From the NCBI RefSeq assembly GCF_017873555.1, contig NZ_JAGGKE010000016.1, forward strand, positions 1 to 50,652: a stretch of DNA of 50,652 nucleotides, given 5' to 3'. The notes below the pieces were generated by a model, which worked only from the letters and a program-made list of their open reading frames with translations, searched no databases and had not been told where the DNA came from. This DNA comes from Halorubrum trapanicum. Its GTDB lineage: Archaea; Halobacteriota; Halobacteria; Halobacteriales; Haloferacaceae. The position numbers were made by a program, and so were the translations under genes. Of this stretch, positions 1 through 50,652 are shown in pieces (position 1 is the stretch's first letter; each line of letters opens with the position of its first letter).

Positions 1-58
1 TTGTCGTGCACAGACTGGACTTCCTCATTCCTTCCGAAAGATGCCTCGATAAGCCGCC
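1..58 (-). ncRNA. rnpB: Possible 5' end of RNase P RNA, cut by the window edge
   Basis: On the minus strand, about 27 nt after a TATA-like box at 78-88, the sequence runs GCGGCGGCTTATCG and then contains AATGAGGAAGTCC. The GAGGAAGTCC string resembles the conserved CR-I segment that follows helix P2 in archaeal RNase P RNA. Only about 58 nt lie in the window, so the rest of the fold cannot be tested. No coding frame explains the segment. This is an identification from one short motif and could be another stable RNA or chance. Confidence 0.33.
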
Positions 59-77
59 GCTATCTCGCGGTTTCTCG

Positions 78-88
78 CTTAACTAAAG
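78..88 (-). promoter_or_regulatory. TATA-like box reading leftward off the window
   Basis: The minus strand reads CTTTAGTTAAG, a good haloarchaeal TATA box in GC-rich surroundings. Expected initiation is near position 57, at the start of the RNase P-like segment. Confidence 0.4.
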
Positions 89-248
89 ACAGATGTCACG
101 TCGGGGGAGGGGGACGCCCGCGTGGTCAAGGACAAAGACGAGCTTCGGACCCGCTGACGACCTCTGACTACCGCCGACACCGGCCGAGAGTCCGCGCAGT
201 TTCACCGCCTCCGAGAGCTTGATACCGGCGGGACGCGGCTCGGATCGC

Positions 249-734
249 ATGCATCCACGCGCGGCGGAGTTCGAGGAACGGACGCGAGAACGGTACGAGG
301 TCGACCTCGACGTGCTGGAGTTCGAGGCTGGCACGGAGACGGCGGCCGCCGCGGCCGACGCCGTCGGCTGCGAGACGGGCGCCATCGCGTCGACCATCGT
401 CGTGTCGCTTTCGGGCGGCGAGCGGGACGGAGCACTCGTCGCGGCGATCACGAGCGGCACGAACCGGTTGGCCCTCGACGCCGTCGCCGACCACTTCGGC
501 GCCGACGCCGCCGAGATGGGCGACCCGAGCCGCATCCGCGAGGTCGTCGGCTGGAGCATCGGCGGCGTCCCGCCGGTCTGTCACGATGACGCGCTCCCGA
601 CCGTCTTCGACCCGACGCTCGCCGAATACGACACCGTCTACGGGGCGGCGGGGACGCCGAGCGCGGTGTTCGCGGTCGAGCCGGAGACGCTCGCCGAACT
701 CGCGGACGCGACGGTCGTCGACCTCACCGAGTGA
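249..734 (+). CDS. YbaK/prolyl-tRNA deacylase-like protein
   Basis: This 161-residue protein matches the YbaK/ProX fold used in trans editing of mischarged tRNAs, with typical signatures: GTNRL near the middle, then GWSIGGVPPVCHD and a Phe-Asp-x-Thr-Leu segment. Family members hydrolyse misacylated tRNA in the cytoplasm. The ATG at 249 was chosen because homology begins at MHPRAAEFEER; an upstream in-frame start at 219 adds only unconserved residues. One oddity is the segment AIASTIVVSL, where the family usually has a Lys (FKTLV-type) that takes part in catalysis; here the place appears to be Ser. The substrate is therefore uncertain. Confidence 0.8.
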   Translation: MHPRAAEFEERTRERYEVDLDVLEFEAGTETAAAAADAVGCETGAIASTIVVSLSGGERDGALVAAITSGTNRLALDAVADHFGADAAEMGDPSRIREVVGWSIGGVPPVCHDDALPTVFDPTLAEYDTVYGAAGTPSAVFAVEPETLAELADATVVDLTE

Positions 735-799
735 CCCGCGGCGGCTCTCGCCGCGTCTCGGACGCCGAGTTGTTAAGCAAGGGCGCTCTCGTCGGCCGA

Positions 800-829
800 G
801 TTATTAATATAGTGTTGTGAAATAATAAC
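800..829. promoter_or_regulatory. AT-rich dyad at the zinc/manganese transporter promoter
   Basis: GTTATTA at 800-806 is mirrored by TAATAAC at 823-829, inside a strikingly AT-rich patch 30-60 nt before the znuA start. The left arm overlaps a TATA-like stretch (TTATTAATAT), so a bound regulator could block transcription. A metal-sensing DtxR/SirR- or Zur-like regulator is the natural guess from the operon it precedes, but no regulator gene is in the window. Confidence 0.45.
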
Positions 830-860
830 CTTTTTCTGTTAACCGGCGCTACAGATCGGT

Positions 861-1850
861 ATGACTCACTCACGGCGGTCGGTGCTGCGGCGCGGGGCCG
901 GAGTCGCGGCCGCGGGGACGGCGGCGTCGCTGGCGGGGTGTTCCGGCGCCGCAGACGGCGGTACCGGAGGGTTCGACTCCGGCTACGCCGCCTTCTTCAC
1001 CCTCAACGACTGGGCGAACGAGATCGCGGGCGAGCGCGCGAGCTTCGAGGACCCGGTCGACGTGGGGCAACTGGGCCACGGCTGGACGCCGGACGGGAAC
1101 CTCGCCGCGGACGTCGCCGCGACGGACGCGTTCGTCTACCTCGACAGCCCGGAGTTCTCGTGGGCGCAGGACCTCGCCGGAACGCTGGAGGCGGACTACG
1201 ACACGGTCGCGGTGATCGACGCGCTCGACGGGTTAGAAGACGAGCTGCTCGACTGGGACCACGCTCACGGCGAAGAGGGCGACGGCGACGACGGCGGCAG
1301 CGGGACCGAGCAGCGGTACGACCCCCACGTCTGGGTCGACCCGGTCCTCGCGGCCGAGATGGTCGACACCATCGCGGTCGGATTCGGCGAGGCAGACCCG
1401 GACAACGCGGACGCCTACGCCGCCAACGCGGAGGAGTACGCGGGGGAACTCGACGCGGTCGACGCCGCCTTCGAGTCGATCGCCGAGGGCGCCGCACGCG
1501 ACGTGGCCGTGCTGGCGGGCCACAACTCCTTCCAGTACCTGGAGGCGCGCTACGGGTTCCGGCTCCACTCGCCGACCGGCGTCTCGCCGCAGAACGAGCC
1601 GACGCAGTCGGCGATCGCCGACACCATCGACCTCGTCGACAGCGAGGGGATCGAGGTCGTGCTGTACGACCGCTTCCAGTCGCCGCGGCTCGCGGAGTCG
1701 ATCGTCGAGAACAGCGGCGCGACGGAGGCGGTCCCCGTCACGCCCGCCGGGGGGACGACCCGCGAGTGGAACGACGCCGGGTACGGCTACCTCGAACAGA
1801 TGACCGAGATCAACGTCCCCGCCTTCGAGCGGGCGTTCGGCGCGCAGTGA
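861..1850 (+). CDS. znuA: Zinc/manganese ABC transporter, substrate-binding lipoprotein
   Basis: A 329-residue cluster A-I (ZnuA/TroA-like) binding protein that captures divalent metal outside the membrane. The N terminus has a Tat signal with paired arginines (SRRSVLRRG) and a lipobox ending in LAGCSG, so it is probably exported folded and lipid-anchored. Candidate metal ligands are the His in LGHGWTP, the DPHVWVDP motif, the AGHNSF motif and a C-terminal acidic residue. A His/Asp-rich loop (around residues 134-150, DWDHAHGEEGDGD) is typical of zinc-binding members. It is the first gene of a three-gene importer; the ATP-binding gene follows 97 nt later. Zn versus Mn specificity cannot be told from sequence. 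Confidence 0.9.
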   Translation: MTHSRRSVLRRGAGVAAAGTAASLAGCSGAADGGTGGFDSGYAAFFTLNDWANEIAGERASFEDPVDVGQLGHGWTPDGNLAADVAATDAFVYLDSPEFSWAQDLAGTLEADYDTVAVIDALDGLEDELLDWDHAHGEEGDGDDGGSGTEQRYDPHVWVDPVLAAEMVDTIAVGFGEADPDNADAYAANAEEYAGELDAVDAAFESIAEGAARDVAVLAGHNSFQYLEARYGFRLHSPTGVSPQNEPTQSAIADTIDLVDSEGIEVVLYDRFQSPRLAESIVENSGATEAVPVTPAGGTTREWNDAGYGYLEQMTEINVPAFERAFGAQ

Positions 1851-1947
1851 GCCGCCCCTCCAGCGAACCACCGGCCCAACTGGCTGCGCGCGGCGATGAC
1901 GGACTAAAAGAGCTAAACGTGCGGCCGACCCACGTCGGGTACACGCA

Positions 1948-2688
1948 GTGAGCGCAATCGTCGACCTCGACGCCGTGACGTTCGCCTACGGCGACACCGT
2001 CGCCGTGAGAGACGTCTCCCTGACGGTCGAGGAGGGGGATTTCCTGGGACTCGTCGGGCCGAACGGCTCCGGGAAGACCACGCTGCTCCACCTCATGCTC
2101 GGCCTCCACGAGCCGGACGAGGGGGCCGTGGAGCTGTTCGGCCGCCCCGTCGACGAGTTCGACGACGGCGGCCGGATCGGCTACGTCTCCCAGAAGGCGA
2201 CGAGCCGGGGCGGCGCGATGCCGGTCACCGTCCGCGAGTGCGTCACGATGGGCCGGTTCGCACACGCCGGACGGGGACGGCTCTCCGCGGCCGACCGCGC
2301 CGCCGTCGCGGACGCCATCGAGACGGTCGGCATCGGCGACCTCGCCGACCGCCTCGTCTCGGAGCTGTCCGGCGGACAGAAGCAGCGGGCGTACATCGCG
2401 CGGGCCCTCGCGAGCGACGCGGACCTGCTCGCGCTCGACGAGCCGACCGTCGGCGTCGACGCGGAGTCCCGGGACGCCTTCTACGCGCTCCTCGACGAGC
2501 TCAACGACGAGGGGATCACGATCATCCTCATCGAACACGACATCGGCGTCGTCACGGACCGCGCGAACCGCATCGCCTGCGTCAACACCGAGCTGTATCA
2601 CCACGGGGACACCGAGTCGTTCGTCGAGAGCGACGCCCTCGCGGAGGCGTACGGCACGACCGGACAGGTCGTCCACCACCACCACTGA
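1948..2688 (+). CDS. znuC: Zinc/manganese ABC transporter, ATP-binding subunit
   Basis: A 246-residue ABC ATPase with Walker A GPNGSGKTT, signature LSGGQKQR, Walker B LLALDEP and a switch His in IEHD. It powers the importer formed with the neighbouring lipoprotein and permease. The start is GTG at 1948 (VSAIVDLDAVTF); no better ATG lies upstream. The C terminus ends in four histidines, which might bind metal. Its TGA stop overlaps the ATG of the permease gene (ATGA), so the two are probably translationally coupled. Confidence 0.92.
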   Translation: MSAIVDLDAVTFAYGDTVAVRDVSLTVEEGDFLGLVGPNGSGKTTLLHLMLGLHEPDEGAVELFGRPVDEFDDGGRIGYVSQKATSRGGAMPVTVRECVTMGRFAHAGRGRLSAADRAAVADAIETVGIGDLADRLVSELSGGQKQRAYIARALASDADLLALDEPTVGVDAESRDAFYALLDELNDEGITIILIEHDIGVVTDRANRIACVNTELYHHGDTESFVESDALAEAYGTTGQVVHHHH

Positions 2689-3764
2689 TGAGCGGAGAAT
2701 CGCAGACCGACGGCGACCGTGACCGCTCCCGTCCGGACCGCGCCGGCCGCGACCGCGGACTCCGCCGGACCGCGGAGCTCGTCGGAATCGGTCTCACCGC
2801 GGTCGTCGCGGCCGGAATGCTCGGGTTCGTGCTGCTATACTGGGCGCAGGACCTCCCGGTCGCGAGCGAGCTGTACGCCGCGTTCCGCTCGCTCGGGCGC
2901 GGGATGGACGCCGCGTTCGGGACGAACGTGTTCCGACACCCGATCATGTGGCAGTCGATGGCGGTCGGCGTGCTCGTCGGGGTCGTCGCCCCGCTCGTCG
3001 GCTCCTTCCTCGTCCACCGCGAGATGGCGCTGATCGGCGAGACGCTCGCGCACACCGCGTTCGCCGGCGTCGCGATCGGGATCCTCGTCACCTCCTCGAC
3101 CGGGTGGAACGGGTCGCTGCTGCTCGTCGCGCTCGTCGTCGGGATCCTCGGCGCGCTCGTGGTCCAGTGGCTCACCGACCGCACCGACGCCTACGGCGAC
3201 GTGCCTATCGCGATCATGCTCAGCGGAAGCTTCGCGGTCGGGACGCTGATCATCAGTTACGGCGACGGCCTGACCGGGGTGAACATCCAAGGCTACCTGT
3301 TCGGGAACCTCGCGGTCGTGACGCCGGAGGGGGCGCGGCTGATGGGCGCGCTCTCCCTTATCGTCGTCGCGGCCGTGGCGCTGACGTACAAACAGCTCCT
3401 CTTCATCACCTTCGACGAGCAGGCCGCGCGGGTCGCCCAGCTCAACGTCACCGGCTACAACACCCTGCTCGTGGTGTTGACGGCGGTCGTCGTCGTCGGC
3501 GCGATGCAGGTGCTCGGCGTCATCCTCGTCGCCGCGATGCTCGTCGTCCCGGTCGCGGCCGCCTCGCAAGTCGCCCGGAGCTTCCGCGAGACGATGTACC
3601 TCGCGGTGATATTCGGCCAGCTGTCGGTGCTCGGCGGCTTCGCCGTCTCGATCGGTCTCGGGCTTCCCTCCGGGGGGTCGATCGTCGTCACGGCCATCGC
3701 GGTGTACCTCGCGAGCATCGTCGGCTCCGGCTTCTCGGTGAAGGCGATATCGGCGCACGGCTGA
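2688..3764 (+). CDS. znuB: Zinc/manganese ABC transporter, permease
   Basis: A 358-residue ABC-3 family permease. After about 30 charged, likely cytoplasmic residues come eight or more hydrophobic segments, with family landmarks such as LVGSFLVHREMALIGETLAHTAFAG and the late segment VLGVILVAAMLVVPVAAA. It forms the membrane channel of the znuACB importer. The ATG overlaps the stop of the ATPase gene by 4 nt, which fixes the start. Confidence 0.92.
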   Translation: MSGESQTDGDRDRSRPDRAGRDRGLRRTAELVGIGLTAVVAAGMLGFVLLYWAQDLPVASELYAAFRSLGRGMDAAFGTNVFRHPIMWQSMAVGVLVGVVAPLVGSFLVHREMALIGETLAHTAFAGVAIGILVTSSTGWNGSLLLVALVVGILGALVVQWLTDRTDAYGDVPIAIMLSGSFAVGTLIISYGDGLTGVNIQGYLFGNLAVVTPEGARLMGALSLIVVAAVALTYKQLLFITFDEQAARVAQLNVTGYNTLLVVLTAVVVVGAMQVLGVILVAAMLVVPVAAASQVARSFRETMYLAVIFGQLSVLGGFAVSIGLGLPSGGSIVVTAIAVYLASIVGSGFSVKAISAHG

Positions 3765-3860
3765 AGGCGAGCGACTCCCCGCGACACTCGGAAGCGGCGA
3801 CCGCGCGCGGCTCCCGTCCGGTTTCCACAGACCCTTATGTCGCGACCGCGACCCACGCGT

Positions 3861-4145
3861 ATGGGAGAAACCGAGACCTACACGGTCGCCGGTCCCGACG
3901 GTGACGAAGAGTCGTTCGAACTGCCCGCCGGACTCGTCGACGTCCTCAGCGAGCAGGGCGAGCCGGCGACGGCGGTCGTCTCCGACGTGGTCGTCCAGGC
4001 GATGGCCCAGCAGGCGCACGTCATCGTCCACCACAGCGAGGGCGACGTGCCCGAGGACATCGCGGAGATGAACGAGACGGCCGCGGAGCTGTTCGAGGAG
4101 CGGTTCGGACAGCCGCTCGAAGAGGCGCTCGGCCACTCGCATTAA
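3861..4145 (+). CDS. Small conserved haloarchaeal protein, unknown function
   Basis: A 94-residue acidic protein (MGETETYTVAGPDG...) ending in His-Ser-His. It has no membrane segment and no metal motif beyond scattered histidines (HVIVHHSEGD). The ATG at 3861 is preferred over an in-frame upstream ATG at 3837, because the sequence before it is Arg-rich and unlike haloarchaeal protein. I recognise the general look of a haloarchaea-only family but assign no function. It sits 96 nt after the metal transporter and might belong to that unit. Confidence 0.75.
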   Translation: MGETETYTVAGPDGDEESFELPAGLVDVLSEQGEPATAVVSDVVVQAMAQQAHVIVHHSEGDVPEDIAEMNETAAELFEERFGQPLEEALGHSH

Positions 4146-4248
4146 GCGGGTTCGACGCGTCGCGGCACCCGAATGTGCCGCCGCGCGGCCACCCCGAACC
4201 AGTTCGGCTGACCGGCCGCTTAAGCCGGTCGAGACCCTATTCTCCGAC

Positions 4249-4692
4249 ATGTCTACCGACCCGGACGGCGCGGACGCTCCGGTGTTGATCTTCGACGGCG
4301 ACTGCCCGTACTGCTCGGTCGCGGCGGTCGCGCTCCGGCGGCTCGACGGGGTCGTCGCGGTCCCGTGGGAGGCCGACCCGGTCGGCCCGTTCCTCGACGC
4401 ACAGTTCGGCTCGCGCCCGTTCGCGATGGTGTTCGTCGACCCCGTCGAGCGCCGGGTGTACGCGGGCCGGTCGGCCGCCGAGGAGCTGGCCGAGCGCGCC
4501 GGGACGCCCGGGATCGTCGGCGGACTCGTCCGCGACAACTACGACCGCATCGCCGGCGCCGTCGGCGCGCTGTCGGGGCGCGACCGCGACCCGGCGGACT
4601 TCCACGACACTTACCCGCTCGACGACGAGGCGGGCGAGATGGTGACCTCGCTCCGGTCGGCCGCCGACGAGGCGCCGGCCGCGCTGTCGTGA
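4249..4692 (+). CDS. DCC family (DUF393) thiol-disulfide oxidoreductase-like protein
   Basis: A 147-residue protein with the DUF393 hallmark near its N terminus, LIFDGDCPYCSVAA, i.e. Asp-Gly-Asp-Cys-x-x-Cys. The family has a thioredoxin-like character and is predicted, mostly without biochemical proof, to act in thiol-disulfide exchange. The segment FAMVFVDPVERRVYAGRSAAEEL matches the second conserved block. No signal peptide is seen, so it is likely cytoplasmic. A TATA-like CTTAAGCC lies about 30 nt before the ATG, which supports a separate leaderless transcript. Confidence 0.85.
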   Translation: MSTDPDGADAPVLIFDGDCPYCSVAAVALRRLDGVVAVPWEADPVGPFLDAQFGSRPFAMVFVDPVERRVYAGRSAAEELAERAGTPGIVGGLVRDNYDRIAGAVGALSGRDRDPADFHDTYPLDDEAGEMVTSLRSAADEAPAALS

Positions 4693-4768
4693 GCGCGGCG
4701 GGGACTCCGGCGGTCGACGCTCGGGTGGTCGACACCGCGGCGGCCGACGCTCCGGCGGTGATCGCTCG

Positions 4769-5272
4769 ATGAGCGACGCCGGGGGCGGCAGCTACACGCT
4801 CGTCGTCGACCTCGAAGCGGACGCGACGCTGTCTGCGGGCGCGCTCGGCGAGTGTGACCTCCCGGCCGGCGCGTACGCCTACACGGGGAGCGCGCTCGGC
4901 GCCGGCGGCTTCTCCCGGGTCGACAGACACCGCCGGACGGCGCGCGGCGACCACGACGTCCGCCACTGGCACGTCGACTACCTGCTCGGCCACCCGGCGG
5001 CGCGGGTCGACCGCGTCGTGCGGAGCGTCGGCGTCGACGTCGAGTGCGCGGTCGCCGAGCGGCTGCCGGCCGGGCCGATAGCGGGGTTCGGTGCGTCGGA
5101 CTGCGGCTGTCCGAGTCACCTGACCGCCGGGGACCGGTACGAGACCGCCGAGTGCGACGACGACGCGCTCGACGCCCTCGCGGGGCGCGCGCTGGCGGCC
5201 CACGAGGCGGCGGTCGCGGCGACCGACGACACGGACGCGACCGTCGAGGTCGTCGCGGGCTCCGAGATGTAG
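4769..5272 (+). CDS. DUF123/GIY-YIG-like family protein
   Basis: A 167-residue protein that resembles DUF123 proteins, which are related to GIY-YIG nucleases. Features are GAYAYTGSALGAGGFSRVDRHRR (a YTGSA-type motif then Arg-rich strand), the HWHVDYLL block, and GFGASDCGCPSHL with paired cysteines. In some archaea this domain occurs beside or fused to endonuclease III, which hints at nucleic acid metabolism, but its activity is not established. The start ATG at 4769 is the first sensible one. Confidence 0.8.
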   Translation: MSDAGGGSYTLVVDLEADATLSAGALGECDLPAGAYAYTGSALGAGGFSRVDRHRRTARGDHDVRHWHVDYLLGHPAARVDRVVRSVGVDVECAVAERLPAGPIAGFGASDCGCPSHLTAGDRYETAECDDDALDALAGRALAAHEAAVAATDDTDATVEVVAGSEM

Positions 5273-5291
5273 GCTTCCGGGCCGCGTCGGA

Positions 5292-5774
5292 TCAGAGATC
5301 GTAGCGCTCGACGACCTGCCGGAGCTGTTCCTCTCGCCCGTCCAGGGCGTCGTCGCGGAGCGCCGCCTCGTCCTCGGTCGGACACTCCAGGTCGGGGACC
5401 GGCGTCGGGCGTCCCGCGTCGTCGAGCGCGACGAAGGTGAAGTAGGAGGTAGTCGTCCGGCGCGTCTCGTCCGTTCGGGGGTTCTCGGCGCGCACGTCGA
5501 CTTTCACGTCGACGCTCGTCCGGCCGGTGTTGAACACGTACCCCTCGATGATCGCGACCTCACCGGTCTCGATGGGCGCGATGAAGTCGACGTGGTCCAT
5601 CGAGGCGGTGACCACCTGTCGGTTCGAGAATCGCATGCCGGCGATGGCCCCGCAGATGTCCATCCAGTGTAACACGGCGCCCCCGAGCGCGCGACCGAGG
5701 TTGTTCGTGTCGTTCGGCAGCAGCATCTCCGTCATCTCGGTGTGCGATGAGGCGAGCGTGGCCGTCTCGTCCAT
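5292..5774 (-). CDS. Acyl-CoA thioesterase (hotdog fold)
   Basis: A 160-residue single-hotdog thioesterase of the YciA/BACH type, which cleaves acyl-CoA to free acid and CoA. The diagnostic segments are LLPNDTNNLGRALGGAVLHWMD, where the Asn-x-x-Gly...Gly-Gly motif and following Asp form the active-site region, and SMDHVDFIAPIETGEV. A small domain such as this normally works as a trimer of dimers. It is convergent with the DUF123 gene (20 nt between stops). The physiological acyl chain cannot be told. Confidence 0.9.
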   Translation of the reverse strand: MDETATLASSHTEMTEMLLPNDTNNLGRALGGAVLHWMDICGAIAGMRFSNRQVVTASMDHVDFIAPIETGEVAIIEGYVFNTGRTSVDVKVDVRAENPRTDETRRTTTSYFTFVALDDAGRPTPVPDLECPTEDEAALRDDALDGREEQLRQVVERYDL

Positions 5775-5837
5775 GCCAGTCGTGGGAGGGCGGGCGACTT
5801 GAACGACCGGCTTCGGAACGCAGGCCCGGGCGGCGAT

Positions 5838-6296
5838 TCAGCGCTCCTCGGAGGGGTCGCCGTCGCCGCCGAACTGGACCGAATCCGGCGGGCGGCCCGC
5901 CTCGTCTATCACCTCGTCGGTCACGACGACCGGACAGTCGACGCGCACGGCGAGCGCGAGCGCGTCGGAGGGGCGTGCGTCGAAGACGAACCGCTCGGGT
6001 TCGCCGTCGTCGTAGCGCTCGGCGTCGACCTTCGCGTAGAAGGTGCCGTCGTGGAGGTCGTCGACGCGGACGCGGTCGATGGCGCCGCCGAACTCGGTGA
6101 GGATGTCGACGAGGAGGTCGTGAGTGAGCGGTCGGTCGAACGGTTCGCCCTCCAGCGCCATCCCGATCGACTGAGCCTGGTCGCCACTGACGAAGATCGG
6201 GACGTACTCGCCGCGCGCGGACAGGATCACCGCCGGGACGTCGCCGCTCGGCGCCGACCCCGCCCCGACCCCGACGACCTCGGCTTCGTGTTCCAT
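5838..6296 (-). CDS. Bifunctional nuclease family protein (DUF151)
   Basis: A 152-residue BFN/DUF151 domain protein. The core blocks are VILSARGEYVPIFVSGDQAQSI, RPLTHDLLVDIL and FDARPSDALALAVRVDCPVVVTDEV, the last being the most conserved part of the family. Plant members were reported to have RNase and DNase activity; archaeal members are uncharacterised. The ATG at 6296 (MEHEAEV) is preferred to an in-frame codon 39 nt upstream, because the extra residues are Pro-rich noise. The C terminus is a short acidic tail. Confidence 0.87.
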   Translation of the reverse strand: MEHEAEVVGVGAGSAPSGDVPAVILSARGEYVPIFVSGDQAQSIGMALEGEPFDRPLTHDLLVDILTEFGGAIDRVRVDDLHDGTFYAKVDAERYDDGEPERFVFDARPSDALALAVRVDCPVVVTDEVIDEAGRPPDSVQFGGDGDPSEER

Positions 6297-6407
6297 ACCC
6301 GAACGTGGTGGCGGCGGCTTGAATAGCTGTCCCACGCGCGAGCCGGATTCGAAGTTCGGCCTCCCGGTCCGGGGCGCGGCCTACCGGTTCGACGCCCGAT
6401 CGCGGCT

Positions 6408-7121
6408 CTACCGGCTCGACGCCCGATACCAGTACGCCCACGCGAGCGTGAACACGAGCGCGGCGCCGACGAAGAAGACGACCCCCGGCTCGACGAGCGA
6501 GACGGCGTACTCCCTGAGCGGGTCGCCGACGAGTTCGATCGCGCCGTCGGCGCTCTCGGCGGCGGTGTTCTGGTCGGGGACGCTCTCGATGGTGGGACCG
6601 TCGGCCGCGGCCCCATCGGCGCCGTCGGCCGCGTCGGTTGTGGCAGTCCCCGCGTCGCCGCCGACCGAGGGACCGCCGAGCGATCCGACCGCGAGGAGGC
6701 GCTGGGCCGCGACCGCGGCGAGACCGATTATCCCGTAGCCGCCGAGCAGGCGCATGAGCGCGGTCTTGATCCCGGTCGACTCCTCGGAGCCGCCCGCGAA
6801 CAGCACGAGCGGTTCGTCCGCGGCGGCGTACACGTCCATCTCGCGGCCCTTCTCGGAGTAGGCGGTGTCGACGACGTCGACGAGGTCGGCCTCGTCGAGC
6901 CGCGAGAGGTGGTACTGGACGTTCTGAAGGGAGGTATCGACCTCTTTGGCGAGTTCGGACTTGGTCGCCGGACGGTCGTGGAGCGTCGAGAGGATCGCCC
7001 GGGCGGTCTCGGAGCCGAGGGCCGCGATGAGGTCGTCCGCCTCGTCGTCGTCGACGCCGACGACGCGCGGCTCGCGCTCTTCGGGGGGCGTATCCGGCAG
7101 GGAGGGCAACAGCCGGGACAT
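6408..7121 (-). CDS. Winged-helix (ArsR-like) protein with C-terminal membrane segments
   Basis: A 237-residue protein. Residues about 30-100 form a winged helix (ALGSETARAILSTLHDRPATKSELAKEVDTSLQNVQYHLSRLDEADLV), typical of haloarchaeal ArsR-like regulators. It is followed by a hydrophobic segment (GYGIIGLAAVAAQRLLAVGSL), an Ala/Asp/Gly-rich linker and a final transmembrane helix (VVFFVGAALVFTLAWAYWY). It may thus be a membrane-tethered regulator that senses something at the envelope. The ATG at 7121 was chosen since homology begins shortly after; a longer frame upstream is Arg/Pro-rich. It is divergent from the TraB-family gene, with 129 nt between the starts. Confidence 0.82.
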   Translation of the reverse strand: MSRLLPSLPDTPPEEREPRVVGVDDDEADDLIAALGSETARAILSTLHDRPATKSELAKEVDTSLQNVQYHLSRLDEADLVDVVDTAYSEKGREMDVYAAADEPLVLFAGGSEESTGIKTALMRLLGGYGIIGLAAVAAQRLLAVGSLGGPSVGGDAGTATTDAADGADGAAADGPTIESVPDQNTAAESADGAIELVGDPLREYAVSLVEPGVVFFVGAALVFTLAWAYWYRASSR

Positions 7122-7250
7122 GCGAAGGAGTGAGACCCGTGAGAATACAAATTTGTTGGATCGTCGGGGACGGGGCGGCGCGTCGGCGGCGGCAACGTCG
7201 AGTTCCGACACCGACTCACAAACCCTAAACGCGGTGACCGAGTACGACGG

Positions 7251-9032
7251 ATGATGACAGAGACGTCACGGGGGAGCGACGAGGCGACCCCGTCGACCGA
7301 CGGGTCCCCGCGGACCGACGGCGGCGACCTCGACGCGGAGCCGCGCCGTGACCCCGCCGGCGACGACGGGACAGTCACGGTCGTCGGGACCGCGCACGTG
7401 TCGGAGCGCTCCGTCGACGAGGTCGAGGAGACGATAGAGCGGGAGCGCCCCGACGTCGTCGCCGTCGAACTCGACGAGGGGCGCTACCGCCAGCTCAACG
7501 GCGAGACCCCGGACGACCTCGACGCCGGCGACTTACTCAAGGGGAACACGGTGTTCCAGTTCCTCGCGTACTGGATGCTCTCGTACGTCCAGACCCAGCT
7601 CGGCGAGCGGTTCGACATCGAGCCGGGCGCCGACATGAAGGCCGCCGTCGACGTCGCCGAGTCGCTCGGGATCGACGTCGCCCTCGTCGACCGCGACATC
7701 CAGACCACGATCCAGCGCTTCTGGGCGCGCATGACGATCACGGAGAAGCTCCGGCTCGTCGGCGGGCTGGCGTTCGGCGTCAGCGACCCGCGCGTCGCCG
7801 GCGTGATCGGCGGCCTGGTCGTCGGGATCCTCGCCGGGCCGGCGATCGGTCTCTTCGGCGGCGCCGTCGGGATCACGAACGCGGTCCTGACGAGCGTCGC
7901 CGGGGGCGTCCTCGTCGCGCTCGCGGTCGGCATCGTCGTCGACCAGGTCGGCACGCTCGCGCTCTCGCCGGACCAACGGCTCTACGCCGCGGTCGGCGCC
8001 GGACTCGCCTTCGGCGCCGCCGCCGGAGTCACGGGCGTTGCCGACGGTCTCGTTTCGACGTACCTCGGCGGCTTCGCCGTGACGGCCATCGGCGGCTTCG
8101 GGATCGGTATCGGACTCGGGCTGGTCGTCGGCGGCTTCCTCGCGCTCGCGGTTGGCGCGTTCGCCGGCGGCGACGTCGACGCCGAGGCCGGCGGAATCGA
8201 GGAGCTGGACGCCGCCGACCTTACCGACACGGACGTGGTGACGATGATGATGGAGGAGTTCCGGCAGTTCTCCCCGGGCGGCGCGGAGGCGCTCATCGAC
8301 GAGCGCGACGCGTTCATCGCCCACCGGCTCGTCGCGCTCCGGGAGTCCGGCTACGACGTGGTCGCCGTCGTCGGCGCCGGCCACCAAGCGGGGATCGAGC
8401 GCTACCTCGCAGACCCCGCGACTCTCCCGCCGATGGAAGATCTGGTCGGGCAGGAGTCCGGCCGAGGGCTGCCGTGGAAGAAGGCGATCGGCTACGCGAT
8501 CACGGTCGGCTTCGTCGGCTTCTTCGTCCTGCTGGCGCTCGGCGGCGCCGGAAACGAGTTCCTGATCCGGCTGTTCGGGGCGTGGTTCCTGATCAACGGC
8601 GCCTTCGCGTTCGCGTTCGCGAAGGTCGCCGGCGCGCGCTGGCTCTCGGCCGGCGTCGGCGGCGCCGTCGCGTGGATGACCTCGATCAACCCGCTGCTCG
8701 CGCCCGGCTGGTTCACCGGCTACGTCGAGCTTCGGAGCCTCACCGTGAACGTCGCCGACATCGGCGCGCTCAACGACCTGCTCGGCGACGAGACGCGGTC
8801 GCCCGCGGAGCTGGTCTCCGCCATGCTCGACGTGCCGCTGTTCCGGCTCATCGTCGTCGTCGCGATGACGAACGTCGGGAGCATCGTCGCGAGCTTCCTC
8901 TTCGCGGCGTACGTCATCCCGGCGATGTTCGGCGCGGAGGTCGGCGGCGTCGAGGACGTCGGACGGCTGCTCGTCGACGGCGCGATCAACGGCGTCGACC
9001 TCGTTCGCGGCGCCCTCGGGGGGATCGCATGA
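7251..9032 (+). CDS. TraB/PrgY/GumN family membrane protein
   Basis: A 593-residue protein. After an acidic tail of about 40 residues, the TraB domain opens with VVGTAHVSERSVDEVEETIERERPDVVAVELDEGRY; later HRLVALRESGYDVVAVVGAGHQAGIERYL closes it. These GTxH and GxxH motifs are diagnostic and suggest a Tiki-like metalloprotease fold. Between and after them lie many glycine-rich membrane segments, so the catalytic region is membrane-embedded or anchored. Enterococcal TraB/PrgY act on peptide pheromones; the archaeal substrate is unknown. The last codons overlap the start of a site-2-protease-like gene, which suggests the two proteins work together. Confidence 0.88.
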   Translation: MMTETSRGSDEATPSTDGSPRTDGGDLDAEPRRDPAGDDGTVTVVGTAHVSERSVDEVEETIERERPDVVAVELDEGRYRQLNGETPDDLDAGDLLKGNTVFQFLAYWMLSYVQTQLGERFDIEPGADMKAAVDVAESLGIDVALVDRDIQTTIQRFWARMTITEKLRLVGGLAFGVSDPRVAGVIGGLVVGILAGPAIGLFGGAVGITNAVLTSVAGGVLVALAVGIVVDQVGTLALSPDQRLYAAVGAGLAFGAAAGVTGVADGLVSTYLGGFAVTAIGGFGIGIGLGLVVGGFLALAVGAFAGGDVDAEAGGIEELDAADLTDTDVVTMMMEEFRQFSPGGAEALIDERDAFIAHRLVALRESGYDVVAVVGAGHQAGIERYLADPATLPPMEDLVGQESGRGLPWKKAIGYAITVGFVGFFVLLALGGAGNEFLIRLFGAWFLINGAFAFAFAKVAGARWLSAGVGGAVAWMTSINPLLAPGWFTGYVELRSLTVNVADIGALNDLLGDETRSPAELVSAMLDVPLFRLIVVVAMTNVGSIVASFLFAAYVIPAMFGAEVGGVEDVGRLLVDGAINGVDLVRGALGGIA

Positions 9033-9703
9033 GCGACGCCGGGACGTTCTCCGGGCGGCGGATCGCGGGTCTCTACTTCAGCGGCACCGAGCTCCGCGAC
9101 CTGCTCGTGGCGTGGCTCGCGCTCGGCGTGGCGTTCATGCTGTTCTTCGTCAACGGCTGGGCCGGGATCGGACGGATCCTCGCGGCGGGCGTGCTCCCGC
9201 CGCTGTTCGTCGCGCTCGCGACCGCCGGGGTCGCCTTCCTCCTCCACGAGGTCGCACACAAGGTGGTCGCGGTCCACTACGACCAGGTCGCGGAGTTCCG
9301 CGCGGACAACAGCATGCTGTTTCTCGCCGTGATGAGTTCGCTGTTGGGGTTCATCTTCGCCGCGCCGGGCGCCGTCCACCACCGCGGGCGACTGACGCCG
9401 CGCGAGCACGGCCACATCGCGCTCGCCGGGCCGGTCGTGAACCTCGGGCTGATGGTCGCGTTCGTTCCGCTGTACGCGTTGGGCGGGGTCGTCGGCAGCG
9501 AGATAGTCACGATCCTCGGCTCCCGCGGGATCGCGATCAACGCGTTCCTCGCGGCGTTCAACCTCGTCCCGTACGGTCCCCTCGACGGGAAGACGGTGCT
9601 GAACTGGAGCAAGCCCGTGTGGGGCGGTTTTTTCGCTGTCTCCGTGCTGCTCACGGTGTGGATCGTGTTCGTCCGGGAGATTGGCTTCAACGGACCATTC
9701 TGA
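9029..9703 (+). CDS. Membrane metalloprotease, site-2 protease (M50)-like
   Basis: A 224-residue multi-pass membrane protein with the zinc-binding motif HEVAH (HExxH) inside a hydrophobic helix (VAFLLHEVAHKVVAV). The second M50 landmark, Asn-Leu-Val-Pro-x-x-Pro-Leu-Asp-Gly (NLVPYGPLDGK), supplies the third ligand Asp. About six transmembrane segments are visible. Such enzymes cut proteins inside the membrane. Its ATG overlaps the stop of the TraB-family gene by 4 nt, so the two are coupled and a shared pathway (peptide or membrane-protein processing) is plausible. Confidence 0.9.
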   Translation: MSDAGTFSGRRIAGLYFSGTELRDLLVAWLALGVAFMLFFVNGWAGIGRILAAGVLPPLFVALATAGVAFLLHEVAHKVVAVHYDQVAEFRADNSMLFLAVMSSLLGFIFAAPGAVHHRGRLTPREHGHIALAGPVVNLGLMVAFVPLYALGGVVGSEIVTILGSRGIAINAFLAAFNLVPYGPLDGKTVLNWSKPVWGGFFAVSVLLTVWIVFVREIGFNGPF

Positions 9704-9785
9704 CGCGAGGGCGTCGGCCTTTCCCATCTCTCACCAACCCGAAGGGAACGGTGCGTTTTTGCTCCGCGGGCGTGCTCTCACACAC

Positions 9786-10826
9786 ATGTCCGAGGGCGAC
9801 GGGGGCGACGACGAGGGATCGGGCGGGGCGACCGACGGCGACGAACTCACCTACGCTGACGCGGGCGTCGACATCGACGCGAGCGAGGCCGCGACCGCGG
9901 CGCTGATCGGCGCGGTCGGATCCGACCCCGACGCGGACGACGCCGGGAGCGACTACGCCGGCCTGCTCGACATCGGCGACCGCTACCTCGCGCTCGCGAC
10001 CGACGGCGTCGGGACGAAGCTGCTCGTCGCGGAGGCGCTCGGCGACTACTCGACGGTCGGGATCGACTGCATCGCGATGAACGTCAACGACCTCGTCGCG
10101 GCCGGCGTCCGCCCGGTCGCGTTCGTCGACTACCTCGCGGTCGACGAGCCGGACGAGCGGTTCGCCGAGCAGGTCGGCGAGGGACTCTCTCGCGGCGCGG
10201 AGCTGGCCGACATGGAACTCGTCGGCGGCGAGACGGCGGTGATGCCCGACGTGATCCGCGGCCTCGACCTGGCGGGGGCCTGCGTCGGTCTCGCCGCGAA
10301 GGACGGCGTGTTCGACGGCCGGGCGAAGCCGGGCGACGCCTTGGTCGGCTGGCGCTCGTCGGGGATTCACTCGAACGGACTCACGCTGGCGCGCGAGGCC
10401 GTCACGCGCGACCACGCCTACGCCGACCCCTGTCCGTTCGACGGCTACGAGACGGTCGGCGAGGCGCTCCTGGAGCCGACCGCGATATACACCGACCTGC
10501 TCGACCCGATGCGCGAGCGCGGCGTGCGCGGCGCGGCCCACGTCACCGGCGGCGGCTGGACGAACCTGACGCGGCTGGGCGCGAACCGGTACGTCGTCGA
10601 GGAGGCGTTCGACCCCCAGCCCGTCTTCGAGTTCGTCCAGTCTGAGGGGAGCGTCCCCGACGAGGAGATGTACCGGACGTTCAACATGGGGACCGGCTTC
10701 GTCGCGGCGCTTGACTCGGATGACGCCGAGTCGCTTGCCGACGAGACCGGGGGCCGTGTGATCGGGCACGTGGAGGAAAGCGAGGGCGACGAGGGAAGCG
10801 TCGCGATCCGCAGACTAGAATTATAA
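9786..10826 (+). CDS. purM: Phosphoribosylformylglycinamidine cyclo-ligase (AIR synthetase)
   Basis: A 346-residue PurM, which closes the imidazole ring of purines: FGAM plus ATP gives AIR. Recognisable parts are LTYADAGVDIDA at the N terminus, LALATDGVGTKLLVAEALGDYSTVGIDCIAMNVNDL, VGGETAVMPDV and the C-terminal HVTGGGWTNLTRLG. The start at 9786 gives an acidic 25-residue lead before the conserved domain. It is a lone gene here, followed by a gene-free repeat cluster. Confidence 0.96.
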   Translation: MSEGDGGDDEGSGGATDGDELTYADAGVDIDASEAATAALIGAVGSDPDADDAGSDYAGLLDIGDRYLALATDGVGTKLLVAEALGDYSTVGIDCIAMNVNDLVAAGVRPVAFVDYLAVDEPDERFAEQVGEGLSRGAELADMELVGGETAVMPDVIRGLDLAGACVGLAAKDGVFDGRAKPGDALVGWRSSGIHSNGLTLAREAVTRDHAYADPCPFDGYETVGEALLEPTAIYTDLLDPMRERGVRGAAHVTGGGWTNLTRLGANRYVVEEAFDPQPVFEFVQSEGSVPDEEMYRTFNMGTGFVAALDSDDAESLADETGGRVIGHVEESEGDEGSVAIRRLEL

Positions 10827-10854
10827 GTGGTTGCTGTCGACACCGTTATTGATC

Positions 10855-11072
10855 GTTTATAAATAAACGGTGGCGTGAGGGCCGTTTCTCGCGGGGTTCG
10901 ACGCGCTCGCTGATAAACCGTTACTCGCGCGGCGGACCCTTTCCGATTCTCGGTTGATCGCTTATAAATCCGTAACGTCGGATCGATGGTGAACTCCTCC
11001 AAAGCCCCCGCCGCTCGTTTATAAATAGCTGAGCATGGATCGACGGTGAAATCCTCCAAAGCCCCAGCCGCG
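10855..11072. repeat. Tandem degenerate repeats carrying TTTATAAA-like boxes
   Basis: Two imperfect copies lie in tandem at about 10969-11015 and 11017-11070. Each has TTATAAAT, then GGATCGA-y-GGTGAA, then TCCTCCAAAGCCCC and GCCG. A further TTTATAAAT occurs at 10855-10866. The boxes would act as TATA elements on either strand. No credible protein frame runs through the unit. Confidence 0.65.
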
Positions 11073-11168
11073 AGGCGGCAGTACGCTCGTTGCGCTCCTC
11101 GTCACTCGCTTCGCTCGTTCCTGCGGTGCTTACGTCGCCTACTACCGCCTCGCGGCTGCCCCTTTGAG
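11055..11168. repeat. MITE-like inverted-repeat element
   Basis: A perfect 13-bp inverted repeat, AGCCGCGAGGCGG at 11066-11078 and CCGCCTCGCGGCT at 11145-11157, encloses 66 nt of CGCTCG-rich sequence. Outside it the symmetry goes on imperfectly: CAAAG on the left and CTTTG on the right. The whole is about 110 bp with no coding capacity, like the dispersed non-coding elements of Halorubrum genomes. No target-site duplication was clear. Confidence 0.6.
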
Positions 11169-11243
11169 TCCCACCCGACCGCACAGCGACCGCACCTCAC
11201 ACCTCCCCAGCCTCGTCGCGGGCCCGTTAAAACCGCCCCGGCA

Positions 11244-11282
11244 CCCCCCCCCCCCCCCCCCCCCCCCTCCGGGGGGGGGGCC
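11244..11282. repeat. Homopolymer tract C24-T-CC-G10-CC
   Basis: A run of 24 C, then T, two C and ten G. It lies inside the repeat cluster, beside the structured element at 11286-11372. It may be real or a base-calling/assembly artefact; the same neighbourhood of G/C runs recurs beside the related copy at the right end of the window. Confidence 0.6.
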
Positions 11283-11285
11283 TCT

Positions 11286-11372
11286 AACCCGCGCCCGCGA
11301 CTCCCTCGCACGCGCTCCTCGCGCCCTTCGGGCGCTCGGAGGCGCGCGCCACCGCGTAGTTCGTTTATAAAG
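11286..11372 (-). repeat. Structured repeat element, copy 1
   Basis: Read on the minus strand: TTTATAAACGAACTACGCGGTGGC, then a hairpin, then GAGGGAGTCGCGGG. The outer stem pairs 11342-11349 with 11308-11315 (one G-U), and the inner stem GCGCCC-GAA-GGGCGC is 11321-11335. It is homologous to the plus-strand copy at 50437-50511, with compensatory changes in the stems. The extreme left end overlaps the last codons of the DUF6360-like gene. Confidence 0.65.
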
Positions 11373-11664
11373 AGTCGTCGTCTGCGCTTTTCGCGGCTTC
11401 GACGCGATCCGCCGTCGACTCCAGCGCCTCGGCCAGCGTTCTCGCTTGCGCGGGCGAGAGGTCGATCTCGTCGGCGTGGGCGGCGAGGTCGTCGACCGCC
11501 GTGTTGTCGAGTTCGACTTCCAGCGTGACCTGTTCGGGATCCTCCCGCGGCGCGGTGACGTTCACGACGCCGGGCGCGTCGGTCTCGAACTCGTGGCCGC
11601 GGGCGCGCCCGTCGACGAGTTCGAGGGTCGTGTAGGCGTTCACGCGGATGAGGCGGTCCGGCAT
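11365..11664 (-). CDS. DUF6360-like small haloarchaeal protein
   Basis: A 99-residue protein beginning MPDRLIRVNAYTTLELVDGRARGHEFE, with a strand-rich middle (VNVTAPREDPEQVTLEVELDNT) and a helical tail (SPAQARTLAEALESTADRVEAA). This matches what I recall of the haloarchaeal DUF6360 family, whose function is unknown. It starts 2 nt after the stop of the nitrite/sulfite reductase gene, so the two are probably one transcript. The stop lies within a TTTATAAA box of a repeat element, so the repeat lies directly against the gene end. Confidence 0.82.
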   Translation of the reverse strand: MPDRLIRVNAYTTLELVDGRARGHEFETDAPGVVNVTAPREDPEQVTLEVELDNTAVDDLAAHADEIDLSPAQARTLAEALESTADRVEAAKSADDDSL

Positions 11665-11666
11665 CG

Positions 11667-13466
11667 TCAGTCGTCCGCCGGGGTCGAGGGCGCGTCCTCC
11701 ATCGAGTCGTTCTCGGCGTACGGGTACCAGGTGCGCTTCGTGTTGTGCAGCATCGGGTCCTCGTAGTCGGTCTCCTCCGGCTCCACGAACGCGTCGAGTT
11801 CGTCCTCGTCGTGGCGAGCGACGAACGCCCGGAACGACTCGCCCTCGTCGCGCTCGGCGGCAAACGAGTCTATCAGGTTCGCGATCGCTCCCGGCACCTC
11901 GTCGGCGGGCACGCGCTGGGTGACCCAGCGAGCGAACCCCGGGTCCTCCCCGAGGCCGCCGCCGAGACCCACGTCGAGCGCCTCGACCGGGTCGCCGTCC
12001 TTGCGGGTCTTCATCCCGCGCAGGCTCACGTCGGCGATCTGCGGCTGCGCGCACGAGGCCGTACACCCGGAGAGGTGGACGTGGAACTCGTCGACGTCGG
12101 CGGGGAGGTCGACGTTGGCCTTCAGCCAGCGCGCGAACCGGACCTGCCGGTTCTTCGTCTCGACGATCGACAGCGAGCAGAACTCCGTGCCGGTACACGC
12201 GACCGAGCCGCGCATGAACGGCGACGGGTCGGGCGAGTAGTGTTCGAGCAGCGGCTCGTCGAGGAACTCGTCGAGCGCGTCGTCCGGCACGTCGGTGACG
12301 ATGACGTTCTGGCGCTGCGAGAGCCGGACCTCGCCGGAGCCGTACTCCTCGGCGAGATCGGCCAGTTCGAGCACGTCGGCCGCGCCCATCCGCCCGACGA
12401 GCACGTTCAGGCCGACGAAGTTCGCTCCGTTTTTCTGGTCGTGGACGCCGATCAGGTCGTTGCGCTCGCCCTCGCCTGCGTTGTAGGTGTACTCCTCGCG
12501 AACGTCGCGGCCGGCGCTCTCCAGCTCGAAGTCGACGTACTCCTCCTGGAGCGTCTCGCGGACCTCCGCCGCGCCCCACTCGTCGACGAGGAACTTCACC
12601 CGCGCGTTGTACCGGTCCTCGCGGTCGCCGTAGTCGCGGAACAGCGCGGAGAGGCCGCCGGCCACGTCGGGGACCCGCTCCGGCGGCACCCAGACGTCGA
12701 TGTCGCGGGCGAACCGCGGCTCGTTGCGCGCGAGTCCGCCGCCGACCCGGACGTTGAAACCGACCGCGTCCCCGTTTTCGTCGCCGTCGCCCTCGCTTTC
12801 GTCGTCCCCGGCTTCGCCGCCGTCTCCGCCGATCGCCTTGTACGCCGGCTCGAACGCGAGGTCGTTGATGTCGCCCTGCCCGGAGCCGTCGGCGGAGCCG
12901 GTCACGGACACCTTCCACTTCCGCGGGAGGTTCGCGTGGTCGTCGTTCCCCTTGAACCGCTCGTTGAGGTCACGAATCACCGGCCACGCGTCGATCACCT
13001 CCTGTCCGTCCTTGCCCGCGACCGGATTCCCGACGATGTTCCGCCACGAGTCCCCGCAGGCCTGCTGGGTCGAGAGTCCGTTCTCCTCCAGCTTCTCGAA
13101 GACCGCCGGCACGTCCGGCAGCTCGATCCAGTGGAGCTGGATCGACTGCCGGGTGGTGAAGTCGGCGTACGCGTCGCCGAAGACCGGATTCGTCCCGGGA
13201 CCGCGGGCGTACTCGTCGGCGATCTCTCCGACGACGCGGAGCTGTCCCGGTTCGAGCACGCCGTTCGGGGTGCCGATCCGCAGCATGAAGTACCCCTCCT
13301 GTCCGTTCCGCTGGTGGTACAGGCCCCACCACTTGAACCGCTCGAACCACGCGTCCCGCTCGTCGTCCGGGATCGAGTCGAACCCCGCCTCGGCGAACTC
13401 GAACAGGCGGTCGCGCACCTCGTTGCCGTACACCTCCGATTTCCAGTTCTCGACGTCGGTTGGCAT
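11667..13466 (-). CDS. nirA: Ferredoxin-dependent nitrite/sulfite reductase
   Basis: A 599-residue siroheme and [4Fe-4S] enzyme of the NirA/SiR family, which makes a six-electron reduction of nitrite to ammonia or sulfite to sulfide. Two ferredoxin-like half-domains are visible (TTRQSIQLHWIELPDVP and SQRQNVIVTDVPDDAL), each followed by a nitrite/sulfite reductase domain. The cluster cysteines are in ACTGTEFCSL (C-x5-C) and LSGCTASCAQ (C-x3-C). The CTGTEFC...IVETK form looks closer to nitrite reductases (CTGNQFC...IIETK) than to the CPGLPLC form, but this is not decisive. A haloarchaeal acidic insert occurs around residues 218-238. No nitrate transporter or reductase gene adjoins it. Confidence 0.9.
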   Translation of the reverse strand: MPTDVENWKSEVYGNEVRDRLFEFAEAGFDSIPDDERDAWFERFKWWGLYHQRNGQEGYFMLRIGTPNGVLEPGQLRVVGEIADEYARGPGTNPVFGDAYADFTTRQSIQLHWIELPDVPAVFEKLEENGLSTQQACGDSWRNIVGNPVAGKDGQEVIDAWPVIRDLNERFKGNDDHANLPRKWKVSVTGSADGSGQGDINDLAFEPAYKAIGGDGGEAGDDESEGDGDENGDAVGFNVRVGGGLARNEPRFARDIDVWVPPERVPDVAGGLSALFRDYGDREDRYNARVKFLVDEWGAAEVRETLQEEYVDFELESAGRDVREEYTYNAGEGERNDLIGVHDQKNGANFVGLNVLVGRMGAADVLELADLAEEYGSGEVRLSQRQNVIVTDVPDDALDEFLDEPLLEHYSPDPSPFMRGSVACTGTEFCSLSIVETKNRQVRFARWLKANVDLPADVDEFHVHLSGCTASCAQPQIADVSLRGMKTRKDGDPVEALDVGLGGGLGEDPGFARWVTQRVPADEVPGAIANLIDSFAAERDEGESFRAFVARHDEDELDAFVEPEETDYEDPMLHNTKRTWYPYAENDSMEDAPSTPADD

Positions 13467-13558
13467 CGATCCGGCCTACAGCCGACACCCACATAGCTGA
13501 CGGCGTGGTGTCAACCTTTCCCGGTGCCCCACCAACGTGGCACGTGTTGCCGCTACCC

Positions 13559-13864
13559 TCAGCGCCGCACTCGGCGGACGGCGGAGCGGTCGAATTCGAC
13601 GAACTCGCCACCGCGTACCCGCCCGAGCGGGATCCAGCCGGTGGTCCCCGTCGCCCCGCACGCGATACACTGGCCGTACACCCGCGCCTCGACGGTCGAA
13701 GCGTCGACGCCGACCGACTGGAAGTTCTCGACGACCAGGTCCGCGAGCGCGCACTCGCACAGATCCGGCGCGTCGACCCGCCACAGTTCGCTGACACGCA
13801 CTTCCCGGCTGTCGTTGACAGATATCCACGCTCCGTCGTCGAGGACGCGCAAACGGGTGGTCAC
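13559..13864 (-). CDS. Small Cys-containing conserved haloarchaeal protein
   Basis: A 101-residue protein from a GTG start at 13864 (VTTRLRVLDDGAWISVND). A longer reading needs a TTG and adds unlike residues. It has a Cys pair in DLCECALADLV and a CxxC in YGQCIACGATGTTGWIPLGR, so a small zinc or redox-active fold is possible. It is divergent from nirA-side sequence but lies on the same strand, upstream of it by 92 nt. I do not know its function. Confidence 0.68.
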   Translation of the reverse strand: MTTRLRVLDDGAWISVNDSREVRVSELWRVDAPDLCECALADLVVENFQSVGVDASTVEARVYGQCIACGATGTTGWIPLGRVRGGEFVEFDRSAVRRVRR

Positions 13865-13991
13865 GCACGCAGTTCGGCCGCGACGACCCAATGAGTGACG
13901 GTGCTCGCAACCGACGACAGTACCGATGACGGTCCAGTATCGAAAAACCGGCAGACTACACCGCCATACACTGTAAAATTAGTCTCCGAAT

Positions 13992-14012
13992 TACCGGACA
14001 TGAAATCCGGTA
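13992..14012. promoter_or_regulatory. Inverted repeat TACCGGA-7-TCCGGTA
   Basis: Perfect 7-bp arms (13992-13998 and 14006-14012) around CATGAAA, in a stretch between two divergent units. It could be an operator for the small acidic gene pair that starts at 14081, or a hairpin. Nothing else decides between these. Confidence 0.35.
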
Positions 14013-14049
14013 TCCGAGAGTAGTGGTTCGATTTACACGCGTACCGACA

Positions 14050-14057
14050 CTTATGAC
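14050..14057 (+). promoter_or_regulatory. TATA-like box of the small acidic gene pair
   Basis: CTTATGAC lies about 27 nt before the ATG at 14081, the distance expected for a leaderless haloarchaeal transcript. It is support for the start chosen for the 41-codon gene. Confidence 0.45.
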
Positions 14058-14080
14058 TCGTGCCCGGTTACGACGGTGTA

Positions 14081-14206
14081 ATGACCGATTCGGTTCCCGG
14101 CCCCACCGACAATCGACCCGTCGACCCGACCGGCGACGAGTACCGACAGCACGCGTCCGCGGACGTCGCGCCCGAACTCTTCGGCGATATCTCGGAGCGA
14201 CGATGA
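14081..14206 (+). CDS. 41-residue acidic protein, unknown
   Basis: A short gene of 41 codons, MTDSVPGPTDNRPVDPT...ELFGDISERR. The codons are strongly G/C at the third position and the protein is acidic, as expected of a real haloarchaeal gene. Its TGA overlaps the ATG of the next gene (ATGA), and a TATA-like box sits at the leaderless distance. There is no recognisable domain. It is close to the size limit at which chance frames occur in GC-rich DNA, so the call rests on the promoter spacing and the coupling. Confidence 0.5.
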   Translation: MTDSVPGPTDNRPVDPTGDEYRQHASADVAPELFGDISERR

Positions 14207-14385
14207 CCGAGCGAGGAAGTTCCCGAGCGACAGACGACGAACGGAGAGACGTCGGAAACGAAGCGAACGCGGAGGGAGAGAGGGACGCCGAACCCGACGA
14301 CGGCACGGACCACCTCGACGATGTCGAGGACGGCGCGGGGTGTACGGAGATATGGGAGCGGCTCTCCGAGCGGCGGGAGGAGTGA
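14203..14385 (+). CDS. 60-residue very acidic protein, unknown
   Basis: MTERGSSRATDDERRDVGNE... with a long Asp/Glu-rich stretch and a C-terminal motif EDGAGCTEIWERLSERREE that has the look of a conserved tail in several tiny haloarchaeal proteins. The single Cys lies in that tail. The start is fixed by a 4-nt overlap with the upstream 41-codon gene. An in-frame extension to 14023 is Arg-rich and is rejected. Function is unknown. Confidence 0.58.
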   Translation: MTERGSSRATDDERRDVGNEANAEGERDAEPDDGTDHLDDVEDGAGCTEIWERLSERREE

Positions 14386-14409
14386 GAGGGATCGGTCGGG
14401 AGCGGTCGC

Positions 14410-14949
14410 TTACGACAGCTGCGCGGCGATGTCAGCCTCCGTGATGATCCCGACCGTCTCGCCGCCGTCGGTGACCATCACGGCCTTGTAGTGGTCGAGC
14501 AGATTTCTGACCTCGTCGACGGTCGCGGACGGCGCGACCGTCGGGAACGACTCGCTCATCACCTCGCTCACGGGGTGGTCGCCGACGTTCTCGCCGGCGT
14601 GGACGATGTCCCCCTGACTGATCGAACCGACCGGCACGCCGTTCTGGAGGACGGGGAGCTGCGAGTACGCCTCCGCCTCCATCAGCTCGACCGCCTCGCT
14701 CACGGCGTCGTCGGGGGCGACGCTGATCACGGTCTCGTTCATCAGGTCGGTCGCGCGCACGACCTCGCCTTCCGCCTCTTGGAGCGCGTTGACGATACGG
14801 CGGAGCGTCGAGAGCCGGGGGTCGACGTCGCCGCCCTCGATCCGCGCGATGAGGGGCTGGGAGACGTCCGCGGCGTCGGCGAGCTCGCTCTGGGTCAGGT
14901 CGAGCGCGGTCCGGCGCTCGCGGAGGTCCTGTGGCGTCGGCAGTTCCAT
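14410..14949 (-). CDS. HTH (XRE) and twin-CBS domain regulator
   Basis: A 179-residue protein. Residues about 8-58 are a Cro/C1-type helix-turn-helix (RRTALDLTQSELADAADVSQPLIARIEGGDVDPRLSTLRRIVNAL). Two CBS motifs follow: about 66-120 (LMNETVISVAPDDAVSEAVELM) and about 125-178 (VMSESFPTVAPSATVDEVRNLL). CBS pairs bind adenosyl ligands such as AMP or SAM, so it is a probable ligand-responsive transcription regulator. This architecture is widespread in archaea. Target genes are unknown; its own start region has an AATTACTTAAGG stretch usable as TATA. Confidence 0.9.
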   Translation of the reverse strand: MELPTPQDLRERRTALDLTQSELADAADVSQPLIARIEGGDVDPRLSTLRRIVNALQEAEGEVVRATDLMNETVISVAPDDAVSEAVELMEAEAYSQLPVLQNGVPVGSISQGDIVHAGENVGDHPVSEVMSESFPTVAPSATVDEVRNLLDHYKAVMVTDGGETVGIITEADIAAQLS

Positions 14950-15058
14950 GCCGACTAATTACTTAAGGTTATTAGAAAAGCTTTCGGCAGCGACCGAACT
15001 CGCGCCGCCGGAGAGTCTCGGCCCGCCGATGTCGGCCGAGCGCGGTCCGCGGTCGCCC

Positions 15059-15433
15059 TTATCGCTCCGCGTCTTCGTCCTCGTCGTCCGCCTCGGTCTC
15101 GAAAACGTCGATGACTTCGAGGGGGACGTCGCGGAGCGCGCCGCCGACCTCGCTTTTCGCGATCCGCTCGGCGTGCTCCTCGCTGTCGGCGTTGAAGATG
15201 TCGATCTCTAAGAGAAGCCCCACGAGCGCCGTGTTCGCCGCGAGGAACGCGGCGTCGAACGGCTCGCCGCAGGCCGGACAGCCGGTGACGCCGGGTTCGA
15301 CCTCGACGTACTGCTTGTCCGTCTCGTTGAGTCGCTTCCCGGCTTCGCTGACCGCGACGCCGATGGCGTCGTCGGTCTCCTCGACGTCTCGGACCAACCA
15401 GGCGGCTTCCATCGCGACTTCGTAGTTGCTCAT
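15059..15433 (-). CDS. UPF0212 (DUF555) family protein
   Basis: A 124-residue protein that matches the archaeal UPF0212 family: MSNYEVAMEAAWLVRDVEETDDAIGVAVSEAGKRLN, then GCPACGEPFDAAFLAANTALVGLLLEIDIFNADSEEHAERIAKSEVG. The CxxC may bind zinc with other residues. The family is conserved in euryarchaea without a known role. The C terminus is an acidic tail. Confidence 0.9.
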   Translation of the reverse strand: MSNYEVAMEAAWLVRDVEETDDAIGVAVSEAGKRLNETDKQYVEVEPGVTGCPACGEPFDAAFLAANTALVGLLLEIDIFNADSEEHAERIAKSEVGGALRDVPLEVIDVFETEADDEDEDAER

Positions 15434-15528
15434 ATTCGAGCGAACGGGCCGCAGGGTTTCTTGTCTTGTGGTTCGCCCGCGGTCGCGGCCGCCCCGTCGA
15501 TCGGGGGCGACCCGCGGTGAAGCGCCCG

Positions 15529-16527
15529 TTACAGCCGGTCGACGATCGCCGCGGTGACCTCGTCGGTCGCCGCGGCGCCGCCGAGGTCGCCGGTTCGCGG
15601 GCCGTCGGAGAGCACGTCCTCCACGGCGTCGCGCACGCGCGTCCCCTCCTCGACGTGGCCGAGGTACTCCAGCAGCATGGCGGCCGACAGGATCGCCGCC
15701 GTCGGGTTCGCGACCCCCTCGCCGGCGATGTCGGGCGCGGTGCCGTGGACCGGCTCGAACAGCGCGTTGTCGTGGCCGACGTTCGCGGAGGGGAGCAGCC
15801 CCAGTCCGCCCACGAGTCCGGCGGCCAGGTCGGAGAGCACGTCGCCCGCGAGGTTCGGGCAGACGATCACGCCGTACTGCGTCGGGTCGAGCGGGAGCTT
15901 CGTCGCGAACGCGTCCATCAGCTCCTCGTCGGCGTCGACGCCGCGCTCGTCGGCGACCGCGAGCACCTCCTCGCGGAAGCGCCCGTCGGTCTCGCGCATC
16001 ACGTTCGCCTTGTGCGCGACGGTGAACCCCTCGTCGGGGTCGCCCGCGGGGCCGCGCCCGTCCCCGACGAACTCGCAGGCGTACTCCGCCAGCTCCCGCG
16101 AGGCCGACGAGGTGACGACCCGCGTCAGCGTCGAGAGGTCCTCGGAGAGGCGGTCCTCGTGGCCCGCGTAGACGCCCTCGGTGTTCTCGCGGAGGAACAC
16201 CACGTCGGTCTCCGGCCGGAGCGCGTCGACGCCGGGGTACGCCACCGCGGGTCGGACGTTGACGAACGAGTCGACCGCCTCGCGCAGCGGGAGGATGACG
16301 TCGGCGGCGGTCTCGCCGGCCGCGCCGAACAGCGTCGCGTCCGCGTCCCCGACCGCGTCGTACGTCTCGGCGGGGAGCGCCTCTCCCGTCTCCGCCTTCG
16401 TCGCGTCGCCGGCCTCCGCCTCGACGAACTCGAAGTCGAGGTCGAACGCCTCCAGCACCTCGACGGCGGCGGGGACGACCTCGCGGCCGATCCCGTCGCC
16501 CTCGATGACGACGACCTCGTGGCTCAC
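15529..16527 (-). CDS. leuB: 3-isopropylmalate dehydrogenase
   Basis: A 332-residue isocitrate/isopropylmalate dehydrogenase family member. It oxidises and decarboxylates 3-isopropylmalate to 2-oxoisocaproate, the third leucine step. It opens with [22 protein letters not shown] and carries [12 protein letters not shown] (substrate-binding loop) and the family signature [27 protein letters not shown] with the metal-binding aspartates. It is the last gene of the ilv-leu operon, and its start overlaps the leuD stop by 4 nt. Context separates it from isocitrate and homoisocitrate dehydrogenases. Confidence 0.93.
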
Positions 16528-17192
16528 GCCTCGTCCCCCGCCGCGGTCTCGGACACGTGTTCGTCCGGAACGTACGGCAGCGACCGGGCAGTCTCGCGGA
16601 CCGCGCCCTCGTTCGCGCCCATCAACGCCGTGGTGTCCCAGACACCCTCGACGAGCGCCTTCCGCTGGGCGTCGTAAACCGTCGCGTCGATCACGGTGTC
16701 GCCGTAGGCGATCGTCTCCGCGGCCACGTCGATGTCGACCTCGGCGTCGGGGTCGGTCTCGACGTAGTCCTGCAGCGCCTCGATCTCCTCCTGATCGGCC
16801 GTGACCGTCGGGATACCGAGCGCGAGGCAGTTGCCCGCGAAGATCTCCGCGAACGACTCGCCGACGACCGCGTCGATCCCCCAGCGCATCAGCGCCTGCG
16901 GGGCGTGCTCGCGCGACGAGCCGCAGCCGAAGTTGGCGTTGACGACCAGGACGTTCGCGCCCTTGTACTTCTCCTCGTTGAACGGGTGGTCCTTCTCGTT
17001 GTCCTCGTCGTCGAACCGCTGGTCGAAGAAGGCGAACTGCCCCAGCCCGTCGAAGGTGACGACCTTCATGAACCGCGCCGGGATGATCTGGTCGGTGTCG
17101 ATGTCGTTGCCCCGGACCGGGATCCCGGTGCCGGAGACCTCGGTGACCTTCTCGGCCGGCGACTCGCCGTCGCTGAACTCGGGCGAGCTCAT
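16524..17192 (-). CDS. leuD: 3-isopropylmalate dehydratase, small subunit
   Basis: A 222-residue aconitase-swivel subunit that completes isopropylmalate isomerase with LeuC. Markers are [14 protein letters not shown] near the N terminus and [15 protein letters not shown] in the middle, both part of the substrate pocket. The longer, acidic bacterial-type form (about 220 residues rather than the 160-residue type) is present. The ATG overlaps the leuC stop and its stop overlaps the leuB start, both by 4 nt, so three genes are translationally linked. Confidence 0.94.
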
Positions 17193-18610
17193 ACGGTCGC
17201 CACCTCCTCCATCTCGCGGACGTCGGTGACCTCGCCGGTCACCGCCGCGGCCGCGACCATGATCGGACTCATCAGCACGGTGCGCCCGTCCTTCGAGCCC
17301 TGCCGGCCGACGAAGTTCCGGTTCGACGAGGAGGCGCTCGCCTCGTCGCCCTCCAGCTGGTCGTCGTTCATCCCGAGACACATCGAACAGCCGGGCTCGC
17401 GCCAGTCGAAGCCGGCGTCTTTGAACACCTCGTCGAGCCCCTCGGCCTCGGCGGCGTCGCGGACTCGCTGGCTGCCGGGAACGACCATCGCGCGCACGTC
17501 GTCGTCGACCTCGCGGCCCTCGACGAACGCCGCGGCCTCGCGGAGGTCCTTCAGCCGCGCGTTGGTACACGAGCCGAGGAACGCCACGTCGATCTCGTAC
17601 CCCTCCATCGTGTCGCCCGGCTCGACGCGCATGTGCTTTTGCGCGCGCCGTGCCGTGTCCTGGTCCTCCTCGGACAGCTCGTCGGGGTCCGGGATCGGTT
17701 CGGTGATCCCGGCCGTCTGGCCGGGCGTGGTCCCCCACGTGACGGTCGGCTCGATCGCCGAGCCGTCGATGGTGACCACGTCGTCGTACTCGGCGTCGTC
17801 GTCGGTCCGGATCGACTCCCAGTAGGGTTTCAGCCGCTCGAACTCCTCGGGGTCGTCCTCGAAGGCGTCCGTCTCCTTGAGCCACTCGTAGGTGGTCTCG
17901 TCGGGGTTGACGTACCCCGCGCGGGCGCCGCCCTCGATCGACATGTTACAGATGGACATCCGCCCCTCCATCCCGAGGTCCTCGATGGCCTCGCCGGCGT
18001 ACTCGTACACGTGGCCGACGCCGCCGTCGGTCCCGAGCTTCCCGATGATCGTGAGGATGACGTCCTTCGCGGTGACGCCCTCGCCGAGCTCGCCCGTGAC
18101 CTCGATCTTGCGGACCTTCTGTTTCTCCATCGCGACGCAGCCCGTCGCCAGCACGTCGCGGATCTGCGAGGTGCCGATGCCGAACGCCAGCGCGCCGAAC
18201 GCGCCGTGCGTCGACGTGTGCGAGTCGCCGCAGACGATCGTCATCCCCGGCTGGGTGAGCCCCTGCTCCGGCCCGATGACGTGGACGATCCCCTGATCGC
18301 CGGAGTCCGGATCGGAGAAGTCGATGCCCGAGCCGCGGACGTTCTCCTCCAGCTCCGCCATCATGCTCTCGGCCGCGTCGTCGCGGTAGGGGCGGTCGCG
18401 GTTCCCGGTCGGCACGATGTGGTCGACCGTCGCGTGCGTGCGCTCCGGGAACGCGACCTCCTGCCCGCGCTCTTTCAGCATGCCGAACGCCTGCGGGCTG
18501 GTGACCTCGTGGACGAGGTGGAGCCCGACGAACAGCTGGTCCTGTCCGGTGGGTAACCGCGTCACCGTGTGTCGGTCCCACACCTTGTCGTACAGCGTCC
18601 CCTCGCTCAT
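17189..18610 (-). CDS. leuC: 3-isopropylmalate dehydratase, large subunit
   Basis: A 473-residue aconitase-family protein that isomerises 2-isopropylmalate to 3-isopropylmalate with a [4Fe-4S] cluster. Cluster ligands are Cys in [12 protein letters not shown] and the pair in GCSMCLGMN. Other landmarks are [23 protein letters not shown]. The ATG at 18610 ([14 protein letters not shown]) is preferred; a GTG two codons earlier is in frame. The ATG overlaps the stop of a 24-codon frame that itself touches the ilvC stop. Confidence 0.95.
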
Positions 18611-18681
18611 CGGCACTCACCCGTGTGGCGCGTGGGGTGTGCGGTGTCGTCCGGCCGGTTCGCGCCGCCGCGTACGCCCAT
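18607..18681 (-). CDS. 24-codon ORF bridging ilvC and leuC
   Basis: A tiny frame, [12 protein letters not shown]...RHTGECR, fills the 70-nt gap between ilvC and leuC. Its ATG shares one base with the ilvC TGA (TGATG) and its TGA overlaps the leuC ATG. If translated it would couple the two genes by termination-reinitiation. The peptide is basic and Gly/Arg-rich, unlike most haloarchaeal proteins. In GC-rich DNA a 24-codon frame is easily open by chance, and any gene starting ATGAGC has a TGA in this frame, so the call is tentative. Confidence 0.38.
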
Positions 18682-19739
18682 CAGGCGGTCACCTCGGCGC
18701 TCTCCTCCTCGTCGTCTTCGGCCGACTCCTCCCACGCGAACAAGCCGCGGAGCTCCTCGCCGACGGCCTCGATCTCGTGGTTCTTCTCGGCGGTCCGGAG
18801 CTGGGTGTAGGAGGGCCGCCCAGCCTGGTTCTCCGCGATCCACTCGCGGGCGAACTGCCCGTTCTGGACCTTCTCCAGCACTTCCTCCATGTTCTCGCGG
18901 GCGTGCTCGTCGACGACCACGTCGCCCTGCGTGAGTCCGCCGTACTCCGCCGTGTCGGAGACGGAGTCCCACATCTCGCCCAGCCCGCCCTCGTACATGA
19001 GGTCGACGATGAGCTTCAGCTCGTTGAGACACTCGAAGTACGCCATCTCCGGCGAGTAGCCGGCGTCGACGAGCGTCTCGTACCCCTGCTTCACGAGCGA
19101 GGTGACGCCGCCGCAGAGGACGGCCTGCTCGCCGAACAGGTCGGTCTCGGTCTCCTCGCGGAACGACGTCTCGACGACGCCGGCGCGGGTACAGCCGATC
19201 GCGGCCGCGTACGCGAGCCCCTCGTCGTGCGCGTCGCCGGTGGCGTCCTGATACACCGCGAGCAGGCCGGGCGTCCCCTCGTCGTTCTCGTAGTTGCGGC
19301 GGACGAGGTGGCCCGGCGACTTCGGCGCGACCATCGTCACGTCGACGTCCTCGGGCGGCTGGATCTGGTTGTAGTGGATGTTGAACCCGTGCGCGAACTG
19401 CAGCGTGTCGCCCGCGTCGAGGTTCGGTTCGATCGCCGCCTCGTACACGTCCGGCTGGACGGTGTCGGGGACGAGGACGCTCACCACGTCGGCCTCGGCG
19501 ACCGCGTCGGCGGGGGCCTCCACGCGGAGCCCGTCGCTTTCGGCGGCGGCCCGCGAGGAACTGTCCTCACGGAGACCGACGACCACGTCGACCCCGCTGT
19601 CCGCGAGGTTCTGCGCGTGGGCGTGGCCCTGCGAGCCGTAGCCGAGGACGGCCACGGTCTTGTGTGCGATCGCCTCCTCGTCGGCGTCTTCGTCGTAGTA
19701 TACTGTCGAGTCGAACGTCTGGGTGTCGTCTTCGGTCAT
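18681..19739 (-). CDS. ilvC: Ketol-acid reductoisomerase (class I)
   Basis: A 352-residue NADPH-dependent enzyme that rearranges and reduces acetolactate or acetohydroxybutyrate, the second step of valine and isoleucine synthesis. The Rossmann motif is [17 protein letters not shown]. Catalytic acids fall in the knotted C-terminal domain ([13 protein letters not shown] and [17 protein letters not shown]). An acidic tail of about 15 residues ends the protein. It follows ilvN by 45 nt in the same operon. Confidence 0.96.
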
Positions 19740-19784
19740 GTGTATCGTGTGGGTTCGCTGTGTGTTCGCGTGTGTTTTCGTGCG

Positions 19785-20504
19785 TCAGTCGTCGTGGGTG
19801 GTCGGTTCGCCAGCCGTCCCGGGCTTCTCTCCGGGCGCGGTCGGAGTGTCGCCGCGCGCGAGGGCGGTCGGTCCCGTCCGCGCGATCTCGACGATGCCGA
19901 ACCGCTCGAACGCGCCGATCGCGTTGTCTATCTTGGCGTTGTCGCCGGTGAGCTCGACGGTGATCGTCTCCGGGCCGGCGTCGACCGTCCGTCCGTCGTA
20001 CATCTCCGAGACGGCGTGGACCGCGGCGGGGTCGTCGGCCTCGACCTTCAGCAGGACGAGTTCGGAGGTGACCGCGTCGCCGGCGACCTCGCCGACCGAG
20101 ATGACCGGCTTCAGCTTCGCCATCTGCTTTTCGATCTGGTCGATCCCGGGATCCGTCTCCTCGACGACCATCGTGATCCGCGAGTGGCCGTCGACGGTCG
20201 TCGGCCCGACGGTGAGGCTCTCGATGTTGAACTGGCGGCGGGAGACGAGTCCGGAGACGCGCGCGAGCACGCCCGGCTCGTCCTCGACGAGCGCCGAGAT
20301 GACGGCGCGCCGCGACCCGTGTTCGGCCTCGACGACGGGGTCGATCCGGATCCCTTCGAGGTTCCGGCGCCCCTCGGGATGGTCGCGCTCGTCGGGACCG
20401 GGCTGCTCGCCCGGCAGGGGTCGGGAGTCGGTCTCCGGCGCGCCGGCGTCGGAGGCGGAGCCCCCGTCTGTCGCGGGCCGGGAGTCGGGCGAGTCGCCGC
20501 TCAT
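19785..20504 (-). CDS. ilvN: Acetolactate synthase, regulatory (small) subunit
   Basis: A 239-residue regulatory subunit for IlvB. Residues about 65-140 form the ACT domain (AVISALVEDEPGVLARVSGLVSRRQFNIESLTVGPT), the usual site of valine feedback inhibition; a second half (LVLLKVEADDPAAVHAVSEMYDGRTVDAG) follows. The N-terminal 60 residues and the C-terminal 30 are acidic, low-complexity extensions. Its ATG overlaps the ilvB stop by 4 nt, which fits the one-to-one assembly of the two subunits. Confidence 0.94.
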   Translation of the reverse strand: MSGDSPDSRPATDGGSASDAGAPETDSRPLPGEQPGPDERDHPEGRRNLEGIRIDPVVEAEHGSRRAVISALVEDEPGVLARVSGLVSRRQFNIESLTVGPTTVDGHSRITMVVEETDPGIDQIEKQMAKLKPVISVGEVAGDAVTSELVLLKVEADDPAAVHAVSEMYDGRTVDAGPETITVELTGDNAKIDNAIGAFERFGIVEIARTGPTALARGDTPTAPGEKPGTAGEPTTHDD

Positions 20505-22312
20505 AGCTGGTCCTCCGCGGCCGCGAACTTCCCGTTCGCGCCGCCGCTCGGCACCATCGGCAGGACGTTCTCCTCGGGGTCGACGTGGAAGTCGACCACG
20601 GCGGGACCCTCGTAGTCGAGCGCCTCCTCGACGGCGGGCGCGACCTCGTCGTAGTCGTCGACGCGGATCCCGAGGGCGCCGAACGCCTCCGCGAGCTTGT
20701 CGAACTCGGGCATCCACGTGTAGTCGGAGGCCATGTGGCGGCCCTCGTAGAAGGCGTCCTGCCACTGTCTGACCATCCCGATGTACTCGTTGTTGAGCAC
20801 CGCGATAGTGACGTCCAGCTCCTCGCGGACGGCCACCGACAGCTCCTGCATCGTCATCAAAAAGGAGCCGTCGCCGTCGAAACACACCACGTCGCGGTCG
20901 CTCTCGCCCATCGTGTCGGCGGCGACGCGCGCGCCGACCGCGGCCGGCACGCCGTACCCCATCGTCCCCAGCCCGTGCGAGGAGACCCACGTCCGCGGCT
21001 CGGAGTACGTCCAGAACTGCGAGGCCCACATCTGGTGTTGGCCGACGCCCGTGGTGACGATGGCGTCGTCGTCGGTCGCCTCGTCGAACGCCTCGACGAC
21101 GAACTGTGGCTTCAGCGGCTCGTCGTCGGGGGTCGCGTACGTGAGCGGGTACGTCTCCTTCCACTCCGCACACCGGTCGCGCCACGCCTCGGTGTCGGGC
21201 GCCTCGCGGACCGCCGCGGTCAACTGGTCCAAGACGCGCCCCGCGTCGCCGATGAGGGGGTAGTCGGCGTGGACGTTCTTCGAGATCTCCGCCGGATCGA
21301 TGTCGACGTGGATCACCTCGGCCTCGGGCGCGAAGGTGTCGATCCCGCCCGTGAGCCGGTCGTCGAACCGCGTGCCGACCGCGATCAGGCAGTCGGTGTG
21401 AGTGATCGCGAGGTTCGCGTAGCCGGTGCCGTGCATCCCCGCCCACGAGAGACTGAGGTCGTCGTCCTCGGGGAACGAACCGATACCCGGCATCGTCGTC
21501 GTCACCGGGATCCCGAAGCTGCGGGCGAACGTCCGCGCCTCGTCGCTCGCGTCGGCCTTGATCACGCCGCCGCCGAACAGGCAGACTGGGCGCTCGGCCG
21601 ACTCGATGGCGCGCGCCGCCTCCTCGACGGCGTCCGCGTCCGCGTTCGGGTCGGGGTCGGTGCCCGCGGGCGGCGTCGCCGGACCGGGCGTCCGGTCGGT
21701 CTCGTCCTGCGTCACGTCCTTCGGCAGGTCGACCAGCGTCGGACCGGGGCGCCCGGCCCGCGACAGCTCGAACGCCTCGCCGACGGTGTCGCCGACGGTG
21801 TCGGCCCCGCCCGCGAAGTAATTGTGCTTCGTGACCGGCCGGGTGACGCCGACCGTGTCGGTCTCCTGAAACGCGTCGTTGCCGACGAACTCCGTGGGGA
21901 CCTGCCCGGTCAGCGCCAGCATCGCGTCCGAGTCCATGTCGGCGTCGGCGATGCCGGTGACGAGGTTCGTCGCGCCCGGCCCGGAGGTGGCCATACAGAG
22001 CCCCGGCTCGCCGGCGACGACGCCGTACGCGTCGGCCGCGTGGGCGGCGCCCTGCTCGTGGGCCATCGTCACGTGCCGGATGGACGAGTCGTACAACGCG
22101 TCGTAGACGGGCATGATCGCCCCGCCCTGAACGCCGAAGGCGGTCTTCGCGCCCGCGGCTTCGAGGGCGGCGACGACCGACTCGGCGCCGGTCGAGACGG
22201 CGCCCGCGGCGGGAGCGTCGTCGGCGTCGGGCGCCGAGTCGTCGGCTCCCGCCGCCGGCTCCGCGGAGCCGTCCGGGTCGTCCTCTCGTGTGTGTGCTGC
22301 TGTGTCGCTCAT
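20501..22312 (-). CDS. ilvB: Acetolactate synthase, catalytic (large) subunit
   Basis: A 603-residue thiamine-diphosphate enzyme that condenses two pyruvates, or pyruvate with 2-oxobutyrate, the committed step of branched-chain synthesis. The Glu that activates the cofactor is in MAHEQGAAHAADAYG, and the ThDP/Mg motif is CFDGDGSFLMTMQELSVAV...VLNNEYIGM. About 45 acidic, Ala-rich residues precede the conserved domain. The gene heads the ilvBNC-leuCDB operon, 172 nt after a leader ORF and hairpin (22477-22559), so its transcription may be set by attenuation. Confidence 0.95.
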   Translation of the reverse strand: MSDTAAHTREDDPDGSAEPAAGADDSAPDADDAPAAGAVSTGAESVVAALEAAGAKTAFGVQGGAIMPVYDALYDSSIRHVTMAHEQGAAHAADAYGVVAGEPGLCMATSGPGATNLVTGIADADMDSDAMLALTGQVPTEFVGNDAFQETDTVGVTRPVTKHNYFAGGADTVGDTVGEAFELSRAGRPGPTLVDLPKDVTQDETDRTPGPATPPAGTDPDPNADADAVEEAARAIESAERPVCLFGGGVIKADASDEARTFARSFGIPVTTTMPGIGSFPEDDDLSLSWAGMHGTGYANLAITHTDCLIAVGTRFDDRLTGGIDTFAPEAEVIHVDIDPAEISKNVHADYPLIGDAGRVLDQLTAAVREAPDTEAWRDRCAEWKETYPLTYATPDDEPLKPQFVVEAFDEATDDDAIVTTGVGQHQMWASQFWTYSEPRTWVSSHGLGTMGYGVPAAVGARVAADTMGESDRDVVCFDGDGSFLMTMQELSVAVREELDVTIAVLNNEYIGMVRQWQDAFYEGRHMASDYTWMPEFDKLAEAFGALGIRVDDYDEVAPAVEEALDYEGPAVVDFHVDPEENVLPMVPSGGANGKFAAAEDQL

Positions 22313-22476
22313 TGTCGTGGTGGTGTTCGGTGTGGCATCTGGCGGGTCGTGTCGGTCGCTGCGAACGCGGGACGGGCGGGGTCGCGGGTCCCGGCTCTGG
22401 AGCGAAGCTCCGTGCGTCGGAAACGGCCCGGCCGCCGGCGTTCGGCGGTGCGTCGCGTCGGTGAGGAAGGGGTAGT

Positions 22477-22496
22477 GTAGGGGGTCAGACCCCTAC
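22477..22496 (-). promoter_or_regulatory. Hairpin overlapping the end of the ilv leader ORF
   Basis: On the minus strand GTAGGGG (22496-22490) pairs with CCCCTAC (22483-22477) around a 6-nt loop that contains the leader stop codon. The 5' arm is made of the last Val, Gly and the first base of the final Val codon. A ribosome held at the Ile-Ile-Val codons would stop this hairpin from forming. No T-rich tract follows, so classical archaeal termination at the stem is not obvious. Confidence 0.55.
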
Positions 22497-22559
22497 GATG
22501 ATCGGCGCGACGGCTGCGGGAACGCCCGCTCGCTCCGCGGCCGTGGTGTGCCGTCGCAT
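22485..22559 (-). CDS. Putative leader peptide of the ilv-leu operon
   Basis: A 24-codon ORF beginning MRRHTTAAERAGVP and ending AVAPIIVGV, then TGA. Six residues are Val or Ile, and four of these lie in the last five codons (Ile-Ile-Val-Gly-Val). Its ATG is about 28 nt from the centre of a TATA box, so it would be the first codon of a leaderless transcript. The stop codon lies in the loop of a hairpin, and ilvB starts 172 nt farther on. This is the layout of bacterial ilv leader peptides that sense aminoacyl-tRNA supply. No Leu codon is present. It is inferred from layout only; I know of no described archaeal counterpart. Confidence 0.6.
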   Translation of the reverse strand: MRRHTTAAERAGVPAAVAPIIVGV

Positions 22560-22584
22560 CTCGCTCGGAGCAACGCGGCCGGGG

Positions 22585-22590
22585 TATAAA
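22585..22590 (-). promoter_or_regulatory. TATA box of the ilv-leu operon
   Basis: The minus strand reads GGAATTTATACCCC, a near-ideal haloarchaeal TATA element with a purine-rich BRE-like AGGAA upstream. Expected initiation is at about 22560, directly at the ATG of the leader ORF. Confidence 0.65.
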
Positions 22591-22621
22591 TTCCTGTCGG
22601 GGAACGCAACGCTCCGCCCCT

Positions 22622-22644
22622 CGACGGTCCCGGTGGGACCGTCG
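22622..22644. promoter_or_regulatory. Perfect 10-bp inverted repeat upstream of the ilv TATA box
   Basis: CGACGGTCCC (22622-22631) and GGGACCGTCG (22635-22644) around GGT. It is about 45 bp upstream of the TATA box and 75 nt after the leuA stop. It could be an activator or repressor site for the ilv promoter, or part of the leuA 3' end. Confidence 0.45.
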
Positions 22645-22667
22645 GGGACGACGCGCGGCTCTCTCTC

Positions 22668-22687
22668 GCGACCGCCCGCGCGGTCGC
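22668..22687 (-). terminator. Hairpin after leuA
   Basis: GCGACCGC (22668-22675) and GCGGTCGC (22680-22687) with a 4-nt loop, 32-51 nt after the leuA stop. A stem this close to a gene end may mark the leuA transcript end, but no T-tract follows. Confidence 0.3.
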
Positions 22688-22718
22688 TCGGGGGGCGCTC
22701 CGGTCGAGGAGGGGGGCA

Positions 22719-23940
22719 TCAGACCCGGACCTCCTCCTCCCGCGTGACGTCCGCCTCCTCGGCGAACCGCTCGACGTCGCCGGCCGTCACCTGCCGCTTC
22801 CCGGAGCCGTACTCCTTGACCCGCTTCGTGATCGTCCGGACCTCGCTGTCCGTCGGGTCGAAGCCGGCCTCTACCAAGTGCTTGCGCACGCTGTGGGTGC
22901 CGGTGTGTTTGCCTAGCACGAACTCGCGCTCGGCGCCCACCATCTCCGGGGTCATCACGCCGGTCTCGAACGTGTCGCTGTTCTCGATGACGCCGGCGGC
23001 GTGGATGCCCGACTCGTGGGCGAACGCGTTCCGCCCGGTGACGGGCTTGTTCGCCGGCACCGGGATGTCCGAGGCCTCCTCGACGATCCGAGCCAGCTTG
23101 GTGATCTGGGTCGTGTCGATGCCGGTGTCGACGCCGTACACCGACTCGACCGCCATGACGACCTCCTCGTAGGCGGCGTTGCCGGCGCGTTCGCCGATCC
23201 CGTTGACCGACACCTGCGCCTGCTCCGCGCCGTTCTCGAAGCCCATGACCGCGTTGGCCGCGGCCATGCCGAAGTCGTCGTGGGTGTGGACGTCGACGCG
23301 CGCGTCGGTCGCCTCGACGACGGCCGCCACCGTCTCGCCGAAGCTGGTCGGCATCCCGACGCCGCAGGTGTCGGGGATGTTGATCCAGTCGGTGCCCGCC
23401 TCGGAGACGGCCTCGACGATGTCCACCAGGTAGTCCGGGTCCGTCCGGGTGGCGTCCATCGGCGAGAACATACACTCGACGCCGGCGTCTTTGACCTGCT
23501 CGACGGCGTCGACCGCGCGTCCCTTCGCCTCTTCGCGGGTCGCGTGCATCGAGTCCTCCAGCTGAACGTCGCTGGTGGAGACGAACACGTGGACCATCTC
23601 GACGCCGGAGTCGATGGCTGCCTCGATGTCGCCCTCGACGACCCGCGCCAGCCCGCAGACCGTGGTGTCCGTGGCGGCGGCGATGTCGCTGACGGCCTCG
23701 AACTCCGCGTCCGAGTTGACCGGGAACCCCGCCTCGATGACGTGGGTGTTCATGTCGTCCAGCGTCGCCGCTATGCGGCGTTTTTCATCGTAGCTGAACG
23801 ACGTCCGCGGTGACTGTTCTCCGTCTCGCAGGGTCGTGTCGAAGATCCGTACAGGACCGATTTCGACGTTAGAAGCTATTGTGCCCTGGAAGAACTCGAT
23901 CCGCCGGGGTGTCCGACGAAGCCTCCGTGATGTCTGTCAT
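22719..23940 (-). pseudogene. leuA: 2-isopropylmalate synthase family (LeuA) gene with a 5' frameshift
   Basis: The enzyme joins acetyl-CoA to 2-oxoisovalerate, the first leucine step. From 23753 to the stop the frame is intact (344 codons), with HTHDDFG metal ligands and GVGMPTSFG. Upstream, the same frame carries the expected IEFFQG and IFDTTLRDGEQSPRTSFSYDEKR, but has no start codon before an in-frame TGA. The expected start, ATG at 23940 (MTDITEASSDTPADR), is one frame away; a TATA box 27 nt upstream supports it. The break is at 23895-23901, in GCGGATCGAG, and could be explained by loss of one GATCG unit from a doubled GATCG. It may be a true mutation or an assembly error. There is no C-terminal LeuA allosteric domain. 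A citramalate synthase role is not excluded. Confidence 0.8.
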
Positions 23941-23963
23941 CGGTTCACGACAAGACGGTCGGG

Positions 23964-23970
23964 TACTTAA
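23964..23970 (-). promoter_or_regulatory. TATA box of leuA
   Basis: The minus strand reads CGTTAAGTACC; its centre is 27 nt before the ATG at 23940. This spacing supports a leaderless leuA mRNA and therefore the start that makes the gene frameshifted. Confidence 0.55.
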
Positions 23971-24245
23971 CGGTTTGGACGATCGCAAAATCGGGGCGGA
24001 CCGGCAGTTCGAGTCGGCGGGTATTCTGATCGGAAAACCGCACGACAGCGACGGAATTGATACACCTTAAGGAGATTATACACACACCGAGGATCGCGGA
24101 GTGATTCCGATTCGGAAGTCGGTTAATAAGCGAGATAGACGTTCGTTTCGTTCGAAGCGCGGGCGACCGGCGGCTCGCGCGCGGCACGAGTCAGCGCTCC
24201 CCACGGGGCGGATATCGGTGGTCCGTCGACCGTTCGCGAACGCCG
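23971..24245. other. Gene-free spacer between leuA and the ABC transporter
   Basis: The stretch holds AT-rich pieces (TTAAGGAGATTATACACACACC near 24068 and GGTTAATAAGCG near 24121), which could be promoter or terminator elements. No frame has the codon bias of a haloarchaeal gene, and no stable RNA was recognised. Confidence 0.5.
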
Positions 24246-25067
24246 TTACCGCCCGAGCGACTCGGTCACCTCGCGGCGGAGCGCGACCAGGTCGGCGTCC
24301 GCCCGTTCGCGGGGGCGGTCGATGTCGACGTCGATGACCGACTCCACCGTCCCGGGCTGGCCGCCGAGGACGACGACCCGGTCCGCGAGGTAGACGGCCT
24401 CCTCGACGTCGTGGGTGACGAGGACGACCGTCGTCCCGCGTTCCTCCCACACGTCGAGCAGGTGGTCCTGCTGGTCCGCCTTCGTCAGCCGGTCGAGCGC
24501 CGAGAACGGCTCGTCGAGCAGCAGCACGGAGGGGTCGTACGCCAGTCCGCGCGCGAGCGACACGCGCTGGGCCATGCCGCCGGAGAGCTGGTCCGGGTGG
24601 CTCTCGGCGAACCCGTCGAGTCCGACGGTCTCGATCAGTTCGTCGACGCGTTCCCGGGCCGCCGGGCTCTCCGGATCGACGTCGGCCGGGAGACCGACCG
24701 CGACGTTCTCTCGCACGTCCGCCCAGTCGAGCAGCCGTGGCTCCTGGAACACCATGCCGACGGCGTCGCTGCCGCCGTCGCGGACGTCCGTCCCGTCGAC
24801 TGTGACACGGCCGGCGAACTCCGGTTCCAGCCCCGAGAGCACGCGGAGCAGCGTCGACTTCCCGCAGCCCGAGGGACCGACGACGGCGACGAACTCCCCG
24901 TCCGCGACCGCAAGGTCGACGCCGTCGAGCGCGACCGTGTCGTCGTACCGCTTCCGGAGGCCCTCGACCGCGAGGACGGGGTCGGCGTCCGACGCGGCGG
25001 CGGCCGACCCGGCGGCGTCCGCCTCGCCGGTCGGCGTCGTCGAGTCGGCGTCAGCGTCCGACGACAC
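24246..25067 (-). CDS. ABC transporter ATP-binding protein, sulfonate/nitrate/taurine type
   Basis: A 273-residue ABC ATPase of the SsuB/TauB/NrtD group. It has Walker A VGPSGCGKST, signature QLSGGMAQRVSLARGLA, Walker B LLLDEPFSALDRLT and the switch region VTHDVEEAVYLADRVVVLGGQPG. It powers import by the overlapping permease, whose last 17 nt it shares. About 35 acidic residues precede the domain. The substrate (sulfonate, taurine, nitrate, or a pyrimidine such as hydroxymethylpyrimidine) cannot be fixed from sequence. Confidence 0.9.
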   Translation of the reverse strand: MSSDADADSTTPTGEADAAGSAAAASDADPVLAVEGLRKRYDDTVALDGVDLAVADGEFVAVVGPSGCGKSTLLRVLSGLEPEFAGRVTVDGTDVRDGGSDAVGMVFQEPRLLDWADVRENVAVGLPADVDPESPAARERVDELIETVGLDGFAESHPDQLSGGMAQRVSLARGLAYDPSVLLLDEPFSALDRLTKADQQDHLLDVWEERGTTVVLVTHDVEEAVYLADRVVVLGGQPGTVESVIDVDIDRPRERADADLVALRREVTESLGR

Positions 25068-25920
25068 GGTCTCTCACCTCCTTCACCGCGACGTCCGAGC
25101 AGTTGCCGAGGAACGCGAACAGCAGGATCGAACCCACGATGATGTCGGGCCGCGCGAGGGCCCGCCCGTCGCTCAGCAGGAACCCGATCCCCTGGCTCGC
25201 CGCGATCAGCTCGGCGGCGACGACGAACATCCACGCCAGCCCGACGCCGCCGCGGATCCCCACGAGCAGGTCCGGGAGCGCGGCCGGGAACACGACTCGG
25301 CGCAGCGACTCGACGCGGCCGAGGTCGTACACCTCCGCGACCTCCAGCAGCTCCTCGTCGACCGCCGCGATGCCCGTCGAGAGGTTGAGGTACACGGGGA
25401 AGAACGCGCCGACGGCGATGAGCAGTACCTTCGCTGTCTCGCCGATGCCGAACCAGAGGAGGAACAGCGGCACCCAGGCGAGCGACGGGATGTTCTTCAG
25501 ACTCTGTAAGAGCGGATCGAGCAGGTCGCTCGCCGTCCGCGAGAGACCGGTGAGAGTCCCGAAGACGGTCCCGACGATGATTCCGAGACCCGCGCCCAGC
25601 GCCACGCGCTGGAGCGTGATAGCGACGTGGTCCCACAGCTCGCCGGACGCCGCCATCCCGTAGAGCGTCTCGGCCACCCGGAGCGGCGCCGGCAGCTGGT
25701 AGGCGGCGAAGACGCCGGTCGCGACGAGGAAGTGCCAGACAACGACGAGACCGATCGGGACGAGCAGCCCGAGCAGCGGTCGGAACCGGTCGGGGGAGGG
25801 GAGCGGAACCGGACCGAGACTGGGGGATTCGGAGCGGTGGACCGACCCGCCGGCCTCCGACCCGGTGCCGGAGTCGGACTCGCGGGAGACGTCCGACTCC
25901 CGGCGGGTGTCGGCGGCCAT
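25051..25920 (-). CDS. ABC transporter permease, sulfonate/nitrate/taurine type
   Basis: A 289-residue BPD-type permease with about six transmembrane helices after a 45-residue acidic N terminus. The coupling-loop motif GIAAVDEELLEVAEVYDLGRVESLRRVVFPAALPDLLVGIRGGVGLAW has the characteristic Glu-Ala...Gly arrangement of the SsuC/TauC family. It starts 2 nt after the stop of the binding-protein gene and overlaps the ATPase gene, so all three are one operon. Confidence 0.9.
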   Translation of the reverse strand: MAADTRRESDVSRESDSGTGSEAGGSVHRSESPSLGPVPLPSPDRFRPLLGLLVPIGLVVVWHFLVATGVFAAYQLPAPLRVAETLYGMAASGELWDHVAITLQRVALGAGLGIIVGTVFGTLTGLSRTASDLLDPLLQSLKNIPSLAWVPLFLLWFGIGETAKVLLIAVGAFFPVYLNLSTGIAAVDEELLEVAEVYDLGRVESLRRVVFPAALPDLLVGIRGGVGLAWMFVVAAELIAASQGIGFLLSDGRALARPDIIVGSILLFAFLGNCSDVAVKEVRDRVVGR

Positions 25921-25921
25921 C

Positions 25922-26899
25922 TCAGACGACCTCGCTCGCGAACTCGGAGTCGATCAGCTCGTCGACGTTCCCGGCGGGGTCGGCGTCGTCGGTCACGAGG
26001 CCCTCGCGTTCGAGGATCGGCGAGAGGTTCGACAGGAGTTCACGGTGCGGGTCGCCGGGGATCGGCCGGGAGAGGTCGTTCCGCTGGGTGAACACGCGCT
26101 CCGCGACCGGCGCCGACATCTCGGAGGCGTCGGCGAGGATCCCAGCGGTCTCCTCGGGGTTCTCGACGGCCCACTCGCGGCCGCGCTCGTAGGTCTCTAT
26201 CACGCGGCGGGCGTCCTCGGTGCGGTCCGAGAGGAACCCGTCGAGGAAGTTCAGGAAGCCGTAGGTGTTGTACCGCGGCTCGCGGAAGAACAACTCCGCG
26301 CCGTCGTGTTCCAGCTCCAGTTCGGCCATGTGGGGGTCGAGACCGGCCCACGCGTCGACCTCGCCGCGGACCAGGGCGGACTGGCCCTCCGGGTGCTGGA
26401 GGTTGACGACCTCGACGTCCTCCTCGCTCAGGCCCGCGTCGTCGAGCGCCTGAAGCAGGAAGAAGTACGGGTCGGTCCCGCGGGTGGCGGCGACGCGGCT
26501 CCCTTCGAGGTCCTCGACGGACGAGATTCCGGTCTCCTCGAAGGTGACGAGCGCGGTCCACTCCGGCTCCGAGTAGATGTACGGCGTCGTGATCGGCACG
26601 CCGTTCGTGCGGGCCATCAGCGCCGCGATGCCGGCGGTCGAGGAGACGTCCGCCTCGCCGCTCTGGGCGTACTCGTTCGCCTGGTTGCTCCCGAGGCTCA
26701 ACACCCACTCGACGTCGGAGCCGGTGTCCGCGAACGCCTCTTCGAGCCAGCCCTTCTCGCGCAATACGAGACTGACCGGGTTGTAGTACGCGTAGTCGAC
26801 CGTCACCGTCCCCGATTCGCCACCGCCCCCCGCGCAGCCGGCGAGCAGCGAGCCGCCGATCGCCGCGCCGGTACCGCGCAGGAATTGTCGTCGCTCCAT
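25922..26899 (-). CDS. ABC transporter substrate-binding lipoprotein, SsuA/TauA-like
   Basis: A 325-residue NMT1/SsuA-like binding protein. It begins MERRQFLRGTGAAIGGSLLAGCAG, a Tat signal with lipobox, so it is probably anchored outside the membrane. The family's early strand (VTVDYAYYNPVSLVLREKGWLEEAF), GEADVSSTAGIAALMA and GTDPYFFLLQALDDAGL are visible. The ATG at 26899 places the signal peptide at the N terminus; a longer frame from 26956 would bury it. A TATA-like CACCTTATG lies about 28 nt upstream. It is the first gene of the importer operon. Confidence 0.9.
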   Translation of the reverse strand: MERRQFLRGTGAAIGGSLLAGCAGGGGESGTVTVDYAYYNPVSLVLREKGWLEEAFADTGSDVEWVLSLGSNQANEYAQSGEADVSSTAGIAALMARTNGVPITTPYIYSEPEWTALVTFEETGISSVEDLEGSRVAATRGTDPYFFLLQALDDAGLSEEDVEVVNLQHPEGQSALVRGEVDAWAGLDPHMAELELEHDGAELFFREPRYNTYGFLNFLDGFLSDRTEDARRVIETYERGREWAVENPEETAGILADASEMSAPVAERVFTQRNDLSRPIPGDPHRELLSNLSPILEREGLVTDDADPAGNVDELIDSEFASEVV

Positions 26900-27155
26900 C
26901 GTGACTCTCCCTTTCGGTGCCACGCATAAGGTGATATGGCTACTGAGAATATTCAACTACGACTATGATGTCTTATGGTTATTTATTTTCGAGGATGGGC
27001 GTCGTTCACACGGGCTTCGATCGCCGTTTCACGCCCGCTACCAGCCGGTCGTTCGTTCGTGACCGGATCCCGACTACTGCCGAAGCCGTTCGGCTCGCGT
27101 TCCGGGTAGCGGACTATGTTGCTGGTTAGTCGCGGTCCGGACGCCGACGGGCCAG

Positions 27156-27434
27156 CTACATTCCCATGTCGGCGGCGGCGTCCGGCACCGGGAGGTCGGA
27201 GACCGCGACGCCGAGCAGCTCCGCGGCGTGATCGAGCGCCATGTCGAACCCGTAGTACCGCTCCAACTCGTCGCCGTCGGGACCGGTCCGGACCTTCAGC
27301 ATGGCGTACCCCTCGGCGTTCTGCGCGACGGTCGCCTCGCGACTGTCCCGCGAGAAGGTGAGCAGGCGCTCGCCGCCGGTCTCCTCGTACCGCGCCGCGA
27401 CCCCGTTCGCCGACGCGGTCTCCGTGTCGGTCAT
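27156..27434 (-). CDS. Small conserved haloarchaeal protein, unknown function
   Basis: A 92-residue protein, MTDTETASANGVAARYEETGGERLLTFSRDSREATVAQNAEGYAMLKV..., ending in a Met-rich AADMGM. A strand-rich first half and a helical second half (LDHAAELLGVAVSDL) are apparent. It resembles haloarchaea-only DUF families; no function is known to me. It is divergent from menA, with 135 nt between the starts. Confidence 0.75.
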   Translation of the reverse strand: MTDTETASANGVAARYEETGGERLLTFSRDSREATVAQNAEGYAMLKVRTGPDGDELERYYGFDMALDHAAELLGVAVSDLPVPDAAADMGM

Positions 27435-27538
27435 ACGCTCGATACGGACCGATCCCTGTCGAATCTGTCGGTCGCCACGTGGCTTCGAACCCGCGTCGAA
27501 CCGTTCCGCGGCGACCCACGACGATCCGCGATGGCAAC

Positions 27539-27545
27539 CTTAAGG
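27539..27545 (+). promoter_or_regulatory. TATA-like box of menA
   Basis: CTTAAGG lies 28 nt (centre) before the ATG at 27570, consistent with a leaderless menA transcript. Confidence 0.45.
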
Positions 27546-27569
27546 GACGGCACGCACCAACTCTCGGCA

Positions 27570-28499
27570 ATGAGTACCGAGGTGACACGTCGACGGGCGT
27601 GGGTGATCGCCGCCCGGCCCCAGACGCTTCCCGCCGCGGCCGCGCCGGTGATCGTCGGCGTCGGGCTGGCGCTCGACGCCGGGGTGTTCGCCCCGCTGCC
27701 CGCGCTGGCGGCGCTCGTGGGCGCGGCGCTGATCCAGGTCGGCACGAACTTCGCGAACGACTACTACGACGCTATCCAGGGCGCCGACACCGACGACCGC
27801 GAGGGGTTCACCCGCGTCGTCGCCAGCGGCCTCATCGAGCCGGCCGAGGTGAAGCGGGCGATGTGGCTGACGTTCGCGGCCGCGATCGGCGTCGGCACCT
27901 ACCTCGTCGCCGTCGGCGGCGTCCCCATCCTCGTGATCGGACTCGCCTCCGTCGCGGCCGGGATCGCCTACACCGGCGGGCCGTACCCCCTCGGCTACCA
28001 CGGGCTGGGCGACCTCTTCGTGTTCGTCTTCTTCGGCGTGATCGCCGTGACCGGGACCTACTACGTTCAGGCCGCCGCGCTGCTGTCCGGGTGGTTCCCC
28101 GTCGGGATCCCCGACGGGACCGTCGCGCTCGCGGCGGTCGTCGCGAGCCTCCCGATCGCCGCGCTGTCGACGAACATCCTCGTCGTCAACAACCTCCGGG
28201 ACCGCGAGGAGGACGCCTCGACCGGCAAGCGCACGCTCGCCGTCCGGTTCGGCTACCGGTTCGCCCGCGCCGAGTACCTCGCGATGCTCGCCGTCGCGTA
28301 CCTTGCCCCGCTGTGGTTCGTCGCGCGCGGCGACGGTCTCCCGACCCTGCTCCCGCTCGTCACCCTCCCGCTGGCGGCGACCGTCGCGCGGACGGTGCTG
28401 ACGGAGACCTCCGGCGAGGCGCTCAACCCCGCGCTCGAATCGACCGGCAAGCTGCTCGCGGCGTACGCCGTCGCGTTCGCGGTCGGGCTGGCGGCGTGA
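27570..28499 (+). CDS. menA: 1,4-dihydroxy-2-naphthoate polyprenyltransferase
   Basis: A 309-residue UbiA-family membrane enzyme that attaches the isoprenoid chain to 1,4-dihydroxy-2-naphthoate in menaquinone synthesis. The first Asp-rich Mg-prenyl motif is NFANDYYDAIQGAD and the second is NNLRDREEDASTGKRTLAVRFG, with an opening ARPQTLPAAAAPVIVG that is typical of MenA rather than other UbiA members. Eight or nine transmembrane segments are visible. The following gene encodes MenC. Confidence 0.93.
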   Translation: MSTEVTRRRAWVIAARPQTLPAAAAPVIVGVGLALDAGVFAPLPALAALVGAALIQVGTNFANDYYDAIQGADTDDREGFTRVVASGLIEPAEVKRAMWLTFAAAIGVGTYLVAVGGVPILVIGLASVAAGIAYTGGPYPLGYHGLGDLFVFVFFGVIAVTGTYYVQAAALLSGWFPVGIPDGTVALAAVVASLPIAALSTNILVVNNLRDREEDASTGKRTLAVRFGYRFARAEYLAMLAVAYLAPLWFVARGDGLPTLLPLVTLPLAATVARTVLTETSGEALNPALESTGKLLAAYAVAFAVGLAA

Positions 28500-28537
28500 C
28501 CGGCGACCGTCCGCTCGGCGGGGATCCGACCGACACG

Positions 28538-29614
28538 ATGCGGCATCGCCCGTTCGCGCTCGACCTGACCCGCCCGCTTGGCACCGCACACGGCGAGGTC
28601 CGCAGCCGAGACGGGTTCCTGATCACCGTCGAGCGCGAGAGCGACGACTCGCCCGTCTCCGGCGTCGGCGAGGCGACCCCGCTTCCGGGGTGGACCGAGT
28701 CGTACGAGGCCTGCGCGGCCGCGCTGGACGAGCGCGCGGGCTCCGACGGCACGGAATGGCCGCCGGATTTCCCGGATGCCGAGGCGACGCCGGCCGCCCG
28801 CCACGGCGTCTCGCTGGCGCTCGTCGACCTCGCGGCCCGTGATTCCGGGGAGCGGCTCGCGGACCGGCTCGCTGCCGAAGCCGCTGTCGACTCGACGCCG
28901 GCGGACGCCGTCCCGGTCAACGCGACCGTCGGAGACGGCGAGCCGGCCGAAACCGCCGCCGAGGCGGAACGAGCGGTCGACGAGGGGTTCGACTGCCTCA
29001 AGCTGAAGGTCGGCGTCCGCGAGGTCGACGCCGACGTCGAGCGCGTCCGCGCGGTCCGCGAGGCGGTCGGCGACGAGATCGCGATCCGTGTCGACGCGAA
29101 CGGGGCGTGGGACCGCGAGACGGCGCGGAGCGCGCTCGACGCGCTGGCCGCGTTCGACCTCGCGTACGTCGAGCAGCCGCTTCCGGCGGACGAGCTCGAC
29201 GGGCTGGCGGCGCTCCGCGGGATCAGCGGCGGCTCAGGGGTTCCGATCGCTGTCGACGAATCGGTCGCAGTTCGCGGGATCGACGCCGTCTTGGCGGCGA
29301 ACGCCGCCGACGCGACGGTTCTCAAACCGATGGCGCTCGGCGGTCCGGACCGCGCGCTGGCGGCCGCACTCCGGGCGCGGTCGGCCGGGGTCGACCCGGT
29401 CGTCACCACCACCATCGACGCCGTCGTCGCGCGGACAGCCGCCGTCCACGTCGCGGCCGCGATTCCCGACGTGTCGCCCTGCGGACTCGCGACCGGGTCG
29501 CTGCTCGACGAGGACCTGGCGCCCGATCCGTGTCCGGTCGCGGACGGACGGATGGAAGTCCCGTCCGGTCCGGGACTCACGGGCGACGCGTTCGACGAAC
29601 TGCGGCGTTCGTAG
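28538..29614 (+). CDS. menC: o-Succinylbenzoate synthase
   Basis: A 358-residue enolase-superfamily enzyme that dehydrates SHCHC to o-succinylbenzoate in menaquinone synthesis. The catalytic Lys pair is in DCLKLKVG; metal ligands lie in IRVDANGAW (Asp), YVEQPL (Glu) and IAVDESV (Asp/Glu); the second acid-base Lys is in TVLKPMALGG. The start at ATG 28538 (MRHRPFALDL) was chosen from family homology. An in-frame GTG at 28496 overlaps the menA stop and would add 14 residues, so coupling from there is possible. Dipeptide epimerase is the main alternative, but the context favours MenC. Confidence 0.9.
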   Translation: MRHRPFALDLTRPLGTAHGEVRSRDGFLITVERESDDSPVSGVGEATPLPGWTESYEACAAALDERAGSDGTEWPPDFPDAEATPAARHGVSLALVDLAARDSGERLADRLAAEAAVDSTPADAVPVNATVGDGEPAETAAEAERAVDEGFDCLKLKVGVREVDADVERVRAVREAVGDEIAIRVDANGAWDRETARSALDALAAFDLAYVEQPLPADELDGLAALRGISGGSGVPIAVDESVAVRGIDAVLAANAADATVLKPMALGGPDRALAAALRARSAGVDPVVTTTIDAVVARTAAVHVAAAIPDVSPCGLATGSLLDEDLAPDPCPVADGRMEVPSGPGLTGDAFDELRRS

Positions 29615-29694
29615 CGGGCGCGCTCGACGGACTCGGTCGGGGGTCCGGCCGGAAAAGAGGAGAAGAGAAGGGGACGGGAAGAAGGAGAGGGAAC

Positions 29695-30129
29695 TCAGTC
29701 GTCGTCGGGCGAGACGACCTCGACGCTGCCGCGCATGCCGCGGGTCTGGTGGGGCGTACAGACGTACTCGTGGGTTCCCGGCGTCTCGAACGCGCGTTCG
29801 AAGGTGTGTCCCTCCTCGGCGACGAGGTCGGAGGCGAACGAGCCGTCGACCGCGTACACGTCGTGTCCCCCGCCCTTCCCGGTCCACTCCCAGACGACGG
29901 TCGTCCCGGCGTCGACCCGGACGTGTGCGGGCGCGTACGAGAAGCCGTCGTCAGCGCCGACGGCGACCGCGACGGTCGCCTCGCCGGTCCGGTCGACCCG
30001 GTCGTCGGCCGACCCGCCGGCGGCGTCGCTTCCCGAACCGGGGAGAACCGCGTCGACACAGCCCGCGAGGGCGGTCGCGCTCGCGGTCCCCGCGGCGGCG
30101 AGGAGAGCGCGACGGCTGCTGTCTCTCAT
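29695..30129 (-). CDS. Halocyanin-type blue copper protein
   Basis: A 144-residue secreted cupredoxin. The N terminus is a Tat lipoprotein signal (MRDSSRRALLAAAGTASATALAGC). Type-1 copper ligands are the His in GGGHDVYAVD and the cluster Cys-x-x-His-x-x-x-x-Met in YVCTPHQTRGM. Halocyanins carry electrons at the outer face of the membrane, between respiratory complexes. An Asp/Gly-rich linker separates anchor and domain. It is monocistronic here. Confidence 0.92.
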   Translation of the reverse strand: MRDSSRRALLAAAGTASATALAGCVDAVLPGSGSDAAGGSADDRVDRTGEATVAVAVGADDGFSYAPAHVRVDAGTTVVWEWTGKGGGHDVYAVDGSFASDLVAEEGHTFERAFETPGTHEYVCTPHQTRGMRGSVEVVSPDDD

Positions 30130-30253
30130 ATCGCGACGGAGGGCGTCCGGCGTCTAAACTCCTCCGCGTCGTCTCCCGGCGCGGGAACGGATCGGGGTCG
30201 ACCGCTCGCCACGGGGGAACGGACTTTTCACCGCGACCGTCGAACGGAGGCGT

Positions 30254-30703
30254 ATGAGCGAGTGGACCGACGCTATCGTCGGCGAGCGGATGACCGTCGA
30301 CAACCAGTTCAACGAGCGCGTCGCGGCGTCGCGCTTCTCCAGCCAGGAGTGGGGACTGATCATGACGGCGACCGAACTGGAGATCGAAAACGCCGGCGAC
30401 CCGGAGACCGCTCGCGTCGTCGCGGACACGTCGAGCCTCCCGGCGATCATGCCCGAACTGGAGAACCTCCGGTCGCAGATGTCGGGGATGGGCGGCGCCC
30501 CCGGCGGCGACTCCGGCGGGTCGGGCGGGGGTCTCGTCGACTCGATCAAGGGCGCGCTCGGTCTCGGCGGAGGCGGCGGCGGGTCCTCAGACGAGGAGTT
30601 GGAAGCCGCGGAGCGCCTCGTCCAGGAGTACGCCGACGAGCTACAGGCGCACCTGGAGGAGGTCGGCAAGTGGGAGCAGGTCCGCGTCGCGTATCAGGAG
30701 TAG
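30254..30703 (+). CDS. DUF5799 family haloarchaeal protein
   Basis: A 149-residue protein whose opening MSEWTDAIVGERMTVDNQFNERVAASRFSSQEWGLIMTATELEIEN matches my memory of DUF5799. The middle is a Gly-rich linker with Met residues (SQMSGMGGAPGGDSGG, GLGGGGGGSSDEE) and the C terminus a charged helix (AAERLVQEYADELQAHLEEVGKWEQVRVAY). No membrane segment is present. Function is unknown. Confidence 0.85.
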   Translation: MSEWTDAIVGERMTVDNQFNERVAASRFSSQEWGLIMTATELEIENAGDPETARVVADTSSLPAIMPELENLRSQMSGMGGAPGGDSGGSGGGLVDSIKGALGLGGGGGGSSDEELEAAERLVQEYADELQAHLEEVGKWEQVRVAYQE

Positions 30704-30749
30704 GGTCGCCTCGCGGCGGCAGCGGCCGCGAGCGGTCGTCCGACCGTCG

Positions 30750-30899
30750 TCACTCCACGTCGCTGCCGCGGAACAGCGTCAGTTCCTCCGCCTCGTAGAT
30801 GCTGATGAGTTCGCTGACGATCTCGTCGTACTCCTCGTCGTCGACCCGGAGCGCGTCCAGCCGCTCGACCGTCTCCTCGTCGAGGTGAATCTGAGGCAT
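30750..30899 (-). CDS. Short DUF7557-like protein
   Basis: A 49-residue protein, MPQIHLDEETVERLDALRVDDEEYDEIVSELISIYEAEELTLF... The pattern of a short strand followed by two helices resembles a ribbon-helix-helix (antitoxin-like) fold, and small haloarchaeal proteins of this type (I recall DUF7557) are common. No toxin partner is adjacent. The ATG at 30899 is preferred; upstream codons belong to the TnpB end region. Its 5' end is only about 45 nt from the predicted omega-RNA end. Confidence 0.68.
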   Translation of the reverse strand: MPQIHLDEETVERLDALRVDDEEYDEIVSELISIYEAEELTLFRGSDVE

Positions 30900-30942
30900 A
30901 CGCGGCGGTTCGTCGCCCGAGGAATAAAAAATACCGGCGGGC

Positions 30943-30985
30943 TTGACATCCTCCCCGCGCTGAAGCGCGAGGATTCCCACGGCAC
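30943..30985 (-). ncRNA. Right end / omega-RNA 3' hairpin of the tnpB element
   Basis: On the tnpB strand the sequence GGGAATCCTCGCGCTTCAGCGCGGGGAGGATGTCAAG forms a 7-bp stem (CTCGCGC / GCGCGGG, one G-U, TTCA loop). It lies about 30-70 nt after the tnpB stop, where IS605-type elements have the right end that doubles as the scaffold of the TnpB guide RNA. The guide would then be the sequence read after TCAAG, starting CCGCCGGTATTTTTT. Confidence 0.6.
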
Positions 30986-31012
30986 CGTACCGCTGGGTTG
31001 GGATATTGTGGT

Positions 31013-32293
31013 TTACGACGTAACCCGTTCTTGAGGCGCGAATGCGCCAGTTTCCTTGTCAAACAAGAACGTCGATGGCTGTGCCAACCAGCCGTTACTC
31101 CTATTCACCGAGAGACTCGGTGAACTCGGAGATACTTTCTGCCGAATGTTCTCAGCGCCGTTCACATCTGCGTTCGCCACTGTCCCGCACTCATCGCAGA
31201 CGTACAGTCCGCGTTCAACACGGTTCGCGTCACGCTTCCGGCCACAGCACGAACACGACTTCGAGGTATCCCGCTCAGACACGTACTCGACCGTGATGCC
31301 TTCCATCTCGGCCTTGTATTCGAGAAGGTCGGTGAACCGGTCGAACGCCCACGAGTGTAGGTCGAGATTACCGTGCTTATCCCAGTCTTTCGACTCGCCG
31401 TTCTCCGCATCCTCACGGATGCCGGAGAGATCGCCCACCACGATAGTTTCAATTTCCTCGTCAACACACCGCTGGACAATATGTTTGGAAAGGGTGTGGA
31501 AGTAGTGGGTGCGGCGGGCCGACTTCTTCTGATTCAGCCGGGTGGCCTGCTCAGAGTCCGAGTCGTCACACCGAGCGATTCGCTTGCTGAAGTAGTAGTC
31601 GTCCTGTTTCAAGCAGTTCAGCGGGTACAACTCGCTGTGACCGTCTTCGTAGGCGAGCGCGGCGAAGTTGTTGATCCCGATATCAACACCGACTGTCTTC
31701 TCACCGGGGGCTTCAGCCACGTCGATTTCGACCTTACAGACGAAGTGTAGTTCCCACTCGTCGCCCGTCCAGACAATCTTGACTTGTTGGACGTTCTCCA
31801 CGGTGGAGAGGTCAACGTCCGGGCGAGTTTGGTACTTACACAGGACGAAATCCGACCAGTACTCTTTCAGGTTCGATCCTTTTGAGAGTCGAACGCGATC
31901 GTACTGCGTGTCGAGTTTGAAGCCTTTCTGTTTGAACGTGACCGTGGAACGCGGGTGTTTGTCGCCGTGTTTGCGGTAGCCGGGCGGGTTCGCTTTCGTA
32001 TCCCCGTTTTGTCGGTTGCCGTACCAACCGCTGAACGCCTCAGCGAGTTCTTGAAGGACTCGCTGACTTGACTGCGAATGCAGGTCATCATAGCGTTCGT
32101 GGCTTTTGAGGTACGCGGTGAGTTCGTTGTGGTTCGGGATGTGATCGATTTCATTCCAGATTCGGCTACATGTCCACCGTCCGACGTTCCAGAGTTTTGA
32201 GGCTGCGAACCCGAGCGAATCAAGGTCGTCTTGCACCCGAGACTGATTCCGTATGGAAGCAGTGTAGGTGCGAGTAACGACCTGTTTCGCCAT
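31013..32293 (-). CDS. tnpB: TnpB, RNA-guided nuclease of IS605/IS1341-type elements
   Basis: A 426-residue TnpB without a TnpA partner. An N-terminal helical/OrfB part is followed by RuvC-I (VGVDIGINNF, Asp204), RuvC-II (IVVGDLSGI), a CxxC-CxxC zinc ribbon (C347, C350, C366, C369) and RuvC-III (NADVNGAENI, Asp376). Active TnpB enzymes cut DNA under omega-RNA guidance and help the element persist. The usual RuvC-II Glu (xxEDL) is Gly287 here; Glu294, six residues later, might take its place. I recall the same VVGDLSGIRE form in other haloarchaeal TnpBs, so it may be a lineage variant. GC content is clearly lower than in neighbours, a sign of transfer. The gene appears intact. Confidence 0.93.
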   Translation of the reverse strand: MAKQVVTRTYTASIRNQSRVQDDLDSLGFAASKLWNVGRWTCSRIWNEIDHIPNHNELTAYLKSHERYDDLHSQSSQRVLQELAEAFSGWYGNRQNGDTKANPPGYRKHGDKHPRSTVTFKQKGFKLDTQYDRVRLSKGSNLKEYWSDFVLCKYQTRPDVDLSTVENVQQVKIVWTGDEWELHFVCKVEIDVAEAPGEKTVGVDIGINNFAALAYEDGHSELYPLNCLKQDDYYFSKRIARCDDSDSEQATRLNQKKSARRTHYFHTLSKHIVQRCVDEEIETIVVGDLSGIREDAENGESKDWDKHGNLDLHSWAFDRFTDLLEYKAEMEGITVEYVSERDTSKSCSCCGRKRDANRVERGLYVCDECGTVANADVNGAENIRQKVSPSSPSLSVNRSNGWLAQPSTFLFDKETGAFAPQERVTS

Positions 32294-32392
32294 ATGTAAC
32301 CTATGTAGATCAACTTACTTGAAGGTGTGTATTGAAGCAGCGTGGAATATCCAGCTGTGCCATCGAACGGTGGACTGTGAAGAATAGTGTCG

Positions 32393-32430
32393 GATTCATC
32401 CCCGCGCTAAAGCGCGAGGCTTTCTCCTTG
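32393..32430 (-). repeat. Second TnpB-type hairpin upstream of tnpB
   Basis: GGAGAAAGCCTCGCGCTTTAGCGCGGGG, read on the tnpB strand, is nearly the same as the hairpin after tnpB (CCTCGCGCTTCAGCGCGGGG); the loop differs by one base. It lies about 100 nt before the tnpB start and 75 nt after the stop of the 730-residue gene. It could be the element's left end or the remnant right end of another element. Confidence 0.5.
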
Positions 32431-32502
32431 TACTTCCGGTAAGACTCCGGGAACGCGGGCGAGAACGGATCGGCGGGATGTGGAAACGGCGCAGGGACCG
32501 GT

Positions 32503-34695
32503 TCAGTCGTGCCACCGCGACTCGACGCCCGACTCGGGATTCGATTCCGGCGGATCGTCTGCGGCGAGCGCGCGGCGGGCCGAGGCCTCGATGTCCTCGG
32601 CGGTGAGTTCGTCGTTCTGGAGAACGATGTCGCCGAACAGGCGAAGCACGGGTCCCTTTTGACCGTGTAAATAGAGAATCTCTGACGTGTCCGCTTTTCC
32701 GATATTGCGCTCTGTTCCGGACAGAAACGGCGTCGAGTCGAGGAACTCAACAACAACTTGATGATCCGTCCCGAGCAGTACCTCTGTCGAGAGGAACGAC
32801 CGAAAGCGAACTTGGAACGAGTCCGGTGCGGTAGGATAAAACGAGCAGAACTGCGTCGGGAGTCTTCTATCGATGGCAGCAACACTTCCGGGGTCACCGA
32901 CGAATCGTACCTTCGGATCGGTCGAGTCAAACGTCAGTTGCGCTGCGATAACAATCGGACATCCCGCAGTAAGCAGGCCGACAAACGTCCGAATTCGGTG
33001 CGGTTCGAGGCGCCTCTCGAATGCTGCTCCGCTCAGACTACCCCGGTCGACCGCGTCGACGGCAGCGCTAATTTCGCTGTTCCCTTCGAACACGGATACG
33101 ACCGGGGCCTGGGGGCCTGAACCGTCGTTTCCATCCGTTATCTCGACGGAGCCGTCTACAGCCTCAACGGCACCGTTCCGTATCGGAAGTTCACAAAAAA
33201 CGAGATCGAGTTCGGGATCTGATAAGCGATCAGCAACCACCTCCCGATTCGGGTCGGCATACACGGTCCACGACCCGATTCCGTCAGGAACCGCGGGGTC
33301 GGTCACCACCGCTCTGAGCTTTCGCGCGCGGTCTTCCCCGTCACAGAGGAAGGCGATGGTCACGTCCCCGCGATCCGCTATCTCGCGCCGCAGTCGATTC
33401 TCGTAGGCCGTCGGTGTCAAAACGGACGTTCCGGCGGGGATCGGTTCCGTTTCGGGGGCCGGATCCGGGTCCACATCGGCGTCTATTCCGCCCGATATCG
33501 CTAACCCGGCAGGCGCGTCCTGTCGTACCGGGTCGGAAGCACCGCGGACGCGAATTGGGGCGAGGACGCGCGCGAGATGGGGGAGCAACTCCGCGGCCGC
33601 GGGCGTGGGACGCAAGGTGGCTTCTGTCGGCCACACAGGGGCGTACGGTGCGACGGTCTCGGGATCGACCTCCAGATACTCCATCAGCCGCTCGCTCATC
33701 GACAGGTCCGCGAGATTGGGCGGATAGAACGGGAGGTCCGGTCCGACTTCCTCGTACTCGTAGGGGTTCGACGGCGTGTACCCCTCTATCCGCGCGAGTG
33801 TGTCGAGGAAGAACCACGTGCGAAGGAGTTCTTCGACGCGGGATTCGAGCGGTCGTCCCTCGATTGGGAGTCGTTCTACGTAGCCGTTATCGAGCCGGAT
33901 CGCCGGAACATCGCCGGTCCGAACCCGAGCGCCAAGATAGTACGAGAGCGTCGAGAGACGATACACGTCGGCGTACGTCGGTCGGACAGTCACCTCGATT
34001 CCGGTGGCCGGCGCGACGAGCGGACTCGGGATGTCGAGGGCGTCGCCGCGCTCGATCCGCGGCGGGTACCCGCGGAGGGTCGGCCACGAGCGCTCCGGCG
34101 AAAACTCCCTGATCGACGAGCCGAGTACCGACACCGCCTCAGCGAGAGCGGCGGGATCGTCGGGGACCGTGATCGTCGCTTCGGGGCGCGTGTGAAACGA
34201 GCGACCGCCGACCGTCACAGTACGTGGGCGGTCGAAGGCGAACTCGATAGGCTCGGAACTTCGAACCTCGCTCACCGCGATTTCGACGTCCGTCACCCGA
34301 ATATACACCTTCGTTACCCCGTTGACTTCGATACAGTAGTCGCCGCGGGGGAACTCCGCCGCTTCACCGGGGCGTGCGATGAATTCGCCGTCGCCGTCGC
34401 GGACATTGACGCTCGAATACTTCGTGACCGACATCGACTCTGCCTCGAAACTGACCGCCCGGTCGACCGGAAGCGCAAAAAGTTCGGGAAGCGCTCGCGA
34501 GAGATCCGGCTCGCGGTCAACGCGGAACCGTAGCTGCTCGCCCTCGATCGTGTCGCGAACCGAGAGCGTCGTCCCGTCGACTTCGAACCCGATACGTCCG
34601 TCAGCTGACCTGCCGTTCACTGGATTAGTTTGATTCGCCAACACGTATGAGGGTATCGGTGATCGGTACGAACAGACACTCTGACGCATGTTCAT
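32503..34695 (-). CDS. Large haloarchaeal protein of unknown function, possible degenerate CHAT domain
   Basis: A 730-residue acidic protein without signal or membrane helices. Residues 35-400 contain several strand-rich blocks (IGFEVDGTTLSVRD; VYIRVTDVEIAVSEV; RSWPTLRGYPPRIERGD; YRLSTLSYYLGARV). Residues 430-600 have the order of CHAT/caspase-like domains: VTIAFLCD, LDLVFCEL, APVVSVFEG, then TFVGLLTAGCPIVIAAQ. The usual catalytic His and Cys are not seen at the matching places, so if related it is probably inactive. I have an impression of similar proteins across haloarchaea but no known function. Start is ATG 34695; a GTG nine nt upstream or one near 34645 is possible. GC is lower than in flanking genes, and tnpB lies just downstream. 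Confidence 0.8.
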   Translation of the reverse strand: MNMRQSVCSYRSPIPSYVLANQTNPVNGRSADGRIGFEVDGTTLSVRDTIEGEQLRFRVDREPDLSRALPELFALPVDRAVSFEAESMSVTKYSSVNVRDGDGEFIARPGEAAEFPRGDYCIEVNGVTKVYIRVTDVEIAVSEVRSSEPIEFAFDRPRTVTVGGRSFHTRPEATITVPDDPAALAEAVSVLGSSIREFSPERSWPTLRGYPPRIERGDALDIPSPLVAPATGIEVTVRPTYADVYRLSTLSYYLGARVRTGDVPAIRLDNGYVERLPIEGRPLESRVEELLRTWFFLDTLARIEGYTPSNPYEYEEVGPDLPFYPPNLADLSMSERLMEYLEVDPETVAPYAPVWPTEATLRPTPAAAELLPHLARVLAPIRVRGASDPVRQDAPAGLAISGGIDADVDPDPAPETEPIPAGTSVLTPTAYENRLRREIADRGDVTIAFLCDGEDRARKLRAVVTDPAVPDGIGSWTVYADPNREVVADRLSDPELDLVFCELPIRNGAVEAVDGSVEITDGNDGSGPQAPVVSVFEGNSEISAAVDAVDRGSLSGAAFERRLEPHRIRTFVGLLTAGCPIVIAAQLTFDSTDPKVRFVGDPGSVAAIDRRLPTQFCSFYPTAPDSFQVRFRSFLSTEVLLGTDHQVVVEFLDSTPFLSGTERNIGKADTSEILYLHGQKGPVLRLFGDIVLQNDELTAEDIEASARRALAADDPPESNPESGVESRWHD

Positions 34696-34733
34696 AGAGT
34701 CCACGTGACACGTCCGGTAACCCTGACAACAAT

Positions 34734-34740
34734 CTTAACA
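34734..34740 (+). promoter_or_regulatory. TATA-like box of the phosphotransferase gene
   Basis: CTTAACA is centred 27 nt before the ATG at 34764. The complementary reading GTTAAG could serve the divergent 730-residue gene, whose ATG is 40 nt to the left. Confidence 0.45.
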
Positions 34741-34763
34741 TCGATCCGTTCGGACTGAACGTC

Positions 34764-35819
34764 ATGGACGGCGCCGAATCGGAAGCGGTCGCGCGGGCGC
34801 TCTCCGACGCGTTCCCGGACCGGACCGTCGACCGGTTGACGGGCGTCGGTCCCTCCTGGAACGGCGCCAACGAGACGGTCGGCGTGGTCTTCGCCGACGG
34901 TACGCGTGCGTTCCTCAAGGTCGCACTCGCGGACGAGAGCCACCGGATCGCCCGCGAGTACGCCGTCCTCCGATACCTGCGGGCGAACGGACTGCTCCCG
35001 GTCCCGGAGGTGCTGGCGGCAGATCCCGACGGCGACCCGGCGTACCTCGCGACGGCGCCGGCGCCCGGCCGAGAGCTGCTGGGCGTCTACGAGGCCGCGA
35101 GCGACGAGGAACGCGAACGGCTGCTCCGCCGCGTCGGCGCCGCGCTCGCCGCGCTCCACGCCGACCGGTTCGCGGAACACGGCGAAATCGTCGGGTCCGG
35201 GACGGGGACCGGAACGGCCGTCAGCGGGGATGTGGCCGAGGGGAGCGACCCACCGACCGGGCTCTCGATCGAGTTCGCGTCGTGGACGGACGTGCTGCTC
35301 GCGACGGTCGAGCGGACCCGCGAGATCGGCACCTCCGAGCGGCTCTCGGGCCACTACGACGCGGTGATCGACTGCGTCCGCGCGAACCGAGAGCTGCTCG
35401 ACCGCGCTCCGGCGGCGTTGCTCCACGGGGACGTCACCAAGCCGAACCTCTTCGTGACGACCGACGCGGACGAGGGCGGTGCGGTCGTCGGAGGCGGTCT
35501 CGGCGTCTCGCCGATCGACTGGGAGCTGTCGCACGTCGGCGACCCGGCCCGAGACCTGGTGCGGGCGGAGGACCAGCTGCTCAACGGGTTCGACTCGACC
35601 GGACCGGGTCGGTTCGCCGCGGCCCTTCGAGAGGGGTACCGCGACCGCGCCGGCGGGCTGCCGGAGGGATTTGAGCGCCGGCGTCCCGTCTACGAGGTCG
35701 TCAGGACGCTCGGGCGCTCGGGGTTCGTCGACCAGTGGGCGACGTACCTCGACGAGCCGATCGAGGCCTTGGTCGAGCGCGCTGACGCGGAGCTGCGGTC
35801 GCGCCTCGACGCGGTCTGA
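34764..35819 (+). CDS. Aminoglycoside phosphotransferase (APH)-fold kinase
   Basis: A 351-residue small-molecule kinase-like protein. The ATP-binding Lys is in TRAFLKVAL, the catalytic loop is LLHGDVTKPNLFV (HxDxxxxN) and the metal Asp is in PIDWELSHVGDPARDL. Such enzymes phosphorylate sugars, choline, amino sugars or antibiotics; in archaea the substrate is generally unknown and resistance should not be assumed. The gene is monocistronic and divergent from the 730-residue gene. Confidence 0.9.
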   Translation: MDGAESEAVARALSDAFPDRTVDRLTGVGPSWNGANETVGVVFADGTRAFLKVALADESHRIAREYAVLRYLRANGLLPVPEVLAADPDGDPAYLATAPAPGRELLGVYEAASDEERERLLRRVGAALAALHADRFAEHGEIVGSGTGTGTAVSGDVAEGSDPPTGLSIEFASWTDVLLATVERTREIGTSERLSGHYDAVIDCVRANRELLDRAPAALLHGDVTKPNLFVTTDADEGGAVVGGGLGVSPIDWELSHVGDPARDLVRAEDQLLNGFDSTGPGRFAAALREGYRDRAGGLPEGFERRRPVYEVVRTLGRSGFVDQWATYLDEPIEALVERADAELRSRLDAV

Positions 35820-35849
35820 GCGCGACGGCGGAGCGGAGACGGCGACCCG

Positions 35850-36647
35850 TCAGCGGTTCCACGCCGCGTCGTCGGGATCGATCTGTCGTTCGCCGGGGTC
35901 GAGCGCGTCGATCGCGTCGAGGTCGGAATCGGATAAATCGATGTCGACCGCGCGCAGGTTCTCCCGGACGTGGTCGCCGCGCGCCTTCGGGATCGGCACG
36001 ACGCCGCGGTCGAGCGCCCACGCGAGCGCGACGACCGCGGCCGAGAGATCGTTCCGCTCCGCGATCTCGGCGATCTCGGGATCGTCGAGTATCTCGCCGC
36101 GACCGAGCGGGGAGTAGCCGACGAGGCGGTGATCGAGCTCGGCGGCGAGGGCGCGCAGCCCCGGCTGCTGAAACCGCGGGTGACACTCGACCTGGTGGGC
36201 CGCGATCGGGGCGTCGAGGATCTCGTCGGCCTCGCGCAGCAGGTCGGGGGTGAAGTTCGAGACGCCGACGTGGTCCGTGACCCCGGCGTCGCGGAGGTCG
36301 TCGAACGCGGGCAGCGTCGCCGCCGCGTCGTACGTCCGGATCGGCCAGTGGACGTACAGGAGGTCGACGCGGTCGAGTCCGAGCCGGTCGAGGCTCGCGC
36401 GCGCCGTCTCGCGGACGTCGTCGGGCGAGAGGTTCTCCGGATGGATCTTCGTGGCGACGACCACGTCCTCGCGGTCGACGTCGCTCTCGGCGATCCCCGC
36501 GCCGACCGCGGCCTCGTTGTCGTACATCTGCGCGGTGTCGACGTGGCGGTAACCGGCCTCCAGCGCCGTCGCGACGGTGTCGGTACAGATCTCGGGGTCG
36601 TCGAGCCCGGACGTTCCGAGTCCGAGCGACAGGTCGAGCGGTGGCAC
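35850..36647 (-). CDS. Aldo/keto reductase
   Basis: A 265-residue (alpha/beta)8 NAD(P)H-dependent oxidoreductase. The catalytic tetrad is visible: Asp in HVDTAQMYDNE with the Tyr of MYDNE, Lys in VATKIHP and His in LYVHWPIRT. The family signature GVSNFTPDLL and the cofactor-binding PIPKARGDHVRENL are present. It reduces aldehydes or ketones; similar haloarchaeal proteins are often labelled 2,5-diketogluconate reductases, without proof here. It is convergent with the kinase gene. Confidence 0.93.
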   Translation of the reverse strand: MPPLDLSLGLGTSGLDDPEICTDTVATALEAGYRHVDTAQMYDNEAAVGAGIAESDVDREDVVVATKIHPENLSPDDVRETARASLDRLGLDRVDLLYVHWPIRTYDAAATLPAFDDLRDAGVTDHVGVSNFTPDLLREADEILDAPIAAHQVECHPRFQQPGLRALAAELDHRLVGYSPLGRGEILDDPEIAEIAERNDLSAAVVALAWALDRGVVPIPKARGDHVRENLRAVDIDLSDSDLDAIDALDPGERQIDPDDAAWNR

Positions 36648-36771
36648 GCCTTCGGGTTCCGAGCGCGGAGTGAAAAAGGCGCGCGAGCCGGCACGCCGCG
36701 CTCGGAACCCGAGCGTCTACGCGCTTCCGGCGTCCCCTACCCTTAATCCGTCGCGCCCGTAGGGTCGCTCG

Positions 36772-37740
36772 ATGCCGACCGGTCCCGCGCTCCCCTCGAC
36801 CACGGAGCCGATCACGCTGGGCGCGCTCTCCGACCCGATCCTCGTCGACCCCGGACCGCGACTGCTCCGTGCCGTCGTCGACGCGTACCGCGAGGCCGCG
36901 CCGGCGCTCGTCGAGCCGAGCGTCGCGGATCTGGCGGGCGAGGCGGGCGAGGCGGGCGAGGCGGGCGAGGCGGGCGAGGCGGGCGAGGCGGGCGAGGCGG
37001 GTGATGAAGACGATCTCGGCCGGTCCCGGAGCCTCCCCGCGCTGAAGGTGTTCGCCGGCGAGTCCGCGGTCGACGCCGCGACCGCGGGATTCCGATCGGC
37101 GAGCCGGTTCGCGGCGCTCGACGACACCGACGCAATGGACCTCCGCGTCCTCGACGCGCCGCAGTCGAACGCGGTGCTGGCGGACGACGAAACGGGGTTC
37201 GCGCTGATCGAGAGTGACGGCGCGGGCGAAAGCGACGAGGCGACAGACGAGGGAGTTCGGTGGCACCGCGTCGGCGACGACGCCTCGCTCCGCGAGCGCT
37301 ACGCGTCGCGGTTCGCGGACGCCGAGCCGTATCGGCTTCGAACGCCGAGCCGGCGACGCGTGTACGAGGGGTTCGCGGCGCGGTGCGACGAGTCGGTCGC
37401 CGCCGCGGTGCTTCGCGCGCTCGACGCCGAGGTCGACGCGGATTCCGTCGGACCCGCAGGTCCCGACCCGGAGGGGACCCGGGTCCGCGCCTACGCGGTC
37501 GGCGCCCGGGAGGGCGTCCTCGACCGGACACTTCGGCGGGCCTGCGAGGACGCGGGACTCGGGAGTCCGTCGACGTTCACGCGGATAAAGCGGCTCCTGC
37601 GGGAGGCCGACCTGATCGAGACGGCCTCCGAGTCGCAGCCGGTCGGGCGCCCGCGGGAGCGGCTCGCGGCTCGCGGCGCGCTCGCGGCGGCCGAGACGCC
37701 GGAAGAGACGGCCGCGGCGGTTCGGGGCGTCACGGAGTGA
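36772..37740 (+). CDS. TbsP-like (DUF5821) transcription regulator
   Basis: A 322-residue protein similar to haloarchaeal DUF5821/TbsP regulators. The N-terminal half has DPILVDPGPRLLRAVV and LRVLDAPQSNAVLADDETGFALI; the middle has the RYASRFADAEPYRLRTPSRRRVYEGF block; the C terminus is a winged helix (VRAYAVGAREGVLDRTLRRACEDAGLGSPSTFTRIKRLLREADLIETASESQPVGRPRERL). TbsP of Haloferax has been linked to sugar metabolism control; whether this protein shares that is inference. A Gly-Glu-Ala repeat interrupts residues 55-76. Confidence 0.82.
   Translation: MPTGPALPSTTEPITLGALSDPILVDPGPRLLRAVVDAYREAAPALVEPSVADLAGEAGEAGEAGEAGEAGEAGEAGDEDDLGRSRSLPALKVFAGESAVDAATAGFRSASRFAALDDTDAMDLRVLDAPQSNAVLADDETGFALIESDGAGESDEATDEGVRWHRVGDDASLRERYASRFADAEPYRLRTPSRRRVYEGFAARCDESVAAAVLRALDAEVDADSVGPAGPDPEGTRVRAYAVGAREGVLDRTLRRACEDAGLGSPSTFTRIKRLLREADLIETASESQPVGRPRERLAARGALAAAETPEETAAAVRGVTE
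36934..36996 (+). repeat. Coding minisatellite, seven exact copies of a 9-bp unit
   Basis: GCGGGCGAG is repeated seven times without change, then decays into GCGGGTGAT. It encodes (Ala-Gly-Glu) units within the TbsP-like protein. Because the unit is 9 bp, gain or loss of copies keeps the reading frame and changes only linker length. Confidence 0.95.
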
Positions 37741-37788
37741 GCGCGGCGTCGCGGACCGACGCGGAGAACTGGCGTTGGGACCGGGCCC

Positions 37789-39309
37789 TCAGTCGTCCTT
37801 CGTCTTGATGTCGGCCGAAAGCCCCTGCGCCATCTCGATCTCCTTCGAGTTGTTCAGGGTCCACGCGGTGCGGTCGGTGACGGCCTCGATCGCCTCGCGG
37901 GCGGAGGGGTAGCCGTTGCCGGACTTCTTCACGCCGCCGAAGGGGAGCTGGACCTCGGCGCCGATACACGGGAGGTTCCCGTACGCCAGCCCCAGCTCGG
38001 CGCGGTCGCGGTAGTAGTTGATCTGCCGGTAGTCCTCGGAGATGACCGCGCCCGCCAGCCCGTAGTCGACGTCGTTCTGGATCTCCACGGCGCGCTCGAT
38101 GTCGCCGTCGTACTCCAGGAGGGCGACGTGGGGACCGAACACCTCCTCGCGGGTACACCGCAGGTCCGCGTCGGGGTCGGCCTCGTAGACGAACGGGCCG
38201 ACCCAGTGGCCGTCCTCGTGGCCGTCCGGGATCTCCTCGGGGTCGAGTTCGGTCCGGTCGACGAGGACGTTCACGCCCTCCTCGCGGGCGAGCTCGTTGT
38301 ACTCGGTGACCTTCTCGCGGTGTTCCGCCTCGATGAGCGGGCCCATGAACGTGTCCTCGTCGAGCGGGTCGCCGACCGCGACCGACTCCGCGACCTCGAC
38401 GAACCGCCGCTTGAACTCGTCGTACACGTCGCTGTGGACGATCAGGCGCTCCGAGGAGACGCAGCGTTGCCCGGTCGTCTTGAAGGAGGACATCACCGCG
38501 GAGTGGACCGCGACGTCGAGGTCCGCCTCCTCGGTGACGACGATGGCGTTTTTCCCGCCCATCTCGCAGGCGGCCCGCTTGCCGGGGACGCCCCCGAGCT
38601 TGTCCTGGATGTGGTGGCCGACCTCCGCGGAGCCGGTGAAGAGCACCGTCGGGACGTCGTCGTTCTCGACGATCGCGTTGCCCGCGTCGCCGAACCCCTG
38701 AACCATGTTGAACACGCCGTCCGGGATCCCCGCGTCGTCGAACATCTCCGCGACGACCTGCGCGCACCACGGCGTCTGCTCGGCGGGCTTGAACACGACG
38801 GTGTTCCCCTCGACCAGCGCGATGGCCATGTGCCAGTACGGTATCGCGACCGGGAAGTTCCACGGCGTGATACAGCCGGTGACCCCCCGCGGCTTCCGAC
38901 GCATGTACGCGTCCTTCGAGGGGATCTCCGAGGGGACGATGTCGCCCTTCGGGTGACGGGCGTCGCCCGCGGCCCACTCGACCATGTGCGCGGCCTCGAC
39001 CACGTCCGCTTTCCCCTCCGAGATCTCCTTGCCGCACTCCTTCGAGACGATCGCGCCGAGTTCGTCGGTGCGGTCGCGGAGCTCGTGGTACACGTCCCAG
39101 AGGTACTCCGCGCGCTCGATCCGGGAGAGCTCGCGCCACTCCTCGAACGCCTCGTCCGCGGCCTCGACCGCGCGGTCGACGTCGTCGGGCGTCCCGCGTC
39201 GGAACTCGTCGAGCGACTCGCCCGTCGCGGGGTTCTCGCTCTCGAACGTCTCGGACCCGTCGCCGTCGACCCACTCGCCGTCGATGTAGTGCTGGTACGG
39301 CTGCGCCAT
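37789..39309 (-). CDS. NAD(P)-dependent aldehyde dehydrogenase (ALDH7-like)
   Basis: A 506-residue aldehyde dehydrogenase that oxidises an aldehyde to the acid. It has TPWNFPVAIPYWHMAIAL, the cofactor motif FTGSAEVGHHI, the catalytic Glu in ACEMGGKNA, and the catalytic Cys in TTGQRCVSSERL. The NLPCIGAEVQLPFGGVKKSGNGYPSAREAIE block resembles the ALDH7/aminoadipate-semialdehyde dehydrogenase group. The substrate is not known. A TATA-like AAAAAATAT on the minus strand lies just before the start region. Confidence 0.93.
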   Translation of the reverse strand: MAQPYQHYIDGEWVDGDGSETFESENPATGESLDEFRRGTPDDVDRAVEAADEAFEEWRELSRIERAEYLWDVYHELRDRTDELGAIVSKECGKEISEGKADVVEAAHMVEWAAGDARHPKGDIVPSEIPSKDAYMRRKPRGVTGCITPWNFPVAIPYWHMAIALVEGNTVVFKPAEQTPWCAQVVAEMFDDAGIPDGVFNMVQGFGDAGNAIVENDDVPTVLFTGSAEVGHHIQDKLGGVPGKRAACEMGGKNAIVVTEEADLDVAVHSAVMSSFKTTGQRCVSSERLIVHSDVYDEFKRRFVEVAESVAVGDPLDEDTFMGPLIEAEHREKVTEYNELAREEGVNVLVDRTELDPEEIPDGHEDGHWVGPFVYEADPDADLRCTREEVFGPHVALLEYDGDIERAVEIQNDVDYGLAGAVISEDYRQINYYRDRAELGLAYGNLPCIGAEVQLPFGGVKKSGNGYPSAREAIEAVTDRTAWTLNNSKEIEMAQGLSADIKTKDD

Positions 39310-39370
39310 GGACGCAATATTTGCTGGTCCGGGTAAAAAATCACCTCTCCGTCGACGCGAGCGCGCGAGA

Positions 39371-40201
39371 CTATCTCGAAGCCTGTCCGTTCCCGGACCG
39401 GGGTTCGCCGGCCCGCTTGTCGACCTCGCCGCGCAGCTCCTCGGCGTCGAACTCGTGGTCCGGGCGGATCGCGACGAAGTCCGTGAACCGCTCGGCCGCG
39501 AGCAGGTCGTCGACCCCGTAGCTCCCGAGCGCCGCGTCGACGGCGTCGGCCGCGCCGATCAGCGGCTCCAGCGCCGCGAGCGCGCTCGCGAGGTCGTAGG
39601 CGCGCGCCGCCTCGCGACCGTCCCCGCTCACGCGGGTCGCGTCGATGACGTAGAGGTCCCCGTCCGCGACGAGGACGTTCTCGGCGCGGAGGTCGCCGTG
39701 CGCCAGCCCCGCGTCGTGGACCATCCGGAGCATCGCGAACAGATCGGGCGCGAGTTCGGCGACGGCCGCCGCGTCGAGCTCGCCCAGGGTGCGGAACTCC
39801 GGGAGGTACTCCAACACGAGGACGCCGAGGTCGCCGACCTCGAACGCCTCCACCGGCTCCGGCGCGTTGACCCCCAGCTCGCGCACGCGTCGGGTCGCCT
39901 CCAGCTCGTGGCGCGCCATCTCGTAGGGGGTCTCGTGTCGCTCGAAGAAGCCCTCGGTGCCGGCGGAGAACGCGCCGAGGTTCCGCCCCGTCGTGAACAG
40001 CGCGTGGACGAGGGTGTTCTGTCGGGTGATCACCTTCACGAAGAGGTCGTCGTCGACGACCATCGGCGTCGACAGCCAGTTGTCGGCGTCGAGGAACCGC
40101 ACGCGCATCCCGTCGCGGTCGTACCGCTCCGCCAGCTCGCGCGCGACCCGCTCGATGTCGGGCCAGTCGACGCGCCCGCGGACGAGCTGCCGGAACTCCA
40201 T
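39371..40201 (-). CDS. RIO-like serine kinase/ATPase
   Basis: A 276-residue kinase-like protein. The nucleotide-binding Lys is in VDDDLFVKVITRQ, the catalytic loop is LAHGDLRAENVLVADGDLY (HxDxxxxN) and the metal Asp is in YVIDATRVSGDG. This is the pattern of RIO1/ABC1-type kinases found in haloarchaea. RIO proteins often act in ribosome maturation, but this shorter variant may have another role. It lies 61 nt upstream of the aldehyde dehydrogenase on the same strand. Confidence 0.87.
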   Translation of the reverse strand: MEFRQLVRGRVDWPDIERVARELAERYDRDGMRVRFLDADNWLSTPMVVDDDLFVKVITRQNTLVHALFTTGRNLGAFSAGTEGFFERHETPYEMARHELEATRRVRELGVNAPEPVEAFEVGDLGVLVLEYLPEFRTLGELDAAAVAELAPDLFAMLRMVHDAGLAHGDLRAENVLVADGDLYVIDATRVSGDGREAARAYDLASALAALEPLIGAADAVDAALGSYGVDDLLAAERFTDFVAIRPDHEFDAEELRGEVDKRAGEPRSGNGQASR

Positions 40202-40302
40202 ACCGACGGAACGCGGCGACGCCTCATAAGTCGTCGGCTCCGTCGGCGGCGTGGAGCGGCCGCGACCGCCCCGGACGCGCCCGTCGACCGTCAGTTCCCG
40301 AC

Positions 40303-42576
40303 CTACCGCTCGACGGAGACGCGGCCGCGGAAGTCGCGTGAGGACCGCCCCACTTCGACGACGTACGCCCCGGAGTCGACCGTCCAGCCCGCGGACTCGT
40401 CGTACCGGCCGAACGCGCGGTCGTCGAGGTCGATCTCGACCGTCGCCGACTCGCCGGGATCGAGCGCGACGGCCGCGAAGCCGGCGAGTTCTCGCGGCGG
40501 GCGGGGGCGATCGCCGGGAGTCCCGGACGTGTCGGCCGTATCGGGGATGTCGGCCGCGTCGGGCGCCTCGACGTACGCCTGAACGACCTCCCGACCGGGG
40601 CGGTCACCGCCGTTCGAGACGGTCGCCTCGACCGTCGACGGGCCGACGGCCTCGACCGCGTCGTACCGGAACTCGGCGTAGCTGCGGCCGTGCCCGAACG
40701 GGTACGTCGGCTCCGCGTCGGTCGCGTCGAAGTGGCGGTAGCCGACGAGTAACCCCTCGTCGTAGCTCGCCTCGCCGTCGACGCCGGGGAAGCGGCGCTC
40801 GTCGGCCGTCGGGTAGGCGTCCTCGGGCGCGAACGTCACCGGGAGCCGCCCGCCGGGGTCGGCGTCGCCGTAGAGGACCGCCGCGGCGGCCTCGCCGTGC
40901 GCCTGCCCGGGGTACCACGCCGCGAGCACCGCGTCGACCGCGTCGCGCCACGGGGTTTCTATCGGGCCGCTCGCGTTCGCGACCACGACCGTCTCGTCGG
41001 CCGCGTCGGCGACGGCGGCGACCAGCTCGTCCTGCCGCCCCGGGAGTCGGAGCGAGTCGCGGTCGGCGGCCTCGGTCGCCCGGTCGCGGACGAAGACGAC
41101 GGCGACATCGGCGGCGGCCGCCGCCGCGACGGCGTCCTCGACCTCGACCGACTCCCCCGGTCCGGCGTCGGCGCCGTCGTCCGGCGCGTCCGCGTCCTCG
41201 GTCGCGGGACCGCCGGCGCCGCCCATCGCGTCGAACATCGAAATTCCCTCGACGCGGGGCAGCCCGCGGGCCACCGTCACCGCGCCCGCCGCACGCGCCT
41301 CGATCCCTTCGCGGGGGGTCGTCCGGACGAACGGCGTCACCTCCGAGGAGCCGCCGCCCCCGAGGAGCGCCTCGTCGACGTTCGGGCCGACCACGGCCAC
41401 GTCGGCCTCGTCCGCGAGCGGCAGGACGCCGTCGTTCTCCAGCAGGACGCTCCCGCGCGTCGCGACCGTCGCCGCGAGGTCGCGGTGCTCCGGGGTGTCG
41501 AGCGCGCCCGCCTTCTCGTCGCCGCTCGCCTCGCCGTCGTCACTCGTCTCCCCGTCGAGGTGCCCGACCGCGTCGAGCGACCGGAGTATCCGCGTCACCA
41601 TGTCGTCGAGGCGGGACTCGGGCACGTCGCCGCGCTCGACCGCGGGACCGAGGTCGGTCGCGTACCGTCCCCCGCTCGTCGGGTCCGGCATCCCGCCCGC
41701 GAACGGGGAGTCCTCCGCCGCGTCGAAGAGGCCTTGGGGACTGTCGCCTTCCGACTCCGTACCGTCCGGGCCTCCCCCGATCCCCCCGAGGGACTCGGGC
41801 GGAATCCCCATCGATTCGAGCAGCTCCGGGACCGTGATCCCGGGCATCTGCAGGTCGAGTCCGGCGGTCGCGCTGTCGACGACGCTCTCGGTGCCGAACC
41901 AGTCCGAGACGACGTAGCCGTCGAACCCCCACTCGCCTTTGAGCACGTCCGTGAGCAGGCGTTCGTGTTCGCTCGCGTACGTCCCGTTGACGCGGTTGTA
42001 CGACGACATCACCGACCCGGCGCCGGCCTCGACGGCGTCGCGGAAGGCGGGGAGGTACAGCTCGCGGAGGACCGGCTCGGCGGCCTCGGCGCTGACCTCG
42101 GCGCGGCCTGTCTCCTGGTTGTTCGCGGCGTAGTGTTTCGGGGTCGCGACGACGCCCGCGGACTGGATCCCCTCGGTCACCGCGGCCGCGAACGCGCCGG
42201 CGTGGATCGGGTCCTCCGAGAAGTACTCGAAGTTGCGTCCGCAGTGCGGTACCCGGATCAGGTTCGTGCCGGGACCGAGGAGCACGTCCTGCCCGCGCGC
42301 GGTCGCCTCGCGGCCCAGCGCCCGCCCGAACCGCTCGGCGAGGTCGGGGTCGAACGTCGCCGCGAGCGCGGGCGACGAGGGGAAAGCGGTCGCCGGCTCG
42401 TCGGTCCGGACGCCGAGCGGGCCGTCAGTCAGCCTGATCGGCGGGATCCCGACGCGCTCGACGCCGGAGACGAACCCCGTCGCGGTTCCCTCGGCGTCCA
42501 CGGTCCCGTGGACGAGTCCGACCTTCTCCGCGAGCGTTAGCTCCGCCACGACCGCCGCGACGTCGTCTCGGCTCAT
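40303..42576 (-). CDS. Glycoside hydrolase family 3 (beta-glucosidase-like)
   Basis: A 757-residue GH3 enzyme. The N-terminal barrel contains RLTDGPLGVR and KHYAANNQETGR, and the nucleophile Asp is in GYVVSDWFGTES. The C-terminal sandwich (VAVVGPNVDEALLGGGGSSEV) and the terminal fibronectin-III-like domain (ATVEIDLDDRAFGRYDESAGWTVDSGAYVVEVGRSSRDFRGRV) follow. There is no signal peptide, so it is likely cytoplasmic and would act on imported disaccharides. ATG 42576 (MSRDDVAAVV) was chosen because an 18-bp palindrome and TATA-like element lie just upstream, whereas the longer frame begins past them. Insertions rich in Asp/Gly occur around residues 280-300 and 470-490. Confidence 0.93.
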   Translation of the reverse strand: MSRDDVAAVVAELTLAEKVGLVHGTVDAEGTATGFVSGVERVGIPPIRLTDGPLGVRTDEPATAFPSSPALAATFDPDLAERFGRALGREATARGQDVLLGPGTNLIRVPHCGRNFEYFSEDPIHAGAFAAAVTEGIQSAGVVATPKHYAANNQETGRAEVSAEAAEPVLRELYLPAFRDAVEAGAGSVMSSYNRVNGTYASEHERLLTDVLKGEWGFDGYVVSDWFGTESVVDSATAGLDLQMPGITVPELLESMGIPPESLGGIGGGPDGTESEGDSPQGLFDAAEDSPFAGGMPDPTSGGRYATDLGPAVERGDVPESRLDDMVTRILRSLDAVGHLDGETSDDGEASGDEKAGALDTPEHRDLAATVATRGSVLLENDGVLPLADEADVAVVGPNVDEALLGGGGSSEVTPFVRTTPREGIEARAAGAVTVARGLPRVEGISMFDAMGGAGGPATEDADAPDDGADAGPGESVEVEDAVAAAAAADVAVVFVRDRATEAADRDSLRLPGRQDELVAAVADAADETVVVANASGPIETPWRDAVDAVLAAWYPGQAHGEAAAAVLYGDADPGGRLPVTFAPEDAYPTADERRFPGVDGEASYDEGLLVGYRHFDATDAEPTYPFGHGRSYAEFRYDAVEAVGPSTVEATVSNGGDRPGREVVQAYVEAPDAADIPDTADTSGTPGDRPRPPRELAGFAAVALDPGESATVEIDLDDRAFGRYDESAGWTVDSGAYVVEVGRSSRDFRGRVSVER

Positions 42577-42578
42577 GT

Positions 42579-42596
42579 TGACTGACCGTTCAGTCA
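42579..42596. promoter_or_regulatory. Palindromic operator of the GH3 gene
   Basis: TGACTGA-CCGT-TCAGTCA is a perfect 7-bp inverted repeat two nt upstream of the GH3 ATG and downstream of a TATA-like GCTAAGTG on the minus strand. The form resembles TetR/AcrR-family operators. In this position a bound protein would block initiation. No TetR gene is in the window, so the regulator acts in trans. Confidence 0.62.
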
Positions 42597-42671
42597 GGAT
42601 CCACTTAGCTCTTACAACAGCGGCGAGTCGGCGGGCCGCTCCGACAGGATTGATCACGGTCGTTCGCATCG

Positions 42672-42678
42672 TTTATGG
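42672..42678 (+). promoter_or_regulatory. TATA-like box of the acyl-CoA dehydrogenase gene
   Basis: TTTATGG is centred 26 nt before the ATG at 42701. It supports that start over longer readings. Confidence 0.5.
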
Positions 42679-42700
42679 CCGCGGGTCGCAATTCTTGCCC

Positions 42701-43849
42701 ATGGACTTCGAGGTACCCGCGGAACACCGGATGATACGCGACACCGTCCGGGAGTTCTGCGAGGCGGAGATCGCGCCCATCGCCCAAGAGATCGAGGACG
42801 AACACCGCTTCCCCGAGGCGGTGTTCGACTCCCTCGCGGAGCTCGATATGATGGGCGTGCCGGTCTCCGAGGAGTACGGCGGACTCGGCGGCGACCAGCT
42901 GATGTACGCCTTGGTCACGGAGGAACTCGGCCGCGTCTCCGGCGGGATCGGGCTCTCGTACGCCGCGCACACCTCGCTCGGCGCGAAGCCGATCGACCTG
43001 TTCGGCACCGACGCACAGAAGGAGGAGTGGCTCCGGCCGCTCGCGGAGGGCGAGGGGATCGGCGCGTGGGCGCTCACCGAGCCGGGGAGCGGCTCGGACG
43101 CCTCGGACATGGACACGACCGCCGAGTACGACGCCGACGCGGGCGAGTACGTTCTGAACGGGACGAAACAGTTCATCACGAACGCGAACGTCGCCAACTC
43201 GATACTCGTGAAGGCCGTCACCGACCCCGAGGCCGGCTACGACGGCATCTCGACGTTCATCGTCGACCCGGAGAACGACGACGGCTTCGAGGTGACGACC
43301 GTCTGGGAGAAGATGGGACTCAACAGCTCGCCGACCTGCGAGATCGCCTTCGACGACGTGCGAATTCCGGAAGACCGGCTGCTCGGCGAGGAGGGCGAGG
43401 GGTGGAAACAGACGATGAAGACGCTCGACGGCGGGCGGATCTCCATCGCCGCGCTCTCCGTCGGTCTCGCGCAGGGCGCCTACGAGGCCGCCGAGGAGTA
43501 CGCGGGCGAGCGCGAGCAGTTCGGCAAGCCGATCGCGAAGTTCGACGCGATCCGCGACAAGATCGTCCACATGCACCGCCAGATCGAGCGCGCGCGACTG
43601 CTGACCCACCGGGCCGCGTCGAAGTACGACGCGGGCGAGTCGGTCACCCGGGAGTCGGCGCTCGCGAAGCTCGACGCCAGCGAGGCGGCCCGCGAGGTCG
43701 CCGAGGAGGCGGTCCAGACGCTCGGGGGCTACGGCTACACCACCGACTTCGCGCCGCAACGCTTCTACCGGGACGCGAAGCTGATGGAGATCGGCGAGGG
43801 AACGAGCGAGATCCAACACGTCGTCATCGGCCGCGAACTGGGGCTGTAG
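42701..43849 (+). CDS. Acyl-CoA dehydrogenase
   Basis: A 382-residue FAD enzyme that makes the trans-2-enoyl-CoA in fatty-acid or branched-chain acyl-CoA breakdown. Visible are GIGAWALTEPGSGSDASDM (FAD-binding), KMGLNSSPTCEIAFDDVRIP, REQFGKPIAKFDAIRDKIVHMH, and the C-terminal QTLGGYGYTTDFAPQRFYRDAKLMEIGEGTSEIQHVVIGREL. The catalytic Glu is expected near IGEGTSE as in short/medium-chain enzymes. Chain specificity is not decided. It is divergent from the GH3 gene. Confidence 0.95.
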   Translation: MDFEVPAEHRMIRDTVREFCEAEIAPIAQEIEDEHRFPEAVFDSLAELDMMGVPVSEEYGGLGGDQLMYALVTEELGRVSGGIGLSYAAHTSLGAKPIDLFGTDAQKEEWLRPLAEGEGIGAWALTEPGSGSDASDMDTTAEYDADAGEYVLNGTKQFITNANVANSILVKAVTDPEAGYDGISTFIVDPENDDGFEVTTVWEKMGLNSSPTCEIAFDDVRIPEDRLLGEEGEGWKQTMKTLDGGRISIAALSVGLAQGAYEAAEEYAGEREQFGKPIAKFDAIRDKIVHMHRQIERARLLTHRAASKYDAGESVTRESALAKLDASEAAREVAEEAVQTLGGYGYTTDFAPQRFYRDAKLMEIGEGTSEIQHVVIGRELGL

Positions 43850-43897
43850 GCGGTCTCGGTCTCGGTCTCAGTCGGGGAAACTGATTTTCGGGCCGCG

Positions 43898-44488
43898 TCA
43901 GGGAAACTCGACGAGGTCGTCGTCGACGGCGCGCAGGCTCTCGGCGAGCCGCGAGCCGTCGGGTACCGCCTGCCGGAACGGTTCCGATCCGAAGCGGACC
44001 TCGCCGTTGACGGAGACCAGCCCGAGGTCGGCGGGGTCGCCGGCGAGTCCGGTGAGGAACGCGACGGTGCGGACCGCGGGCACGTCGCCGGCCCGCGCGT
44101 CGGGGTCGACGGAGCCGTACAGCGTGCGGTTCGTCGCGACGTGGTGGACGCAGGTCGGCGTCGGCGCGAAACACAGCAGGTAGCGGGTCCCCGGCTCGGT
44201 GCGACCGAGCTTGGGGCGGAGGGCGTGGCGCTCGTCGGCGTGGAAGTACCGCTCCATCCGACGGTACTGCCGGAGGACCTCGTTCGCGCCGGTGGCGCGG
44301 CGGACCGCGGCGTCGGCCTTGAGTTCGATCACGCGATCGACCGGCTCGGGCGTCCACGTCCGGACGAACAGGTCCACCACTCCCTCCCGCCCGTCGGCGT
44401 CGTACGGCTCTTCGAGCCGGATCCTCGGGTCGTCGACCGTCGCCTCGTAGTGTTCGACGAGCCGAGTCGCCAACGCGTCTTCGCGCAT
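43898..44488 (-). CDS. Possible PD-(D/E)XK-fold protein, haloarchaeal, unknown role
   Basis: A 196-residue protein starting MREDALATRLVEHYEATVDD. The segment GREGVVDLFVRTWTPEPVDRVIELKADAAVRR contains Asp...Glu-Leu-Lys with hydrophobic strands, and the following helix has VLRQYRRMERYF; this order is typical of the restriction-endonuclease fold. An active nuclease or a degenerate regulator is possible. The ATG at 44488 is chosen; longer frames run through unlikely sequence. It is convergent with the acyl-CoA dehydrogenase gene. Confidence 0.72.
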   Translation of the reverse strand: MREDALATRLVEHYEATVDDPRIRLEEPYDADGREGVVDLFVRTWTPEPVDRVIELKADAAVRRATGANEVLRQYRRMERYFHADERHALRPKLGRTEPGTRYLLCFAPTPTCVHHVATNRTLYGSVDPDARAGDVPAVRTVAFLTGLAGDPADLGLVSVNGEVRFGSEPFRQAVPDGSRLAESLRAVDDDLVEFP

Positions 44489-44567
44489 GCGTCTCCGGAG
44501 GGAGCGGAGGGCGATAAACCCGGCTCTCGCCGCCGCGCGGTGACCGACGCTCCGGTCCGGGTCGGTC

Positions 44568-44586
44568 GCGCCGCGCGACGCGGCGC
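44568..44586. promoter_or_regulatory. Strong GC hairpin before the second halocyanin gene
   Basis: GCGCCGCG-CGA-CGCGGCGC, 8-bp perfect arms, about 60 nt before the halocyanin start. Its role is not evident; chance palindromes are common in DNA of this composition. Confidence 0.25.
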
Positions 44587-44645
44587 GTTCCCGGAAACCG
44601 AAAGGCATCACGGGGTTTGTAAGGCTCCAATCCCTATTTTCGCCG

Positions 44646-45188
44646 ATGTCTGACAAACTGTCCAGACGGCGGTATCTCGCCGGGACCGGAGCCGCGTTGA
44701 CCATCGGAACGCTCGCCGGCTGTTCCGGCGGCGGTGACGGCGGCGATGGGTCCGACGGGAGCGACGGATCCGACGGTTCGGACGGGACCGACGGCTCCGA
44801 CGGCGGCGACGCCGCCGAGGACGTGCCGAGCGAGATCGACGAGTACCTCGCCGACGCCAACCAGTACGACGGGACGATCGCGGACCGCACCGGCCAAGAC
44901 GAGGTCACGATTCAGGTCGGCACCGGCGACGTCGGGTTCGGCTTCTCGCCGGCTGCCGTCCGCATCGACTCCAGCACGACCGTCGTCTGGGAGTGGACCG
45001 GTAACGGCGGCAACCACAACGTCGAATCGGTCGAGGGCTCCGAGTCGGACTTCACCAACGGTGAGCGCGTCGCCGAGGAGGGATACACCTTCGAGCAGTC
45101 GTTCGACAACACCGGGATCCAGCTGTACCAGTGTACGCCCCACGCGGCGAACGGGATGCTCGGCGCGATCGAAGTCGTCGAAGCCTGA
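44646..45188 (+). CDS. Halocyanin-type blue copper protein
   Basis: A 180-residue cupredoxin with a Tat lipoprotein signal (SRRRYLAGTGAALTIGTLAGC), then a Gly-Ser-Asp repeat linker of about 25 residues, then the copper domain. Ligands are His in GGNHNVESVE and the Cys-x-x-His...Met set in YQCTPHAANGM. It should carry electrons at the outer membrane face. It differs from the halocyanin at 29695-30129 by a longer domain lead (IDEYLADANQYDGTIADRTG), so the two are not recent duplicates. Confidence 0.93.
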   Translation: MSDKLSRRRYLAGTGAALTIGTLAGCSGGGDGGDGSDGSDGSDGSDGTDGSDGGDAAEDVPSEIDEYLADANQYDGTIADRTGQDEVTIQVGTGDVGFGFSPAAVRIDSSTTVVWEWTGNGGNHNVESVEGSESDFTNGERVAEEGYTFEQSFDNTGIQLYQCTPHAANGMLGAIEVVEA

Positions 45189-45245
45189 CCCGCTCTCGGC
45201 GGACCGTTCGGACGCGAATTCGTTTTTTCGACGGCGAGACGAGAC

Positions 45246-45764
45246 TTACGAGAGGAACGACCAGCGAACGTCGACGATCCGGTCGTGCTCGCTGGTGACC
45301 GTCGGCCGCGCGAGGTGGTCGTTGGCGTTGACGCCGGCGTCCGCCAGGTGGGCGAGCGCCTCGTCGAGCGTGCGGTCCGAGCGCTCCACGCCGGCGTCGC
45401 GAACGTACGGGGCGTCGATCGGGTCCGCCCGCGAGTTCGAGATCGCGATCGCGTCGGTGAGGTCGCCGCCGATCGCGTGCGGCGGCTGGTGGAAGTGCCA
45501 GTCGCCGACGGTGAGGAACAGCCACACGTCGCCGTTGATGGCGTGGTACTCGCCGGTGACCCGGTCGGCGTCGTACGCGACGATCCGCGAGAGGACGGCG
45601 GTCTTGACCCGATAGAGCGCGTCCTTTCGCGCCGAGCGGACGTTGCTCTCGGTGACGTCGCCGCGCTCGTAGGCGGCGGTGGCCTCGTCGGCGAACTGCT
45701 TTGCGACCTTGTTGACGACGTACAGCGATTCGAGCAGGTCGTCCGTCGGTTCGAGGGGGGTCAC
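45246..45764 (-). CDS. Conserved haloarchaeal protein, unknown function
   Basis: A 172-residue protein from GTG 45764 (VTPLEPTDDLLESLYVVNKVAKQFADEA). A longer in-frame reading adds Arg/Ser-rich residues that look non-coding. The first half is helical with many charged residues (RSARKDALYRVKTAVLSRIV) and the second has HAINGDVWLFLTVGDWHFHQPP. There is no signal or membrane helix and no motif I can name. Confidence 0.72.
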   Translation of the reverse strand: MTPLEPTDDLLESLYVVNKVAKQFADEATAAYERGDVTESNVRSARKDALYRVKTAVLSRIVAYDADRVTGEYHAINGDVWLFLTVGDWHFHQPPHAIGGDLTDAIAISNSRADPIDAPYVRDAGVERSDRTLDEALAHLADAGVNANDHLARPTVTSEHDRIVDVRWSFLS

Positions 45765-45888
45765 GTGAGGTACCGATCGCGTGCTGCGACCGGCCGGAGT
45801 TCCGGCCGTCGAGCGCATAGGCGTTTCGGGATCCGGCCTTCCGGTCGGGTAGTCGAGACCTGCGCTCGCGACCCCCGGATGGTTAATT

Positions 45889-45895
45889 CTTTAAG
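45889..45895 (+). promoter_or_regulatory. TATA-like box of the cytochrome oxidase subunit IV gene
   Basis: CTTTAAG is centred 28 nt before the ATG at 45920, in agreement with a leaderless transcript. Confidence 0.45.
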
Positions 45896-45919
45896 CGCAG
45901 GGACGAAGAGGGAGGCAAG

Positions 45920-46195
45920 ATGGCGCACGACTCCGTGAAGCTGTATACGGCGATATACGTCGCCCTTCTCGCGGCGGCGACGCTGAACTTCCTCCTCTTC
46001 GAGTCGACCCTCGTCGATTTCACGTACATACAGGCGGTCGGCGGCACGCTGTTGATCGCGACGGTCAAGACGCTGCTCATCGTCGCGTACTTCCAGCACC
46101 TCCGGTGGGAGAACCGCTCGCTGACCTACCTGATGGGACTCGCGCTCGCGCTCACCATGCTGCTGATGGCGGCCGCGACGTACTCGATCTCGTAA
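45920..46195 (+). CDS. Cytochrome c oxidase subunit IV-like membrane protein
   Basis: A 91-residue protein with three transmembrane helices (TAIYVALLAAATLNFLLFE; YIQAVGGTLLIATVKTLLIVAYFQHLRW; LTYLMGLALALTMLLMAAATYSI). The VKTLLIVAYFQHLRW segment is the mark of the prokaryotic COX IV (CoxD/CyoD-like) family, which supports assembly of haem-copper oxidases. The main oxidase subunits are not in the window. Confidence 0.88.
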   Translation: MAHDSVKLYTAIYVALLAAATLNFLLFESTLVDFTYIQAVGGTLLIATVKTLLIVAYFQHLRWENRSLTYLMGLALALTMLLMAAATYSIS

Positions 46196-46331
46196 CGACC
46201 CTGCGCCCGCGTTTTCCCGCTCGAAGTTCCCTCCCGAAGCGTCTCGGTTCCACGCCTTCCGAGCGACCGCGTTTCGTCTCGCTCGCGACCCGCGCGCCCT
46301 CGACGGCGTCCATCTAAAGTAGTATTATCAA

Positions 46332-46354
46332 GTGATATCAGGCAGTTATATCAC
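46332..46354. promoter_or_regulatory. AT-rich dyad upstream of tenA
   Basis: GTGATAT (46332-46338) and ATATCAC (46348-46354) around a 9-nt spacer, 25 nt before the tenA ATG and inside its likely TATA region. It is a candidate operator; a ThiR-like thiamine regulator is one possibility. Confidence 0.42.
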
Positions 46355-46378
46355 GCCGCGAAACGAGACTCCGACGAG

Positions 46379-47038
46379 ATGGGATTCAGCGACCGACTCC
46401 TCGACGCCGGATCGGATATCTGGGACGCGCAGAAGGAACACCCGTTCGTCGTCGAACTCGCCGAGGGAAGCCTCGACGAGGCGGCGTTCCGCCACTGGGT
46501 GAAACAGGACTACCGATACCTGCTCGACTACGCGCGCGTCTTCGCGCTCGCGGGGGCGAAGGCGGACGACGAGGAGACGACCCGGCGGCTGACGGGGACC
46601 GCGCACGCCACCCTCGCCGACGAGATGGACCTCCACCGGTCGTTCGCCGCCGACTACGGCCTCTCGTCCGCGGAGTTGGAAATCGTCGAGAAGGCGCCGA
46701 CCTGCGCCGCGTACACCGACTTCCTCGTCCGGACGGCCCACGAGGGGTCGATCGCGGAGGTCGCCGCCGCCGTCTACCCCTGCGGACAGGGCTACCTCGA
46801 CGTCGCGGACCACATGGCCGACCTCGCGAGCGGGGACCACCGGTACACCCCGTTCATCGAGAAGTACACGAGCGACGAGTTCCGCGAGACGGTCGGGTGG
46901 ATGCGCGACCTCGTCGACCGGTACGGCGAGGCGTACCCCGGCGAGCGCGACGCGATGCGGGCGGCGTTCCTCCGGAGCGCCCGGCTCGAACACGCGTTCT
47001 GGGAGATGTGTTACACCGAAGAGGAGTGGGAAGTGTAA
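46379..47038 (+). CDS. tenA: TenA/thiaminase II family aminopyrimidine hydrolase
   Basis: A 219-residue all-helical TenA protein that salvages the pyrimidine part of damaged thiamine. The pattern FRHWVKQDYRYLLDYARVFALAGAKA, PTCAAYTDFL and AVYPCGQGYLDVADHM contains the expected catalytic Cys (in YPCGQGY). The C-terminal LEHAFWEMCY with its Glu completes the active site. It is a separate unit with an AT-rich promoter; nearby genes are not thiamine-related. Confidence 0.93.
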   Translation: MGFSDRLLDAGSDIWDAQKEHPFVVELAEGSLDEAAFRHWVKQDYRYLLDYARVFALAGAKADDEETTRRLTGTAHATLADEMDLHRSFAADYGLSSAELEIVEKAPTCAAYTDFLVRTAHEGSIAEVAAAVYPCGQGYLDVADHMADLASGDHRYTPFIEKYTSDEFRETVGWMRDLVDRYGEAYPGERDAMRAAFLRSARLEHAFWEMCYTEEEWEV

Positions 47039-47116
47039 CCGGGCGGCGCGGAGCGGAAGCAACGCCCGCTGGTTGCGGAAGGCTATACTCCGCGCGGCCC
47101 GTTCGTCCGGACGACA

Positions 47117-47755
47117 ATGGACGTGCTACTCTTGGGCGCGAGCGGTCGTATCGGACGGCGAGTCGCGGCGGAACTCCTCGACCGCGGGCACTCGGTCACG
47201 GGCGTCTCGCGGAGCGGGACCGTCGAGGGAATCGACGACGAGGCGTTCGTCGCGGTCGCAGGCGACGCGACCGACCCCGATCAGATCGCGCGGCTCGCGG
47301 CCGGCCACGACGCGGTCGCGTCAGCGCTCGGACCGGGTGAGGACGACTCGCCGGAGGTCCTCACGGAGATGATCGAGGCGGTCATCGAGGGACTGCGCCG
47401 CGCCGAGGTCGACCGACTGGTGTGGACGGGCGGCGCCGGCGGACTCCGCGTCGGGCCGGACACGCGGCTCGTCGAGACGGAGGAGTTCCCCGACGAGTGG
47501 GAACCCCTCGCGCGAGCGGCCATCGACGCGTACGGGATCCTCGAAGGCGCCGACGACCTGCGGTGGACGTACGTAGCGCCCGCCGCGCTCATCGAACCCG
47601 GCGAGCGGACGGGCGAGTACCGGACTGCCGAGAGGGAGCTGGTGGCCGACGAGGACGGCGACAGCTACATCTCGATGGAGGACTTCGCCGTCGCCCTCGT
47701 CGACGAACTCGAATCGGGCGACGGGGTCGGTAGCTACGTCGGCACCGGGTACTGA
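47117..47755 (+). CDS. NAD(P)-binding protein, atypical SDR/NmrA-like
   Basis: A 212-residue Rossmann protein beginning MDVLLLGASGRIGRRVAAELLDRGHSVTGVSR, the GxxGxxG dinucleotide motif of atypical short-chain dehydrogenases (a5 type). VWTGGAGGLRVGPDTRLVETEEFPDEW and DDLRWTYVAPAALIEPGERTGEYR match YwnB/NAD(P)H-binding family blocks. The classical YxxxK pair is absent, so it may sense or bind the cofactor rather than catalyse. It follows tenA by 78 nt. Confidence 0.88.
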   Translation: MDVLLLGASGRIGRRVAAELLDRGHSVTGVSRSGTVEGIDDEAFVAVAGDATDPDQIARLAAGHDAVASALGPGEDDSPEVLTEMIEAVIEGLRRAEVDRLVWTGGAGGLRVGPDTRLVETEEFPDEWEPLARAAIDAYGILEGADDLRWTYVAPAALIEPGERTGEYRTAERELVADEDGDSYISMEDFAVALVDELESGDGVGSYVGTGY

Positions 47756-47789
47756 GTCGGAACGACACGGCGGCGGCGGAGTCGCGCGC

Positions 47790-49277
47790 TCAGAACGGAT
47801 ACTCGCGCGGCTCGTACTGGATCGAGATCCACTTCGTCTCGGTGATCTCGTCGAGGAACGCGTCGCTGTTGTAGTGGCCGACGCCGGAGGCGCCGATCCC
47901 GCTGAACGGGACGTGCGCCTCGTCGTTGATCGGCTGGTCGTTGATGTGGACGTTACCGGTCTCCATGCGGTCGGCGATCTCCTTCGCCGTGCCGAGGTCG
48001 CCGGAGTGGACCGCCCCGGAGAGCCCGTACTCCGTGTCGTTGGCGATCTCCACCGCCTCGTCCACGTCGGAGAACGGGATCACCGGCGCGATCGGGCCGA
48101 AGTGCTCGTTCGCCGCGGCGGGCATGTCGTTGGTCACGCCCGAGAGGACGGTCGGCGCGACGACCAGCGAGTCGTCGACGCCGTCGACGTCCACCGTGTG
48201 GCCGCCGGTCTCCAGCGTCGCGCCCGCGTCGACCGTCTCGTCGACGTAGCCGAGCATCTCGTCGCGCTGCGACTCGTCGATGATCGGGCCGACGATCGTC
48301 TCCGGGTCGTGGACGCCGCCGGCCGGCAGCGACTCGGCGCGCTCGACGAGGCCCGCGACGTACTCGTCGTAGATGTCCTCGTGGACGACGTGGCGGTTGA
48401 TCGAGATACACACCTGCCCCTGGTGGACGAACGAGCCGAACGCGGCGGCGTCGAGCGCGCGGTCGAGGTCGGCGTCCGCGGTGACAACGTGCGCGTTGTT
48501 GCCGCCCAGCTCCATCGCCGGGACGGCGAGGTTCTCGCCGGCGAGGCCCGCGACGCGCTTGCCGATCTCCGTCGAGCCGGTGAACGCGACGACGTCGCTC
48601 TCGGGGTGGCTCGCGACGCGGTCGCCGATCTCCGAGCCGCGGCCGGTGACGACGTTGAGGACGCCCTCGGGGAGGTCGGTCTCCTCGAGCAGCTTCGCGA
48701 ACAGCAGCCCGCCGGTGATCGGGGAGTTCGTCGAGGGTTTGAGCACCACCGAGTTCCCGGCCGCGATGGCGGGCGCGACCGCCCGCATCGAGAGGTTCAG
48801 CGGGAAGTTCCACGGCGAGATCACCGTGACGACGCCCTTCGGGCCGACCTGGAGCTGGTTCTCCTTGCCGGGGATGTTAGAGGCGGCGTGCTCGCCCTTC
48901 ATCCGGCGCGGGAGCGTCGCGGCCTCGCTCGCGTGGTCGCTCGCGATCTGGATCGACGTCTCGCCCATGATGGCCGAGCCGCCGACCTCGTACTCCAGCA
49001 GCTCGATTATCTCCTCGCTGTGCGCGTCGAGCGCGCCGAGGAACTGCTGGACGACCTCCTGCCGGTGCGCGGGCGGCTGCTCGCCCCACGCCTCCTGCGC
49101 CTCGGCGGCGGCCTCGTAGGCGGCGTCCACGTCCGCCTCAGTCGCGGCGGCGACTTCCGTCACCGTCTCGCGCGTCGAGGGGTCCTCGACGGCGATGGTC
49201 TCGCCGCTCTCGCTGGCCCGCCACTCGCCGTCGACGTAGAGCCGGTCCCAGTCCGCGTCGATCGATAAGTCACTCAT
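47790..49277 (-). CDS. NAD(P)-dependent aldehyde dehydrogenase
   Basis: A 495-residue aldehyde dehydrogenase. Key parts are ISPWNFPLNLSMRAVAPAIAAGNSVVLKP, the cofactor loop FTGSTEIGKRV, the general-base Glu in PAMELGGNNA and the catalytic Cys in HQGQVCISINRHVV. HQGQVC and the DEAHVPFSGIGASGVG tail are typical of benzaldehyde/vanillin-type dehydrogenases, but the substrate is not fixed. It is clearly a different subfamily from the enzyme at 37789-39309. It is convergent with the NAD(P)-binding gene. Confidence 0.93.
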   Translation of the reverse strand: MSDLSIDADWDRLYVDGEWRASESGETIAVEDPSTRETVTEVAAATEADVDAAYEAAAEAQEAWGEQPPAHRQEVVQQFLGALDAHSEEIIELLEYEVGGSAIMGETSIQIASDHASEAATLPRRMKGEHAASNIPGKENQLQVGPKGVVTVISPWNFPLNLSMRAVAPAIAAGNSVVLKPSTNSPITGGLLFAKLLEETDLPEGVLNVVTGRGSEIGDRVASHPESDVVAFTGSTEIGKRVAGLAGENLAVPAMELGGNNAHVVTADADLDRALDAAAFGSFVHQGQVCISINRHVVHEDIYDEYVAGLVERAESLPAGGVHDPETIVGPIIDESQRDEMLGYVDETVDAGATLETGGHTVDVDGVDDSLVVAPTVLSGVTNDMPAAANEHFGPIAPVIPFSDVDEAVEIANDTEYGLSGAVHSGDLGTAKEIADRMETGNVHINDQPINDEAHVPFSGIGASGVGHYNSDAFLDEITETKWISIQYEPREYPF

Positions 49278-49394
49278 TGCGTTTTATCAAACGGAGGAAA
49301 CGGGGAAAAGAGGAGAGATAGCGGAGATGTCGTCCGGATAGCGAGAGGGGGATGGGTCGAGGCGCCCGCCCGCGTTCCGCCCGCTTCAACAGAC

Positions 49395-49410
49395 TTTACC
49401 GCCCGGTAAA
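49395..49410. promoter_or_regulatory. Palindrome TTTACCG-CC-CGGTAAA at the regulator promoter
   Basis: A perfect 16-bp dyad 13 nt before the ATG at 49424. The left arm (CTTTACC) is at a distance usable as a TATA element, so a bound repressor would cover it. Autoregulation by the winged-helix protein it precedes is a simple reading. Confidence 0.55.
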
Positions 49411-49423
49411 CGAGAGGTGACGT

Positions 49424-50386
49424 ATGAGTCAGTTCGACCGGTCCGGCGGCGTCGCCTCCGACGGGGAGCGCACGGACCGCATCGACGGCGCCGACGCCCC
49501 GGCCGCGACCCCGCGAACCGAATCGCGGATCCCGCCCTCGGAGGTGTTCTCGGTCCTCGGCAACGAGACGCGGGTCGAGGTCCTTCACGCGCTGCTCGAA
49601 CTCGGCGGCGACGAGTCGCCCGTGAGCTTCACCGACCTGTTCGAGCGGGTCGACGCGACGGACAGCGCGAACTTCAGCTACCACCTCGACCAGCTCACCG
49701 GCCACTTCGTCCGGCGGCGCGACGACGGCTACGAGTTCCGCGCGCCCGGTCGGAAGGTGGTCAGCTCCATCTTCACCGGCACCCTGACCGAGCGGGCGCA
49801 GCTCGGCTTCTTCCCGGCGGAGGGGTCGTGTCACGCCTGTGGCGGCGACCTCCACGCCTGGTACGTCGACGACACGCTCTCCATCGGCTGCACCGACTGC
49901 GGCGCGATTCAGGTGAGCTACCCGTTCCCGGCGGGCGCGCTCGACGGGCGGTCGACCGACGACCTGCTCGAGGCGTTCCACCACTACGTCCGGCACCACT
50001 ACTGCCTGGCCGCCGACGGCGTCTGCCCCGAGTGTACCGGGACCGTCGAGACCGACCTAGTGCGGACGCCCGACGAGGAGGGTCAGGAGGTGGCGGTCGA
50101 ACACGCCTGCCAGCGCTGTAGCTACGACCTCCGCTCGACCGTCGGTCTCCTCCTGCTTGACGACGCCGACGTGCTCCGGTTCCACGCGGACCGCGGCGTC
50201 GACCTGAGTTCGGCGCCGTTCTGGGAGTTCGACTGGTGCGTGAGCGACGCCGCGACGACGGTCGTCTCCGAGGACCCGCTCCGCGTTCGGCTGACGGTCG
50301 CCTGCGACGGCGACGAGATGCGCGTGGGCGTCGACGAGAGCGGGACGGTCGTCGAGACCGACGGCCCGGACCTCGACGCGCGGTAA
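49424..50386 (+). CDS. Winged-helix regulator with zinc-ribbon C-terminal domain (DUF7351-like)
   Basis: A 320-residue protein. Residues about 37-110 are an ArsR-type winged helix (SEVFSVLGNETRVEVLHALLELGGDESPVSFTDLFERVDATDSANFSYHLDQLTGHFV). The rest has three Cys pairs: CHACGGDLHAWYV, CTDCGAIQV, and CPECTG with CQRCSYDL, which suggests zinc ribbons. This matches a common haloarchaeal regulator family. The targets are unknown; its own promoter has a palindrome and the neighbouring divergent aldehyde dehydrogenase is a possible target. Confidence 0.88.
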   Translation: MSQFDRSGGVASDGERTDRIDGADAPAATPRTESRIPPSEVFSVLGNETRVEVLHALLELGGDESPVSFTDLFERVDATDSANFSYHLDQLTGHFVRRRDDGYEFRAPGRKVVSSIFTGTLTERAQLGFFPAEGSCHACGGDLHAWYVDDTLSIGCTDCGAIQVSYPFPAGALDGRSTDDLLEAFHHYVRHHYCLAADGVCPECTGTVETDLVRTPDEEGQEVAVEHACQRCSYDLRSTVGLLLLDDADVLRFHADRGVDLSSAPFWEFDWCVSDAATTVVSEDPLRVRLTVACDGDEMRVGVDESGTVVETDGPDLDAR

Positions 50387-50436
50387 CTGCCTAAGCTCGC
50401 AGCCTGCGCTCGACGACCGCGGGGTGGTGACGACTA

Positions 50437-50515
50437 TTTATAACTGAACTGCGGTGGCGCGTGCCGACGAGCAGCCGTCAGGCTGCGAGTCGCACGCGCG
50501 AGGGAGTCGCGGGGG
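50437..50515 (+). repeat. Structured repeat element, copy 2
   Basis: TTTATAACTGAACTGCGGTGGC, then a two-part hairpin, then GAGGGAGTCGCGGG. Outer stem: GCGCGTGC (50457-50464) with GCACGCGC (50492-50499), perfect. Inner stem: GCAGCC (50471-50476) with GGCTGC (50481-50486). It is homologous to 11286-11372 on the other strand. Stem bases differ in a pair-preserving way between the copies. Confidence 0.7.
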
Positions 50516-50652
50516 GGGGGCGCCCCCCCCCCCCGGGGGGGGGGGGGGGGGGGGGCGGGGGGGGGGGCGCGGGGGGGGGGGCTCGAAACGGGCGCCCCGT
50601 GGCGGGGGGCGGCGCAGGTAGGAACCCCAACGGGGGGCCGGCGCCCCCCCAA
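50510..50652. other. Low-complexity G/C tracts at the window end, likely unreliable
   Basis: Runs of G and C (for example about 21 G in a row after 50534) make up most of the last 140 nt. This looks like a failed contig end rather than genomic sequence. No feature should be read from it. Confidence 0.75.

Follow-up and report, generated by a model that had tools for sequence, protein, structure and literature searches.

Leader-peptide attenuation is a textbook mechanism of gene regulation in bacteria. The attenuators of ilvGMEDA, ilvBN, thr, leu, and trp in Escherichia coli each combine a leader peptide carrying cognate codons with a hairpin, and the pheST attenuator of the same bacterium places a cognate-codon leader peptide before an aminoacyl-tRNA synthetase gene. 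Cognate-codon leader peptides also precede the synthetase genes trpS and leuS of Streptomyces (PMC1262725). The described systems most alike to the element reported here are the ilvB leaders of Actinobacteria, namely the ilvB-II motif of Corynebacterium and its counterparts in Mycobacterium and Streptomyces, in which an ORF with Ile, Val, and Leu codons overlaps a hairpin upstream of ilvBNC (PMC1262725, PMC10272879). In Corynebacterium, this leader is located about 150 nt before ilvB (PMC1262725, PMC10272879). The Streptomyces leader also carries a warning for any attenuation reading, since mutations of its codons were without effect (PMC1262725).

Here we describe an element of haloarchaea that shares this arrangement. 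We consider it likely (probability of roughly 0.8) that this element, which is kept throughout the class Halobacteria, controls the ilv-leu operon by leader-peptide attenuation, with ribosome stalling and regulation being inferred.

The ilv-leu operon of Halorubrum trapanicum and its leader

The window, i.e., the whole stretch of DNA that was analysed, comprises 50,652 nucleotides. The original prediction placed an ilv-leu operon downstream of a short leader, and ilvB, ilvC, leuC, leuD, and leuB were found there, all on the minus strand. The enzyme genes begin with ilvB (20501-22312), encoding the large subunit of acetolactate synthase (TIGR00118, 695 bits). The others are ilvC (ketol-acid reductoisomerase, 18681-19739, TIGR00465), leuC (isopropylmalate dehydratase large subunit, 17189-18616, TIGR00170), leuD (isopropylmalate dehydratase small subunit, 16524-17150, TIGR00171), and a leuB-type isopropylmalate dehydrogenase gene (15529-16527), for which TIGR02088 was the best match but scored below its cut-off. 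The start of leuD is approximate; TIGR00171 matches residues 247-417 of the ORF at 16524-17885. Upstream of the leader lies a leuA/citramalate synthase gene (22770-23852).

The leader itself, also on the minus strand, begins with a TATA box (TTTATA, 22585-22590); no other box of this kind was found in the 700 bp preceding ilvB in the Halorubrum loci. The ATG of the leader ORF, hereafter uORF1 (22485-22559), occupies 22559-22557, which is 26 nt past the TATA box. uORF1 encodes the peptide MRRHTTAAERAGVPAAVAPIIVGV in 24 codons followed by TGA (22487-22485). Its last codons read Ile-Ile-Val-Gly-Val-stop and fall within a 7-bp hairpin, and the putative regulatory codons among them are Ile(ATC)-Ile(ATC)-Val(GTA), at 22494-22502. 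The hairpin, GUAGGGG-UCUGAC-CCCCUAC (22477-22496), is supported by comparison, and has its 5′ arm at 22496-22490, its loop, with the stop codon, at 22489-22484, and its 3′ arm at 22483-22477. The coordinates and description that the original prediction gave for the TATA box, the ORF (with its start at 22559), and the hairpin held, including the 24 codons, the Ile-Ile-Val-Gly-Val end, the 7 bp, and the stop in the loop. No match to Rfam was obtained for the region 22200-22800 up to E = 1, covering riboswitch, T-box, and leader families.

Conservation and codon content of the ilvB leaders

A first scan for ilvB relatives returned 80 loci. In every one of these with enough upstream sequence, GTAGGGG occurred in a short ORF upstream of ilvB; the only two loci without it, L050 and L100, are at contig ends. 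Adding 60 loci of other genera yielded 131 distinct leaders. In Halorubrum, the TATA box and the whole of uORF1, from its ATG over the 24 codons to its stop, are conserved without indels; the stop alternates between TGA and TAA, and the last Val is encoded by GTC, GTA, or GTT. Across the 131 leaders, lengths vary, and the frame, the TATA position, and the placement of the stop are kept. In 130 of the 131 leaders, the first base of a TATA-like box lies 29-36 nt ahead of the ATG (mode -32), a geometry that indicates leaderless transcripts. In Haloferax, 72% of the protein-coding transcripts are leaderless (PMC4983044). Hence, the conservation proposed as a check on the prediction, that of a short ORF with an Ile/Val-rich end and a hairpin in other haloarchaea, was confirmed decisively.

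The codons at the end of uORF1 are strongly biased. The Val codon is GTA and the following Gly codon is GGG in 131/131 leaders, and the codon before the Val encodes Ile in 130/131. Ile also occupies position -2 in 67 leaders, and position -3 holds Leu (38), Ile (21), or Val (15). Thus, the absence of Leu codons, listed originally as a weak point, is true near the end of the leader in the window, and Leu is common elsewhere. Overall, Ile, Leu, and Val account for 78% of the four codons ending at GTA versus 16% of the rest of the leader, and many leaders have only one Ile and one Val codon. The leader codons are also the rarest synonyms, as judged against three genes of the window: GTA accounts for 2/134 Val codons (1.5%) in these genes, and ATT, used in 97/130 leaders, for 0/41 Ile codons. 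The element therefore contains a short ORF with codons of the regulated amino acids, as attenuation demands, its translation being unmeasured. The third positions of GTA and GGG never vary, which goes beyond what sensing of Val or Gly alone would need and implies that a constraint at the RNA level also acts. No synonymous constraint was detected in uORF1 upstream of the last codons, as expected of a leader; this adds no support for attenuation. One variant, L431, has Met in place of Ile before GTA (ATG-GTA-GGG); its hairpin is intact, as is a second ORF that overlaps ilvB by ATGA.

A covariance model (R1) built on the 3′ end of the leader matched 232/242 Halobacteria genomes, covering 69/74 genera. 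When the phylum was searched, R1 was found in 48/53 Halobacteria and in 0/242 other genomes, and a plasmid collection gave no match. We checked 12 genomes that were negative or marginal for the model. G232, G052, and G057 do carry the leader, G214 and G243 have variant leaders (IVGPA with a compensated stem, and MVGA), and the leader of G058 and G244 has diverged to SIRVRAA and lacks the hairpin motif. No leader was seen in G161 and G206, and the status of G045 (a truncated contig), G066, and G241 was not resolved. Most resolvable absences are thus diverged or missed copies, G161 and G206 being the exceptions.

The hairpin and the pyrimidine tract

Folding of the window hairpin as a single sequence was not significant (z = -1.4), so the evidence for the hairpin is all comparative. 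Its conserved pairing is that of AGGGGN with N′CCCCU. At the sixth pair, which follows GGGG, C:G was observed in 82 leaders, T:A in 33, and G:C in one, and the remaining 15 mostly showed a shifted or wobble register. In L422, the sequence GTAGGGC...GGCCCTAC displays a compensatory change from G:C to C:G at an otherwise invariant position. Loops are 3 to 15 nt long. In 74 leaders the stop codon follows GTA by 9 nt, in 53 by 12 nt, and in another four, which retain the hairpin nonetheless, the ORF crosses it and stops 24 nt past GTA. The hairpin has therefore persisted through variation in both its sequence and the length of its loop. Only this one hairpin was recovered by RNAalifold from the leader alignment, without a conserved second stem or antiterminator. 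By this measure, the classical arrangement of the trp type, with mutually exclusive antiterminator and terminator hairpins, is not present.

The hairpin is followed by the pyrimidine tract CCCCTTCCTC (22463-22472, minus strand), a candidate pause or termination tract. Over 101 loci, G makes up only 3-4% of the 15 nt past the 3′ arm, T reaches 45% at +11 to +15, and TTT occurs within 45 nt past the hairpin in 63. An uninterrupted U run is absent in Halorubrum, including the window. The missing T-tract that was originally counted as a weak point thus exists, as a T-rich pyrimidine tract without a real U run.

A second upstream ORF overlapping the ilvB start

The original prediction missed a second ORF, uORF2 (22309-22338, minus strand), which encodes MPHRTPPRQ and ends in a TGA that shares bases with the start codon of ilvB (ATGA). 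It was recognized from the pattern of AUGs and stops among 128 loci. Between uORF1 and ilvB, 111 AUGs lie in frame +1 to ilvB versus 6 and 2 in the other frames, and the same frame has 4 stops versus 61 and 55. The uORF2 AUG is present in 101 of these loci and missing from 27, and all 101 uORF2s end at a TGA overlapping the ilvB start, mostly as ATGA and sometimes as GTGA. The spacer from the uORF1 stop to uORF2 (22339-22484, minus strand) is nearly free of AUGs, with 3 observed versus about 53 expected over the 101 loci. uORF2 displays a weak coding signal (O/E synonymous 1.16); it is almost without Leu, Ile, and Val, though the region is T-poor. In one Halorubrum clade (L052-L059, L065), the uORF2 AUG was lost to ATA, ACA, or ACC, and the frame is still open.

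Overlapping start and stop codons in Haloferax are coupled by termination-reinitiation, which is abolished at a spacing of about 22 nt (PMC10666635), and ATGA coupling is efficient in haloarchaea (PMC6728339, PMC10666635). By sequence, uORF2 has the overlap that such coupling requires; the coupling itself is unmeasured. It is plausible, by inference from sequence alone, that uORF2 hands ribosomes to ilvB. The hairpin lies 56-182 nt from uORF2, and since reinitiation is lost at about 22 nt, uORF1 is too distant to feed uORF2 in this way. Reinitiation at the uORF2 AUG by ribosomes scanning on from the stop of uORF1 is likewise disfavoured by the spacing and the Haloferax data (PMC10666635).

The phase between uORF1 and ilvB is itself conserved, being +1 in 112/128 loci and in 31/31 Halorubrum loci, the latter with 14 different spacings. 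Outside Halorubrum, spacer stops in the uORF2 frame number three, all of them in loci of exceptional phase. Substitutions in the spacer carry no coding signal. The phase conservation is unexplained; frameshifting would account for it, but lacks the support of a coding signal.

Leaders upstream of valS and trpS

Sixteen genomes with two hits were re-searched, and 14 second copies of the element could be read. Thirteen of these lie upstream of valS. These leaders share the GTAGGGG hairpin and encode peptides with C-terminal sequences such as VFVGA, VVVGA, and PVVGA, in which Val but no Ile occurs. In appearance, the valS leader is a second copy of the element at ilvB. Leaders of this type were seen before valS in many Natrialbaceae and in other families (L156-L168, L185, L187, L189-L191, L193, L194, L198). 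A further leader copy, MRQLDTDSHTAPASGGAVGARLIVGV, with a perfect hairpin, occurs in L155 on the reverse complement at about 1512 (G160:C2:397894-397952), with neither ilvB nor valS directly downstream. Other genomes have a different short valS leader, such as MRVVAVVRE or MSAIRSVVRGP, with GTA-GTA-CG. This second type (L173, L175, L180-L183) is 9-11 codons long, ends in SVVR or similar, looks unrelated, and has a T-rich box about 30 nt before its ATG. No valS leader was found in Halorubrum and its near relatives, in which valS looks directly leaderless.

Meanwhile, trpS is preceded, about 335-440 nt upstream, by a uORF with W-R-W or similar in 14 loci, including 13 of the 20 best-scoring ones (L229-L233, L236, L237, L239-L242, L245, L246, L255). 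These leaders end in a predicted hairpin. The W-R-W leader may conceivably have been acquired along with a bacterial-type trpS. A uORF of 23 aa before trpS (HVO_A0127) is among the 5′-UTR uORFs reported for Haloferax volcanii (PMC4983044). That study also gives pheS as uORF-bearing, and we found no convincing Phe-rich leader before pheS in 30 loci. Likewise, no Trp leaders were found before trpD or trpB, and no leaders dense in Ile, Leu, and Val before leuA. The identity of the codons thus tracks the downstream gene for ilvB, valS, and trpS, as attenuation predicts, and this is the strongest argument for it. The Val leaders of valS and the Trp leaders of trpS were absent from the original prediction and confirm it independently.

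Proposed mechanism

The promoter geometry, the conserved ORF, its rare cognate codons, the hairpin and tract, uORF2, and the parallels at valS and trpS are shown by the sequences. Stalling, the direction of control, the termination step, and the use of uORF2 are inferred, with no expression, 5′- or 3′-end, or ribosome-profiling data. Based on these features, we postulate that the mRNA would start at or a few bases from the uORF1 AUG, so that a ribosome would load in leaderless fashion and trail the RNA polymerase. When Ile- or Val-tRNA is scarce, the ribosome would stall at the rare ATY-GTA codons, with Ile or Val in its A site, and cover the 5′ arm, the hairpin would be blocked, and ilvB would be expressed. 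No antiterminator would be needed because the 5′ arm begins at GTA, and the stalled ribosome itself would cover it. When the tRNAs are charged, the ribosome would reach the stop in or just past the hairpin and leave, the hairpin would form, and expression would drop. The most likely cause of this drop would be that transcription terminates at the T-rich pyrimidine tract, which lies 11-15 nt beyond the hairpin. ilvB would be started by a ribosome delivered via uORF2, whose TGA overlaps its start codon.

We lean towards transcription termination as the controlled step, although this remains an inference. In Haloferax volcanii, termination in vivo reached 59% at a hairpin and 95% at a T5C tract (PMC7237163), and the RNA polymerase co-purifies with ribosomal proteins (PMC8576121); both observations favour transcription attenuation over a translational switch. 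The original reading, that stalling at Ile or Val codons holds the hairpin open and lets ilvB expression go on, is supported by the conservation, with the stalling, its effect, and the controlled step still inferred.

Alternative explanations

The alternative that survives best keeps the same leader and sensing but places control at translation, the hairpin or the released ribosome altering access to the uORF2 or ilvB start. Such a switch is possible. It is favoured by a dedicated uORF2 that ends on the ilvB start codon behind an AUG-free spacer, by the efficiency of haloarchaeal ATGA coupling (PMC6728339, PMC10666635), and by the lack of a true U run in Halorubrum. Against it, the 56-182 nt between hairpin and uORF2 exceed by far the spacing of about 22 nt at which reinitiation was abolished in Haloferax (PMC10666635), the hairpin showed no conserved pairing with the start of ilvB (in an alignment that stops short of that start), and a T-enriched tract at a fixed place fits termination better.

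A programmed frameshift at GUAGGGG, which would take ribosomes +1 into ilvB and extend its N-terminus or else -1 in the frame of uORF2 as far as the ilvB start, appears unlikely. The +1 phase in 112/128 loci, including 31/31 in Halorubrum, speaks for it, as does the uORF2 frame being free of spacer stops in phase-conserving loci outside Halorubrum. GGG-G is known as a +1-slippery sequence, which also counts in its favour. However, stops in the spacer are most numerous in the ilvB frame (26 versus 3 and 11), also in L031, which is 97% identical in IlvB. An open in-frame extension and spacings in multiples of three had pointed to a +1 fusion between uORF1 and IlvB, which was rejected given the stops in L031, L053, L054, and many non-Halorubrum loci and a substitution pattern that is not coding-like. 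For the -1 shift, no codon of the site offers good re-pairing, and spacer substitutions in that frame carry no coding signal (O/E 1.06 and 1.03). In a bolder version, hungry Ile-Val-Gly codons against the hairpin would cause a -1 slip into the uORF2 frame, termination at the TGA on the ilvB start, and reinitiation. We regard this as improbable too; if true, it would convert amino-acid shortage directly into ribosome delivery to ilvB and explain the phase conservation.

That the ORF is incidental and the palindrome serves as a DNA operator, or as a site for a protein on the RNA, is very unlikely. GTAGGGG is indeed invariant at the nucleotide level beyond codon needs, but a loop of 3 to 15 nt and a widely variable distance to the start are unlike an operator, and the frame, the TATA spacing, and the match of codons to the gene (ilvB versus valS) would be left unexplained. 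A chance ORF without function, compatible with the unremarkable single-sequence folding (z = -1.4), is all but excluded by the class-wide conservation.

Significance and comparison with known attenuators

If leader-peptide attenuation is confirmed, haloarchaea would rely on it class-wide, for valS and trpS as well as for ilvB, and would combine it with leaderless translation starts and the RNA polymerase of archaea. This would provide strong functional evidence for the coupling of transcription and translation in archaea, as well as a ready-made reporter of it. The attenuation reading can be tested directly in Haloferax volcanii.

The original prediction knew of no described case in archaea, and we found no description of archaeal leader-peptide attenuation either, in the open-licence literature that was searched. 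The uORF table available for Haloferax volcanii (PMC4983044) offers no attenuation reading and no peptide sequences, and ilvB1 (HVO_1508) is absent from it. The haloarchaeal leader appears to be a variant of known bacterial attenuation and apparently the first in archaea, with priority not established.

The attenuators of E. coli have competing hairpins and a U run, whereas the haloarchaeal element has a single conserved hairpin. The valS and trpS leaders resemble those of pheST in E. coli and of trpS and leuS in Streptomyces, and differ from them in their archaeal leaderless form. A poly-U terminator is present in the leaders of Actinobacteria, joined in Corynebacterium by an antiterminator. 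In contrast to these, the haloarchaeal ilvB leader combines an archaeal TATA promoter and a leaderless start with an invariant GUAGGGG and a C/T tract, places its stop within the hairpin or shortly behind it, and is followed by a uORF2 that is plausibly coupled to ilvB.
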